Positions 1-52,187 of a stretch of 52,187 nucleotides of DNA are shown here, piece after piece. This DNA is from Deltaproteobacteria bacterium (GTDB lineage: Bacteria > Desulfobacterota > Desulfobacteria > Desulfobacterales > B30-G6). The notes beneath the pieces are model-generated. The model had not been told where the DNA came from. It saw nothing but the letters and a program-made list of their open reading frames with translations, and did not search any database. The stretch lies in assembly GCA_022340465.1 (NCBI GenBank), contig JAJDNW010000029.1:1-52187 (forward strand), read 5' to 3'. Made by a program: the position numbers and the translations under genes. Position 1 is the first letter of the stretch. Every line of letters begins with the position of its first letter.

Positions 1-4
1 TGGC

Positions 5-1933
5 ATGAAAGATAACAGCGATTTGTTGACAATGACCATTCCGCAGCTGTTGCGCTGGCGGGTCAAGGAATCCGGTAACAAGGTGGCCCTGCGTGAAAAG
101 GATTTCGGCTACTGGAACAACTACACCTGGAACGATTTCTACGACCACGTTCGCAAAATTGCCCTGGGACTCGAGAGGGTGGGCGTTAAAAAAGGCGACA
201 AGCTGGCTTTGATCGGTGACAACATTCCGGAAATGCTGTTTATGGCCATCGGCGCCCAGTCCATAGGGGCGGTGTCGGCAGGCATCTACCAAACCACCCT
301 TCCCGATGAAATTGCCGAACTGATCGATTACATGGATATCACCGCCGTGTTCTGCGACGACCAGGAGCAGGTGGACAAGCTGGTCGAGGTTAGGGATAAA
401 ATTCCCGCGGTGCGCAAGGTGATCTACGAAGATCCCCGGGGCATGCGCGGCTATCGGTCGGACGACTGGTACCTTTACATCAGGGATCTGTATGCGCTCG
501 GGGACGCCGTCCATGTCGAAGATCCGCAGCGCTTCGAAGCCCTCATCGAGCGGGGAGCGCCGGACGATGTGTGCCATTTCTGCCTGACTTCCGGCACCAC
601 CGGTTTGTCCAAGGCGTCCATGATGACCCACAAAAATTACATCAACATGGGCATTCAGATCACCAAGGTCGACAAACTCGAAAGCACGGACGAATATCTT
701 TCGTTTCTTCCCTTTGCCTGGATCGGCGAGCAGATGAACTCCTTCGGCGTGGCCATGGCCACCGGCATCACCATCAACTTTCCCGAATCGGTGGAAACCA
801 GCATGTCCGACCTCAAGGAGATCGGGCCTCATTTCATGTTCGGTGCCCCCAGGATCTACGAAACCATCCGCTCGCAGATATGGCTGAAAATCGACGAATC
901 CTACTGGTTGAACCGTCTGGCCTACAACCAGTTTATCAAGATCGGGGAACGGGCGGCCCGTTACCGCATGAGCGGCGAAAAGATGCCGGCCTCCCTGCGC
1001 TTTGCGGCCTGGCTGGGGAAGGTCCTGGTGATGGACCCTTTGATCAACCAGATCGGGCTGCGCCGGCTGCGGCGGGCCTACACCGGGGGGGCGGCCTTAG
1101 GCCCCGAGCTGTTCACCTTTTACCAGGCCATCGGTGTCAACCTGAAACAGATCTATGGGCAGACCGAGATCACCGGCATCGCCTACATGCATCGCGATGG
1201 CGACGTGCGGTCCGACACGGTGGGCAAACCCCTGCCGGAAACCGAGTGTAAAATCAGCGAAGAGGGCGAAATCCTCTCGCGTTCGAACTCGGTGTGCGCG
1301 GGGTACTACAAAAGAGATGAACAGACCGAAGAGCTGCTGGAAGGGGGATGGCTGCATTCCGGGGACGCCGGGTACATCGACGAGAACGGCCACCTGGTGG
1401 TGATCGACCGGGTGGCCGACGTGATGCACAATGCCAGGGGCGAGATGTTCAGCCCCATGTTTCTGGAAAACAAGCTCAAGTTCAGCCCCTACATAAAGGA
1501 GGCGGTCATCTTCGGCGACCAACGCGATTATGTGGCCGCCCTGATCAACATCGATCCCATCGTTGTGGGCAAGTGGGCCGAAGACCGGGGGATCTCCTAC
1601 ACCACCTTCATGGACCTGTCCGGCAAACCGGAAGTGGCGGAGCTGCTGAAAGGGGCGGTGGCCGACGTCAACGCGCGTGCGGAGCAGGACCATTTTAAAA
1701 TCAAACGCTTCGCCGTTCTTTACAAACTGCTGGACACGGACGACGGCGAGTTGACCAAGACCGGGAAAATTCGCCGGAAATTTGTTCGGGAGAAATACGA
1801 GGATCTTTACGAAGCCCTCTACGACGAGAGCGTGAGCAAAAAGAGAGTCGAGGCGTTTTTCCAGTACCAGGACGGCCAGACCACCACCGTGGAGGCCGAC
1901 ATGTCGTTTTACACAATGGAAGGAGAGGCATGA
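5..1933 (+). CDS. Long-chain-type acyl-CoA synthetase (AMP-forming)
   Basis: A 642-residue AMP-binding enzyme expected to activate a carboxylic acid to its CoA thioester with ATP in the cytoplasm. The A3 phosphate-binding motif TSGTTGLSK lies near residue 196, the YGQTE-type A5 motif follows, and the C-terminal TKTGKIRRK carries the usual catalytic lysine, so the active site looks intact. The length matches long-chain (FadD/ACSL-like) enzymes rather than the 500-residue short forms. Its last codon overlaps the livH start (ATGA), which puts it in the Liv transporter operon. That context suggests it activates the acid imported by the transporter, whose identity cannot be read from sequence. The ATG at 5 has almost no upstream sequence in the window, so a slightly longer start cannot be excluded. 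Confidence 0.9.
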   Translation: MKDNSDLLTMTIPQLLRWRVKESGNKVALREKDFGYWNNYTWNDFYDHVRKIALGLERVGVKKGDKLALIGDNIPEMLFMAIGAQSIGAVSAGIYQTTLPDEIAELIDYMDITAVFCDDQEQVDKLVEVRDKIPAVRKVIYEDPRGMRGYRSDDWYLYIRDLYALGDAVHVEDPQRFEALIERGAPDDVCHFCLTSGTTGLSKASMMTHKNYINMGIQITKVDKLESTDEYLSFLPFAWIGEQMNSFGVAMATGITINFPESVETSMSDLKEIGPHFMFGAPRIYETIRSQIWLKIDESYWLNRLAYNQFIKIGERAARYRMSGEKMPASLRFAAWLGKVLVMDPLINQIGLRRLRRAYTGGAALGPELFTFYQAIGVNLKQIYGQTEITGIAYMHRDGDVRSDTVGKPLPETECKISEEGEILSRSNSVCAGYYKRDEQTEELLEGGWLHSGDAGYIDENGHLVVIDRVADVMHNARGEMFSPMFLENKLKFSPYIKEAVIFGDQRDYVAALINIDPIVVGKWAEDRGISYTTFMDLSGKPEVAELLKGAVADVNARAEQDHFKIKRFAVLYKLLDTDDGELTKTGKIRRKFVREKYEDLYEALYDESVSKKRVEAFFQYQDGQTTTVEADMSFYTMEGEA

Positions 1934-2823
1934 GTTATTTTTTTCAACTTGTCATCAGCGGGGTCGTGGTGGGCTCCATTTATGCCCTTTCGGCACTGGG
2001 GTTCGTGCTGATCTATAAATCCAGCCGTGTCTTGAACCTCGCCCACGGTCAGATTATCGCCTCCGGGGCCTTCATTGCCTATGCCCTGACCGTGTTTGTA
2101 GGCATTCACATCGTGATCTCCTTTCTCCTGAGCATGGTGATCACCTTTTTTCTGGCCATGAGCGTGGAGCGCGTGTTCCTGCGCCGATTGATCGGCGAAC
2201 CCATCATCTCGGTGATCATGGTGACCATCGGGTTGATGTCCATAATCGACGGCATTATCTACCTGACGCCCTTTGGCGCCGGCAACTTTTCATTTCCGGA
2301 ATTTCTGCCCAAGGCACCCGTTACCTTTGGGGGGGTATCGATTTCATGGACCCAGCTGGTGGGGGTCGTTATCACCTTTATTATGATCGGCGCCTTTACC
2401 TGGTTTTTCAAGGCCTCCACCGTGGGCATCTCCATGCGGGCCGTGTCCGACGACCAATTTGCCTCCATGTCCATCGGCATCTCCGTTCCCCGGGTGTTCG
2501 GACTGGCCTGGGCCACGGCCGGCTTGAGTGCGGCCGCAGCCGGCGGCATTATCGGCAACATCACCGGCTTGAATTTTAACGTGCTGCACTCCTTTGGCAT
2601 CATCGTCTTTCCGGTGGTGATCGTGGGAGGGCTGGACTCCATTGTCGGGGCCATCGTGGCCGGCATCATCATGGGCCTGATCCAGCAGTTCGCCGCCGGC
2701 TATCTGGATGGCCACTGGGGGTTGAACGGAACCGCCGACGTTTTGCCCTACGTTATTTTACTGATCATTCTGCTGTTTAAACCCCATGGCCTTTTCGGTA
2801 TCCATGAAATTGAGCGGGTGTAG
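1930..2823 (+). CDS. livH: Branched-chain-type ABC transporter permease LivH
   Basis: A 297-residue integral membrane protein of the LivH permease family. Repeated hydrophobic helices run through its length, and the family hallmark near the N-terminus (GSIYALSALGFVLIYKSSR, then LNLAHG) is clear. It forms half of the inner-membrane channel together with LivM. The start overlaps the upstream ligase stop by 4 nt and has AAGGAG just upstream, so translation is probably coupled. Liv-type systems in anaerobic degraders often carry aromatic or short branched acids instead of amino acids. The ligase in the same operon favours such a substrate here, but that is inference. Confidence 0.93.
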   Translation: MSYFFQLVISGVVVGSIYALSALGFVLIYKSSRVLNLAHGQIIASGAFIAYALTVFVGIHIVISFLLSMVITFFLAMSVERVFLRRLIGEPIISVIMVTIGLMSIIDGIIYLTPFGAGNFSFPEFLPKAPVTFGGVSISWTQLVGVVITFIMIGAFTWFFKASTVGISMRAVSDDQFASMSIGISVPRVFGLAWATAGLSAAAAGGIIGNITGLNFNVLHSFGIIVFPVVIVGGLDSIVGAIVAGIIMGLIQQFAAGYLDGHWGLNGTADVLPYVILLIILLFKPHGLFGIHEIERV

Positions 2824-2826
2824 TCT

Positions 2827-3921
2827 ATGTCTGAAAATCGATGGTTAGCCACGGGCAACTTTTTTACTTCCTATAAAGCGGAACAGCGCATCTTTTTGAC
2901 GCACATCGACCGGCTGATTTTCAGTTGTTTCCTGGTAGTGGCGTTTGTCTGGCCGCTTTTCCTGGAGGTCGGCAACAAATACATGCTGGTGATCGACAGC
3001 ATTCTCATCGCCATCATCGCCGTTTACGGCTTGAACCTGCTGACCGGGTTTGCCGGCCTGATCTCCATTGGCCACGCCGCCTTTGTGGGGGTGGGGGCCT
3101 ATAGCCTGGCGGCTTTTGCGCGCGTCCTGGGTGGCAACCATGTGCTCTTGACGCACTACTGGCCCCTGATGATCCTGGTGGCCGGCCTGGTCGGTGCGGT
3201 GATCGGCGGCATCGTCGGCCTGCCGTCCCTGCGCCTGAAGCACCTCTATTTGGTGATCGCTACGCTCTCGTTCCAGATGATTTTTCAGTGGTTTATCAAC
3301 TTTTCCAAGTTTTTCAACCAGGGACAGACCATCGCCATCGGCCGGGTGTTCTGGTTCACGGGCAAGGTAATGCGCAACCAGCACTATTTTTTCTGGTACT
3401 ACGTGATCCTGGTCTTTGTGGTTGTCCTGGGCTTTGCCGTGCGAAACCTGCTGCGCACCAAACACGGTCGGTGCCTGGTGGCCGTGCGCGACAATGACCG
3501 GGCGGCCGACGCCATGGGCATGAATCCGGGGTTTACCAAGGTGTACGCCTTTGCTCTGGCCGGCTTTTTTGCGGGGGTGGCAGGCGCCCTGCATGCCTAC
3601 CTGTGGCGTGGCGTCGGCTTCGAGTCCTTTCTATTGCATCATTCCATTACCTATTTGGCCATGGCCATTGTGGGTGGCCTGGGCACCCTGGTGGGCGCCA
3701 TTGTCGGGCCGGCCGCCATCATGATGCTGGAGTTGCAGGTGGAAAACCTGGCCGGGTTTATCGGGCATTACATTTCGTCCCTCGGAGACGTGGCCACGGC
3801 GTTTCGGCCCCTGTCCTTCGGTCTGGTCATCGTGCTGTTTCTGATGTTCGAGCCGCGGGGGATCGCCAACTGGTGGCGCATTATGCGGAACTATTTCAAG
3901 CTGTGGCCGTTCAGATACTGA
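2827..3921 (+). CDS. livM: Branched-chain-type ABC transporter permease LivM
   Basis: A 364-residue polytopic permease of the LivM family, with the conserved segment NLLTGFAGLISIGHAAFVGVG near residue 70 and several further hydrophobic helices. The N-terminal cytosolic stretch of about 35 residues is longer than in many LivM proteins. It starts 3 nt after the livH stop and pairs with LivH in the membrane. The C-terminus (FEPRGIANWW) matches the usual end of the family. The next gene is the binding protein, after a gap of about 100 nt. Confidence 0.93.
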   Translation: MSENRWLATGNFFTSYKAEQRIFLTHIDRLIFSCFLVVAFVWPLFLEVGNKYMLVIDSILIAIIAVYGLNLLTGFAGLISIGHAAFVGVGAYSLAAFARVLGGNHVLLTHYWPLMILVAGLVGAVIGGIVGLPSLRLKHLYLVIATLSFQMIFQWFINFSKFFNQGQTIAIGRVFWFTGKVMRNQHYFFWYYVILVFVVVLGFAVRNLLRTKHGRCLVAVRDNDRAADAMGMNPGFTKVYAFALAGFFAGVAGALHAYLWRGVGFESFLLHHSITYLAMAIVGGLGTLVGAIVGPAAIMMLELQVENLAGFIGHYISSLGDVATAFRPLSFGLVIVLFLMFEPRGIANWWRIMRNYFKLWPFRY

Positions 3922-4023
3922 TTTTGAGCAACCCCGGCCTTGGACGAAACAGGGCGGGGTTGATAAATAACTGTCAATGGTCGGTACGACGCCATGGTTA
4001 ACCTAAAAAAAGGGAGGAAAAAA

Positions 4024-5259
4024 ATGAAGCGAAAACAAATCATGTTCATACTGGTCACCATCTCTTTTCTGCTGTTCTTGGGGCTTTCCAGCCAGGCCCT
4101 GGCCGGAGAAACCTATAAAATGGGGCTGTCTCTAGCGATTACCGGACCGACATCGGATGCCGGCGACCCCTATTCCAAAGGGGCCGAGGACTATGCCAAA
4201 TATGTCAATGACGAAAAACTGTTGGGTGACGACAAAATAGAACTCTTCATTCGCGATGACGCCTACAAAACAGAAACGACCAAGCGCAATTTCGAGGATT
4301 TTCTGGATGAAGGCATTGTCTTCTACCTGAACTATTCGACAGGCAGCACCATGGCATTAAGGGCGGACTTTCAGGAAGAGAAGATTCCGGTAATTCCGGC
4401 ATCGTTTCATGCCGGCAATCTGGAGGGCTGCGATTACACGTTTCTGCCGATCGCCTCCTATTCCAGCCAGACAGTCGGTTTGGCGGAATATGTCGTAAAA
4501 AACCATAAGGGCAGTGGCAAACCCAAGGTAGCCCTGTTCATTCACCCTTCCGCATTCGGCCGTGCGCCGCTTGAGGATGTAAAAAAGGCGATCGAGGCGG
4601 GATTGGCCATCGATCTCGTCGAGGTGGTGGAGCACGGCAAGGACCTGGACAACACGGCCATGCTGAAACGCTTTCAGAACAAAGGGGTCCAATACGTCAT
4701 CAGTCAAACCGTGCAGCCACCGGTGGCAACCATGCTTAAAAGTGCCCAGAGTCTGGATTTGATTGCCTCCACCTACGGCGAGAAAGGCAAGATTACCTTC
4801 CTGGGCGCTCACTATGCCGGTGGCCCCGGTTTGATCGCTCTAGCGGGGAGTGCGGCGGAAAACAACTACTACTGGACCACGTCTTACAAGTTGATGACCG
4901 CCAAGGGGCCGGGCACCGATGCCCAGCTGGCTCTGGCAAAGCGATACGGCCGGGATGACAAATTGGCCAACGACAGCAACTACACCAACGGCATCATGGT
5001 CGTGCAGGTGGCTGTAGAGGCCATGCGCCGCGCCAAAGCCCGAGGCAAGAAAGTCACCCGTGAAAGCCTGTATCAGGAGCTTCTTGCCATGCACGGGTAC
5101 AATGCATTTTATCCGCTGACCACGGTGGGTCCGGTGACGTATTCAAAGGATGACCGGGAAGGCGTGGATACCCTGCAGCTCTACGTTTCCAAAGGTGGTA
5201 TGTTTTATGGAATCGGTACACCGTTCGTTTCCGAGTATGTGCAGAAGATCAAAAAATAA
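4024..5259 (+). CDS. ABC transporter substrate-binding protein (LivK-like)
   Basis: A 411-residue periplasmic binding protein of the type I (Leu/Ile/Val-binding) fold that delivers substrate to LivHM. Residues 1-27 form a Sec signal peptide ending ALA before GETYKMGLSLAITGPTSD, the usual start of a LivK mature domain. The ATG at 4024 is preferred over an in-frame start at 3994 because GGGAGGAAAAAA sits directly before it and because it opens the signal peptide. The protein is related to the large-ligand or aromatic-acid binding subgroup rather than to classical amino-acid binders, judging only from context and length. The stop codon begins an imperfect hairpin (see 5257-5296). Confidence 0.9.
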   Translation: MKRKQIMFILVTISFLLFLGLSSQALAGETYKMGLSLAITGPTSDAGDPYSKGAEDYAKYVNDEKLLGDDKIELFIRDDAYKTETTKRNFEDFLDEGIVFYLNYSTGSTMALRADFQEEKIPVIPASFHAGNLEGCDYTFLPIASYSSQTVGLAEYVVKNHKGSGKPKVALFIHPSAFGRAPLEDVKKAIEAGLAIDLVEVVEHGKDLDNTAMLKRFQNKGVQYVISQTVQPPVATMLKSAQSLDLIASTYGEKGKITFLGAHYAGGPGLIALAGSAAENNYYWTTSYKLMTAKGPGTDAQLALAKRYGRDDKLANDSNYTNGIMVVQVAVEAMRRAKARGKKVTRESLYQELLAMHGYNAFYPLTTVGPVTYSKDDREGVDTLQLYVSKGGMFYGIGTPFVSEYVQKIKK

Positions 5260-5296
5260 CAGCGCTTAGCGCCGTTATGCAACGCGGCTTAGCCGC
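5257..5296 (+). terminator. Stop-codon hairpin plus GCGGC hairpin after the binding-protein gene
   Basis: The stop codon TAA (5257) starts a 9-nt arm TAACAGCGC, loop TTA, and arm GCGCCGTTA, with one A/C mismatch. Six bases later comes GCGGC-TTA-GCCGC (5284-5296), followed by TTTAAAAAA. It belongs to the recurring stop-hairpin pattern of this window. It may partly terminate or stabilise the 3' end between the binding-protein gene and livF. Confidence 0.6.
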
Positions 5297-5307
5297 TTTA
5301 AAAAACA

Positions 5308-5332
5308 GGAGGGCTGCCTTGTGCAGCCCTCC
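5308..5332 (+). promoter_or_regulatory. Perfect hairpin covering the ribosome binding site and GTG start of livF
   Basis: GGAGGGCTGC, a 5-nt loop CTTGT and GCAGCCCTCC form a perfect 10-bp stem. The left arm contains most of the only good Shine-Dalgarno sequence (AGGAGG, 5307-5312), and the loop and right arm contain the GTG at 5321. No U-tract follows, so a translational or RNA-processing role fits better than termination. Confidence 0.5.
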
Positions 5333-6172
5333 CGCTCAGAAATGAAAACTATGGCGAATCAAACATCCAATGGCAAGCTGTTAGATGTCAACAACATCGA
5401 GGTCGTTTACAACGACATCGTTCAGGTGCTGCGCGGGGTCAGCCTGAGTGTGCAAAAAGGCGGCATCGTGTCGCTTTTGGGCACCAATGGCGCCGGCAAA
5501 ACCACGACTTTGAGGGCGATCAGCGGCCTGCTCAAGCCGGAGAACGGCTTCATCAAAGACGGCCACATCAAGTTCCAGGGTGAAGACATCACCAATGTTC
5601 TGGGAACCCAGGTGGTCAAGCTGGGGGCGGTGATGGTTCCCGAGGGACGCCGGGTGTTCAAGCATTTGACGGTGGACGAGAACATCCGGGTGGGCTCCAT
5701 CACCCGCAAGGATGGGGCTCAGAATGTTCGCAAGGACCAGGAGCTGATGTATGATCATTTCCCCCGTCTTTCCCGGGTGACCAACCGGCTGGCGGGATAT
5801 TGTTCGGGCGGCGAGCAGCAGATGATTGCCATCGCCCGGGCGCTCATGTCGTCGCCGACGATGCTCATGCTGGACGAACCGTCCTTGGGCCTGGCACCGC
5901 TTTTGGTCAAGGAGATTTTCGAAAACGTCGAGCGCATCAACCAGGAGATGCAAACGACGCTTTTAATCGTGGAACAGAACGCCAAGATCGCCCTGGAGAT
6001 ATCGAGCTACGCCTACATCATGGAAACCGGCAAGATCGTTCTGGAGGGGCCTTCAAAAGAATTGAAGAAAAATCCCGACGTCAAAGAGTTTTACATGGGT
6101 GTCACCCAGGGCGGCGGCAGGAAGTCTTTTAAGGAAGTCAAATCCTATAAGCGGCGCAAGCGCTGGATGTAA
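5321..6172 (+). CDS. livF: ABC transporter ATP-binding protein LivF
   Basis: A 283-residue ATPase that powers the Liv importer. It shows Walker A GTNGAGKTT (about residues 54-62), the signature CSGGEQQMIAIARAL, and Walker B MLMLDEPSLGLAP, the last being typical of LivF. The core is extended at both ends: about 25 extra residues at the N-terminus if GTG 5321 is used, and a basic tail ending YKRRKRWM. GTG 5321 has AGGAGG at 8-nt spacing. ATG 5342 and ATG 5351 are alternatives without a clear ribosome binding site. Its partner LivG is not seen after it and may lie upstream of the window. Confidence 0.9.
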   Translation: MQPSRSEMKTMANQTSNGKLLDVNNIEVVYNDIVQVLRGVSLSVQKGGIVSLLGTNGAGKTTTLRAISGLLKPENGFIKDGHIKFQGEDITNVLGTQVVKLGAVMVPEGRRVFKHLTVDENIRVGSITRKDGAQNVRKDQELMYDHFPRLSRVTNRLAGYCSGGEQQMIAIARALMSSPTMLMLDEPSLGLAPLLVKEIFENVERINQEMQTTLLIVEQNAKIALEISSYAYIMETGKIVLEGPSKELKKNPDVKEFYMGVTQGGGRKSFKEVKSYKRRKRWM

Positions 6173-6174
6173 TT

Positions 6175-6241
6175 CTGATTCTATTGCTTCCACCTGAAAT
6201 AGTCAGTTGGAAGCAATAGAATCAGTTTACGGCTTCGCCGT
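6175..6241 (+). terminator. Long perfect inverted repeat after livF plus small second hairpin
   Basis: Two nucleotides after the livF stop, CTGATTCTATTGCTTCCA (6175-6192) is perfectly repeated in inverse at 6208-6225: an 18-bp stem with a 15-nt loop. A second hairpin ACGGC-TTC-GCCGT follows at 6229-6241. There is no strong U-tract. It is probably the 3' end of the Liv operon. Confidence 0.6.
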
Positions 6242-6357
6242 GGTATGGTGGAGATAATCTGGGGCAGTTCGGTCGGGATGGATACGGTTTTCGGTAGATC
6301 AGCCTTGTTGCCGGACGACGGTCGGAGTTGCAGAAGATGACAGGGGGAAAAAAGGCC

Positions 6358-6756
6358 ATGAAACTAGTTGTTGGCTTCAACGGAACGGATGAATCGAGAA
6401 GCGCTCTCGCGGTTGCCAAGCAGCATGCCGAGCTCTTCAACGCCAAGCTGCTGGTTGTCTATTCGAGTGAGGGAGGCAAGGGGGAGACGCCGGAAAGCAT
6501 CGGCAAGATAACGGTGGAACTGGACCAGATCCGCGCGGATCTGGAGAAGGAAGGCATCGATGTAGAAGTGGAACAGCTTGCCAGGGGATTTTCGCCGGGC
6601 GAGGACATCGTGATGTTCGCCGCCGAGAACGATGCCGATCAGGTCTATGTGGGCATTCGAAAAAAATCACGCACCAGCAAGCTGATTCTGGGGTCCACCG
6701 CCCAGTACATTATTCTAAAGTGTCGGTGCCCGGTAACATCGGTCAACACCGGCTGA
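6358..6756 (+). CDS. Universal stress protein, UspA family
   Basis: A 132-residue single-domain Usp. MKLVVGFNGTDESRSALAVAKQHA is the typical first strand and helix. The C-terminal GSTAQYIILKCRCPVTSV corresponds to the ATP-binding G-2x-G-9x-G(S/T) region in a degenerate form. The ATG at 6358 is chosen over 6328 because it opens the Usp fold and has GGGGGAAAAAA upstream. It lies 20 nt before the next ligase-like gene and is probably cotranscribed with it. Usp proteins of this kind accompany acyl-CoA and transport operons in many anaerobes. The exact role is unknown. Confidence 0.85.
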   Translation: MKLVVGFNGTDESRSALAVAKQHAELFNAKLLVVYSSEGGKGETPESIGKITVELDQIRADLEKEGIDVEVEQLARGFSPGEDIVMFAAENDADQVYVGIRKKSRTSKLILGSTAQYIILKCRCPVTSVNTG

Positions 6757-6776
6757 AAAGGAGCTGACTTAATATT

Positions 6777-8300
6777 ATGGGATTGTATGATTTCACCTTT
6801 TATGACCTGATTGCCCGCAATGCCCGTTCCTTCAACAACCGTCCCGCCTGGCTGGAAGCGGACGACGGCAGGGCGCTGACATACGGCCAGTTCAAGGAAG
6901 CGGTGGACCGCCTTGCAAGCGGCCTGCAGCAGGCCGGTGTGAAAAAGGGGGACCGCATCGGTGTTCTGGGTAAGAACAACCTGGAGTTTTTTCTCCTGTA
7001 TGGTGCGGCTGCGGCTCTGGGCGCCATCGTCCTGCCGGTGAACTGGCGCCTGTCTCCGGAAGAGGTGCTTTTCAATCTGAATGACGGCGGACCCAAATTG
7101 CTGTTCGCAGGCAGCGGGCAGGCGGAGCTGGTGGAGAAAGTCCGGGACCGCCTTGACAGTGTGAAAGACATTTACAATCTCGACATCAACACCGGGTCTT
7201 TTTGCGGTATCGAGACCCTGCTGGACAACACCGGTGGGTTTGCGCCGGCCGATGTTGCGGCGGATGACGGTTTTGTCATTATCCACACGGCTGCCGTGGC
7301 CGGGAGGCCCCGCGGCGCACTGTTGAGTCACGGAAACCTTTTGTGTGCCAACCTGACCATCGATTATTACCTTGAAATGTCGGCAAAGACCGTTCATTTG
7401 AGTCTGCTGCCGCTGTTTCATGTGGGGGGCCTGTTTATGGCCACGGCCAGCTTTCAAGCCGGGGCCCACAACATCAGCATGTCCAAATTCGATGCGGGCC
7501 AGGCGGTCGCGCTGATCGAGAGGCACCAGGTCTCGATGCTTTTTGAATTTGCTCCCATTCTTGCCGCCATCCTCGAGGCAGCGGAGAAAAACGGAGCGCC
7601 GCTAAAATCTTTGAAATGTGTCGGCGGCCTGGATGCGCCGGACACCATCGAGAAATACCAGGAAATGACCGGGGGGACGTTTTTCTGCATGTATGGTCAG
7701 ACCGAAACGTCCTGTGCCGCCACCATGGGGCGCTACGATGAAAAGCCCGGTTCTGCCGGCAAGACGGTTCCGTTGGGGGTGGTACAGCTGGTAGACGACC
7801 ATGACCGGCCGGTTGCCACCGGCGATACAGGCGAGATTACCATGAGGGGTCCCATGGTTTTCAAGGGCTATTGGAACCTTCCGGAAGACAATGCCTACAC
7901 CTTTCGTGGAGGCTGGCACCACACCGGCGACCTGGGCCGCTTCGACGAAGACGGCTTTTTGTGGTACGCGGGACGCAAGCCTGAAAAGGAGCTCATCAAG
8001 CCCGGCGGCGAGAATGTCTACCCCGCCGAGGTGGAAAAAGTGATCCTGCAGCATCCGGCCGTGGCGGAAACCGTGGTTTTCGGCGTGCCCGATCCCAAAT
8101 GGAAAGAGGGGATCAAGGCTGTGTGTTGTCTTGAAAAAGGAGAAAGCCTGACGCCGGAGGCATTGATCGACTTTGTCGGTGAACGGATCGCCCGTTTCAA
8201 AAAACCCGGCTACGTCGAGTTCGTCGACGCAATGCCGGTTCTGGAAGACGGATCACCGGACCGGGAGACCGTGAAAAAGCAATATGGCGGGGAACAATAG
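6777..8300 (+). CDS. AMP-dependent synthetase/ligase-like protein lacking the A10 lysine
   Basis: A 507-residue protein of the adenylate-forming (ANL) superfamily. The N-terminal domain (YGQFKEAVDRLASGLQQAGVKKGDRIG), the MYGQTETS motif and the hinge-to-C-domain segment HTGDLGRFDEDGFLWYAGR are all present. Two usual features are altered. The A3 loop reads TAAVAGRPRGA instead of TSGTTGxPKG. The C-terminal motif reads LEDGSPDRETVKKQYG, where the catalytic lysine of the usual GK(I/V)xR is missing. The lysine drives the adenylation half-reaction, so the protein may have reduced or thioesterification-only activity, or belong to a clade using a different lysine. AAGGAG lies about 13 nt before the ATG. 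Confidence 0.85.
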   Translation: MGLYDFTFYDLIARNARSFNNRPAWLEADDGRALTYGQFKEAVDRLASGLQQAGVKKGDRIGVLGKNNLEFFLLYGAAAALGAIVLPVNWRLSPEEVLFNLNDGGPKLLFAGSGQAELVEKVRDRLDSVKDIYNLDINTGSFCGIETLLDNTGGFAPADVAADDGFVIIHTAAVAGRPRGALLSHGNLLCANLTIDYYLEMSAKTVHLSLLPLFHVGGLFMATASFQAGAHNISMSKFDAGQAVALIERHQVSMLFEFAPILAAILEAAEKNGAPLKSLKCVGGLDAPDTIEKYQEMTGGTFFCMYGQTETSCAATMGRYDEKPGSAGKTVPLGVVQLVDDHDRPVATGDTGEITMRGPMVFKGYWNLPEDNAYTFRGGWHHTGDLGRFDEDGFLWYAGRKPEKELIKPGGENVYPAEVEKVILQHPAVAETVVFGVPDPKWKEGIKAVCCLEKGESLTPEALIDFVGERIARFKKPGYVEFVDAMPVLEDGSPDRETVKKQYGGEQ

Positions 8301-8370
8301 CTAACTGAAAATAGAGGTGATTTCGTGATTCTTTTTTAAGCGGCAAAGCACATTTCTAAGGAGCGCTCAA

Positions 8371-8859
8371 ATGGTACGCACGGAAATATCGCTGTTCATG
8401 AAGAATGAGCCCGGGGAACTGGGCAAGCTGGCCACCTATTTCGGGGAAGCGGGCATCAACATCGATGCCATCACGATTCAGGACGCATCCAGCTATGTGC
8501 AGGAACTGTTCAAGGCCCGCGGGAAATCCCTCAAACGGATAGCCTCGCCGGCAAGCTACAATTCGATGCGCAAGGACTCGGCCATGTTCGCGTTGATCAG
8601 ACTGCTGCCGGGGGACGGCATGACCAACAAGGCCATTGACCTTCTCTCCAAACACGAGTACCTTTTCGACATGATGCCGGTTATCGCGCTGGAACTGGAT
8701 AACAAAGCGGGGGAACTGGCCAAAATCACCAGTCGGTTCGGTGAAGCGGGCATCAACATCAACTACGTCTACGGCTCGGTTCAATCTCCAGACGCCAAGT
8801 GTCTTTTCGTATTCTGCCCGGAAGACATCGACCTGGCAACGAAAATTTTCTCGGAGTAA
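8371..8859 (+). CDS. Tandem ACT-domain protein
   Basis: A 162-residue protein made of two ACT domains. The first opens VRTEISLFMKNEPGELGKLATYFGEAGINI (residues 2-31). The second opens VIALELDNKAGELAKITSRFGEAGININY (from about residue 105). The region between them (residues 45-100) is a less typical spacer that may complete the first domain. No catalytic domain is attached, so it is a small-molecule sensor or partner subunit, as with other stand-alone ACT proteins beside acyl-CoA ligases. An AAGGAG ribosome binding site precedes the ATG. CGAAAATT/AATTTTCG arms at 8840-8865 bracket the stop codon. Confidence 0.85.
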   Translation: MVRTEISLFMKNEPGELGKLATYFGEAGINIDAITIQDASSYVQELFKARGKSLKRIASPASYNSMRKDSAMFALIRLLPGDGMTNKAIDLLSKHEYLFDMMPVIALELDNKAGELAKITSRFGEAGININYVYGSVQSPDAKCLFVFCPEDIDLATKIFSE

Positions 8860-8939
8860 TTTTCGAAAGTCATGTCGGCATTCCTTTCTAAATTAGAGCA
8901 TTTGCCATAAATAGGTTCCACGTCAATATTGGATTGGAA

Positions 8940-9037
8940 GGTGGCGGGTTTATTTTTCAGAGCACCATATCATCGATCCGGCGGGCACAGGGTATGCTTT
9001 GGTTTGATGTGGTGCTTTGTAAAATAAACCCGCCACC
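8940..9037. repeat. 98-nt palindromic element between convergent genes
   Basis: GGTGGCGGGTTTATTTT (8940-8956) is matched exactly in inverse at 9021-9037. Inside it, AGCACCATATCA pairs with TGATGTGGTGCT with one mismatch. The whole folds into one long hairpin. It lies between the ACT gene and the convergent XRE-cupin gene and could serve as a bidirectional terminator or be a small non-autonomous element. Confidence 0.65.
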
Positions 9038-9097
9038 CGCTTAGGGCAAACGGAACGTTATTCTGACAAACACTATAGAATTTCCAGCCTGTCAGTG

Positions 9098-9649
9098 TCA
9101 GGGCCCGTAGATGACGACCAGCAGCTTGGCTTCCTTTTTTCCGATATTGCGCAGGTTGTGGGAAATGCCGGAATTGAAGTGCAGGGAGTCGCCGGTTTTG
9201 AGCTTGTTGATGTGGTCGCCGACCTTCACCTCCACGGTTCCCTCGAGAATGTAGTTGAACTCCTCACCCTCGTGCTGGTAGCCCACACCGACATGGTCCT
9301 GCATGGGGTCGATGGTTACGAGGAAGGCCTTCAGGTGTTTGTTTTCGGCCCCAGGCGTCAGCGTGGTGTAGGCGTAGTTGTCGGTCCGCTTGGTGTAGGC
9401 CTTGATCCGGCGCTTCATTTTGCTTTCGTCGGCCTTCAGCAACGTGCCGGAGTCGATCTCGAGAGCCCGGGCAATCTGTAAAAGTGTTCCCACCGGTGGT
9501 GTGGTTTTTCCGGATTCAATCTCTTTAAGGTAGTCGACGGAAAATCCGGTCTCGTTGGCCAGCTGCTCGTAGCCCAGCTTCTTGGCTGTCCGGGCTTTTT
9601 TTATCTTTGCGCCAACGGAAATCTTGCTATCGGTTTTTTTTTTAGCCAT
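9098..9649 (-). CDS. XRE-family regulator with C-terminal cupin domain
   Basis: A 183-residue transcription factor. The helix-turn-helix spans about residues 12-66 (KKARTAKKLGYEQLANETGFSVDYLKEIESGKTTPP). The small cupin barrel spans about residues 112-180 (HEGEEFNYILEGTVEVKVGD, then FNSGISHNLRN). HTH-cupin proteins of this kind sense small acids or acyl compounds and often control a neighbouring catabolic gene. It begins 21 nt after the stop of the 3-hydroxyacyl-CoA dehydrogenase and is probably its operon partner. A lysine-rich head (MAKKKTDSKIS) precedes the HTH. The ligand is unknown. Confidence 0.88.
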   Translation of the reverse strand: MAKKKTDSKISVGAKIKKARTAKKLGYEQLANETGFSVDYLKEIESGKTTPPVGTLLQIARALEIDSGTLLKADESKMKRRIKAYTKRTDNYAYTTLTPGAENKHLKAFLVTIDPMQDHVGVGYQHEGEEFNYILEGTVEVKVGDHINKLKTGDSLHFNSGISHNLRNIGKKEAKLLVVIYGP

Positions 9650-9670
9650 GTTGTTTACGCAGCGTTGGGG

Positions 9671-10522
9671 TTAATTGTAATCGTAGAATCCCTTGCCGGT
9701 TTTGCGCCCGAGCCAGCCGGCCTCCACATACTTCCGCAACAGGGGGCAGGGCCGGTATTTGGAGTCGTTGAACCCGTTGTACAGGGTTTCCATGATGGCC
9801 AGGCAGGTGTCCAGTCCGATGAGGTCCGCCAGAGTCAGGGGTCCCATGGGGTGGTTCATGCCCAGCTTCATGACCGTGTCGATGTCTTCGCGTTTTCCCA
9901 CGCCGTGATAAAGGCAGTAAACCGCTTCGTTGATCATGGGCAGAAGAATGCGGTTGGCGATGAAGCCCGGGAAGTCATTGGCTTCCGCCGGTGTTTTGCC
10001 GAACCTGACGGCAAGGTCCCAGGTGGTTTTGAACGTTTCGTCCGATGTGGCGATGCCCCGGATGACCTCCACCAGCTTCATTACCGGCACCGGGTTCATG
10101 AAGTGCATACCGATCACGTTGTCCGGGCGCTTGGTCTGGGCCGCGATGCGTCCGATGGGTATCGAAGAGGTGTTGGAGGAAAGGATCACTCCGGGCTTGC
10201 AGATCGCGTCCAGGCCTGTAAAAATTTTGAACTTGAGATCCTCCCTTTCCGTGGCGGCTTCGACCACAAAGTCGGCGGCCTCCATATCCTGCAGTTTCAA
10301 GCTGGGTTGAATACGGTCGAGCGCTGCACGCTTTTCATCTTCAGGCAATTTTCCTTTGGCCACGGCGCGTTCCAGGTTTTTGGTGATGGTGCCGAGGCCG
10401 CGCTGGACAAATTCATCGCTGATGTCGTTCATGATCACCTGCAATCCGCTCATGGCTGCCACCTGGGCAATACCGTTTCCCATCTGACCGGCACCGATGA
10501 CGCCGAATGTCTGAACAGTCAT
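9671..10522 (-). CDS. 3-hydroxybutyryl-CoA (3-hydroxyacyl-CoA) dehydrogenase
   Basis: A 283-residue single-function dehydrogenase that oxidises (S)-3-hydroxyacyl-CoA to 3-ketoacyl-CoA with NAD. The Rossmann motif GAGQMGNG starts at residue 10. The catalytic region GMHFMNPVPVMKLVEVI holds the expected histidine. The C-terminal domain segments FPGFIANRILLPMINEA and HPMGPLTLADLIGLD are typical of Hbd/PaaH. The length equals that of butyrate-pathway Hbd, not the large FadB fusion. AGGAGGAATAT precedes the ATG. It follows the thiolase gene after about 190 nt on the same strand and supplies acetoacetyl-CoA to that enzyme. Confidence 0.93.
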   Translation of the reverse strand: MTVQTFGVIGAGQMGNGIAQVAAMSGLQVIMNDISDEFVQRGLGTITKNLERAVAKGKLPEDEKRAALDRIQPSLKLQDMEAADFVVEAATEREDLKFKIFTGLDAICKPGVILSSNTSSIPIGRIAAQTKRPDNVIGMHFMNPVPVMKLVEVIRGIATSDETFKTTWDLAVRFGKTPAEANDFPGFIANRILLPMINEAVYCLYHGVGKREDIDTVMKLGMNHPMGPLTLADLIGLDTCLAIMETLYNGFNDSKYRPCPLLRKYVEAGWLGRKTGKGFYDYN

Positions 10523-10713
10523 ATATTCCTCCTGTAAATTTTAAGTTTAAAAAGTTCTAAAGATTCGTTGATCACTTCACAATCAGGGCTATAGCCTTGG
10601 CCTACATCGGAAGAAAGTTTTGCTTAACGAAATGTTATCTTTTTAACTTACGAATACGAATTTATGTAGCGCAGGGATTTATCACTGCCAGAGCGCCACG
10701 TGGAACAGCCCCC

Positions 10714-11889
10714 TTATCGCTTGATGATCAGTGCCACCGCTTCTCCGCCGCCCAGGCAGAGCGAGGCCATCCCGGTCTTTTTATCCTTCCGGATCATTTC
10801 ATACAGCAGGGTCACCAGGACGCGGCAGCCACTGGCGCCGATGGGGTGACCCAGGGCGACGCTGCCGCCGTTGACATTGACCCTGGCGTGATCCAGGTCA
10901 AGCTCCTTCATCACCGCCACCGTAGAACCGCTGAAGGCTTCGTTGATTTCAAAAAGATCCACGTCTTCCTGGCTGATACCTTCCTTGTCCAAGCATTTGG
11001 GAATGGCGTACATGGGAGCCACGAGCACATACTTCATGTCGATGCCAAAAGATGCCTGGGCGCCGATGCTTGCCAAAACCCGGCAGCCCAGGGCCCGGGC
11101 CTTTTCTCTGGACATGACCACCACCGCGGCGGCCCCGTCGCTGATAATCGAGGCATTGCCGGCGGTGCCCAGACCGTCTTTACGGAAGGCCGGTTTCATC
11201 TTGGACAGCGCGTCATAGCCTGTCTCCCGGGGGCATTCGTCTTTCGCAAATGTCACCGGGTTCCCTTTGCGCCGGGGGATCTCGACGGGGACGATCTGGT
11301 CTTCGAAGCGTCCGGCGGCGATGGCGGCCAGAGCCCGTTCATACGAGGTTGCCGCATACCGGTCCTGGTCCTCGCGGCTGACGCCGTAGCGTTCGGAGCA
11401 AAGCTCGTTGGATATACCCATGTGGAAATCGTTGACCACGTCCCACAAGCCGTCATGCAGCATGTGGTCTTCGAGTTTGCCTGCCCCCATACGGTAGCCG
11501 AAGCGTGCCTTGTCCAGATAATAGGGCGCCAGGCTCATATTTTCCATCCCGCCGGCGACGACAACATCCGCGTCTCCCACCTGTATGGCCTGGGCGGCCA
11601 GCATAATTGATTTCAGGGATGAACCGCAGACCTTGTTGACGGTGATGCATTCCGCCTCCCAGGGCATGTCCGCCTTTACGGCGGCCTGCTTGGCGGGGTT
11701 TTGGCCGTAGCCGCAAGGGAGCACCTGCCCCATGATCACCTCGTTGACGTCGTGTTTTTCGATGCCGGCTCTTTTGACCGCTTCGCGGATGACGACGGCC
11801 CCCAGGTCGGTGGCGCCGGTTTGACCCAGCGAACCGTTGAAACTCCCCAGGGCTGTCCGGCAGGCACTGACGATAACTGCTTCTTTCAT
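10714..11889 (-). CDS. Acetyl-CoA C-acetyltransferase (thiolase)
   Basis: A 391-residue thiolase II type enzyme that cleaves acetoacetyl-CoA (or 3-ketoacyl-CoA) with CoA, or condenses two acetyl-CoA. Cys88 in VNKVCGSSLKS is the acylated cysteine. The histidine in GSVALGHPIGASGCR (about residue 348) and Cys378 in CLGGGEAVAL complete the active site. Length and motifs are complete. AAGGGAG lies before the ATG. It sits with Hbd downstream and icmF upstream, all on the minus strand, which fits the terminal step of C4 acyl-CoA oxidation. Confidence 0.93.
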   Translation of the reverse strand: MKEAVIVSACRTALGSFNGSLGQTGATDLGAVVIREAVKRAGIEKHDVNEVIMGQVLPCGYGQNPAKQAAVKADMPWEAECITVNKVCGSSLKSIMLAAQAIQVGDADVVVAGGMENMSLAPYYLDKARFGYRMGAGKLEDHMLHDGLWDVVNDFHMGISNELCSERYGVSREDQDRYAATSYERALAAIAAGRFEDQIVPVEIPRRKGNPVTFAKDECPRETGYDALSKMKPAFRKDGLGTAGNASIISDGAAAVVVMSREKARALGCRVLASIGAQASFGIDMKYVLVAPMYAIPKCLDKEGISQEDVDLFEINEAFSGSTVAVMKELDLDHARVNVNGGSVALGHPIGASGCRVLVTLLYEMIRKDKKTGMASLCLGGGEAVALIIKR

Positions 11890-11966
11890 GGTTAATCTCC
11901 CTTGTTTACTGCTGACATTCTTAATGTAATCAATTTTGAATTAAATTTATCAGAGCAATATTATCA

Positions 11967-12097
11967 GGGTTCAAGGATCCAAGGGGTCCAGGGGCCAAGT
12001 GGAAAAAGCGCATAGCTTATAGCGTGCCATGGTCTATACGCCATGAACTCGTTTCTGTTTCACTTGAACCCTCGAACCCCTGGTTCCTTGAATCCTA
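11967..12097. repeat. TTCAAGG-type inverted repeat element, copy 1
   Basis: The left arm starts GGGTTCAAGGATCCAAGG and runs to CCAAGTG. The right arm runs from CACTTGAACCC to CCTTGAATCCTA. The arms are imperfect inverted repeats of about 36 nt. The core (AAAAAGCGCATAGCTTATAGC) resembles the reverse complement of copy 3 (43057-43172), so the elements are homologous and lie in opposite orientation. No open reading frame is visible inside. Together with the hairpin at 12195-12237 it fills the 349-nt gap between thiolase and icmF; apart from the thiolase ribosome binding site nothing else is evident there. Confidence 0.7.
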
Positions 12098-12194
12098 ATT
12101 TGAAGGAAAAAATCATCGAAACGAACATTGATTGCTCTTAGTAGCGATAGCAATTATAAACGTTTTCCGGTATAGGCCCGCAGAGCCGTCACGT

Positions 12195-12237
12195 AATGAA
12201 TTTGAGCAAAATGGAAGCCATTTTGCTCAAATTCATT
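12195..12237 (-). terminator. Perfect 20-bp hairpin abutting the icmF stop codon
   Basis: AATGAATTTGAGCAAAATGG (12195-12214), loop AAG, and its exact inverse (12218-12237). It lies one base after the icmF stop on the minus strand. No U-tract follows. Further downstream on that strand is a GGCTCTGCGGG...CCGG motif like that after fhs. Confidence 0.65.
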
Positions 12238-12238
12238 G

Positions 12239-15200
12239 CTACATGTTGCGGCGATACTGGCCGCCGACATCATACAACGCCTGGGTAATCTGCCCCAGGC
12301 TGCAACGGCGCACCGTGTTCATCAGTTCCTCGAAAATGTTGTCGCCGGCAAGGGCCACTTGCTGGAGCCGTTCCAGCGCCTCCGGCGCGGCAGCCTCGTT
12401 TTGCTTCTGAAAGTCGGCCAGCCGTTTCAGCTGCGACTGCTTTTCCTCCTCGGTCGCCCGGGCCAGTTCGAGGCCCTCGCTAAGCACCTCGAATTCGGCA
12501 TCCGGGTCCCTGAAGGTGTTGACGCCGATGATGGGCAGTTTGCCGGTGTGTTTCAGACTCTCGTAGTACATGGATTCTTCCTGAATCTTGCTGCGCTGGT
12601 AGCCGGTTTCCATGGCTCCCAGCACGCCGCCGCGCTCGCTGATTCTCTCGAATTCGTAGAGGACGGCTTCTTCAACAAGCCGGGTAAGCTCTTCCACGAT
12701 GAAGCTGCCCTGGAGCATGTTTTGGTTTTTGGCCAGCCCCCACTCCCGGTTGATGATCAACTGGATGGCCAGTGCGCGCCTGACCGATTCGTTGCTGGGG
12801 GTGGTGATGGCTTCATCGAAGGCATTGGTGTGCAGGCTGTTGCAGTTGTCGTATATGGCGCAGAGGGCCTGCAGCGACGTTCTGATGTCGTTGAACTGGA
12901 TGTCCTGGCTGTGGAGGGAGCGCCCCGACGTCTGAATGTGGTATTTCAGCATCTGTGAGCGCGGGGACCCGCCGTAGAGGTTTTTCATGGCAATGGCCCA
13001 AATCCGGCGGGCCACCCGGCCGATTACCGTGTATTCCGGGTCCATCCCGTTGGAAAAGAAAAAAGACAGGTTCGGGGCAAAGGCGTCGATGGGCATTCCC
13101 CTGGATAGGTAGTACTCCACGTAGGTAAACCCGTTGGCCAAGGTCAGGGCCAGCTGGGTGATGGGGTTGGCGCCGGCCTCCGCGATGTGGTACCCGGATA
13201 TGGACACCGAGTAGAAATTGCGCACATGGTTGTCGATGAAGTACTGCTGGATGTCACCCATCATCTTGAGAGCGAACTCAATGGAAAAAATGCAGGTGTT
13301 CTGCCCCTGGTCTTCTTTGAGAATGTCTGCCTGCACGGTTCCCCGTACGTTGCCGAGCACGTGCTCCCTGATGCTGGCGTAGGTTTCGGACGTCGGCTCA
13401 CCGCCGTTTTCAAGCCGGTACTTGTCGACTTGCTGATCGATGGCTGCATTGAGAAACATGGCCAGGACAATGGGGGCCGGACCGTTAATGGTCATGGAAA
13501 CCGAGGTGTTCGGCGCGCACAGCTCGAAGCCGTCGTACAGCGTTTTGACATCCTCGAGGGAGCAGACGCTGACGCCGGAGGTGCCCACTTTTCCGTAGAT
13601 ATCCGGACGGATGTCGGGGTCGTAGCCGTAAAGGGTTACGGAGTCGAAAGCCGTGGACAACCGTTTTGCCTTGCTGTCCGCCGAAAGAAGTTTGAAGCGT
13701 TGATTGGTTCTGGCGGGATCCCCTTCACCGGCGAACATGCGCGTGGGATCTTCGTCTACCCTTTTTACAGGGAAAACGCCGGCTGTGAAGGGGAAGTGCC
13801 CGGCCACATTTTCACCGCGCATCCAGTGGTAGATTTCACCGGGGTCCTCGAATTCCGGCAGGGCGATTTTAGGGATTTTCTGGTGGCACAATGATTCCAC
13901 GAAAAGGGGTACGCGTATCTCCTGGTCGCGAACCCGATAGACTAGCTCGTCCTTCCGGTAGGCTTCATTGATTCGTTCCCACTCCTCGAGCAGCGCCGGA
14001 GCCTCGGGGCCCAATGCGGCCCGGGTCCCTTCGAGCTCCCGTTTCAAACGGTCCAGGGCGGCGCCGGCATTGTCTTCAGTCAGGGAGAGCACCTTTTCCG
14101 CCTCTTCGAGATGCCATATCCTGCGGAGAAGATTGCCTTGGTCTTTTGTTTTTTGGTGGTAACGCCGTATCTCTTCCGCGATTTCGGCAAGATAGCGGGT
14201 CCGTTCCGGGGGGATGATGATGGTTTTGGATGAGGAGGTGGTTCCCGGCGGCCGTTGCAGCCCGGATTCAAACCGAATACCGGTTTTGGCTTCGACGGTA
14301 TCGATAATGGCATGGTAGAGCGCCGTGACCCCGTCATCGTTGAATTTGGAGGCAATCGTGCCAAATACGGGCATCTCCCCGGGAGACTTTTCCCACAGGT
14401 TACGGTTGCGCTGAACCTGCTTGCGTACATCCCTGACGGCATCCTCGCTGCCCCGTTTTTCGAACTTGTTGACCACCACCAGGTCGGCATAGTCGAGCAT
14501 ATCGATTTTTTCCAGCTGGGAAGCGGCCCCGAATTCGCTGGTCATCACATAGATGGAAAGATCGCTCAGGTTGACGATGTTCGAATCTCCCTGCCCGATG
14601 CCCGCTGTTTCGGCGATGACCAGGTCGTAGCCGGCGGCCCTGGCGACTCGGATCACTTCACCCAGGGCCAGCGGAATCTCCGTGCTGGAATGGCGGGTTG
14701 CCAGCGAGCGCATGAAAATCCTGGGGTTTTTAATGGCGTTCATGCGGATGCGATCCCCCAAAAGCGCACCACCGGTTTTACGCCGGGAGGGATCGCTGCT
14801 GATGATGGCGATGCGAATGTCCCGCATGTCGTGCAGAAACCGTAGAATCAATTCGTCGGTGAGGGAGGACTTGCCCGCCCCTCCTGTTCCGGTAATGCCG
14901 ATGACTGGTATCGTCCGGTCCTCGATTTTTTCGTCCAGCCTGGTCCTCAGATTGTCCAGGTCAAACGCGTCGTCGTCAACAGCCTGCTCGACGGTAGTCA
15001 TCAGTCTGGCTACCACCAGCCGGTTTTCCGGCGAGAGCGCGGCGAGGTCCGGGGCGTCATCAATGCCCGCCATCGGAAAGTCCAGTTCCCTGGTCATGTG
15101 GTTGATAAGTCCCTGCAGCCCCATGGAGGCACCGTCTTCGGGAGAGTAAATTTTTGTAACGCCGTAGGCTTGAAGCTCCCGAATTTCTTCCGGTACGATA

Positions 15201-15508
15201 ACGCCGCCCCCACCCCCGAAAATTTTTATGTGGGGCGCACCGTTTTCTTTGAGGAGGTCCACCATGTATTTGAAAAATTCGATGTGGCCACCCTGGTAGC
15301 TGGAAACGGCAATGCCCTGGGCATCTTCTTCGATGGCGGCATCGACGATCTCCTTGACCGACCGGTTGTGGCCCAGGTGGATTACCTCCACACCGGTACT
15401 TTGCAGTATCCGGCGCATGATGTTGATGGATGCGTCGTGGCCGTCGAAAAGCGACGTTGCTGTGACGACGCGGATGTTGTTTTCAGGCTTGTAGACTTCT
15501 GTTTCCAC
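12239..15508 (-). CDS. icmF: Fused isobutyryl-CoA mutase IcmF
   Basis: A 1,089-residue adenosylcobalamin enzyme interconverting isobutyryl-CoA and n-butyryl-CoA. The B12-binding domain comes first, with DGHDAS at residues 22-27 (His24 the likely cobalt ligand). A MeaB-like GTPase follows, with P-loop GTGGAGKSS at about 207-215 and [14 protein letters not shown] near 345. The mutase barrel runs from about 530 to the end. TAGVFPVKR (Phe579) replaces the tyrosine-bearing segment of methylmalonyl-CoA mutase, as known for IcmF. The GTG at 15508 is chosen because AGGAGG lies 8 nt before it and the domain begins there. The in-frame extension to 15814 has no similarity and overlaps the regulator gene. 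It follows the TetR gene by 53 nt. Related pivalyl-CoA mutases share this architecture, so the exact substrate is not proven. Confidence 0.93.
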
Positions 15509-15561
15509 TAAACGTTCCTCCTCAGCTGAAATTCGAAACGGGCAAAGCAGCGCAGGCTTCG

Positions 15562-16206
15562 CTATGACGACCGGGACACCATGCCGATGATTAAATCCGT
15601 TTGAGCACGTATGTAGTCGTCGATGCTGTGATGCCGTGCCAAATACCACCGTCTGAAGGTCCACATGTGCCCCAGAACCGTGATATTGTGAGCCACCAAT
15701 TCCAGTTTTTCGTCGCTCATGGCGGGCAGATCGCCGCCGGCTACCAGGCCGGCAAGCACCTCCATGAGTACACCGGTGATGCGCAGCTCGTTTTCTAAAA
15801 CCCTTTTGCGCCACACCACGGGCAGAGACCTGGTTTCCTGGTAGATAAGCAGAATGAAGTCACTCATCCGGTGGCACACCAGAAAGTATTCCCGGACAAC
15901 CTCGGCCAAGACCTCTTTGCCGACGGCCCTTCGCTGCATGGCTTCGGCAACGCCGTGTTCAACTTCGGTGTGAATGTATTCGCAAACCAAGTATAGAACG
16001 TCCTCCTTGGAGGTAACGTATTCATACAGAGAGCCGATGGAAAATCCCGCCGTCCTGGCAATCTGGCGTGTGGTCGTTTTGTGAAACCCCTGTTCGATGA
16101 AAAGCTTGGCCGCGGCTTCCACGATCTGTCGCCGCCTTTTTTCCACCAGATCGGGGTTCTTTACCTGGGTGGGAACATCACGGGTCCGGATGGGTTGCTC
16201 ATGCAT
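15562..16206 (-). CDS. TetR/AcrR regulator of acyl-CoA metabolism (FadR/KstR2-like)
   Basis: A 214-residue TetR repressor. The HTH is at residues 26-72 ([39 protein letters not shown]). The [19 protein letters not shown] segment is typical of the acyl-CoA-responsive subgroup. It is the first gene of a tetR-icmF unit and divergent from an acyl-CoA dehydrogenase. A palindrome lies between it and a possible promoter (TTGACG, 17 nt, TAGCCT on the minus strand, 16300-16272), which fits autorepression. The effector is probably an acyl-CoA of the pathway; this is inferred from family and context. Confidence 0.9.
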
Positions 16207-16248
16207 GCTCTATTCGTTCCATTCTCGATGGGGCGATCACATTGTTTT

Positions 16249-16264
16249 CTGAGCGAGCGCTCAG
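16249..16264. promoter_or_regulatory. Probable TetR operator 1 (tetR-icmF side)
   Basis: CTGAGCG-AG-CGCTCAG: 7-nt perfect inverted arms around AG. The core CGAGCGCTC is shared with the second site at 16442-16451. It lies downstream of a weak minus-strand promoter and about 45 nt before the tetR start, where a repressor would block transcription. Confidence 0.65.
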
Positions 16265-16402
16265 TCGTAGAAGGCTACCACAGCCTTTTCCATTCGTCAA
16301 GGCTTAAGCTACAGACCGTAGGCAAGCATGCGGCGGCCGCACATAAAATTAAACTTATATATCAACCGGTTAATATGACTGCTGACATCGAACAGAAAGC
16401 GG

Positions 16403-16451
16403 TTGACAATAAGATTCTCTTTATATTACCATGCATCCGACCGAGCGCTCG
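16403..16451 (+). promoter_or_regulatory. Promoter and probable TetR operator 2 (acyl-CoA dehydrogenase side)
   Basis: TTGACA (16403-16408), a 15-nt spacer and TATTAC form a plausible sigma-70 promoter. The perfect 10-bp palindrome CGAGCGCTCG follows at 16442-16451, extended as GACCGAGCGCTCGTTC. With site 1, it makes the 315-nt divergent gap a likely double-operator control region. Nothing else was recognised in this gap. Confidence 0.6.
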
Positions 16452-16521
16452 TTCATAATAGTTTTTCTTGCCTATGCAGCTGTTTTAACATCATTTCTCA
16501 TTGCTGGAAAAGGAGGGCCGG

Positions 16522-17670
16522 GTGGATTTCGATTTAACCAAAGAACAGGAAATGATCCGCAAAGAAGTCCGCACATTTGCCAACGCCGAAATTGCTCCTG
16601 TCGCCGCCGAACTGGATGAAAATGAAACGTTTTCAGCCGATCTGACCCGGAAAATGGGCGAGATCGGGCTGTTCGGCATGTTCGTTCCCGAGGCGTACGA
16701 CGGGCAGGCCATGGACTATATATCCTACATTATCGCCGTGGAGGAGGTTGCCCGGGTGGACGGTTCCCAGGCGGCCACCATCGCGGCGGGCAATTCCCTC
16801 GGTATCGGCCCTTTGAATTATTTCGGTACAGAGGAGCAGAAACGCAAATACCTGCCGAAGCTGTGCCGCGGCGAGGCCTTGTGGGGGTTCGGGCTGACGG
16901 AGCCAACTGCCGGGTCGGATGCCGGGGGCAGCCATACCACCGCCGTTCAGGATGGGAACGAATGGGTGCTGAACGGGTCGAAAATTTTCATCACCAATGC
17001 CGCCTGCGAAATGTCTCTGGGGGTGACAGTGCAGGCCAAGACCGGAACAAGGCCGAGTGGAAAACCGGAGTACACCTGCTTTTTGGTCGAGCACGGCACA
17101 CCGGGGTTCAAGGCCGTTCCCATGCATAAAAAACTCATGTGGCGGGCATCCAGCACGGCGGAATTGTATTTTGACGATGTGCGTGTCCCGGCGGAAAACA
17201 TGCTGGGCAACAAGGGGGATGGGTTTCACCAGATGCTGCAGACGCTGGATGGCGGAAGGCTTTCCATTGGGGCCATGGGGTTGGGTGGCGCGCAGGGGGC
17301 GTATGATGCCGCCCTGACATACAGCCGGAAAAGGGAGCAGTTCGGGCAGCCCATCTCCAAATTTCAGGCGGTGGCGTTCAAGCTCGCGGACTGCGCCGTG
17401 GAAATCGAATGCGCCAGAAATCTGCTCTACAAGGCCTGCTGGCTCAGGGATAAAAAACGCCCTTTTGAAAAAGAGGCGGCCATGGCAAAACTCTACTGCT
17501 CCGAGGTCATGGGGCGGGTGGCCGACCACGCCGTCCAGCTACACGGAGGATACGGGTTGATGAAGGAGTACAACGTGGAGCGCTTTTACCGGGACCAGAA
17601 GCTTCTCACGATCGGTGAAGGGACTTCCGAAGTCCAGCGCATCGTTATTTCGCGCTATATCGGCTGCTAA
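16522..17670 (+). CDS. Acyl-CoA dehydrogenase (short-chain/isobutyryl type)
   Basis: A 382-residue flavoprotein that introduces the alpha-beta double bond into an acyl-CoA and passes electrons to ETF. It opens VDFDLTKEQEMIRKEVRTFA. FAD/substrate motifs GFGLTEPTAGSDAGG and HGGYGLMKEYNVERFYRD are present, and the catalytic glutamate is Glu366 in GEGTSEVQR. GTG 16522 is preferred because AAGGAGG sits just before it; the in-frame TTG at 16501 would bury that site. It is divergent from the TetR gene and probably heads a long plus-strand operon. Butyryl-, isobutyryl- or isovaleryl-CoA are all possible substrates. With IcmF nearby, butyryl-CoA is the simplest. Confidence 0.92.
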   Translation: MDFDLTKEQEMIRKEVRTFANAEIAPVAAELDENETFSADLTRKMGEIGLFGMFVPEAYDGQAMDYISYIIAVEEVARVDGSQAATIAAGNSLGIGPLNYFGTEEQKRKYLPKLCRGEALWGFGLTEPTAGSDAGGSHTTAVQDGNEWVLNGSKIFITNAACEMSLGVTVQAKTGTRPSGKPEYTCFLVEHGTPGFKAVPMHKKLMWRASSTAELYFDDVRVPAENMLGNKGDGFHQMLQTLDGGRLSIGAMGLGGAQGAYDAALTYSRKREQFGQPISKFQAVAFKLADCAVEIECARNLLYKACWLRDKKRPFEKEAAMAKLYCSEVMGRVADHAVQLHGGYGLMKEYNVERFYRDQKLLTIGEGTSEVQRIVISRYIGC

Positions 17671-17745
17671 TTTTTGCTTCGCAAAAAATTAGTGAACGCG
17701 GCTTCCGTCTTCGCTCTTTGAGTTTTGCCGAGACAAGCCGCCGCT
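17667..17745 (+). terminator. Stop-codon hairpin and GCGGCTT...AAGCCGC repeat module
   Basis: CTAATTTTTGC-TTC-GCAAAAAATTAG includes the dehydrogenase stop codon; one T is bulged. GCGGCTT (17696) and AAGCCGC then enclose GTCTTCGCTCTTTGAGTTTT. The same inner sequence recurs inverted near 46751-46780 and in diverged form after fhs (37093-37138). It separates two genes that otherwise look cotranscribed. Confidence 0.6.
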
Positions 17746-17772
17746 ATTTTATTAAAATAAGGAGTTAGAAAT

Positions 17773-18555
17773 ATGGATAGCGATCTCTTGTTGCGAGAGG
17801 AAGCGGACGGCGTCGTTACCTTGACGCTCAACCGTCCGAAAATGATGAATTCGTTTAACTTTGACTTGCTGCGGGCGTTGGGGGGCCAGGTGGAGGCGCT
17901 GCGGTTCGAGGCGGGGGTCCGCGTTGTTATCGTCACGGGCGCCGGTGAAAAAGCGTTCTGTGCCGGTGCGGACCTGAAGGAGCGGGTGACACTCTCGCCG
18001 ATGCAGGTCAAGGAGTTCATTTTTACCATTCGAAACCTGTTTACGGCTATCGAAAACCTCAACAAGCCCGTGATCGCCGCCGTCAACGGGGTGGCCCTGG
18101 GCGGGGGCACGGAACTGGCCCTGGCTTCCGACATGCGCATTGCGTCCCTCAATGCCAGCATGGGCCTCACGGAAACGCGCCTGGCCATTATTCCGGGAGC
18201 CGGGGGCACCCAGCGCCTGCCGCGGCTGGTGGGCAGGGGCAAGGCCAAGGAGCTGATTTTCACCGGCCAGCGAATAGGGGCTGAGGAAGCCCTGCGAATC
18301 GGGCTGGTCAATAAGATCTGCCCCCTGGACGCGTTGCTGGACGAAGCCCACAAAATGGCGGCCATGATCTGTGAAACCGGCCCCGTTGCCATCGAGCAGG
18401 CCAAGTATGCCATCAATCACGGGTTGGAAACCGATCTGAACACCGGCCTGGCCATCGAGTCCAATGCCTACTGGGTCACCATACCCACCAAGGACCGCCT
18501 GGAGGGGCTGGCGGCATTCCGTGAAAAGAGAAAACCCGTGTACAGAGGAGAGTAG
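17773..18555 (+). CDS. Enoyl-CoA hydratase (crotonase family)
   Basis: A 260-residue crotonase-fold enzyme hydrating a 2-enoyl-CoA. The oxyanion-hole segments are CAGADLKER and GVALGGGTELALASDMR. Both catalytic glutamates are kept, in GGGTEL and in GLTETRLAIIPGAGGTQRLPR. The latter stretch and AKELIFTGQRI closely resemble methylglutaconyl-CoA hydratase (AUH). Activity on 3-methylglutaconyl-CoA (leucine route) is therefore an alternative to crotonyl-CoA. AAGGAG precedes the ATG. It is 2 nt from the next gene, a DRE-TIM lyase of the HMG-CoA lyase class, which supports the same question. Confidence 0.92.
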   Translation: MDSDLLLREEADGVVTLTLNRPKMMNSFNFDLLRALGGQVEALRFEAGVRVVIVTGAGEKAFCAGADLKERVTLSPMQVKEFIFTIRNLFTAIENLNKPVIAAVNGVALGGGTELALASDMRIASLNASMGLTETRLAIIPGAGGTQRLPRLVGRGKAKELIFTGQRIGAEEALRIGLVNKICPLDALLDEAHKMAAMICETGPVAIEQAKYAINHGLETDLNTGLAIESNAYWVTIPTKDRLEGLAAFREKRKPVYRGE

Positions 18556-18557
18556 CA

Positions 18558-19724
18558 ATGACTGAATATGATTACAGGAAGATCTTCCCGCGCATGCCCA
18601 AAAGCGTCACCATCGGCGACATCACCATCCGCGACGGGTTCCAGCACCTGGAAAAATTCATTTCCACGCGCGCCAAAATATTCTATGCCGAAGAGCTGAT
18701 ATTTGCGGGCTGTCGCGAAATCGAGGTCACCAATCTGGGCAATCCCTACCTGATGCCGCAGTTCAGCGATGCCGAGGAAATTTTGGCCCACCTTCGCAGT
18801 GACCGCTTTAAAAAACGCTGTGCCCGCAAGGGCATCGATATGGATGACGTCTGCATCACGGCGGTAACCATCCGCGAGCGGTCGGTTGACAGGGCCATCG
18901 AATTGAAGAAAAAGGGGGTCGGTCCCGACCGCGTTCTCATGATGGTTTCCACCGAAGAGGAGCATCACTTCGCCAATTCAGGCACCACCTTGCCGGACTA
19001 TTGGGCGGAAGCCGAGCGGTGCATCAAAAAATGTACCGATGCCGGCATCAAGATGTGCGGTACCGTCAGCACGATCTGGGGCAGCCCGATCGCCGGCGCC
19101 ACAGACATGAAGGACGCCGTCGAGTTCACCAAGCGTTGGCTCGAGATAGGGGCTCACGACATCGAACATGCCGACCACGACGGCAGTGCATCGGCCCCGG
19201 CTGTGTACCGCTATTTTTCGATGATCCTGGATGCCATCCCCAATACCGACGTGCACCTGGCCCACTTTCACGAAACCAAGCGGGTGGCGTCCGCTTCGGT
19301 TTTGGCGGCCCTCCAGGCCGGCATCGCCAGGTTCGAGGCCACCCTCGGCGGCATGGGCGGGCAGCCGGCGAATTTTTTAGACGACACACCGGTGCCCGGC
19401 ACCGGGGATTACTACTACGAAGATCCCCGTTATGTCGGCCTGACCTGTATGGAAGACCTGCTGGTGCAGGTCGATGAAATGGGCATCGAGCACGGGTACG
19501 ACGTTGACCGCATCCTCTGGCTGGGGCGTCAGATGGAGCGGACCGTGGGACAGCGCCTGCGTTCCGAAGCCGCCGTCAACGGTCGCACCCTCAAAGAGGG
19601 TCACATGAAATTCGCCCGGCCCGGGTTGAAAAAGTTGAAGGAGAAAATGGGAGAAAAACCCGGCCAGAATTTTCCAGACGGCTGGTCGGAAAACGCCGTA
19701 CTGCCGGAGAAATACCGGCCCTAG
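18558..19724 (+). CDS. DRE-TIM metallolyase related to HMG-CoA lyase, without the loop cysteine
   Basis: A 388-residue TIM-barrel protein of the pyruvate-carboxyltransferase/HMG-CoA lyase superfamily. ITIRDGFQHLEKF (from about residue 21) carries the RD..Q metal/catalytic motif. LAHFHETKR gives the HxH metal ligands, and ARFEATLGGMGGQPANFLDD is the region of the flexible loop. In HMG-CoA lyase this loop reads GLGGCPYA with a catalytic cysteine; here the position is Gln. It is also longer than HMG-CoA lyase (about 300 residues), with a C-terminal extension ending WSENAVLPEKYRP. It probably cleaves or condenses an acyl-CoA, but not by the standard HMG-CoA mechanism. Confidence 0.8.
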   Translation: MTEYDYRKIFPRMPKSVTIGDITIRDGFQHLEKFISTRAKIFYAEELIFAGCREIEVTNLGNPYLMPQFSDAEEILAHLRSDRFKKRCARKGIDMDDVCITAVTIRERSVDRAIELKKKGVGPDRVLMMVSTEEEHHFANSGTTLPDYWAEAERCIKKCTDAGIKMCGTVSTIWGSPIAGATDMKDAVEFTKRWLEIGAHDIEHADHDGSASAPAVYRYFSMILDAIPNTDVHLAHFHETKRVASASVLAALQAGIARFEATLGGMGGQPANFLDDTPVPGTGDYYYEDPRYVGLTCMEDLLVQVDEMGIEHGYDVDRILWLGRQMERTVGQRLRSEAAVNGRTLKEGHMKFARPGLKKLKEKMGEKPGQNFPDGWSENAVLPEKYRP

Positions 19725-19747
19725 GTTGGCTGCAGAAGGAAAGAAAG

Positions 19748-19801
19748 TAAGACGGTGAGAAGGTGAGCGCCTCCATCCTTCCCACCTTCTTTACACTTAC
19801 A
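19748..19801 (+). other. Stem-loop between the lyase and DUF6125-like genes
   Basis: AGAAGGTG (19759-19766) pairs with CACCTTCT (19784-19791), and the flanking GTAAG pairs with CTTAC. It sits just before the ribosome binding site of the next gene. There is no U-tract, so a spacer hairpin or processing site is more likely than a terminator. Confidence 0.4.
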
Positions 19802-19811
19802 GGGGGAAACA

Positions 19812-20576
19812 TTGACAGATTCTTTTCAATCGGTCGAGGGAATGGATCGCCAGGCCTTGGTTCGTCTGGTCGTGGACATGCTGCAGCGCCTGGCCCTTCA
19901 CAACGGCATGTGGTTCAACGAAGTCAAGCATCAGATGGGGCTTGAAAAGGCCTTTGAGATGTACAGCCTTGCAGCGGGCAAGAGCCTGGAGATACAGCTG
20001 AGAAGGCTTGCCAAGCTGTTCGGTTTCAATATGCGCGACGGATTGCCGGCCGTGCTGTTCGACATGCCCAGGGAGAAATTGGTGGACCTTTTGGACGCCC
20101 TGGCGGCCAACTGGCTGGCCAATGACGGTGTGTGGTTTCAGGCGGTGGAATTCAGCAGCGGCATGGTCGATGCCAAACGCTGCAACGATTCCTGCTGGGC
20201 GCAATTTTCTCCGGTGGAAGCCTGGTCCATCAAGAAGATCTTGGGACTTTCCAGGAATCCCGGGATAGACGGCCTGAAGCAGGCCCTAAACCTCAGGCTT
20301 TACGCCCGCCTCAACCAACAATCCATCATCGATGAGGGGCCCGACGGCATCGTCTTTCAGATGAACGAGTGCCGCGTCCAGACCGCCCGCAAGCGCAAAG
20401 GGCTGCCGGACTACCCTTGTAAGTCCGTCGGTAACGTGGAGTACCCCTATTTTGCCCGGACCATCGATGACCGGATCACCACGGAGTGCATCGGCTGCCC
20501 GCCGGACGACCACCCGGACGATTGGTACTGCGCCTGGCGGTTCAGCATTCAGCAACCCTCATCGTTGCAACGTTGA
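19812..20576 (+). CDS. DUF6125-family-like protein of unknown function
   Basis: A 254-residue soluble protein, probably DUF6125, a family common in sulfate reducers. MDRQALVRLVVDMLQRLALHNGMWFNEV starts the first of two similar halves; ALAANWLANDGVWFQAVEFSSG starts the second. The C-terminal part has several cysteines (CNDSC, CRVQ, PCKS, CIGCPP, YCAW), arranged as in a metal or Fe-S site. TTG 19812 has AGGGGG at good spacing; ATG 19842 is the alternative. The enzymatic role is unknown. It lies downstream of acyl-CoA genes on the same strand. Confidence 0.75.
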   Translation: MTDSFQSVEGMDRQALVRLVVDMLQRLALHNGMWFNEVKHQMGLEKAFEMYSLAAGKSLEIQLRRLAKLFGFNMRDGLPAVLFDMPREKLVDLLDALAANWLANDGVWFQAVEFSSGMVDAKRCNDSCWAQFSPVEAWSIKKILGLSRNPGIDGLKQALNLRLYARLNQQSIIDEGPDGIVFQMNECRVQTARKRKGLPDYPCKSVGNVEYPYFARTIDDRITTECIGCPPDDHPDDWYCAWRFSIQQPSSLQR

Positions 20577-20606
20577 GGTAACGCACTTGCGGCCTTGTCG
20601 GCGCTG

Positions 20607-20668
20607 GGAACACGGTTTTATGTTTACCCCCCTTGCAAATCAGTTACGTTTGTCATAAAACAGTTCCG
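20607..20668 (+). other. Hairpin before the DUF2889-like gene
   Basis: GGAACACGGTTTTATG pairs with CATAAAACAGTTCC around a loop of about 30 nt, with a small internal mismatch. It is followed by GAGGAG and the ATG at 20704. A weak terminator or a 5'-UTR structure are both possible. Confidence 0.35.
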
Positions 20669-20703
20669 GTTTTAATGGATACTTAAACGAGGAGTATTCG
20701 CTC

Positions 20704-21198
20704 ATGCCCAAAATGCCGTGTTATTCGAGGAACCGGGCCACCAGCGTCGAACAGATCGATGCCACCACGTTAACATCCACCTGCCGCCTGCAAGACAGCT
20801 TTACCGATGCCCATGTGACCATCCATGTACGCCTGCCGGAACTGGAAATTATTGCGGCCGATGGCGCTTTTTCCCGTATCAGCCACGAGACGTGCCGGGG
20901 TGCGGAAGAGGCCCTGGAAAAGGTTGTGGGGGTGCGCATCGGAGCCGGTATGAAAAAGATCATCCGCGGGCTTGTGGGGGAAGTGACGGACTGCGGGGAA
21001 CTGGCCGTCCTGGTGGAGGAGTGTTGTCACGCCGTCATCCTGGCTTTTACCAAGGAGATGTTGGGTCAGGTGCCGGAGGAGCTGAAAAAGGAAAAGGATT
21101 TCTTTGCCAACATGGTCAAAGAGAACATCCGGCTCTACAACAGCTGCGCCGCCTTTGCGCCGGGGAGCCCCATTGTGGAGGGGATCGATCCTCCCTGA
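20704..21198 (+). CDS. DUF2889-like protein
   Basis: A 164-residue protein that I read as a stand-alone DUF2889-type domain. The pattern is a strand rich in polar residues (TSTCRLQDSFTDAHVTIHVRLPELEIIAADGAF), then CRGAEEALEKVVGVRIGAGMKKII, then GEVTDCGELAVLVEECCHAV. The N-terminal half of the next gene follows the same pattern in the same order, so the two are probably paralogous. There is no signal peptide or membrane helix. The function of the family is unknown; some members occur in aromatic- or lipid-degradation loci. GAGGAG lies upstream of the ATG. Confidence 0.7.
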   Translation: MPKMPCYSRNRATSVEQIDATTLTSTCRLQDSFTDAHVTIHVRLPELEIIAADGAFSRISHETCRGAEEALEKVVGVRIGAGMKKIIRGLVGEVTDCGELAVLVEECCHAVILAFTKEMLGQVPEELKKEKDFFANMVKENIRLYNSCAAFAPGSPIVEGIDPP

Positions 21199-21341
21199 AT
21201 CTTGCATGAAATTTGATGATCCTTTTTATGTCTATCGATATTTACAGATGTTCACGCATTTGCAACTATTCTTCATTAAACTGATTGGGTTAAGCGGATG
21301 AAATCTTTTTGACTCATCAAAATTCACCCTTCGGGCGGGCC

Positions 21342-21426
21342 GGAGGCTTCCACATGCTGTGTTGCCAAGGGTTCGAAGTAAACCACTACGACTTCACCCC
21401 TGGACGCCTTGCCTGTGAAAGCCTCC
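21342..21426 (+). other. Structured intergenic element (nested hairpin)
   Basis: GGAGGCTTCCACA (21342-21354) pairs with TGTGAAAGCCTCC (21414-21426) with one mismatch. Inside, GGGTTCGAAGT pairs with ACTTCACCCC imperfectly. Flanking GGG and CCC extend the stem. It lies in the 284-nt gap before the PHP gene. It may be a 5'-UTR RNA structure or a diverged palindromic repeat: its inner arms resemble the CCAGGGGTTCAAGT arms of the dispersed repeat. Confidence 0.45.
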
Positions 21427-21482
21427 GACCCGTGCAAGATCCAGGTAATAAGCACCTACAATTTGTTTGAGGACAAGCGGAT

Positions 21483-22628
21483 ATGCTTAAATTTCAGAGA
21501 ACCAAGCTGGTCAACATCATCAACAACAACGACGGTACCCTGGCGGTGCACGGCGCCCTTGACGATCACATCTACCAGATCGACATCGACATGATCATCG
21601 GCATCGAGAACCTCACCATCCAGGCTATCGAGGGCAAATGGCTCCGGGCGGAAAATTCGGAGTGCCGGCGCGCCATACCCTTTCTCCAGAATGCCGTGGG
21701 CATTCGCATCGACCAGGAGGGATTTTCCCAGCAGGTCAACAAACATGTGGGTCGCACATCGTGCCCCCACTTCGCCAACCTGATTATCGAATGCAGCGAT
21801 GCGGCCCTGGATGCCGTGGACATGATCCGTTTCGAAGCGGCGCGGGAGAGCCGGACGGACCTGACCTTCGATGAATTTCTTGAAGGCCGTGTCAGCGCCC
21901 CCCCACCCCCTGCGGCAAATGCCCGTGTCAGTGTCCAGGCTGAAAAACGAGAAACCATAGAAGACGAAAAGGCACGATCGACCGCTGGTATGGAAGGCTT
22001 TACCGTGGACCTGCACGTCCACACTTTTCCGGCTTCCCAGTGCAGTTCGGCGTCCGCCGAAGACATGCTCCAGGAGGCCAAGAGAATCGGCCTCGATGCC
22101 GTTTGTATCACCGACCACAACTACGTGTGGCAACCAGCTGACATCGAGGCGCTGAGTTCCAGAAACGACATCCCGGTATTCATGGGCAACGAGATAACCA
22201 CGGATCAGGGCGACATGCTGGTTTTCGGCATGTACGAGGACGTGCAGGGGATCATCAAGCTTCAGGAACTGAAGCAACGGGTGGATGCCGCGGATGGGTT
22301 CATGATCGCCGCCCACCCCTTTCGGGGGTTTTTAATCTTCAATACCAACGAGATCGGGCTCACCATTGAAAAGGCGATGGAGCGGCCTATCTGGAAAATG
22401 GTGCACGCCCTGGAGGTGCTGAATGGCAAGGTGACCGAGAGGGAAAACATTTTTGCCGGCAAGGTGGCCGCGGGGCTGGGCATGCCGGCTACCGGCGGGA
22501 GCGACGCTCATGACGTGCAGGGTGTCGGCAAGTATGCGACCTGCTTTAAAGAGCGCATCGCCAACGAAAAAGAACTGGTGGAGGCCTTGAAAAGCGGCGC
22601 TTATACGCCTTGTAAATTCCGGCAATGA
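21483..22628 (+). CDS. DUF2889-like domain fused to a PHP metallo-phosphoesterase domain
   Basis: A 381-residue two-domain protein. Residues 1-135 repeat the DUF2889-like pattern of the upstream gene (GALDDHIYQIDIDMIIG, CRRAIPFLQNAVGIRI, SCPHFANLIIECSDAAL). A proline-rich linker (PPPPPAAN) follows. The PHP domain starts near residue 172 with DLHVHTFPASQCSS. It keeps the PHP metal motifs: HVH, ITDHN, GNEITT, AAHPFRGF, LNGKV and GGSDAH. PHP domains hydrolyse phosphoesters such as histidinol phosphate or nucleotides; the substrate here is unknown. GAGGAC lies about 8 nt before the ATG. Confidence 0.8.
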   Translation: MLKFQRTKLVNIINNNDGTLAVHGALDDHIYQIDIDMIIGIENLTIQAIEGKWLRAENSECRRAIPFLQNAVGIRIDQEGFSQQVNKHVGRTSCPHFANLIIECSDAALDAVDMIRFEAARESRTDLTFDEFLEGRVSAPPPPAANARVSVQAEKRETIEDEKARSTAGMEGFTVDLHVHTFPASQCSSASAEDMLQEAKRIGLDAVCITDHNYVWQPADIEALSSRNDIPVFMGNEITTDQGDMLVFGMYEDVQGIIKLQELKQRVDAADGFMIAAHPFRGFLIFNTNEIGLTIEKAMERPIWKMVHALEVLNGKVTERENIFAGKVAAGLGMPATGGSDAHDVQGVGKYATCFKERIANEKELVEALKSGAYTPCKFRQ

Positions 22629-22677
22629 TCCGGCCGCCAGGCCCATCCGTAACCAACCATCAAGAGGTGCTTTCAGA

Positions 22678-24090
22678 ATGCAGATGAAAACGGAAAAGAA
22701 AATAGACTGGGAAAAGTTGATCCGGCGCATGGAGCTGCTGATGCGGCTCAAATCATTTCCGGTGGCGTTCAAGATGCTGGAGAAGAAGGAGGAACTGGAA
22801 AAGATTCCTTTCATGCGGCGTACCAGCCACAAGTCGACCCTGTGCCAGTTGATTACACTGGTGAGAAATTTCGACTGGACCGTGGGGGCGGATCTGGATG
22901 ATTTTCTTTTTTCGGCCTGCCCGTCCATCCTGGGCCTCACAGAGGTTCCGGAGGTGTGCACGAACGGGACCTTCAGGAGCATCGTGTGGGTCAAGACCAA
23001 GAAGGACGGCAGGAAGTACGAGGCTTCCATTCCCCGGCTTCCCCTGGGAAAGTACGAGGCCGTGGCCATGGCGCCCATGGTGTACAATCCCTTCGAGCCC
23101 GACATCGTCCTCATCTATGCCAACCCGGCCCAGATGATGCTGCTGATCAACGCGCTTCAGTTCGAAGACTACGAAGTCATGCAGTTCTTTTGTGTCGGGG
23201 AGTCTTCCTGCTCCGATGCCATTGCCCGCTGCTACAACACGGGCAAGCCCTCGCTGACGATTCCCTGCTACGGCGAGCGCCGCTATGGGCACGCCCAGGA
23301 CGAAGACCTGGTCATGGCCATTCCCCGCGACATGATGGAAAAGGCGCTTTTCGGGCTGGAGGTGCTGTATCGGCGGGGGGTGCGCTATCCCATCAGCTTT
23401 GCCGGCGCCGAAGGCGATGTGGGGCCCATGTTTCCGGCCAGCTACCACAGTATGGAAGACGTATCCAAACATATTTCGGGAGGAGAGCACCTGCTTTTAG
23501 GGGTGACCGGCGGCATTGCCAGCGGTAAATCCTATGTGTCCGAAATCCTGGAGGACCTGGGATCGCCGCTTATCGATTTCGACAGGCTGGCCAGAATTGT
23601 GGTGGAGCCCGGCAAACCGGCGTTTGAACAGATCGTGGCCTACTTCGGCCGACAGGTGTTGGCCGAGGACGGCACCCTGGACCGCAAGCAGCTGTCGGAC
23701 ATCGTCTTCAGCGACATGGAAAAACGTAAGAAATTGGAGAGCTTTACCCACCCAGCCATCTATACGGGGTTTTTCGACGGCATCAGCGCCATCACCAAAG
23801 AGAAGCCCGATGCCGTCATCCAGGTGGCGGTGCCCCTCCTGATCGAACTGAATCTGCAGTTTTTATTCGACAAGCTGCTGGTGGTACACGTCCCCATGGA
23901 GGTCCAGGTCGAGCGTTTGGCCGCACGGGACGGAATTACCACGCAAGAAGCAGCCAACATCCTCAGATCCCAGCTGCCCATCGACGAGAAGGTCCGGTTC
24001 GCCGATTTCGTCATCCACAACGAAGGGTCACGCGAGGCGACCCGCCGGCAGGTGGCAGCGGTGTGGGAGGAACTCGGCAAAGTCGGGTAG
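22678..24090 (+). CDS. DUF169 domain fused to dephospho-CoA kinase (CoaE)
   Basis: A 470-residue fusion. Residues about 10-255 match the DUF169 family (MRLKSFPVAFKMLEKKEELE, ACPSILGL, YNPFEPDIVLIYANPAQMMLL, CYGERRYGHAQDEDLVMAIP). From about residue 273 a full dephospho-CoA kinase follows: P-loop GVTGGIASGKS, PLIDFDRLAR, HPAIYTGF, VPLLIELNLQFLFDKLLVV and RLAARDGITTQEA. CoaE phosphorylates the 3'-hydroxyl of dephospho-CoA in the last step of CoA synthesis. No stop or frameshift separates the parts. Its place at the end of an acyl-CoA gene run suggests a CoA-related role. Whether it is the only CoaE of the genome cannot be told from this window. Confidence 0.85.
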   Translation: MQMKTEKKIDWEKLIRRMELLMRLKSFPVAFKMLEKKEELEKIPFMRRTSHKSTLCQLITLVRNFDWTVGADLDDFLFSACPSILGLTEVPEVCTNGTFRSIVWVKTKKDGRKYEASIPRLPLGKYEAVAMAPMVYNPFEPDIVLIYANPAQMMLLINALQFEDYEVMQFFCVGESSCSDAIARCYNTGKPSLTIPCYGERRYGHAQDEDLVMAIPRDMMEKALFGLEVLYRRGVRYPISFAGAEGDVGPMFPASYHSMEDVSKHISGGEHLLLGVTGGIASGKSYVSEILEDLGSPLIDFDRLARIVVEPGKPAFEQIVAYFGRQVLAEDGTLDRKQLSDIVFSDMEKRKKLESFTHPAIYTGFFDGISAITKEKPDAVIQVAVPLLIELNLQFLFDKLLVVHVPMEVQVERLAARDGITTQEAANILRSQLPIDEKVRFADFVIHNEGSREATRRQVAAVWEELGKVG

Positions 24091-24108
24091 TTTTAGCTTA
24101 TAACGCTA

Positions 24109-24209
24109 GTCATCCCTGCATGCCTCCCCCGGCATGGTGTTGGGCCGCAGGCAGGGATCCAGGGCATATAGCGGATCGCTTGCTGGATCCCTGCTTGGGA
24201 AGGGATGAC
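24109..24209. repeat. REP/MITE-like repeat with GTCATCCCT termini
   Basis: It begins GTCATCCCTGC and ends AAGGGATGAC. Inner parts GCAGGGATCCAG and CTGGATCCCTGC are inverse copies. The layout resembles the widespread small palindromes with GTCATTCCCGC...GGAATCCAG ends known from Proteobacteria. The rest of the gap to 24364 holds only short palindromes (AATAATATTATT; CCATCG/CGATGG at 24330-24348). Confidence 0.6.
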
Positions 24210-24364
24210 GGATTTGAGGAATCTAATAGCCAGAGTAATAATATTATTCTTTGCGGCCCTTGCCCAGCTAAATCCTCTGAAGGAAGGCATCCGACCTCTG
24301 GATTCTGACTTCTGCCCTCTAAGGTTTTACCATCGGACCTTTCGATGGATGCAAGTTGCGCCCA

Positions 24365-24988
24365 TCAGCGGCCGACCGCCTTGGTCCCGGCCAGGGAAAA
24401 GCGAACGATATGGTCCGTCAGGCGCCGAATCAAATCCGGGCTGATTTTTTCACACAGCAGGAATTCCAAATCGTTGCGTTTGATGGTCAAAAGCGCGCGG
24501 CACTGGGTGATGATGCTCAATTCGCAGAAACGCACGTCCTGCTCGTCGGCATCGGGGCCGATCAATGCGCGGATGACGTCGTGCAACTTTCGCCTTTCGG
24601 GATTGACCAACTCACGCCAGTCGTTTTTGACCAGGCCGGTTGGGTTGGCCAGCTCCATCAGATACAGGCGAATAAAGTGACCCTCCTCCCCCTTTTTGAT
24701 AACGTTTTGCATGAGGGTTTGGATAAACACCCGCAGCCGATCCATGGGCGCCCCCTCGCTTGAAACCGAAAAAACCTGGTCTTCGAATTGTAGAAAGGTG
24801 TAACGCCACGTTTCGGCATAGAGGCTGGCCTTGTTTTTGAAGTAGTAATTGACGGAAGCCACGTTGGCCCCGGCCCGGGAGCAGATTTCCACCACCTTGG
24901 CATTGCGGTATCCTTTTTCGGCAAACACTTCGCAGGCTGCGTTCAACAGTCTTTTCCGGGTTTCTTTGCCATCCTCTCGTTTCGCCAC
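24365..24988 (-). CDS. TetR regulator, CecR (YbiH)-like, divergent from efflux operon
   Basis: A 207-residue TetR protein. The HTH region RKRLLNAACEVFAEKGYRNAKVVEICSRAGANVASVNYYF and KNKASLYAETWRYTF are hallmark CecR/YbiH sequences. In E. coli CecR controls efflux-related genes. GTG 24988 is chosen because AGGGAG lies just upstream; an in-frame TTG at 25021 would extend it by 11 residues. It is transcribed away from the RND efflux operon, the usual arrangement of a local repressor. The inducer is unknown. Confidence 0.88.
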   Translation of the reverse strand: MAKREDGKETRKRLLNAACEVFAEKGYRNAKVVEICSRAGANVASVNYYFKNKASLYAETWRYTFLQFEDQVFSVSSEGAPMDRLRVFIQTLMQNVIKKGEEGHFIRLYLMELANPTGLVKNDWRELVNPERRKLHDVIRALIGPDADEQDVRFCELSIITQCRALLTIKRNDLEFLLCEKISPDLIRRLTDHIVRFSLAGTKAVGR

Positions 24989-25132
24989 GGTGCTCTCCCT
25001 GGTGGGTGATGGCGCCGGCAAGCCGCGCCATCGGCTTCATTGAAGCGCTGTAACAGCGTTGTCATATTTTATAATTAGGCCTATGGTCACCGGCATAAAT
25101 GATCGTTGACATGGCCGTTCCTATAAGTTAAA

Positions 25133-25154
25133 AAGCGATTTTAAATAATCGTTT
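25133..25154. promoter_or_regulatory. Candidate operator of the efflux regulator
   Basis: AAGCGATTTTAAATAATCGTTT is a 22-nt near-palindrome (CGATT-TTAAAT-AATCG core) between the TetR gene and the efflux operon. A TTGACA at 25106 lies just upstream, although no good -10 at normal spacing was seen. Its position fits repressor binding. Confidence 0.4.
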
Positions 25155-25195
25155 AAGATAATGGATACCATTTGTCAAGCGGAAGGAAAACATTC

Positions 25196-26542
25196 ATGCA
25201 AATCATCAAAACAAGGCCTTCTATCATTGCCCTGACAGCAGCCGTTCTACTGACCGGGCTGGTGTTCGCAAGCTGTGATCGATCGACGGAATTTAGGCCG
25301 CCTCGAGCGGTTCCCGAAGTATCGACGGTCACGGTTGACGCATGCATGCTCCTGCTGACCACCGAACTGCCCGGCCGCACGTCCGCTTACCGTACTGCGG
25401 AAATTCGTCCCCAGGTCAGCGGCTTGATTCTAAAACGCCTGTTTGAGGAAGGGTCCGCTATCAAGGCGGGACAGGTGCTTTACCAGATCGACCCCGCCCC
25501 TTTTCAGGCCGCTTTGGACAGTGCCGAGGCAAATAAAACGGTGATGCTCACGGCCACCGAACAGGCGCGGGCGGCATTGAAAGCGAGCCAGGCCGAGGTT
25601 GCCCGTTTGAAAGATGCCCTGGCCCTAGCGAAAACGAACAATGAGCGCTACGAGGAAGCGTTCAAGGACAATGCCATTTCCGCCATCCAGAGGGACCAGG
25701 CCGCCACCGAGGTGAAAACCACGGAATCCTCACTGCGGGCTGCGGAAGCGCAGGTCGAAAGCAGCCGCCAGGCGGTGGCTGCAGCCCAGGCCGGCATTCA
25801 GCAGTCCGAAGCGACACTGAAGACCATGAGAATCAATTTGGGATATACAAAGATGACGGCACCCATCTCCGGCCGCATCGGCAAATCCAGCGTAACCGAA
25901 GGTGCCATCGTCACGGCCTATCAGCCGGTCCCCCTCGCCACGATCCAGCAGTTGGATCCCATCTATGTGGATGTGCCCCAATCCACCAGCGAGCTTCTGC
26001 GGTTGAAGCGTCGCGTTGCCGAAGGCCTGCTGCACAACGAAGGGAAGAATCAGAGCAAGGTCCAACTGATTATGGAAGACGGCTCGGCTTACCCTCTTGA
26101 GGGGACCCTGCAGTTTCAGGATGTCACGGTGAACCCGAGCACCGGTTCCGTGCTCTTGCGGGTGGTCTTCCCAAATCCTGACGGATTTCTCCTGCCGGGC
26201 ATGTTCGTGCGGGCGGTCATCCAGGAGGGACTGGACGAAGAGGCCATCCTGATTCCCCAGCAGGCGGTGTCGAGGGATCACAAGGGAAATCCCTATGCGT
26301 TGACGGTGGATGCCCAGGGCAAGGTCGGTCAGCGGATGCTCACCCTCGACCGGGCGATCGACGATCAGTGGCTGGTCGCATCGGGGCTAAATCCCGGTGA
26401 TCGGCTGATCGTCGAGGGACGGCAGCGGATACGGCCGGGTATGGCGGTTAAAACGGTGCCATTCGTTGAAAAAAAAGCCGGGCAGGATACGAGTGGTAAC
26501 GCCGGGGCACCGTCTGGAAAGAAAAGTCAAGGAGGCGCCTGA
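25196..26542 (+). CDS. RND efflux periplasmic adaptor (membrane fusion lipoprotein)
   Basis: A 448-residue AcrA/MexA-type adaptor linking the RND pump to the outer-membrane channel. An N-terminal hydrophobic segment ends FASC, a probable lipobox, so it is likely an inner-membrane-anchored lipoprotein. LPGRTSAYRTAEIRPQVSGLIL is the conserved lipoyl/barrel start, followed by a long alpha-helical hairpin (residues 95-205) and a second half-motif GYTKMTAPISGRIGKSSVTEGAIV. ATG 25196 is preferred over TTG 25172 because GGAAGG lies 7-8 nt before it. Its stop overlaps the start of the pump gene. Confidence 0.93.
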   Translation: MQIIKTRPSIIALTAAVLLTGLVFASCDRSTEFRPPRAVPEVSTVTVDACMLLLTTELPGRTSAYRTAEIRPQVSGLILKRLFEEGSAIKAGQVLYQIDPAPFQAALDSAEANKTVMLTATEQARAALKASQAEVARLKDALALAKTNNERYEEAFKDNAISAIQRDQAATEVKTTESSLRAAEAQVESSRQAVAAAQAGIQQSEATLKTMRINLGYTKMTAPISGRIGKSSVTEGAIVTAYQPVPLATIQQLDPIYVDVPQSTSELLRLKRRVAEGLLHNEGKNQSKVQLIMEDGSAYPLEGTLQFQDVTVNPSTGSVLLRVVFPNPDGFLLPGMFVRAVIQEGLDEEAILIPQQAVSRDHKGNPYALTVDAQGKVGQRMLTLDRAIDDQWLVASGLNPGDRLIVEGRQRIRPGMAVKTVPFVEKKAGQDTSGNAGAPSGKKSQGGA

Positions 26543-29500
26543 TGTTGTCACGGTTTTTCCTGGACCGACCGGTATTTGCCTGGGTTATCGCCATTGCCAT
26601 CATGGCCGCCGGCATCCTGGCGATTTACAATCTGCCCGTGTCGCAGTACCCCCCGATCGCGCCGCCGTCCATCGCCATCGATGCCTCCTATCCCGGTGCA
26701 TCGGCGGAAACCGTCGAAAACACGGTGACGCAGATTGTCGAGCAAAAAATGACCGGGTTGAGCGATATGCTTTATCTGTCCGGTACCAGTTCCTCTTCCG
26801 GCTCCGCCAGAGTCGAGTTGACCTTTAAGCCCGGAACCGACCCGGATCTGGCCTGGGCCAAGGTACAGAACAAACTCCAGCTCGCCATGGCCAGCCTTCC
26901 CGATGTGGTCCAGCGCCAGGGCGTCCGGGTCGCGAAGTCGACCCGGAACTACCTGATCATCGTGGGGCTGATATCGGAAGACGGCAGCATGGATGGTGAC
27001 GACCTGCGCGACTATGCCCAGTCGAACCTGGAAAAGATTATGGCCAGGGTCCCGGGCGTGGGTGAGGTCCAGATCTTCGGTTCCCAGTATGCGATGCGGA
27101 TCTGGGTAAATCCCGACAAGTTGACCAGTTTTAACCTGACCATGGAAGACGTCATTGCGGCCCTGCGAACCTACAACGTGGAGGTGTCCGCCGGACAGCT
27201 GGGCGGGGCTCCCGCGGTGGAGGGGCAGCGGATGAACGCCGCCATCGTCGTGCAGCACCTGCTGCAGACCCCGGAAGAATTTTCCGCCATACCCATTCGC
27301 ACGAATCCCGACGGCTCCGTTGTTCGCGTCAAGAACATCGGGAGGACCGAGCTCGGCACCGAGCAGTACAGTGTCACCAGTTCTTATAACGGCAAGCCCT
27401 CGGCAGGCATGGCCATCAGGCAGGCCGCCGGTGCCAATGCCCTGGAAACGGCCAATGCCGTCAGACAAAAACTGGAGGAGATGAGTCACTACTTTCCCCC
27501 CGGCATGAAGGTGATTTATCCTTACGACACCACCCCCTTTACCAGGGTGGCTATCGAGGAAGTGGTCAAAACCCTGTTTGAAGCGATTCTGCTTGTGTTT
27601 GTGATCATGTACCTTTTCATGGGAACCTTCCGGGCTACCCTGATACCCACCATCGCGGTGCCGGTGGTGCTGCTGGGTACCTTTGCGATTCTGGGCTTTT
27701 TCGGGTTTTCCATCAACATGCTGACCATGTTTGCCATGGTACTGGCCATCGGACTGCTGGTGGACGACGCCATCGTGGTGGTGGAAAATGTGGAACGGAT
27801 CATGAGCGAGGAGGGACTCCCCCCAAAGGAGGCGACGGCCAAATCGATGGATCAAATCACCACCGCACTGATCGGCATCGGGCTGGTGCTCGCAGCGGTT
27901 TTTGGCCCTATGGCCTTCTTCCCAGGGTCCACCGGCATCATTTACCGGCAGTTCGCCTTGACGATTGCCTCTGCGATGCTGCTGTCGGTTGTCGTCGCCC
28001 TGATTCTGACCCCCGTGCTTTGCGCTTCACTCCTCAAACCGGTGCCGAAAGGGCACGAACCGGCGGATAACGCCGTTTTTTTTCTGCGCCCGTTTTTCAG
28101 ATGGTTTGACCGGGCCTTTTTCAGTACGCGCAATCTGTATGTCAGGCTGGTCGGCCACGCCCTGGCTTCGAAACTGCGCTATCTGATTCTCTTCGGACTG
28201 ATTGTGGGCGCCATGGGTTATCTCTTTCAGCGTATGCCCACGGCATATCTACCCGACGAAGACCAGGGCATCATGCTGGTCCAAGCCATCTTGCCATCAG
28301 GCTCCACCCTGGAACAGACCCAGCAGATTTTAGGGGAGGTCAGACACTATTTCCAGACACAGGAAAAAGAAGCGGTGGAGTCTTTCATGGCCATTTCCGG
28401 CATCAGTTTCGGCGGACAGGGACAAAACATGGGATTGGGTTTTACCAAGCTCAGAGACTGGGACCTGCGTCAAAGGCCCGATCTAAAGGTCGACGCCATT
28501 GCCGGCAGGACTATGCGGGCCTTTTCGCAGATAAAGGGCGCCATGGTGTTCGCATTCGCTCCCCCACCGGTTTCTGAATTGGGCAGTGCCACCGGGTTTG
28601 ATTTCCGGTTGCAGGATCGCGGCGGGATCGGCCATCAAAAACTGATGGAAGCACGCAATCAGCTTCTGGGCATGGCTGCCCAGGATCCGCGCTTGACGCG
28701 CGTTCGACCCAACGGCATGGAAGACGTACCGGAATACCGCATCGATGTGGACTGGGACAAGGCCGGGGCTTTGGGAATTCCCATCAGCTCAGTTAACAAC
28801 ACGGTCTCGGCCGCTTTTGGCAGCGCTTACGTCAACGACTTTATCCAGGCCGGACGGGTCAAGCGTGTCTTCGTGCAGGCGGATGCCCCGTACCGCATGA
28901 TGCCGAGTGATTTGAATAAACTCTATGTCCGCAACAACAAGGGCGAAATGGTGGCTTTCTCCTCCATTGCTTCCGGTCGATGGGCCATCGGTTCTCCGCA
29001 ACTGGAACGCTACAATGCCTTCTCCTCCATCAATATCTGGGGCGAGCCTTCACCGGGAAGGAGCTCGGGAGAGGCCATGCAGGCCATGGAGGAGATCGTT
29101 TCAAAATTGCCGCAGGGGATCGGCTTCGACTGGAGTGGACTTTCCTATCAGGAGCGCATGGCCAGCGCCCAGGCTCCCTTGCTGTACGCATTTTCCATTT
29201 TCGTCATTTTCCTGTGTCTGGCAGCGCTCTATGAAAGCTGGCCGATTCCCCTGGCCATTTTGCTGACCCTTCCTCTGGGGGTCATCGGCGGTGTCATTGC
29301 TTCGTTCATGCGGTCGATGCCCAATGACGTTTATTTTCAGATCGGCCTGCTGACCACCCTGGGCCTGACCACCAAGAATGCCATTCTGATCGTTCAATTC
29401 GCCAAGGCCAGGGTCGATGCGGGGGATCGGCTCATCCAGGCGACGCTCGAGGCCGCAAAATTGAGGCTGCGTCCCATCATCATGACCTCGCTGGCGTTCG

Positions 29501-29721
29501 GCTTCGGTGTGTTGCCGCTTGCCCTGGCGAGCGGTGCCGGTTCGGGTGCGCAAAGAGCGATCGGCACCGCTGTTCTGGGAGGCATGGTGACATCCACCCT
29601 CCTGGTGATCCTGTTTGCGCCGCTTTTTTACGTTTTAATCTATAAGGCACTGGGAAAACACAGAAAGCGTGTAACTATGAAGTATGTTGCTGAGAATTCA
29701 GTGGGGGGTGGAACCAAATGA
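26542..29721 (+). CDS. RND efflux transporter permease, HAE1 (AcrB) family
   Basis: A 1,059-residue proton-driven drug/hydrophobe exporter of the inner membrane. It has 12 predicted helices and two large periplasmic loops. The start FLDRPVFAWVIAIAIMAAGILAI is the family hallmark. The proton-relay aspartates are present in GLLVDDAIVVVENVERIM near residue 408. The segment GLTTKNAILIVQFAK near residue 945 corresponds to the AcrB TM10 lysine region. Length and domain order are complete. It overlaps the adaptor gene by 1 nt and the channel gene by 4 nt. Confidence 0.96.
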   Translation: MLSRFFLDRPVFAWVIAIAIMAAGILAIYNLPVSQYPPIAPPSIAIDASYPGASAETVENTVTQIVEQKMTGLSDMLYLSGTSSSSGSARVELTFKPGTDPDLAWAKVQNKLQLAMASLPDVVQRQGVRVAKSTRNYLIIVGLISEDGSMDGDDLRDYAQSNLEKIMARVPGVGEVQIFGSQYAMRIWVNPDKLTSFNLTMEDVIAALRTYNVEVSAGQLGGAPAVEGQRMNAAIVVQHLLQTPEEFSAIPIRTNPDGSVVRVKNIGRTELGTEQYSVTSSYNGKPSAGMAIRQAAGANALETANAVRQKLEEMSHYFPPGMKVIYPYDTTPFTRVAIEEVVKTLFEAILLVFVIMYLFMGTFRATLIPTIAVPVVLLGTFAILGFFGFSINMLTMFAMVLAIGLLVDDAIVVVENVERIMSEEGLPPKEATAKSMDQITTALIGIGLVLAAVFGPMAFFPGSTGIIYRQFALTIASAMLLSVVVALILTPVLCASLLKPVPKGHEPADNAVFFLRPFFRWFDRAFFSTRNLYVRLVGHALASKLRYLILFGLIVGAMGYLFQRMPTAYLPDEDQGIMLVQAILPSGSTLEQTQQILGEVRHYFQTQEKEAVESFMAISGISFGGQGQNMGLGFTKLRDWDLRQRPDLKVDAIAGRTMRAFSQIKGAMVFAFAPPPVSELGSATGFDFRLQDRGGIGHQKLMEARNQLLGMAAQDPRLTRVRPNGMEDVPEYRIDVDWDKAGALGIPISSVNNTVSAAFGSAYVNDFIQAGRVKRVFVQADAPYRMMPSDLNKLYVRNNKGEMVAFSSIASGRWAIGSPQLERYNAFSSINIWGEPSPGRSSGEAMQAMEEIVSKLPQGIGFDWSGLSYQERMASAQAPLLYAFSIFVIFLCLAALYESWPIPLAILLTLPLGVIGGVIASFMRSMPNDVYFQIGLLTTLGLTTKNAILIVQFAKARVDAGDRLIQATLEAAKLRLRPIIMTSLAFGFGVLPLALASGAGSGAQRAIGTAVLGGMVTSTLLVILFAPLFYVLIYKALGKHRKRVTMKYVAENSVGGGTK

Positions 29722-31127
29722 AGGCATCCATATTCTTGATGGGGGTTGGCATGGTTATGGCTTTGTACGGGTGCACGATGGCGCCCCGATACGAACAGCC
29801 GCCGGCACCGGTCCCCGCCGCGTGGCCCCAGGGTGCCGCCTACACGGACATGCGCGCCGGCTCGGAAACGGTGCCGGTGAACGATCTTGTGTGGAAAGAT
29901 TTTTTTAGCGACGATCAGCTGCAGCAAATCATTGAAACCGCCTTGAACAATAACCGCGACCTTCGGATTGCGGCCCTGAACGTGGAAAGGGCCCGCGGGC
30001 TCTACGGTATTCAACGGGCGGAACTGCTTCCTTCCGTGGATGCCTCCGGCGTGTACAGCAAGGAGCGCCGCTCATCCGATTTGATCACTCCGGGCTATCC
30101 GCGGACCTTCGAACAGTATAGTGTCAACCTCGGTGTCGCCGCGTGGGAGATCGATTTTTTCGGCCGTATTCGCAGTCTAAAGGACCAGGCACTGCAGAAT
30201 TATCTGGCCACCGAGCAGGCCCGCCGCAGCGCGCAGATTGCTCTGATTGCACAGGTGGCGAGGACGTATCTGCTCCTGGCGGCTGACAGGGAGAACCTGG
30301 CCCTGGCCCTGGCAACGTTTGAGGCCCAGCAATCCTCCTGTGATTTGATTCAGCGGCAATATGAAACCGGATTCACCACCAAGCTGGATCTGAGCCAAGC
30401 ACAAACCAGGCTGGAAGCGGCCCGGAGAGATATCCCCCGGTTCACCCAGATCGTCGCGCAGGATAACAATGCCTTGAATCTTCTGGCAGGCGCGGTGGTG
30501 TCGCAAGATCTTCTGCCCGAAGACATGAGCGCCATCCACCCACCCAAAGATGTTGCACCGGGCCTGCCTTCCGAAGCCCTTTTGTCTCGTCCCGACATCA
30601 TCGCGGCGGAACACAGGCTCAAAGGGGCCTATGCTTCCATCGGTGCGGCCAGGGCGGCCTTTTTCCCCCGTATTTCTTTGACGACTACGGTGGGGACGGC
30701 CAGCGATGAACTGTCGGGACTGTTCGGATCGACGGCCGATACCTGGAGCTTCGTCCCGCAGATCACCATGCCTATCTTTGATGGCCGCGTCTGGGCCGCC
30801 TTGCGGGTCAGCAAAACCGACCGGGAAATCATTTTGACCCAATATGAGAAATCGATCCAGACCGCTTTCAGGGAGGTTGCGGATGCCCTTGCCGTAAGGG
30901 GGACGATCAATCAACAAATAGCAGCACAGGAATCTCTGGTGGATGCGGTTGCCGAAACCTATCGCCTTTCAGAGAAACGCTATAAAATGGGGATCGACAG
31001 CTATCTGAACGTTCTCGATGCCCAGCGCTCTCTCTATGCCCAACAGCAGGTGCTGATCAGGCTGCGCTTGACCGAACTCGAAAACCGGGTGGTGCTTTAC
31101 CAGGTCTTGGGAGGAGGGGCCGGATAG
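29718..31127 (+). CDS. Outer-membrane efflux channel lipoprotein (NodT/OprM family)
   Basis: A 469-residue TolC-like channel. The lipobox ALYGC (Cys20) follows an N-terminal hydrophobic stretch, and MAPRYEQPPAP is the typical start of mature NodT-family proteins. Two TolC repeats are seen, each with long coiled helices (LNNNRDLRIAALNVERARGLYGIQRAELLPSV; LSRPDIIAAEHRLKGAYASIGAARAAFFP). It ends the three-gene efflux operon. GGGGCC-GGATA-GGCCCC near the stop may be a weak terminator. Confidence 0.94.
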   Translation: MKASIFLMGVGMVMALYGCTMAPRYEQPPAPVPAAWPQGAAYTDMRAGSETVPVNDLVWKDFFSDDQLQQIIETALNNNRDLRIAALNVERARGLYGIQRAELLPSVDASGVYSKERRSSDLITPGYPRTFEQYSVNLGVAAWEIDFFGRIRSLKDQALQNYLATEQARRSAQIALIAQVARTYLLLAADRENLALALATFEAQQSSCDLIQRQYETGFTTKLDLSQAQTRLEAARRDIPRFTQIVAQDNNALNLLAGAVVSQDLLPEDMSAIHPPKDVAPGLPSEALLSRPDIIAAEHRLKGAYASIGAARAAFFPRISLTTTVGTASDELSGLFGSTADTWSFVPQITMPIFDGRVWAALRVSKTDREIILTQYEKSIQTAFREVADALAVRGTINQQIAAQESLVDAVAETYRLSEKRYKMGIDSYLNVLDAQRSLYAQQQVLIRLRLTELENRVVLYQVLGGGAG

Positions 31128-31190
31128 GCCCCAAGGCCCTCTCTTTTCCATACTGAAAGAGGATATCAACCGCGACAGGGGGGAAGAAAA

Positions 31191-32357
31191 ATGACACAGC
31201 AATTACATCCGACGACCACCGCACCCGACAAAAATGAAATGTCCGGCAGATTGGCAAAGGTCAGGGAAATGATGGCAGCGCAACAATTGGATTACTACAT
31301 CGCATACGACCCGGTAAATGTGTACTACCTGACCAATTTCTACAACTACGTGCATGAAAGGCCCTTTATTTTAGTCATCGGCAAAGCAGGGGCGCCAAAA
31401 TTCCTGGTTCCAAAACTTGAAATACCGCATGTGCAAAGCCGTGCCAAATGTGATCTGGAATTGGTGCAGTATTTTGAATATCCCGCGCCTGAAGGTGAGA
31501 ACTGGCATGACTATTACCGGTCCGTGATCGACGAGAACGCACGTGTCGGTGTCGAATCCGCCATGACGCTAGAGATATACGACCAGACACCGGGCAACAA
31601 GATTAAAACCGATATCATAGACGACGTCCGATTTATCAAGACGGATTTCGAAATCGGTCGTTATGTCCATGCCTGTGACGTGTTGAAAGCGGGTTTTAAC
31701 AAGCTCCTGGAGGTCTGCCGGCCCGGAAAGATGATGATCGAACTTTACAGCGCACTGACACAGGAGATGATGGGCAAGGCCATCATGGAAATCCCGGAGC
31801 TCAATCCCTTGATAACAACCGTAAAAGGCGTGGCCCAACCCCCGAGCATTTCGCACGATCCCCACAATTTTACCAACCTCTTTCTCTCCATGGAAAACGG
31901 CGGGCCGCATGTGACCCTGCTTGCCGGGCAGGTCGACGGATGCGGCGTCGAGCTCGAGAGAACCTTTTTTCTCGGCACGGTTCCCGAAGCCGCCAAAAAG
32001 CCCTTCAACGCTATGCTGGAAGCCAGGAGCATGACCTACGATCAACTGAAACCGGGGGCCAATATGGCCGAGATCGACAGGAAGGCCAACGAATTTTTCA
32101 AGAAAGCCGGTTACGGGGAGAACCTGTTGCACCGGACAGGGCACGGAATGGGAATCACGGGACACGAGGGGCCTTTTCTGGCGGAAGGGTATGACCGTGA
32201 ACTCGAGGCGGGCATGATGGTCAGTGTCGAACCGGGCATCTATTTTCCGGGATTGGGAGGATTCAGGCATTCGGATACGGTACTGATTACCGAAGATGGT
32301 TATGCCAAGCTGACCGACGCCCCGGATTCGATGGAAGCGCTGACCATACCTTTATAA
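31191..32357 (+). CDS. M24 (pita-bread) family protein with altered metal ligands
   Basis: A 388-residue two-domain protein of the Xaa-Pro peptidase/creatinase family. The N-terminal creatinase-type domain spans about 10-150 (MMAAQQLDYYIAYDPVNVYYLTNF). The M24 domain keeps HRTGHGMGITGHEGPF and VSVEPGIYFPG. The two metal aspartates of active M24 peptidases are changed: the region reads VTLLAGQVDGCGVELERTFF. The last glutamate is also replaced (GGFRHSDTVLIT, usually RIEDTV). It may therefore work as a metal-independent hydrolase, as creatinase does, rather than as a peptidase. A GGGGGGAAG ribosome binding site precedes the ATG. It stands alone between the efflux operon and a convergent gene. 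Confidence 0.85.
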   Translation: MTQQLHPTTTAPDKNEMSGRLAKVREMMAAQQLDYYIAYDPVNVYYLTNFYNYVHERPFILVIGKAGAPKFLVPKLEIPHVQSRAKCDLELVQYFEYPAPEGENWHDYYRSVIDENARVGVESAMTLEIYDQTPGNKIKTDIIDDVRFIKTDFEIGRYVHACDVLKAGFNKLLEVCRPGKMMIELYSALTQEMMGKAIMEIPELNPLITTVKGVAQPPSISHDPHNFTNLFLSMENGGPHVTLLAGQVDGCGVELERTFFLGTVPEAAKKPFNAMLEARSMTYDQLKPGANMAEIDRKANEFFKKAGYGENLLHRTGHGMGITGHEGPFLAEGYDRELEAGMMVSVEPGIYFPGLGGFRHSDTVLITEDGYAKLTDAPDSMEALTIPL

Positions 32358-32358
32358 G

Positions 32359-32402
32359 CATAAAATCGTGTCCCACGATTTTATGATACGCGACTGCGTC
32401 GC
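32359..32402 (+). terminator. Stop-proximal hairpin pair after the M24 gene
   Basis: CATAAAATCGTG-TCC-CACGATTTTATG (32359-32385) is a perfect 12-bp stem starting 1 nt after the stop. GCGAC-TGC-GTCGC follows at 32390-32402. It repeats the two-hairpin layout seen after other genes here. Confidence 0.6.
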
Positions 32403-32530
32403 TCCTATGCGAAAGAACAAAATTCATATTCCTGAAGCAAGCTGCAGGGTATTTCGGAATGTTGCCGAAATCCTTCGGATTCCGGTATCGCTCTTCCACA
32501 AATAAATGAATCCTTATCTATATTTTCGTT

Positions 32531-34249
32531 TTACGGCGCCTGCCGGACGTGAAGGGTGCGCATGCGGTTGATGGCCCCTGCGAGCTCGAAGGCCCTGAAG
32601 GCGGCGATATCCCCGGTCAAATAGGGTGTCAGGCATTCCAGGCCCCCGGCGGCCACGTCCTTCAGCACACAATCGACCACCTCCCTGAGGGTGCGCTGCC
32701 CGTCCATGTGACGCACGGCCCGGTGCATGCCGTGGGCCAGGCCCCGGGTCTGGGCGCTGTCGACGATCTGTTCCAGGTCACCCAGGTCGATGCGGGTGCG
32801 GCCAAACAGGATTTCCTTTCTTCGGGGGGCGGCGATTTTGGTTCGCCGGTGCTGGCTAAAAGGGTCGAAGCCCTGTTTCAAGGGGATGCGTTTTTTCAGC
32901 GCGCCGAACGGTTCGCCCCCTTCTGCGATGCGGCCGGTGTCGTTTTCCGCGGCGATGTCGTGCGCTCTTTCGGTGACGTCTTCGGGCCGGTAGTTGTTCA
33001 TGCGGATGACGGTGTCGGCCGCCTGAAAGTAATCCCCGGACCCGCCCATCACCAGCACGGTCGAAATGCCCAGATCATCGTAGAGTTGACGCACCCTGTC
33101 CACGAAGGGCGTGATGGGTTCGTTGGCCTTCTCCACCAGCATCTGCATGCGCCGGTCGCGAATCATGAAGTTGGTGGCCGAGGTGTCCTCGTCCAGGAGC
33201 AGGACTTTCGCGCCCGTTTCGATGGCCTCGGATATGTTGGCGGCCTGGGAGGTGCTGCCGCTGGCGTTGGCGGTGAAAAAGGCGTTGGTGTCCTTCTTGA
33301 ACGGCAGATTGTCGATAAAGGGCGAGATGTCTACGCCGGCCACGGATCGACCGTCGGCGGCCCTGATTTTAACGGCTGCTTCGAGGCTGACCGTCATTTC
33401 CCGACCGTCGCCGGGCAGGTGGTTGTAAACGCCCAGTTCCAGGGCGTTGAGCAGGGTCGACTTGCCGTGAAAACCGCCGCCGACAATCAGGGTAACCCCT
33501 TGGGGAATGCCCATCCCGCTGACAATGCCGCGGTTGGGCAGGCGCACTTTCGTTTTAAGGCTTGCCGGCGATTCAAAGCGGACGGCGAGACGTTCCTTCA
33601 GAGGTCCGGGATCGATGCCGCTGGCCCGCGGCAGGAGGGATCCGTCGCCCACGAAGCCGACCAGGCCCCTGTCGGCAATGATCCGGCGGAGGGTGTGTGC
33701 GTCTTCGGCCGTTTCGATGTGCTCCATGACCGCGGGCATGCTCAGGCTGCGGGCATAAAGCGATGCCTGCACGATTTTGGGGAGTTCCTCAAAAAACATG
33801 GCCCGTGCGTGCCGCCCGGATATTTTCCTGCCGACCGCCGGCAGGCCCATGAAGAAGCGCGCTTCCACCAACCGGTCATCCACGGCCATGGCGGTACGGG
33901 CCAGGATTTCCTGCGGGGGCCTGTCGATGGTGATCAGGCCGCTTTTGCCGGTTCCCCGCTCGCCCCGGGCAATGCGTGTGCAGCTGTGATGAAAGCTTCT
34001 GGTAAGATAGTCGCAAAGAGCGGTTTGCCGGCTGGGACTGGCGGTGGTTTCCGGACCGAAGCCGGAAACCGGACGCATCACGCGGGCGCGGATCCTCGAC
34101 GGGGCGGCGAAGGGATCGCCCTGGACATGATCGACAAAAAGCCTGAAGCCAGGAAAATCATAGACCCCCTCGATTTCCTTGTAGGTTTTATAGCCTCTGC
34201 CGTCGATGCGACGGAGGGTCTTTTCAAGATGGGAGCTCTCTTCGGTCAT
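32531..34249 (-). CDS. Predicted ATPase of the ABC class
   Basis: A 572-residue soluble protein of the ABC-ATPase family (probably PF09818). The Walker A is GGGFHGKSTLLNALELGVYNH, Walker B is AKVLLLDEDTSATNFMIRD, and a switch-like VLVMGGSGDYFQAADTVI follows. There is no membrane domain. Members are widespread but uncharacterised; they resemble SMC/RecF-type ATPases more than transporters. It lies 68 nt downstream of the selenoprotein gene on the same strand and may belong to that operon. Its C-terminal part (residues 450-560) is helical with no known motif. Confidence 0.85.
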   Translation of the reverse strand: MTEESSHLEKTLRRIDGRGYKTYKEIEGVYDFPGFRLFVDHVQGDPFAAPSRIRARVMRPVSGFGPETTASPSRQTALCDYLTRSFHHSCTRIARGERGTGKSGLITIDRPPQEILARTAMAVDDRLVEARFFMGLPAVGRKISGRHARAMFFEELPKIVQASLYARSLSMPAVMEHIETAEDAHTLRRIIADRGLVGFVGDGSLLPRASGIDPGPLKERLAVRFESPASLKTKVRLPNRGIVSGMGIPQGVTLIVGGGFHGKSTLLNALELGVYNHLPGDGREMTVSLEAAVKIRAADGRSVAGVDISPFIDNLPFKKDTNAFFTANASGSTSQAANISEAIETGAKVLLLDEDTSATNFMIRDRRMQMLVEKANEPITPFVDRVRQLYDDLGISTVLVMGGSGDYFQAADTVIRMNNYRPEDVTERAHDIAAENDTGRIAEGGEPFGALKKRIPLKQGFDPFSQHRRTKIAAPRRKEILFGRTRIDLGDLEQIVDSAQTRGLAHGMHRAVRHMDGQRTLREVVDCVLKDVAAGGLECLTPYLTGDIAAFRAFELAGAINRMRTLHVRQAP

Positions 34250-34317
34250 GGGTCATCCTCCCAACATCGCCGGCGCTTGGCAAGATAGCGTTCCGACATC
34301 CAGGTCGCTGTCGCGGT

Positions 34318-34953
34318 TCAATCCGTTTGCTTTTTGCGGTTGGCCTTGATCGCTTTATCGAGCGCCTTGGCATGCACGTTGCCGGCAAAGTGTACGGGGC
34401 TCTTACCGTAAATGGGATCCCAGCCGGCCGGGTCGGCGCTGCAAAAAAACTGAACCTCCAGGCCCATGCGAACGGCGGCCTCTTCAACCGGATAGCCGAT
34501 GATTTTCAGGGCCGCCTCCCAACTGGCCCCGCAGGGCGCACCGCGCACTACGGTCACGGCGGAAATTTTCCCACCGGCGACTTCGACTTCGTATTCCGGG
34601 GCGCCGAATCGGGCGCCGTACTCCCCCAGGCAGTCCTGCCGGGAAAGCCCGCATCAGGTCGGCGGCGTGGCCACGCCCTCCATTTTTACTTTTTTACCCG
34701 AGGCCACGACAGGAATACCTTTTTCACGGCACAGCAGGCCGAGGTCGTAGGACAGATCGGGGTGCGTGAGGAAATCCAGCACCAGGTCGGCATCGATATC
34801 ATCGGGCAGATAGTCGCGGGCGTCATCGATGACCGCCGGAAGCGGCGTGTCGATGGAGATCATCTCGAGGTCGAAGCGGTCCTGACCGAACTTTCTGATG
34901 CCGGCGATTTTGCTTTCACCGCTTCCGTTTTGTTGAAACACCAATACTTTCAA
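34318..34953 (-). CDS. dfsP: DUF166-family selenoprotein (UGA-encoded Sec100)
   Basis: A 211-residue protein read through one in-frame TGA (34656-34654) as selenocysteine 100, next to Cys101. Residues 1-99 (MKVLVFQQNGSGESKIAGIRKFG, DIDADLVLDFLTHPDLSYDL) and 102-211 (CLGEYGARFGAPEYEVEV, VVRGAPCGASWEAALKIIGY) are in the same frame and together make one DUF166 domain. A hairpin fitting a bacterial SECIS follows the TGA directly. Cys108 and the GAPC cysteine are further candidates for redox or metal binding. I recall this family being named DfsP with both Sec and Cys forms; the biochemical role is unknown. Its start overlaps the upstream small gene by 4 nt. An ordinary annotation would split it or call it a pseudogene. 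Confidence 0.85.
34621..34647 (-). promoter_or_regulatory. Bacterial SECIS element in the DUF166 gene
   Basis: Beginning 6 nt after the UGA, an outer 7-bp stem (5' arm CUUUCCC with 3' arm GGGGGAG), a single bulged U, an inner 4-bp stem (GGCA/UGCC) and the loop GGAC can form. The loop starts 17 nt after the UGA and begins with G. Size, distance, bulged U and loop G agree with the SelB-binding hairpins known for bacterial selenoprotein mRNAs. Confidence 0.75.
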
Positions 34954-35228
34954 AACCGGATAACCTCCTCCGGAGTCATAAGTTGCATGTTGCCGTCTGC
35001 ATCAACACCCAGGAATATATCCCCTTCAACATTGCCCGCAAGGATCGGATGACGGGATCTCAAGTTCGGAAAATCAAGTTGTTCAAGGGCCTGTTTCAGC
35101 AGGTCGATTTGTATTTCTATGTCCTGTCTGCCAAGTCGGTTTTTGAAATATCGGGACACATTTCTATTATAAAGCCGCTTGATTTCGGTTTCAACACAGT
35201 GCCGGCTCAGATCGAGCCGAATTTTCAC
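34950..35228 (-). CDS. Small protein of unknown function between radical SAM and selenoprotein genes
   Basis: A 92-residue protein starting MKIRLDLSRHCVETEIKRLYNR and ending TPEEVIRF. It is probably helical in its first half with a small beta domain after (GNVEGDIFLGVDADGNMQL). I do not recognise the family. GTG 35228 is preferred because it overlaps the radical SAM stop as GTGA; an in-frame ATG at 35249 would add 7 residues. Its stop overlaps the ATG of the selenoprotein gene (ATGA). Double overlap implies coupled translation and a stoichiometric partner, perhaps of the selenoprotein. Confidence 0.7.
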   Translation of the reverse strand: MKIRLDLSRHCVETEIKRLYNRNVSRYFKNRLGRQDIEIQIDLLKQALEQLDFPNLRSRHPILAGNVEGDIFLGVDADGNMQLMTPEEVIRF

Positions 35229-36832
35229 AGGTAATTCACCCACTCCCATTGCTTGAACCCCTCTTTTTCCGTCAGGCGCAGGTATCCGCCTCGCACGGCA
35301 TGACGCAGGGTGTTCAATATCTCTTCCCTGGACGGCTCAAGGAAATCCTGGATGCGTTCCACCAGGTGTTCCAATGCCGAATCGGTCGGCTCGCCCCGGG
35401 CACTGTCCGGCATATCCCCTGGAACAGGACCCAGGTTTTCGAGCACCCGCTTCATCATCATGTCATAAAGCAAAACGGTGTGTTCCAGGTTGGTCAGGGG
35501 CCAGGCCTCTTCTTCATCTGCTTCTCCGCTGGCTCTTCTGGTTTTTATTTTGTCCAGCCAGATGTCAAAGTTCTTTTCCCAGTCCAAAACCACTTTATCG
35601 AGCATTTCCCGGGTGGCCCCCCTGGTGCTGACGATGGCCCGGTTGGCGTGGTAGTCGTTCCAGTCGTGGCTTTCTATCTTGAGGTCGTAGTTACGGCAAT
35701 TCTCCCGCACCGCGGTGCCCGGAAACGGTGCCAGGAGATGGAAGCCGTACAGGACCCCCATGGCTTTCAGTTTTTCGCCGAAGGCCACGGTTTCGGCGAT
35801 GGTTTCGCGCGTTTCTCCGGGAAGCCCTAAAATAAAGGAGGCATGCGGGGTGATGCCGGCATCCGTGCACATCTCAACCGCGGCAACCACCTGATCCAGG
35901 GTGATGCCCTTTTTAATCCTCTTGAGCATTTCCGGATTGCCCGTCTCGACCCCGAAACTGACGGCCGTGCATCCGGCGGCCTTCATCCGCTGCAAAACCT
36001 CCGGCGATACCGTGTCCACTCTGGCAAACGAGGTCCAGCGCACATCCATTCCGCGGGCGATGATTTCATCACATACGGACAGGCAGTGCCTGGGGGCCGC
36101 AGTGAACAGGTCGTCGGCGATATTGATCTGGCTGAAATCGAGGCGGTCGAGATAGGCCAGCTCGTCCACGACCTTCAGGGGGTTGCGGTATCTTACCCTG
36201 CCGCCCACCATTTTACGGCCGACGCAGAAGATGCACTTGAAAGGGCAGCCCCGACTGGTGGTCATGCTGACGGGCAGTCCCAGGGCGCGGTAGCGGCCAA
36301 GGGGAACGAGATGGCGGGCCGGATCGGGAAGGGTGTCGATGTTTTGGATGAAAGGCCGCGGCCCGGACGACGAGATTCCATCGCCGTCCCGGTAGACCAG
36401 TCCCCTGATGTGCGACCAGCTTTCCGGCCGCCGGGGGGACGCAACCAGTTCGACAACGGTTTCCTCGCCTTCACCCAGAACCACGAAGTCTATTTCCGGC
36501 ACCGCCCGCATGGTTTCCTCGGCACAGAAGGTGACATGCGGGCCGCCCATGACGGTCATGATGTCGGGAGAGAGTGACTTGACGTCCCTGAGAACGGAAA
36601 GGGCATTTTCGATATTCATGGTCACGGCGGTAAAGCCGACAAATTGTGGGTCGAATCGCTTCAGTATCGACTGCAACCGCTTTTTAGCGTAGGGGAATAC
36701 CACCAGGTCGAGAATTTCGACATCGACACCGGCCGCCTCGAGGGCCCCTGCTAAAAATGCCAGGCCCAGGGGGGGGGAGGGTGTTTCCGAAATGGGGTAA
36801 AACGGGTTTACCAGTAAGAATCGCGCGGTCAT
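35225..36832 (-). CDS. B12-binding-domain radical SAM protein
   Basis: A 535-residue protein with an N-terminal cobalamin-binding-type Rossmann domain (NPFYPISETPSPPLGLAFLAGALEAAG; VMGGPHVTF) and a radical SAM barrel. The [4Fe-4S] cysteines are Cys196, Cys200 and Cys203 in RGCPFKCIFCVG. GVETGNPEMLKRIKKG and FILGLPGETRETI are the SAM-binding strands. The C-terminal 150 residues are helical and lack extra Cys clusters. Class-B radical SAM enzymes of this form do methyl transfers or rearrangements; the product is unknown. It is the first gene of the unit with the 92-residue protein and the DUF166 selenoprotein, so it may act on, or with, that protein. Confidence 0.88.
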   Translation of the reverse strand: MTARFLLVNPFYPISETPSPPLGLAFLAGALEAAGVDVEILDLVVFPYAKKRLQSILKRFDPQFVGFTAVTMNIENALSVLRDVKSLSPDIMTVMGGPHVTFCAEETMRAVPEIDFVVLGEGEETVVELVASPRRPESWSHIRGLVYRDGDGISSSGPRPFIQNIDTLPDPARHLVPLGRYRALGLPVSMTTSRGCPFKCIFCVGRKMVGGRVRYRNPLKVVDELAYLDRLDFSQINIADDLFTAAPRHCLSVCDEIIARGMDVRWTSFARVDTVSPEVLQRMKAAGCTAVSFGVETGNPEMLKRIKKGITLDQVVAAVEMCTDAGITPHASFILGLPGETRETIAETVAFGEKLKAMGVLYGFHLLAPFPGTAVRENCRNYDLKIESHDWNDYHANRAIVSTRGATREMLDKVVLDWEKNFDIWLDKIKTRRASGEADEEEAWPLTNLEHTVLLYDMMMKRVLENLGPVPGDMPDSARGEPTDSALEHLVERIQDFLEPSREEILNTLRHAVRGGYLRLTEKEGFKQWEWVNYL

Positions 36833-36911
36833 ATATTTTTAATGTCCCATACGGGGAATGGGAGAAAATTCCTCGCCCTTGGGTGAAAACTTACGTTTGA
36901 CAATATAGAAC

Positions 36912-37033
36912 GGAAAGGATTCAAGGATTCAAGGGGCCAAGTGAATGTTCTTTGCTGTTAGCTTTTAGCAGCGATCAGCTAAAGGCTTATTTCTCACTCG
37001 AATCCTTGACTCCTCGGCCCCTGAATCCTTTCC
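36912..37033. repeat. TTCAAGG-type inverted repeat element, copy 2
   Basis: The left arm starts GGAAAGGATTCAAGGATTCAA and runs to CCAAGTGA. The right arm runs from TCACTCGAATCCTTGA to GAATCCTTTCC. The inner part carries AGCTTTTAGC-like short palindromes. It is homologous in layout to copies 1 and 3. It lies in the 335-nt gap between the radical SAM operon and fhs, with the terminator at 37046 and the hairpins at 37093-37168. Confidence 0.7.
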
Positions 37034-37038
37034 TGATG

Positions 37039-37073
37039 AAAAAACGATGCCACAGTCTGATGACCGTGGCATC
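37039..37073 (-). terminator. Rho-independent terminator downstream of fhs
   Basis: GATGCCAC (37046-37053) pairs with GTGGCATC (37066-37073), with GTC/GAC continuing the stem. On the minus strand the stem is followed by a run of six T (37044-37039). This is the clearest classic terminator on this side, about 95 nt after the fhs stop. Confidence 0.8.
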
Positions 37074-37092
37074 ATCATTTTTCAGTTATGTA

Positions 37093-37168
37093 GCGGCGTT
37101 TCGTCCGGCGTAACCCGCAGAGCGAAGACAAAAGCCGCAGTTCATAAAATCGGGGAGTCCGATTTTAT
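37093..37168 (-). repeat. Stop-codon hairpin and GCGGC module after fhs
   Basis: ATAAAATCGG-GGAGT-CCGATTTTAT (37144-37168) is a perfect 10-bp stem overlapping the fhs stop. GCGGC (37093) and GCCGC (37134-37138) enclose a sequence that on the minus strand reads GTCTTCGCTCTGCGGGTT, a relative of the module after the acyl-CoA dehydrogenase. Confidence 0.6.
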
Positions 37169-38931
37169 TAGAACAGTCCGGAGACCTTTCCGGTGTCAGT
37201 GTCCACATCGACTCTTCTGAAGGCCGGGTTGGAACCGGTTCCCGGCATCAGGCTGATGGTGCCGGCACAGGGGCACAGGAACTTGGCGCCCGAGTAGATC
37301 AGTACGTCGCGAATCGGCAGCCGCCATCCTTTGGGTACCCCCTTGATGGTGGGGTCGTGGCTCAGGCTGAGATGGGTTTTGACCATCATGGTGGCGAAAT
37401 CCGCGTACTTGGGATCGTTTTCCAGCATCTTGGCCTTGGATTCGGCTTCCGGCTGCCAATCGACACCATCGGCACCGTAGACCTCTTTGGCAATGAGATC
37501 GACGCGGTCGCGCAGTTTCATTTCCAGCGGATACAGGAATTTGAACTCATTCTCTTCGTTGCAGGCGTCGATGACGGCATCGGCAAATTCCAGGGCACCC
37601 TCGCCGCCCTTTTCCCAATGCTTGGACTCGGCACAGCGCGCGCCGGCCGCTTCGGCTGCCTTGCGCACGATCGCGCACTCGGCATCGGTGTCGGTGTAGA
37701 AGCGGTTGATGCATACCACCGGGTTGATGCCGGCCTTGCGGATGGTGTTGATGTGATGGACCATGTTTTCGCAGCCCTTTTCCACCAACTCCAGATTCTC
37801 CTTGGTGTATTCTTCGGGCAGGGCGATGCCGGCCACGACTTTGGGGCCTCCGCCGTGCATCTTGAGAGCGCGGATGGTGGATGTCAGAACGGACACATGG
37901 GGTTTCAGGCCGCTGAAACGGCATTTGACGTTCCAGAATTTTTCGAAACCGATGTCCGCTGCAAAGCCGCTTTCGGTGACATGGTAGTCGAAAAGTTTCA
38001 GGCCGACACGGTCGGCAATGATGGAAGACTGGCCCACGGCGATGTTGGCAAACGGTCCGGCGTGCACCATGCAGGGATTGTACTCGGCCGTGCACATCAG
38101 GGTGGGGTTGATGGTGTTGCGCATGAAGGCGGTCATGGCGTTGCCCACTTCGAGGTCGCCGGTGGTAACGGGCTTGCCGCTCTTGTCAAAGGCCACCGTG
38201 ATGTCATTCAGGCGTTGCTTCAGATCCGCCAGATTACGGATTACCGCCAGAATGGCCATACATTCGGAACCCACGGCGATGCCGAACTTGGACTGCATGG
38301 TGAAACCGTCAAAACGGCCGCCGATACCGATGATGATGTTGCGCAGGGCCTGGGCGCAGAAATCCATGATCCAGCCCAGCTCGATGCGGGTGGGGTCGAT
38401 GTCCAGCCGCCGCATACCGGTCAGGCGCTGTAGCTGTTCGTCGTTGTAGTTGCGCTCGTGCTGCATGCGGGAGGTCATCGCCACCATGGCCAGGTTGTGG
38501 GCGTTCATGATGTCGTTGATGTCGCCGGTCAATCCAAGAGAGAACTCGGTCATGGGAATCAACAGGCTGTTGCCGCCGCCGGCCGCGGTACCCTTGACAT
38601 TCATGGTGGGGCCGCCCGATGGCTGCCTGAGGGCGCCGCCCACATTAACTCCGCGCATTCCCAGGCCTTCCATGAGGCCGCAGGAGGTGGTGCTTTTGCC
38701 TTCTCCCAGCGGTGTGGGGGTGATGGCGGTAACTTCGATGTACTTGCCGTCGGGCTTGTTCTGCAGACGGTCGATAATTTTCAGAAAATCGAGTTTTGCC
38801 AGCCTGCCCATGGGGAGAATCTCGTCTTTTTCAAGGCCGAGCTTGTCCCGCCATTCATCCGGTGACGGCATGTTTTTTTCTGCTTCTTCGGAAATCTGCC
38901 AATCAGCCATTTCTACTGCATTGTATGACAT
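37168..38931 (-). CDS. fhs: Formate-tetrahydrofolate ligase
   Basis: A 587-residue enzyme making 10-formyl-THF from formate, THF and ATP. In complete oxidisers it usually runs in the reverse Wood-Ljungdahl direction to release formate. The nucleotide-binding [11 protein letters not shown] lies at residues 71-81. [37 protein letters not shown] and [11 protein letters not shown] are conserved FTHFS segments. It is about 30 residues longer than the classic 557-residue acetogen form. AAAAAAGGAGG lies before the ATG. It appears to be a single-gene unit with its own terminator. Confidence 0.96.
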
Positions 38932-39002
38932 GAATCCAACCTCCTTTTTTTTCGTTGATGGTTAATAGATAAAGACCGAACCTGTCTACCTTTTCATAAT
39001 CA

Positions 39003-39034
39003 AAAGGCCTTGCCGAAGAAGGCCTGCTGTTTTT
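39003..39034. terminator. Hairpin between fhs and the ABC exporter operon
   Basis: AGGCCTT (39005-39011), a 7-nt loop and AAGGCCT (39019-39025) form a stem followed by GCTGTTTTT on the plus strand and TTTG on the minus strand. It could end the exporter operon read from the right or attenuate fhs. The rest of the 293-nt gap shows no gene. Confidence 0.4.
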
Positions 39035-39224
39035 CCGTACGTTCGCGGCCCTGGGTGCTGCCGGGTGGATGGGTGAAAATGACAGCAAGGCCGCACCCTG
39101 CCATATCGAGGCAACGAAATATCAGCTATCATGCGAAAATGGATTTGGCAAGCACAATCGCATGGCAAGGGACGGGGCATCGCTGCTGGTTTCCGGCACT
39201 GTTTTATCGAGGAAAATGTGTGCG

Positions 39225-41267
39225 TTATAACCCATTGTCAAAGCACTCGGAACCGATGCACGTCTGCTGATGGTTCAACCGGAAATAAAACCCCTTCTGC
39301 TGCATCAACCCCTCGTGGGTGCCGGTTTCGATGATGCAGCCCCGATCGAGCACCATGATTCTGTCGGCTTGCCTGATCGTGGAGAGCCGGTGGGCGATCA
39401 CGATGGCGGTGCGCCCGCGGAGAAGAGCGCCCAGGGCATCCTGAATATCTTTCTCGGTGCGGGAATCGATGTAGGAGGTGGCTTCATCCAGAATAATCAG
39501 TTCCGGCTGGCTGGCAAATGCCCGGGCGATGGAGATCAGCTGACGCTCGCCGCTCGAAAGGGAGGCCCCACCACCCGTAAGAGGCGTTTCGATGCCCTGG
39601 GGCAGCCGCGCGACGAGAGGTGCACAATTGGAGGCGGTGAGTACCGCCTCTATCTCCCTGGTCGAGGGATGCGCCTTGCGGCGCCAGATGTTGGCCTTGA
39701 TGGAATCCGAGAAAAGAGTCGGGTCCTGGGTTACCAGGGCCAATTTCGATCTTACGGCACCGGGGGGGATGGATCTGGCATCGCGGCCATTCCAGAGAAT
39801 TCTGCCGCTGTCTGCATCGTAAAAGCGCGTGATGAGGTTGATGATGGATGTCTTGCCGGAACCCGTGGAGCCGACGATCGCGACGGTTTCCCCCTCACGA
39901 ACGTGCCAGCTGAGGTCCTTGAACAGCGGTTCACCGGGAAGATAGGCAAAACCGACGTTTTCGAAACGCAGTTCTTTGAACGGTTCCCGCACGTGGATAT
40001 CCGCCGGAGAATGCCCACCGGTTGTGTCGACTGCCCGGCGTGCTTCTGTGCCTTCCGCCTCTTCTCTGCTGTCCATGATGAGAAAAAGACGCTCGGCGGA
40101 AGCCATGGCATTCTGCAAAAGATTGTACTTTTCGGCCAGATCCCTTATGGGCCGAAAGAACATGCGCATGTAGGAGATGAAGGCCACCAGCACACCGAGG
40201 CTGATGCTGCCGCCCATGACGCTCCGGCCACCGAAAAATATCACCGCGGCAAGCGTGGCCACGCCGAACACCTCGATCAGCGGCATGAATATGGCCAGCA
40301 CGTGAATTTCACGCATGCCGGCCCGATAATTTTCATGATTCAGGACCGCGAATTCATCCACATTGTTCTGCTCGCGCCCGAAGGCCTGAATGACCTTGAG
40401 GCCCTCGATGGTTTCTGAAAATTTGGTGTTGATTTCGGCGACTTTGATCCGGATCGTTCTGAATACGTCCCGAATGCGGCGGGAGAACAGCAGGGCCGAC
40501 CAGATCACCAGGGGAAAGACGGCAAAAGATGCCAGCGCCAGCCGCCAGTCCATGGCCAACAGCACGGCGGCAATCCCCGCCAGCAGAAAAAAGTCTTTGA
40601 ACACGAGTGAGATGACGGTCGTGAAAAGCTCGTGCATGTTCTGAATGTCATTGGTTGCCCTGGTCACCAGGCGTCCGACCGGGTTTTTAGTGAAAAATGA
40701 GATCGCCATGCCCTGAATGTGACGAAATAGAGCCATTCTCAGGTCGTGCATGATCATGTGGCCGGTATATTCCATCACCATTTTTTGGATAAAATTGAGT
40801 CCGAAATTGAGAGCGATAAGCACAAGGAATAAAAGCGCCATGAGGCTGACGCCCACGATGTCACCATGCCTCAGTCGTACGATCTCCTCAACCGGCAATT
40901 GTTTCAGATCGGCATACCGGATCACGGTCCGGGAGGCTTGCACCGAAAAGAGGTGCGGGTGTTTCGCCACCACCGCCTGTACGGCGGGCTGCTGCCGGTC
41001 AACTTCCAGCAGACGCTCGTTTTGTTCGGCGGCTGCTCTATGGGAAGAGCCGGAATCGTGTAAAACAGGCACGATGTACCGGTCGATGGTGACCTTGGTG
41101 ATGTACGGGACCGCCAGATCGAGGAGGGTGATCAGTACAACCAGCAGAATGGAGGCCACTATCAGGCGACGGTAGGGTCTGGAAAAGGGATAGAGCCGTC
41201 CGATCAGCTTGACGTCATACGCTTTGCCCAGGATTCGCTCTTCGAAATATCCGGTGTCATGGCGCAT
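39225..41267 (-). CDS. ABC exporter subunit with canonical ATPase domain (second half of heterodimer)
   Basis: A 680-residue fused membrane/ATPase half-transporter. Six helices are spread over about residues 40-400. A 70-residue extracytoplasmic insert between TM1 and TM2 (rich in Glu/Gln/Arg, HDSGSSHRAAAEQNERLLEV) is typical of the larger subunit in such pairs. Walker A is GSTGSGKTS (about 461), the signature is LSSGERQLISIARAF, and Walker B is LIILDEATS with the catalytic Glu. ATG 41267 is chosen: CAGGAG lies before it and it overlaps the upstream subunit stop. The 21-residue extension to 41330 is unlikely. Substrate: probably a drug or lipid, unknown. Confidence 0.92.
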   Translation of the reverse strand: MRHDTGYFEERILGKAYDVKLIGRLYPFSRPYRRLIVASILLVVLITLLDLAVPYITKVTIDRYIVPVLHDSGSSHRAAAEQNERLLEVDRQQPAVQAVVAKHPHLFSVQASRTVIRYADLKQLPVEEIVRLRHGDIVGVSLMALLFLVLIALNFGLNFIQKMVMEYTGHMIMHDLRMALFRHIQGMAISFFTKNPVGRLVTRATNDIQNMHELFTTVISLVFKDFFLLAGIAAVLLAMDWRLALASFAVFPLVIWSALLFSRRIRDVFRTIRIKVAEINTKFSETIEGLKVIQAFGREQNNVDEFAVLNHENYRAGMREIHVLAIFMPLIEVFGVATLAAVIFFGGRSVMGGSISLGVLVAFISYMRMFFRPIRDLAEKYNLLQNAMASAERLFLIMDSREEAEGTEARRAVDTTGGHSPADIHVREPFKELRFENVGFAYLPGEPLFKDLSWHVREGETVAIVGSTGSGKTSIINLITRFYDADSGRILWNGRDARSIPPGAVRSKLALVTQDPTLFSDSIKANIWRRKAHPSTREIEAVLTASNCAPLVARLPQGIETPLTGGGASLSSGERQLISIARAFASQPELIILDEATSYIDSRTEKDIQDALGALLRGRTAIVIAHRLSTIRQADRIMVLDRGCIIETGTHEGLMQQKGFYFRLNHQQTCIGSECFDNGL

Positions 41268-42993
41268 GGGTGATCTCCTGCAGACGGTATGTCTGCGCGT
41301 AATAGCGGTTGCGGGCCATGAGTTCATCATGGCTGCCGTACTCCGTTATTTTTCCATTTGTCAGAACGACGATATGGTCGGCGTGGCGAACGGCCGACAG
41401 CCGATGGGACGCCAGAATCGTTATCTGCGGGCCTTTCAGGGTCTGCAGGGTTTGAATGATCCGTTGTCCGGTTTCGGCATCCACCTGACTGATAGGATCA
41501 TCCATGAGGAGCAGGGGACGGTTGCTGACCAGGGCGCGTGCCAGGGCAATGCGTTGTTTCTGGCCGCCGGACAGGATGACCCCTTTTTCTCCGACGATGG
41601 TTTGCAAGCCTTTGGGGAACGAGGACACGCTTTCATCCAGGGCCGCCAGGTTCAGGACCTCCGAAAGGTCGCTGTCGCTGATGGAAGGGTCGCCCAGGGT
41701 GATGTTGTCCGCGATGGTTCCCGCGAACATGAACGGTTCCTGGGGGACGAGGGCAATTCGATCTCTGAGATCGGCCAGGCGCAACACGCGGATATCCCGG
41801 CCGTTTAGAGCGATACGTCCCCGGGTTGCATCATAAAAGCGGGGGACCAGGTTGATCAGCGTGGTTTTGCCGCCTCCCGGCGGTCCAACCAGGCCCAGAG
41901 TCTCCCCGGGTTCGATGGAAATACAAATGTCGGACAGCGCGGGCGGGCCCTCCGCGGTGTAGGCAAAGGAAACCCTGTCGAAGAACAGTCCGGTGTTCAG
42001 CCTTCCCGGGGCCACTGCGTCGGGCCTGTCGGCAATCTGCGGCACGGTTTTCAGAATGGTGTTGATACGCTCCAAAGAGGCTCTCCCCCTTTGGATGAGG
42101 TTGGTTACCCATCCCATGGCCATCATGGGCCAGGTCAGCAGCCCCAGATAGCTTATGAAAGCCACGAAGTCCCCGGGCGTGATTTCCTGCATGATGGTCT
42201 GACGGCCGCCGAGATACAACACGATGGCAAGGCTCAGGTTGGAAAAGAGCAGCATCATGGGAAAAAAGGAACCGGTGACCCTGACCAGTTTGAGATTTTC
42301 GTCCACATACTGCTTTGAAATCCTCTCCACTTTGAGCGCTTCCGTTTCTTCGTTGTTGTAGGCCTTGATGATTCGAATACCGGCGAAGCGTTCCCTGACG
42401 CTTTCGGTAAGGTCTGAAAAGGAGCCCTGCACGTTGCGATAGCGTTCATGCATCCGCTTGCTGAAATAGCGGGTTCCCAGGACGATCATGGGCATGGGAA
42501 TTAGCACGAAGGCCGTCAGCTTCAGATCGATCCAGGCCATGAAGCCGATGGCCGCGGCCCCGAGAACAATGGCGTCGTTAATCGCCACAAGCCCCATACC
42601 GGTGGCCATCCTGACCTGCTGAATGTCGTTGGTTGCGTGGGCCATGAGATCGCCGGTGGATGTTTTGTCGAAATAGGATGCAGAGAGCGCCTGGACATGG
42701 GTGAAAAGCCTGTTGCGCAGCCCCTCTTCGACACGACGGGAGGTTCCAAGAAGGAAACGGCGCCACAGGTAGCGGAAACCGCCGATCAGGAGACCGATGG
42801 CAAGGAGGCAGCCGGCGTACACCGCGAGGTCGCGTGCGGTGGCGTTGAAGGCGGTCAAATTGTCGATGGCGCGTTTGATGACCCGGGGAACGATTAGCTG
42901 AAGAAAATCGACCAGGATCAGGCAGGCAAACCCCAGCAGGATGATCAAACGGTTTTCGACGAAATAGGGTTTTATCAGTGCTGTTGCTTTCAT
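41257..42993 (-). CDS. ABC exporter subunit with degenerate ATPase site (first half of heterodimer)
   Basis: A 578-residue half-transporter of the MdlA/BmrC type with six helices, then an ATPase domain. Walker A is GPPGGGKTT (about 369) and the signature is LSGGQKQRIALARAL. Walker B reads LLLMDDPISQVD, so the catalytic glutamate is Asp. In characterised heterodimeric exporters (for example TM287/288) one subunit carries just this change, leaving one active site. It overlaps the partner gene by 11 nt, so the two are cotranslated. Confidence 0.92.
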   Translation of the reverse strand: MKATALIKPYFVENRLIILLGFACLILVDFLQLIVPRVIKRAIDNLTAFNATARDLAVYAGCLLAIGLLIGGFRYLWRRFLLGTSRRVEEGLRNRLFTHVQALSASYFDKTSTGDLMAHATNDIQQVRMATGMGLVAINDAIVLGAAAIGFMAWIDLKLTAFVLIPMPMIVLGTRYFSKRMHERYRNVQGSFSDLTESVRERFAGIRIIKAYNNEETEALKVERISKQYVDENLKLVRVTGSFFPMMLLFSNLSLAIVLYLGGRQTIMQEITPGDFVAFISYLGLLTWPMMAMGWVTNLIQRGRASLERINTILKTVPQIADRPDAVAPGRLNTGLFFDRVSFAYTAEGPPALSDICISIEPGETLGLVGPPGGGKTTLINLVPRFYDATRGRIALNGRDIRVLRLADLRDRIALVPQEPFMFAGTIADNITLGDPSISDSDLSEVLNLAALDESVSSFPKGLQTIVGEKGVILSGGQKQRIALARALVSNRPLLLMDDPISQVDAETGQRIIQTLQTLKGPQITILASHRLSAVRHADHIVVLTNGKITEYGSHDELMARNRYYAQTYRLQEITHAP

Positions 42994-43056
42994 ATAGCGG
43001 TTGTCCTGGTTTGTTTTTCTCCTGAAAAAGATTTCTCCACCATATATGAGAGGTTT

Positions 43057-43172
43057 CCAGGGTTCAAGGATTCAAGTGAAATAGAGACGAGCTCATTGCT
43101 GACAGGTCATAGCCCATCGCGCGCTATCAGCCATGAGCTATGCGCTTTTTTCCACTTGACCCCTGGTCCCCT
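43057..43172. repeat. TTCAAGG-type inverted repeat element, copy 3
   Basis: The left arm CCAGGGTTCAAGGATTCAAGTG and the right arm CACTTGACCCCTGGTCCCCTA are imperfect inverse copies. The inner sequence read in reverse complement (GGAAAAAAGCGCATAGCTCATGG) matches the core of copy 1 closely. It lies in the 378-nt gap between the exporter operon and the nuclease gene. Confidence 0.7.
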
Positions 43173-43208
43173 ATCCGTTCGGCGCTAGCGTGGTTGGAAG
43201 AAAAAACG

Positions 43209-43317
43209 TTACGCATGGCGTGCATCCAGTACGGAATAGACTTATGGCAATCGGTGCAGCTAAAAGGGGTTGATTGCACGCATTGACCGCAAAACGAGCC
43301 GTGGGATTAGTGCGTAA
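43209..43317 (+). other. Possible structured RNA or palindromic element upstream of the nuclease gene
   Basis: Outer arms TTACGCA (43209) and TGCGTAA (43311), and inner arms GCGTGCA (43218) and TGCACGC (43275), are correctly nested, giving a branched fold of about 109 nt. No open reading frame fits. It lies directly before the -35 of the nuclease promoter. It might be a small RNA gene, a regulatory element or chance. Confidence 0.3.
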
Positions 43318-43334
43318 TATTGACGTCCAATTCG

Positions 43335-43363
43335 TTGACTTTCAACCGTAGTATTGTTAAATT
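43335..43363 (+). promoter_or_regulatory. Sigma-70-type promoter of the nuclease gene
   Basis: TTGACT (43335-43340), a 17-nt spacer and TAAATT (43358-43363). The expected transcription start would fall within a few bases of the ATG at 43372, which would make the mRNA nearly leaderless if this promoter and that start are both used. Confidence 0.55.
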
Positions 43364-43371
43364 AGGAAGTT

Positions 43372-45381
43372 ATGGAATCGGGTAACGTCGTCGAATTTAT
43401 AGAAAGCCAGAAAATAATGTGCGCCGTGGTTTTGGAGATAAAAAAGCTCCGCCTGAGGCTGCTCACGGAGACCAACCGTGAGGTGAAAATGCCTGTCAGC
43501 CGCCTTTCGCACAAGTGCGACAGTTATCTGGACCTTTCCATGGGAAGAGATAAGCTGGTTGCATCACTCAAGAAAATTGCCGACCGTCGCTCGGCGCTCA
43601 TCGGCAGCATCGATGTAAAAGAACTCTGGGAAATTTTAAACACGGAACAGGAATGGATCGACCTGCAGACCATGACCGAGTTCTGCTTTTCGGGCAGCCC
43701 TACCCAGGACCACGAGTCTGCCGTCGTCAGGGCTTTCTTCAACGACCGGCACTATTTCAAATTCAAAGGGGACCAGTTCTTTCCTCTCACGGAGGAACAG
43801 GTCTGCAAGCTCGATGCCCGTGAAAAGAAAGAAGCGGAAAGGGCCAGGTTCATAGAGGCAAGCGGCCGATGGGTCAAGCGTCTTCTTGAGGCGGAGGCGC
43901 TTCCAGCGATATCTTCCCTTGATACAGAAAAGGTCCGCTGTGTCGATGTTTTGAAATCGGCTTTTCTTTTTGACAAGGAGAGTGCGCACTACCAGCTCGC
44001 TAAACAGATTCAGGGTGTGGCCGGTATCGAAAGCAGAGACAAGCTGTTCAATCTGCTGGTCAGGTTGGGAGTCTGGGACAGGAATGTCAACCTGGAGTTC
44101 CTCACCAACCATATTACCGAGGATTTCCCGGATGCCGTCAAGGAGCTGGCTGAAAAAAAACTAAAGGAAGCATTCTACTCCAAGCCCAGGCCGACGGGCG
44201 GTAGACAGCGCAAGGATTTGACAGACATTCCCCTCATCACCATCGACGGCCAGGCGACCTTGGACTTCGACGATGCATTGAGCTTGGAGACGATCGACGG
44301 CCATTACCGGCTGGGCATTCACATATCGGATGTGGCGCATTTTATAAAAAAGGACGACGCCATCGACCGTGAAGCGTGCAACCGGGCAAGCTCCATATAC
44401 ACCCCTGATCAAAAAATCCCCATGCTGCCCACTCCGCTGGCAGAGGGCCTCTGCAGTCTGCGGGCGGACGAGATCAGGCCGGCCATCAGCGTTCTCGTCA
44501 AATTGACGCCTTCCGCCGAAATCATGGATTACGACGTGGTGGCGAGCCTGATAAAGGTTAAAAAACAGCTTTCCTACTATGATGCAAACATGTTGGCCGA
44601 AGAGGACAAGGAAATTCAGGCGCTTGTCAATGTCGCCAGCAAATTCAGACAGCGCCGACTCTCCCAGGGGGCGCTCCAGATAACCCTTCCGGAGATAAAC
44701 ATCTGGATAAACGACGAAGGCGAACCAATGCTCAACAGGGTCAACCGGGAGAGCCCTGCCCGGATGCTTGTTTCCGAACTGATGATCATGGCCAACTGGT
44801 TGATGGCCAAGTTTCTGGAAAAAAACGGGGTGCCGGCAGTCTTTCGCTCACAGCCGCCGCCCAGGGAGCGCCTGTACCGAAATAACGAGGGCAGCCTCTA
44901 TCAGAACTGGATGCAGCGAAAACTGTTGAGCCGTTTTTCGCTGGGAACCGCTTCCCAGCACCATTCCGGGTTGGGGCTGGATGCATACGTAACGGCAACA
45001 TCCCCTATCCGCAAATATTTCGACCTGGTAACGCAGCGGCAGATACGGTCCGTTTTGGCAATGGACGACGCCTATCTGCCGCAGGAGATTCAGACGATCA
45101 TCCAAACCGTGGCACAATCCATGGGCGGCGTCTCTAGAATGCAACACAGTCGCAACCGGTATTGGCTGCTTAAGTATCTCGAGAAAAAAACCGGAGAAAA
45201 AACCGAGGCCGTGGTCCTGGGGCGACGAAGAAACAGTTATCTCATCCTGCTGAAGGAATACATGGTCGAGTGCAGCCTGCCCCTTTCGCAAGGCATCGAA
45301 CTGAAGCCCGAAGATCTGGTGCAGGTAACGCTGCAGCACGCCAACGCGAGAAACGATATGCTGTCGGTTTATATTGGATGA
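43372..45381 (+). CDS. RNase II/RNase R family exoribonuclease (RNB domain)
   Basis: A 669-residue 3'-5' exoribonuclease. The N-terminal 220 residues hold OB/cold-shock-like and helical parts that differ from E. coli RNase II and R. The RNB domain starts near residue 275 (DLTDIPLITIDGQATLDFDDALSLE) with the catalytic aspartates. GIHISDVAHFIKKDDAIDREA and TPDQKIPMLPTPLAEGLCSL follow, then TSPIRKYFDLVTQRQI near residue 545. A short S1-like end (VQVTLQHANARNDMLSVYI) finishes the protein. It is smaller than RNase R (about 800) and close to RNase II in size. It is followed by the FecR-domain gene after about 117 nt. Confidence 0.9.
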   Translation: MESGNVVEFIESQKIMCAVVLEIKKLRLRLLTETNREVKMPVSRLSHKCDSYLDLSMGRDKLVASLKKIADRRSALIGSIDVKELWEILNTEQEWIDLQTMTEFCFSGSPTQDHESAVVRAFFNDRHYFKFKGDQFFPLTEEQVCKLDAREKKEAERARFIEASGRWVKRLLEAEALPAISSLDTEKVRCVDVLKSAFLFDKESAHYQLAKQIQGVAGIESRDKLFNLLVRLGVWDRNVNLEFLTNHITEDFPDAVKELAEKKLKEAFYSKPRPTGGRQRKDLTDIPLITIDGQATLDFDDALSLETIDGHYRLGIHISDVAHFIKKDDAIDREACNRASSIYTPDQKIPMLPTPLAEGLCSLRADEIRPAISVLVKLTPSAEIMDYDVVASLIKVKKQLSYYDANMLAEEDKEIQALVNVASKFRQRRLSQGALQITLPEINIWINDEGEPMLNRVNRESPARMLVSELMIMANWLMAKFLEKNGVPAVFRSQPPPRERLYRNNEGSLYQNWMQRKLLSRFSLGTASQHHSGLGLDAYVTATSPIRKYFDLVTQRQIRSVLAMDDAYLPQEIQTIIQTVAQSMGGVSRMQHSRNRYWLLKYLEKKTGEKTEAVVLGRRRNSYLILLKEYMVECSLPLSQGIELKPEDLVQVTLQHANARNDMLSVYIG

Positions 45382-45498
45382 CCTTTATCCCACGGTTGTT
45401 CAGCCACGGGATGAACGGCGAATCACGCTGTCGGCTTTGGCGGGGGCGAACCCCTGCTGCGCATAACATCGTTTCTGAGCGGTGAGGAATGCCGGAAT

Positions 45499-46629
45499 AT
45501 GAAGCACAACCTGATTGTTCATTGTTTGCTCGTTGTTTTTTTCCTTACGCTTTCAACGGCCGTGGCAAGCGAAACCGTGGAACCGGTTGGAAATATCACT
45601 TCCATGAAAGGCCGGTTGCAGGTGAAAAAAAAGGATGGCCGGGTGTGGCTCGATGCCGAACCGGACCAGGGTGTGTTTTATGGCGATGCCATCCGCACCG
45701 GGGATGAAAGTGAAGGCATCGTCACCCTGGTCGACGAAAGCGTTATCAGGGTTCACGCGAACAGCCAGATCATAGTGAACACCATTATCTCACCTCTGGA
45801 AAAGAAAAATTCGATTCTGTTGTTTTTCGGGAGGGTGTGGAATAAAATCAGCAAAAAGGCGCTGCGCAGAAAACTGTTCGAGGTGCAAACGCCGACCGCG
45901 GTTTGTGGGGTGCGCGGCACGGACTTCGAGACGGGGGCCTATGAGGACGGCACGACCCTGGTGCGGGTGAACAGCGGCGAGGTGAGCGTCGGCAATGAAG
46001 CCCACCGTACCATGGTGGGCGCAAACCAGGGAACCCGCCTTTCCTACGAAGACCGCGAGATCAGAATCGAAACAGGCTTCCAGCCGGACTGGGAGGCGAG
46101 CAGCGCAGCGGGCCGCAAAAACCTCTTTGCCGATGGTGAAAAATATGGCACATATGTCAACTCTGAAATTTACAGGCAGCGGGATTACCTGAAAAGCCTG
46201 GTGGCTCGGGTTGCGGACTTGTCGGAAGAAAAAAAACGTGTCAAGACTGCCGCCGAAACCGCTCGGAGAAAAGGCGACGATGCCGCCTACACAGCCCGGG
46301 AGAGGGAGCTCGAACAAATCAATCGGGAATTGGGCGACCTCAACAAAAAAATTGCCTACACCGGCGGAAGGCTCGAGTGCCAGTTCGGTCTGTTTTCCCA
46401 CTACGGCTACCTGGCAAAGGACCCGGAGCTTTCCCGCTACTTCAACGGAAAGGAATTCATCCTCAAACAATTGGACAATATCGAGATGATTCAGGCTGAG
46501 TTCGATGCCATGATCGAAGAGGGGATGAAGATGTCCATGGAGGACATGGAAGACTTGATGGATGAGATGCGACAGAAGGTTCGGGATCATAAAACCAGCA
46601 AAAAAGATGATCTCTTCAACCAACTGTAA
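45499..46629 (+). CDS. Secreted FecR-domain protein with coiled coil
   Basis: A 376-residue exported protein. The signal peptide spans about 1-25 (MKHNLIVHCLLVVFFLTLSTAVASE). A FecR domain spans about 30-165 (GRLQVKKKDGRVWLDAEPDQGVFYGDAIRTG; EVQTPTAVCGVRGTDFETG). A charged helical region follows at about 225-290 (LSEEKKRVKTAAETARRKGDDAAYTARERELEQINRELGDLNKKI) and a methionine-rich acidic tail ends the protein. Sigma-regulating FecR proteins are membrane-anchored next to a FecI sigma gene; neither is seen here. It is more likely a periplasmic or surface protein binding polysaccharide or peptidoglycan. GAGGAA lies upstream. Confidence 0.85.
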   Translation: MKHNLIVHCLLVVFFLTLSTAVASETVEPVGNITSMKGRLQVKKKDGRVWLDAEPDQGVFYGDAIRTGDESEGIVTLVDESVIRVHANSQIIVNTIISPLEKKNSILLFFGRVWNKISKKALRRKLFEVQTPTAVCGVRGTDFETGAYEDGTTLVRVNSGEVSVGNEAHRTMVGANQGTRLSYEDREIRIETGFQPDWEASSAAGRKNLFADGEKYGTYVNSEIYRQRDYLKSLVARVADLSEEKKRVKTAAETARRKGDDAAYTARERELEQINRELGDLNKKIAYTGGRLECQFGLFSHYGYLAKDPELSRYFNGKEFILKQLDNIEMIQAEFDAMIEEGMKMSMEDMEDLMDEMRQKVRDHKTSKKDDLFNQL

Positions 46630-46668
46630 CATCGCTGGAAGCGATGTTATTAAACGCGGCTGCGCCGC
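46627..46668 (+). terminator. Stop-codon hairpin and GCGGC hairpin after the FecR gene
   Basis: TAACATCGCT-GGA-AGCGATGTTA (46627-46649) is a perfect 10-bp stem whose first base is the stop codon. GCGGC-TGC-GCCGC follows at 46656-46668, then an A-rich run. A copy of the CTTCGCTCTTTGAG module lies inverted at about 46751-46780. Confidence 0.6.
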
Positions 46669-46787
46669 TGGAAAAAACACTTCTTTAATAAAACCTAGAT
46701 CGAGCGATTTTCGGGTTTGCCGCGGGTGCGGTGAACCCCTAAAATCCCGACTTGTCCGGCGAAGCTCAAAGAGCGAAGACTGAAGGT

Positions 46788-46862
46788 TTTCAAATTTTAA
46801 GAACTCAAATAGATTTTATCCTTTGAAAATATGATCATTTTTATCATTCTTAAAATTTGAAA
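46788..46862. repeat. 16-bp perfect inverted repeat upstream of TetR gene
   Basis: TTTCAAATTTTAAGAA (46788-46803) and TTCTTAAAATTTGAAA (46847-46862) are exact inverses with a 43-nt AT-rich loop holding ATGATCAT. It ends 35 nt before the TetR start and may be a regulatory target or a terminator-like cruciform. Confidence 0.5.
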
Positions 46863-46897
46863 CGCTCAACTTAGGTAAAATGTAGGATAGCAACATT

Positions 46898-47533
46898 ATG
46901 GGCATCCAGGAAAGAAAAGAGCGTGAAAGGGAAAGGCGGCGTCAGCAGATCATCGTTGCCGCCAAAAGGGTTTTTACGGAAAGAGGCTTCAACAGAGCCA
47001 CAATGGAAGACATTGCCAAGGAGGCGGAGCTCAGCCCCGGAACGCTCTATTTGTATTTCAAAAACAAGGAAGAGCTTTACGCCTCGCTGTCCCTGCGCAT
47101 TCTCCAGTATCTGGGCATAAGGATCGACCATGTGGAAAATGAAGGGGATTCGGATCCGTTGGCCAAGCTGGACAAACTCATCGAGGCCATGTACGACGTG
47201 TACGATTTCGACCCCATGATGATCATCAGCATGTTTCATCTGCAGTCGAGCGAGACCCTGAAAAACCTGTCGCCTCGATTGAAGGCGGAGATCAATAGCC
47301 TGTCGAAAAAATCGATCGCCTCCATTGCAGATATTTTCGAGGAGGGCATCGAAAAAGGCGTGGTCGTCGATCGGCACCCGATGGCGCTGGCCGATACGTT
47401 CTGGTCGCTGTTTTCAGGGATCATCCTGTGGGAGTCGAGTAAAAAAATCATCGACGGCAGGAAGGACTACCTAAAAGAAACCCTGAAGACCGCGTTTGGC
47501 ATATTCCGCCAAGGTATCATCGTAGCTGATTGA
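46898..47533 (+). CDS. TetR/AcrR family transcriptional regulator
   Basis: A 211-residue TetR protein with a strongly basic start (QERKERERERRRQQIIVAAKRVF). The HTH is at residues 16-60 (TERGFNRATMEDIAKEAELSPGTLYLYFKNKEELYA). The C-terminal ligand domain is helical. It precedes the TRAP transporter genes by 444 nt on the same strand and may control them; this rests on position only. A possible ribosome binding site TAGGATAG lies upstream. The ligand is unknown. Confidence 0.9.
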   Translation: MGIQERKERERERRRQQIIVAAKRVFTERGFNRATMEDIAKEAELSPGTLYLYFKNKEELYASLSLRILQYLGIRIDHVENEGDSDPLAKLDKLIEAMYDVYDFDPMMIISMFHLQSSETLKNLSPRLKAEINSLSKKSIASIADIFEEGIEKGVVVDRHPMALADTFWSLFSGIILWESSKKIIDGRKDYLKETLKTAFGIFRQGIIVAD

Positions 47534-47748
47534 AGCAAGCCCCTCTTCAAGGGTAGTGCCTTCACTCGGATGGGCAATGCGGCTACGCCCGTTCCCGCCC
47601 GGTTTTCGTTACACCCACCTGAATCGCGATGGCGGCCGCATTTCCTGCCGTTTGCTGCAGGGAATGTTCAAGATAGACGTTTTATCGAGGACGATTGTCA
47701 AAAGCCTGTTTCGTTGGCAATTGGCCGGGGGCAATTGGTGTTTTCCGC

Positions 47749-47777
47749 TTGACTCTACAATGCGTTTTCCTTATAGT
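47749..47777 (+). promoter_or_regulatory. Strong sigma-70-type promoter of the TRAP operon
   Basis: TTGACT (47749-47754), a 17-nt spacer, then TATAGT (47772-47777). Just upstream GGCAATTGG occurs twice in direct repeat (about 47716 and 47730), a possible regulator site. Downstream, AGCC-GTTCTA-AAAA-TAGGAC...GGCT at about 47819-47850 forms a 5'-UTR hairpin. No gene was found in the 444-nt gap. Confidence 0.65.
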
Positions 47778-47977
47778 GCTGCTTTATAAAAATACCAAAA
47801 AATTCAGACGCTATTAGAAGCCGTTCTAAAAATAGGACGTTGGCTCAAAGTCAAGGCGGCTTTTAGTTATAACCCGCAGGAATAGGTGGCGTATGTTGAG
47901 ACCTGGAAGTGAAAACCGACACAGAGACTGGGCCAAAAGATATTGTTGAGATCGTTTCTATTTACCGGAAGGCTCTA

Positions 47978-48505
47978 ATGAAGTTTTTAACGGCTGTAGC
48001 CAAATGGATCGACACCCTGAACGAATGGGTGGGCCGCGGGGTGGCCTGGATTACCCTGGGCCTCGTGCTGGTGGTTTTCGCCGATGTGGTTATGCGCTAC
48101 CTGTTCAACACCAGTTTCGTTTTCACCCAGGAACTGGAATGGCACCTGTTTGCATTCATTTTTCTGATCGGGGGCGGTTACACCCTTCTGCACGACGGGC
48201 ACGTCCGCGTGGATATTATCTACCAACGCTTGGGTTTCAAGGGCAAGGCCTGGGTGAACCTGATCGGTGTCATTCTGTTTCTGATACCCGGTTGCGCCAT
48301 GATTATCACAACGTCCTTCAAATTTGCGTATACATCGTTTTCCATTATGGAAGGGTCGCCGGACCCCGGGGGCATCCCGTTCCGCTTCGTTCTCAAGGGG
48401 TGTATCACCGTCGGGTTCATCCTGCTGCTCTTGCAGGGGATTTCACTGGGGCTTCACAGTCTGCTGCAAATACTGAACGTTGAGAAGCCAGAGGAGGCGG
48501 CCTGA
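47978..48505 (+). CDS. TRAP transporter small permease (DctQ)
   Basis: A 175-residue inner-membrane protein with four predicted helices, the small subunit of a TRAP uptake system. VMRYLFNTSFVFTQELEWHLFAFIFLIGGGYTLLHDGHVRVDI is the family core. ATG 47978 is chosen because GGAAGG lies just upstream; the in-frame GTG at 47909 would add 23 polar residues without a good site. It overlaps dctM by 1 nt. Confidence 0.92.
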   Translation: MKFLTAVAKWIDTLNEWVGRGVAWITLGLVLVVFADVVMRYLFNTSFVFTQELEWHLFAFIFLIGGGYTLLHDGHVRVDIIYQRLGFKGKAWVNLIGVILFLIPGCAMIITTSFKFAYTSFSIMEGSPDPGGIPFRFVLKGCITVGFILLLLQGISLGLHSLLQILNVEKPEEAA

Positions 48506-49830
48506 TGGACTATTTAGCCGCCTGGATGTTTCTGGCACTGACAATTCTGCTTCTGGCCGGTTTCCCGGTGACCTTTACACTGCTGGGAACGGCACTGACA
48601 TTTGGAATGATCGGTTTTGGCTGGGATTTTTTCAACCTGCTGCCGCTGCGTATCTGGGGCCGCATGCAGAACGTGACCCTGGCGGCCGTGCCGCTGTTCG
48701 TGTTCATGGGGGTCATGCTGGAGCGTTCCGGCCTGGCTGAAGACCTGCTGGACACCATGGGACTCCTTTTCGGTCGTCTCCGGGGCGGGCTGGCCGTATC
48801 GGTTGTCGTGGTGGGTGCTCTTCTGGGAGCCTCGACCGGTATCGTGGGCGCCACCGTCGTCACCATGGGGCTTTTGGCCGTGCCTACCATGCTGAAACGG
48901 GGCTATCAGAAAGAGCTGGCCACCGGAACGGTGTCGGCCTCGGGTACACTGGGGCAGATCATTCCCCCCAGCATCGTGCTGGTGCTCATCGGGGACATCG
49001 TGGGCGTGTCCGTGGGCGATCTTTTTATCGGTGCGGTGCTACCCGGTCTGCTGCTGGTGGGGCTATTCATCGTTTATATTTTAATCGCCGCCTTTTTGCG
49101 CCCGGGTGTGGCGCCGGCCATTTCAAAAGAGGAGCTGGCCCAGATATCACCCGCTCAGATGGTGAAACGGGTGGGAAAGGCCCTGTTTCCGCCCCTTTTT
49201 CTTATGGTTGCCGTTCTGGGTTCCATTTTCAAGGGCATTGCTTCTCCAACCGAGGCCGCCGCTGTCGGGGCCGTTGGGGCGACTTTGCTGACCATACTCA
49301 ACCGAAAGTTTAACATGGCTATTCTCAGGGAAGTCATGAAATCCACCACCATGCTGACCTGCATGGTCTTCATCATTTTGTGCGGTGCAGCCGCATTCGG
49401 CCTGGTGTTCCGGGGGCTGGGGGGAGACACCATTGTCAGGAATTTCTTGAGCGGGATTGCGCACCAGTACAGCCATGGCGCTGTTCTGGCCATTGTGATG
49501 ACCCTGATCTTTTTTGTCGGTTTTTTTCTTGATTTCATCGAGATTACCTTTATTCACGTGCCGGTTCTGGCGCCCATCATGATCGATTTCGGCTACGACC
49601 CGGTTTGGTTCTGCATTCTTTTGGCGGTAAACCTGCAGACGTCCTTTTTGACACCGCCGTTCGGTTTTTCGCTGTTCTACCTCAAGGCGGTCACGCCGCC
49701 CGAGGTGACAACCGGCCACATCTACCGGGGGATTATCCCCTTTGTTCTGGTCCAGATTATCGGTTTGGCCATTGTTGTGTTCTTTCCCAAACTGGCCACC
49801 TGGCTGCCCAGGGTGGTTTACGGCCCTTGA
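48505..49830 (+). CDS. TRAP transporter large permease (DctM)
   Basis: A 441-residue membrane protein with about 12-13 helices and re-entrant loops, the ion-coupled channel subunit. Conserved stretches include VPLFVFMGVMLERSGLAEDLLDTM, GASTGIVGATVVTMGLLAVPTMLKRGYQKELATGTVSASGTLGQIIPPSIVL and LQTSFLTPPFGFSLFYLKAV. The operon order Q-M-P is normal for the family. It uses an electrochemical sodium or proton gradient to drive uptake. Confidence 0.95.
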   Translation: MDYLAAWMFLALTILLLAGFPVTFTLLGTALTFGMIGFGWDFFNLLPLRIWGRMQNVTLAAVPLFVFMGVMLERSGLAEDLLDTMGLLFGRLRGGLAVSVVVVGALLGASTGIVGATVVTMGLLAVPTMLKRGYQKELATGTVSASGTLGQIIPPSIVLVLIGDIVGVSVGDLFIGAVLPGLLLVGLFIVYILIAAFLRPGVAPAISKEELAQISPAQMVKRVGKALFPPLFLMVAVLGSIFKGIASPTEAAAVGAVGATLLTILNRKFNMAILREVMKSTTMLTCMVFIILCGAAAFGLVFRGLGGDTIVRNFLSGIAHQYSHGAVLAIVMTLIFFVGFFLDFIEITFIHVPVLAPIMIDFGYDPVWFCILLAVNLQTSFLTPPFGFSLFYLKAVTPPEVTTGHIYRGIIPFVLVQIIGLAIVVFFPKLATWLPRVVYGP

Positions 49831-49966
49831 CGTTGGCGGGTATATGGGATTAGATTGATTCTTAATGTGATTGAGGGCCTGGGTTTTCAGGACAGGGCCT
49901 GGTCTATGCGGTTCCGTTTTCGACTGTACCGCTTACCCAATATTATATTCATTCAAGGAGGTATCT

Positions 49967-51067
49967 ATGAAACGACGTGATTTCCTGAAAAAGGCGGGTT
50001 TGGGGGCGGCGGCTGTAGCGGCGACGACCGTGAATGCACCGGCGGTCCTGGCAAAAAAGACCTATCGCTGGAAAATGGTCACCACCTGGCCTCCCAAGCT
50101 GCCCATCCTTCAGACCGGCTGCGAAAGACTGGCTCAAAGAATCGGGGAGCTTTCCGACGGCAGGATCCAGATCCAGGTGTTTGCCGGTGGCGAACTGGTG
50201 CCGCCCCTGGAGAGCTTTCAGGCCGTGTCCGACGGCACGGTTGAAGTGGGCTCCGGGGCCTCTTATTACTGGGCCGGAAAAGAGCCGGCCTGCCAGTGGT
50301 TTGCCGCGGTGCCCTTCGGCATGAATGCCCAGGGCATGTCCGCCTGGTTTCACGGTGGCGGCGGACTCAAACTGTGGGAAGAGGTCTATGCGCCCTACAA
50401 TTTGGTTCCACGTCCGGGCGGGTCCACCGGCGTGCAGATGGGCGGTTGGTTCAACAAGAAAATCAACAGTATAGACGACTACAAGGGTCTCAAAATGAGA
50501 ATTCCCGGTCTGGGTGGCAAGGTCGTTGCCAAGGCCGGCGGGACGGTGGTGCTGCTGCCCGGCGGTGAAATTTTCACCTCCCTGGAGCGCGGTGTCATCG
50601 ACGCCACCGAGTGGGTGGGGCCCCTGCATGACTTGCGGATGGGGTTCTGGGAGGCCGCAAAATATTATTATTATCCCGGTTGGCATGAACCCGGAACCTA
50701 TCTAGAGTACTTTTTCAACAAAAAGATCTTTGATTCATTACCGGTCGACTTGAAACATATCATCAACGCCGCCTGCATGGAAAACGAGCATTGGGTACTG
50801 GCCCAGTTCGATGCCCAGAACGGTGCGGCCCTTCAGACGCTGATCAATGAAAAAAAGGTTCAGGTGCTGCAGTTCCCGAAAAACGTGATGGATGCCTTGA
50901 AAAAACTTGCAAAAGAGGTTGTCGAAGAGGAAGCTGCCAAAACGCCGGCAGCCACAAAGGTAAACGAAGCCTTCAAGAAATTCCAGAAGCAAGTCGGCAC
51001 ATGGGCCACCGTTTCGGAAATGTCGTATTACAACACGATACAGCCGGATTTTCCGCTGAAGGCCTGA
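49967..51067 (+). CDS. TRAP transporter substrate-binding protein, TakP-like (2-oxoacid type)
   Basis: A 366-residue periplasmic DctP-family receptor. The leader MKRRDFLKKAGLGAAAVAATTVNAPAVLAKK is a Tat signal (RRDF). The mature protein shows the TakP pattern: GLKMRIPGLGGKVVAKAGG, LPGGEIFTSLERGVIDATEWVGP and YYYYPGWHEPGTYLEYFFNKK. TakP of Rhodobacter sphaeroides binds pyruvate and other 2-oxoacids, and related proteins bind lactate. A 2-oxo or 2-hydroxy acid is a reasonable guess for a sulfate reducer. ATG 49967 has AAGGAGG just upstream; the longer frame from 49871 would break the signal. Tat export suggests folding before export. Confidence 0.93.
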   Translation: MKRRDFLKKAGLGAAAVAATTVNAPAVLAKKTYRWKMVTTWPPKLPILQTGCERLAQRIGELSDGRIQIQVFAGGELVPPLESFQAVSDGTVEVGSGASYYWAGKEPACQWFAAVPFGMNAQGMSAWFHGGGGLKLWEEVYAPYNLVPRPGGSTGVQMGGWFNKKINSIDDYKGLKMRIPGLGGKVVAKAGGTVVLLPGGEIFTSLERGVIDATEWVGPLHDLRMGFWEAAKYYYYPGWHEPGTYLEYFFNKKIFDSLPVDLKHIINAACMENEHWVLAQFDAQNGAALQTLINEKKVQVLQFPKNVMDALKKLAKEVVEEEAAKTPAATKVNEAFKKFQKQVGTWATVSEMSYYNTIQPDFPLKA

Positions 51068-51095
51068 TCCGCATGCATTAGAACCATCGGACCGT

Positions 51096-51130
51096 AAAAC
51101 GGCCGGCCCGAATTTCAGGCCGGCCGTTTT
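51096..51130. terminator. Bidirectional Rho-independent terminator
   Basis: AAAACGGCCGGCC (51096-51108), a 9-nt loop and GGCCGGCCGTTTT (51118-51130) form a perfect 13-bp stem with T-runs on both strands. It lies between the convergent TRAP receptor and cytochrome c3 genes and serves both. Confidence 0.88.
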
Positions 51131-51181
51131 CATTGGTTTTATATGGAAGACCAGCAGATGGCTGAAGCGTCCCTGTCTGCG

Positions 51182-51646
51182 TTATTCTTTTGGATGGCAT
51201 CCGATGCAACCGGTGGGTCCGCTGGGCTGAAGCGGTTCTCTCAGGGTTGCCATGGATTTTTCGAGCTCTCTGTTGTGGGCTTTGATCTCCTTGTGACAGC
51301 CGATGCAGGTGCCGTGAAAAGCCGATTTATAGTAGCGCACAGCCTCCCCGGATTTGAGGCCCCCTTCAGGCACCGCCGTCAGATCGTGACAGCCGGCAGT
51401 AGTACAGGACAGGATTGCCGATTCCGCATCCCAGGTGTGGTGGCATCTCTTGCAGTTGAAGTCGAAATGAACAGAATGCGGGAATTCGACCTCGGAACGC
51501 TGGGTTTCCGCTCCCTCCGGTGCTTCCAGGCTAATGGATCCCATGGGAATACACATCGTGTCTTCAGCCTCATCGGCGGTAACCCAACCAATGCCGACAA
51601 TCATCACCACTGCTACAACTAGCGCCAAGGTCTGTATTTTATGCAT
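51182..51646 (-). CDS. Tetrahaem cytochrome c3 family protein
   Basis: A 154-residue periplasmic cytochrome with a Sec signal (residues 1-24, ending VTA). Four haem sites are visible: CKRCH (65-69), CTTAGCH (81-87, the CxxxxCH form found in c3), CIGCH (114-118) and CIGCH (147-151). Several further histidines (for example PHSVHF) can act as sixth ligands, as expected for bis-His c3 haems. Such cytochromes shuttle electrons between periplasmic hydrogenase or formate dehydrogenase and membrane complexes in sulfate reducers. GGGGGAGAAGG lies before the ATG. It is a single-gene unit. Confidence 0.92.
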   Translation of the reverse strand: MHKIQTLALVVAVVMIVGIGWVTADEAEDTMCIPMGSISLEAPEGAETQRSEVEFPHSVHFDFNCKRCHHTWDAESAILSCTTAGCHDLTAVPEGGLKSGEAVRYYKSAFHGTCIGCHKEIKAHNRELEKSMATLREPLQPSGPTGCIGCHPKE

Positions 51647-51691
51647 CCTTCTCCCCCATTTGACGAATATTTCTCCTCCGATTTAGAAGCC

Positions 51692-51700
51692 TGATATAAT
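51692..51700 (+). promoter_or_regulatory. Extended -10 promoter upstream of the aminotransferase
   Basis: TGATATAAT is a perfect TATAAT with the TGn extension; the -35 region is weak. It would start transcription near 51707, about 50 nt before the small upstream frame. Confidence 0.4.
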
Positions 51701-51756
51701 ATTTCTTTTAAAAACTTTCAATAAAATTTTTCACACATTTCTTTTGGGGAGCGGTT

Positions 51757-51837
51757 ATGGTATCTGAACCCATTCTCGAACTGCAAATACACCCGCTAAC
51801 CATAAGGAATGAAAAAATTCGACATGGAAACATTTGA
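51757..51837 (+). CDS. Possible 26-codon leader peptide overlapping the aminotransferase start
   Basis: An ATG with GGGGAG at good spacing opens a frame MVSEPILELQIHPLTIRNEK... of 26 residues. It ends in TGA inside the start of the aminotransferase gene in another frame. The good ribosome binding site and the overlap suggest translational coupling or a leader peptide. No homology is recognised, and it may be chance. Confidence 0.3.
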   Translation: MVSEPILELQIHPLTIRNEKIRHGNI

Positions 51838-52187
51838 CTTTGACAGGATCATCGACCGTCGCAATACCGGCAGCCTCAAGTGGGACCGGTACCACGGCAG
51901 GGACATCCTTCCTCTATGGGTGGCGGACATGGATTTCACGGCACCGCCCGCGGTGATCGATGCCCTTCGAAAAAGGCTCGATCATGGTGTTTTCGGTTAC
52001 ACGGTTCCCCCGGACGGCCTCGCCGAACAGGTCTGCGGGCGGCTGAAGAAAAAATACGCGTGGACGGTTCCTTCGGAAGCGATCGTATGGCTTCCGGGCG
52101 TGGTGAGCGGATTGAACCTCGCCTGCCGGAGCGTGGGTGAGGCCGGTGATCAAGTGGCTACCCTCACACCGGTGTACCCGCCTTTTT
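51824..52187 (+). CDS. PatB/MalY-type aminotransferase (C-S lyase), 3'-truncated by the window
   Basis: The first 121 residues of a fold-type I PLP enzyme. METFDFDRIIDRRNTGSLKWDRYHGRDILPLWVADMDFTAPPAVIDAL is the hallmark opening of the PatB/MalY family (cystathionine beta-lyase and related aminotransferases). WLPGVVSGLNLACRSVGEAGDQVATLTPVYPPF continues the N-terminal lobe. The PLP lysine lies beyond the window. Starts at 51809 and 51824 are both in frame. I prefer 51824 because AAGGA overlaps the earlier ATG too closely. Family members act on cystathionine, cysteine conjugates or aromatic substrates; the role here is open. Confidence 0.88.
   Translation, partial: METFDFDRIIDRRNTGSLKWDRYHGRDILPLWVADMDFTAPPAVIDALRKRLDHGVFGYTVPPDGLAEQVCGRLKKKYAWTVPSEAIVWLPGVVSGLNLACRSVGEAGDQVATLTPVYPPF

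Follow-up and report, generated by a model that had tools for sequence, protein, structure and literature searches.

A DfsP-family (DUF166) gene with a probable selenocysteine codon in a Desulfobacterales genome, and a tentative link of the family to one-carbon metabolism

The window, by which we mean the whole 52,187-nucleotide stretch of DNA analysed here, carries on its minus strand a short gene, dfsP, together with the following neighbours.

32531..34249, minus strand: ABC-class P-loop ATPase, downstream of dfsP (Pfam ABC_N, ABC_ATPase and MRB1590_C)
34318..34953, minus strand: dfsP, predicted DUF166 selenoprotein gene of 211 residues, TTG start, TGA stop at 34318-34320 (Pfam and NCBIfam profiles)
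34950..35249, minus strand: 99-aa gene, upstream, overlapping dfsP by TTGA; no family assigned
35225..36832, minus strand: B12-binding radical SAM protein, upstream (PF02310 and PF04055)
37168..38931, minus strand: formate--tetrahydrofolate ligase (fhs), upstream (NF010032, 1098 bits against a cut-off of 938)

The dfsP frame is open from the TTG at 34953 to the TGA stop at 34318-34320, and its sole interruption is the TGA at codon 100 (34654-34656), which is followed by a Cys codon (34651-34653), as the initial annotation of this DNA had stated. That annotation had also read a single DUF166 domain across the TGA, and the profiles agree: the whole read-through product matched Pfam PF02593 (DUF166) with 153 bits over profile positions 2-220 of 221. 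The NCBIfam model NF041372, named "DUF166 family (seleno)protein DfsP", matched it with 339.2 bits over positions 2-203 of 203, above the curated cut-off of 200, and a UGA is present at residue 100. We regard dfsP as an intact member of the already catalogued DfsP family and not as a broken gene. Its start overlaps the stop of the upstream gene in the shared TTGA, in line with the earlier proposal of coupling to the neighbour. At E up to 0.01 this 99-aa gene matched neither Pfam nor NCBIfam, and its relatives were found only in two genomes of the same genus among the 23 loci searched. The radical SAM protein scored below the cut-off of every NCBIfam model among the 25 of 38 listed.

Within dfsP, we mapped the following features on either side of the likely selenocysteine (Sec) codon.

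34654..34656, minus strand: in-frame UGA, residue 100, predicted selenocysteine (frame reading; Sec/Cys column in relatives)
34621..34647, minus strand: putative SECIS hairpin, lower stem 34641-34647 paired with 34621-34627, bulged U at 34628
34629..34640, minus strand: apical stem of the putative SECIS, 34637-34640 paired with 34629-34632, loop GGAC at 34633-34636 (fold and comparison)

How is codon 100 occupied in related genes? DUF166 was found in 24 of 58 genomes (the window's own included), and codon 100 of these 24 genes is a single TGA in 16 and Cys in 8. A scan of named genomes gave 274 relatives, from which the best 80 loci were retained, a few genomes being represented twice; here the codon is TGA in 65, TGC or TGT in 15 and anything else in none. 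The cultivated Desulfopila aestuarii and Desulfoprunum benzoelyticum are among the carriers of the TGA form. Thus, the suggestion that Cys should occupy position 100 in the members without Sec was borne out in all 15 such loci of the 80 and in all 8 of the 24. A check for further frame damage showed none of the 80 loci to have another internal stop within its matched stretch; two extra stops, in L073 and L074, both lie at the C-terminal ends. On a quick tree of the 81 DfsP proteins of the resulting set (79 of them distinct), at least 6 exchanges between Sec and Cys are needed, 2 of which are forced by starred branches; many branches of the tree are weak. In a sample of 395 genomes of the phylum, DUF166 exceeded the cut-off in 82, and 25 of these 82 have a TGA somewhere in the match. 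The N-terminal part is missing from a few DUF166 matches (L025 and several in the 395-genome sample). The genome LT984854.1 has two dfsP copies, one with the UGA (L089) and the other with Cys (L130), and this pair offers a natural test of what Sec contributes. Another contig, JARLGZ010000127.1 (L088), is labelled Puia sp. (Bacteroidota), and its dfsP protein is identical over the compared stretch to that of the Syntrophobacteraceae MAG L087; it is probably mislabelled or misbinned.

Comparison of the closest relatives points to purifying selection on both halves of dfsP, with dN/dS well below 1. Compared with the window gene, the same-genus relative L067 gave dN/dS of 0.08/1.02 before the UGA and 0.18/2.34 after it, and the second, L068, gave 0.10/0.90 and 0.15/0.93; for a third relative (L072), divergence was too great to estimate dS. 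The column occupied by TGA or Cys only, together with selection on both sides, upholds the earlier preference for UGA read-through over a pseudogene.

The hairpin directly after the UGA had been described as two stems of 7 and 4 bp, separated by a bulged U and capped by a GGAC loop that lies 17 nt past the UGA. We recovered exactly this structure, but its 7-bp lower stem did not hold up as a conserved feature. As a single fold, considered without relatives, the hairpin is only mildly unusual (-17.4 kcal/mol, z -2.1, with 10 of 200 shuffles equally good). Comparison of the genes is more telling. At least three of the four apical pairs together with a GG loop occur in 60 of 63 distinct Sec-type genes (window included) vs none of 13 Cys-type genes, the GG loop alone in 63 of 63 vs 2 of 13, and the mean folding energy of the 27-nt region is -11.3 kcal/mol in the Sec-type vs -5.6 kcal/mol in the Cys-type. 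On the other side, protein coding by itself would yield such an apical stem and loop in 7004 of 12600 synonymous recodings of Sec-type genes. All 62 distinct Sec-type relatives have the GG loop; of the four apical pairs, three are formed in 61, 60 and 62 of these relatives and the one that closes the loop in 35. For the pairs of the lower stem, counted outwards from the bulge, the figures are 39, 33, 61, 19, 25, 40 and 5 of the same 62 relatives, and the inner three do no better in Sec-type (133 of 186 cells) than in Cys-type genes (28 of 39); we see no conservation of this stem. The bulged U never varies, whether a gene is Sec-type or Cys-type. Because the apical stem and GG loop go with the Sec-type and not with the Cys-type genes, we take the element after the UGA to be a SECIS, a GG-loop hairpin being the criterion applied to bacterial selenoproteins. 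The RNA element also seems to influence the protein sequence: Arg-Gln stands at residues 105-106 in 58 of the 63 Sec-type and none of the 13 Cys-type genes (L032, a Cys-type gene among the first 24, does have Arg-Gln there), and codon 105 is AGG in 44 of the 63, as expected if the hairpin dictates the codon, whereas 33 of the 232 Arg codons of five genes in the window are AGG. A search with Rfam at gathering thresholds gave zero matches in the window, a result that is uninformative because we know of no general bacterial SECIS model in Rfam.

The selenium machinery that the initial annotation had proposed looking for, selA, selB, selC and selD, is all present in the same genome. In the window's assembly (4.39 Mb, 162 contigs, 95% complete), profile searches gave selB with 374 bits, selA with 593 bits and selD with 386 bits, each above its curated cut-off, and tRNA-Sec (selC) with 75 bits against a gathering score of 47. 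The selD match of this genome (L041, contig C13:29872-30798) itself holds one in-frame TGA, and the selenophosphate synthetase may thus be a second selenoprotein. None of the three refuting outcomes named in the initial annotation was therefore observed: the machinery is there, Cys or Sec fills the column, and relatives show no added damage to the frame.

We consider it very probable that dfsP is a selenoprotein gene in which UGA 100 is decoded as Sec with the aid of SelB, tRNA-Sec and the hairpin. The ribosome would read codon 100 as selenocysteine, insertion would be directed by the SECIS hairpin just 3′ of the UGA through SelB and tRNA-Sec, and the product would be a DUF166 protein of 211 residues with a Sec100-Cys101 pair. 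Three other readings of the interrupted frame have to be weighed against this one. That the TGA arose by nonsense mutation or through a sequencing error might be suggested by an assembly as fragmentary as this one, and a single stop is the simplest kind of damage; nevertheless, the same TGA recurs in 65 of 80 loci on separate public contigs with Cys in the other 15, the matched stretches contain no further stop, and purifying selection is seen on both sides. The column pattern already refutes this idea, to which we give a negligible probability. Decoding as some other amino acid, through a changed code or plain suppression, would preserve the frame just as well by read-through alone, and we found no specific support for it. 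Against it stand the complete Sec machinery of the genome, the exchange of the codon with Cys only and the GG-loop hairpin that accompanies the UGA; moreover, UGA serves as the stop of dfsP and of the upstream gene and is therefore not reassigned throughout, and this reading, too, seems hardly credible. The two fragments do appear as ORFs of 99 aa and 79 aa, as they would if the UGA were a real stop and the 3′ half were translated separately as one of two coupled proteins. However, 8 of the 24 DUF166 genes in related genomes are uninterrupted, and the second frame offers no ATG, GTG or TTG until 33 codons past the UGA (GTG 34557), so that Cys101 and its surroundings would be left untranslated; we regard two proteins as very improbable. 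Genes with an in-frame UGA are easily split or labelled pseudogenes, and the evidence of the column and the hairpin settles the case of dfsP.

Apart from the Sec codon, four residues stand out in the alignments, and a comparison with more distant members was made with 20 loci picked by hand from 59 TGA-less DUF166 rows of the 395-genome sample, which gave 25 aligned fragments.

34651..34653, minus strand: Cys101, invariant in 81 of 81 DfsP rows; C in 19 of 19 distant fragments covering it, a gap in 6 more
34531..34533, minus strand: Cys141, within the motif GAPCGA; present in all 81 DfsP rows and in all 20 distant fragments covering it
34441..34443, minus strand: Cys171, present in all 81 DfsP rows; of the 20 distant fragments covering it, 16 have C and 4 have P with a Cys at the next position
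34390..34392, minus strand: His188, within the motif SPVH; present in all 81 DfsP rows and in all 20 distant fragments covering it

Sec/Cys100 and His194 are likewise invariant in the 81 DfsP proteins. Of the 19 distant fragments that cover column 100, 9 have C there, 6 have F and 4 have L. Because this column varies while Cys101 is kept, the Sec site is an extra residue of the DfsP branch and its nearer kin, placed beside a widely kept Cys. A redox or metal site formed by the Sec-Cys pair, as had been suggested earlier, is plausible.

The neighbours of dfsP differ between lineages. The fhs and radical SAM genes of the window recur only within the genus and family (3 of the 23 loci). In the window, dfsP is neither in nor beside a CODH/ACS operon, and the nearest C1 gene identified is fhs. 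In relatives of the Desulfobulbales type, dfsP often lies downstream of formate dehydrogenase genes and a 131-aa protein. An FdhA-like match is present in the flanks of 11 of the 80 close loci, one of the ten listed being distant (29% identity), and the protein of about 131 aa lies within 400 bp upstream of dfsP in 14 of the 80 (16 of 80 by tblastn); an example of it (L095:5551-5946) had no Pfam match. A two-domain ABC ATPase of about 630 aa (e.g., L047:2930-4843), which is not in the window, is found within 400 bp upstream in 11 of the 80, and its Pfam domains make it ABC-F-like in L047 and L063. In two distant members, L151 and L152, DUF166 lies inside a CODH/ACS operon. The order in L152 is pterin-binding methyltransferase, CdhD, CdhA, DUF166, CdhB, CdhC and CdhE, all of the Cdh proteins exceeding their NCBIfam cut-offs and the methyltransferase falling below; L151 is the same gene for gene. 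Within the flanks compared, a CdhE homologue lies near DUF166 in 6 of the 20 hand-picked distant loci and in 3 of the 80 close ones (all 3 Sec-type), and among these nine homologues only those of L152 and L122 are named as such by NCBIfam. A ParA/MinD-like ATPase, placed weakly with MinD by NCBIfam, lies near 6 of the 20 distant DUF166 genes, and in L154 to L157 its end is no more than 15 nt from the DUF166 match; we presume this ATPase to be CooC-like.

We counted co-occurrence in the 395-genome sample of the phylum. CdhC, the domain of acetyl-CoA synthase, is present in 75 of 82 genomes with DUF166 vs 194 of 313 without it (Fisher p 5e-8; 177 of the 313 when weak CdhC matches are dropped), and a control with dsrA gave 37 of 82 vs 153 of 313 (p 0.62), i.e., no association; both comparisons use raw counts and ignore phylogeny. 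Since CdhC is common in genomes without DUF166, DUF166 is not required for CdhC.

AlphaFold2 models in which Cys replaced Sec were confident, with a mean pLDDT of 94 over the full length and of 92 when the C-terminal half was modelled. The N-terminal half is Rossmann-like, and the full-length model had no convincing structural neighbour (best Foldseek E 6e-3; Z up to 6.5). Because most of the full-length rows cover the Rossmann-like half only, the C-terminal half was modelled alone; 25 of its 50 listed structural neighbours are IscU/ISCU or SufU chains, judged by title and length. The best neighbour of the IscU type has a Z of 7.7, below 8 (3.0 A over 91 residues), and the first row is a Mycobacterium CO dehydrogenase chain (Z 8.0, 4.7 A over 104), in a Z comparison that covered the 268 chains offered by Foldseek. 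Foldseek itself gave the best IscU row an E of 0.49 and placed a lipoate ligase on top at E 0.41. IscU had been suspected from the sequence before these structural matches were seen. The IscU family model PF01592, searched with the C-terminal half of three members and one distant whole domain, gave no match at E up to 10, so that DfsP falls outside IscU/NifU_N as defined by the family profile. An hhalign comparison of a narrow DUF166 alignment with IscU (27 of 30 NifU_N loci accepted, one of them misplaced) gave 0.7% probability, and a wider DUF166 set against 26 IscU rows, the misplaced one having been dropped, gave 1.4%. In the wider comparison, 1 of 60 column shuffles equalled the local score, and reversing the alignment gave 11.3 vs 16.9, but 23 of 60 shuffles attained the global score. 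The local profile alignment, at about 1% probability, pairs Cys141 with an IscU cysteine, and a profile search of PDB sequences returned nothing credible. We therefore claim no homology to IscU, for which the sequences give no support. The IscU-like fold predicted for the Cys-rich C-terminal half is a lead and not evidence of membership.

What might the protein do? We propose, as a tentative assignment with slightly less than an even chance, that DUF166 serves one-carbon or CODH/ACS metabolism in anaerobes and that Sec-Cys with Cys141, Cys171 and His188 forms a putative redox or metal-binding site; we infer this role from the operon context, the co-occurrence with CdhC and the dsrA control. 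The Sec-Cys pair would work with these residues in redox or metal chemistry for C1 metabolism, and, more speculatively, DfsP might be an IscU-like carrier or repair protein for CODH/ACS clusters. That DfsP is specifically an IscU-like cluster scaffold or carrier seems unlikely to us. Slightly more doubtful still is the full proposal that DUF166 is an unrecognised CODH/ACS-associated family, in which a Rossmann-like N-terminal half is followed by an IscU-like scaffold whose role would be to carry or insert a metal cluster for the Wood-Ljungdahl enzymes, with Sec beside one of the presumed cluster cysteines in the DfsP branch; if so, this branch would be an Fe-S/Ni assembly-type protein that uses Sec. 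An alternative with nearly an even chance of its own is that DfsP acts in thiol/selenol redox chemistry generally, with no connection to CODH/ACS, and that lineage explains its co-occurrence with CdhC. In its favour, the neighbours of the Sec-type genes vary (the ABC ATPase in 11, the 131-aa protein in 14 and formate dehydrogenase in 11 of 80 loci), and the association statistics take no account of phylogeny. Counting against the CODH/ACS role, CODH/ACS genes are in the flanks of only 3 of the 80 close loci, and a CdhC match also occurs in 194 of 313 genomes without DUF166. The general redox reading fits less well with the position of DUF166 inside the CODH/ACS operon in two distant members, with the CdhE-like genes near seven more loci and with a dsrA control that lacks any such association.

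Previous work has already placed this family among the selenoproteins. The DUF166 domain-containing protein is entered as a selenoprotein family of prokaryotes in two reviews, under pfam02593 in one and under NF041372 in the other, and both cite for it a 2007 study of the Olavius algarvensis symbiont; where they list the family, no function is given (PMC9312934, PMC13188914). The selenoprotein claim for DUF166 is therefore not new, and the dfsP gene of the window is one more member. COG1810 (MMP0976) appears in a table of proteins specific to methanogens and A. fulgidus, which also includes the CODH subunit MMP0984 (PMC1852104). Our search of the open-licence literature for DUF166, COG1810, DfsP and MMP0976 found no paper linking DUF166 to CODH/ACS. 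What would be new here is the functional proposal, namely, a thiol/selenol protein linked to C1 and CODH/ACS metabolism, perhaps a carrier of metal clusters. The CODH/ACS context, the co-occurrence and the IscU-like model give DfsP a testable function in a pathway that is central to anaerobic carbon fixation.

Compared with the known systems, the window gene resembles the catalogued DfsP family (NF041372) in both the profile match and the Sec/Cys column, with no difference of substance. It has the same domain as PF02593/COG1810 of methanogens, Archaeoglobus and other anaerobes, MMP0976 being the DUF166 gene of Methanococcus maripaludis, and Cys101, Cys141, Cys171 and His188 are largely common to the distant bacterial members. 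Unlike the DfsP branch, the distant DUF166 forms have Phe or Leu before Cys101 in 10 of 19 of the bacterial fragments compared. The likeness to the IscU/NifU N-terminal domain (PF01592) consists of the fold of the DfsP model and the pairing of Cys141, whereas the sequence profiles of the two do not match.
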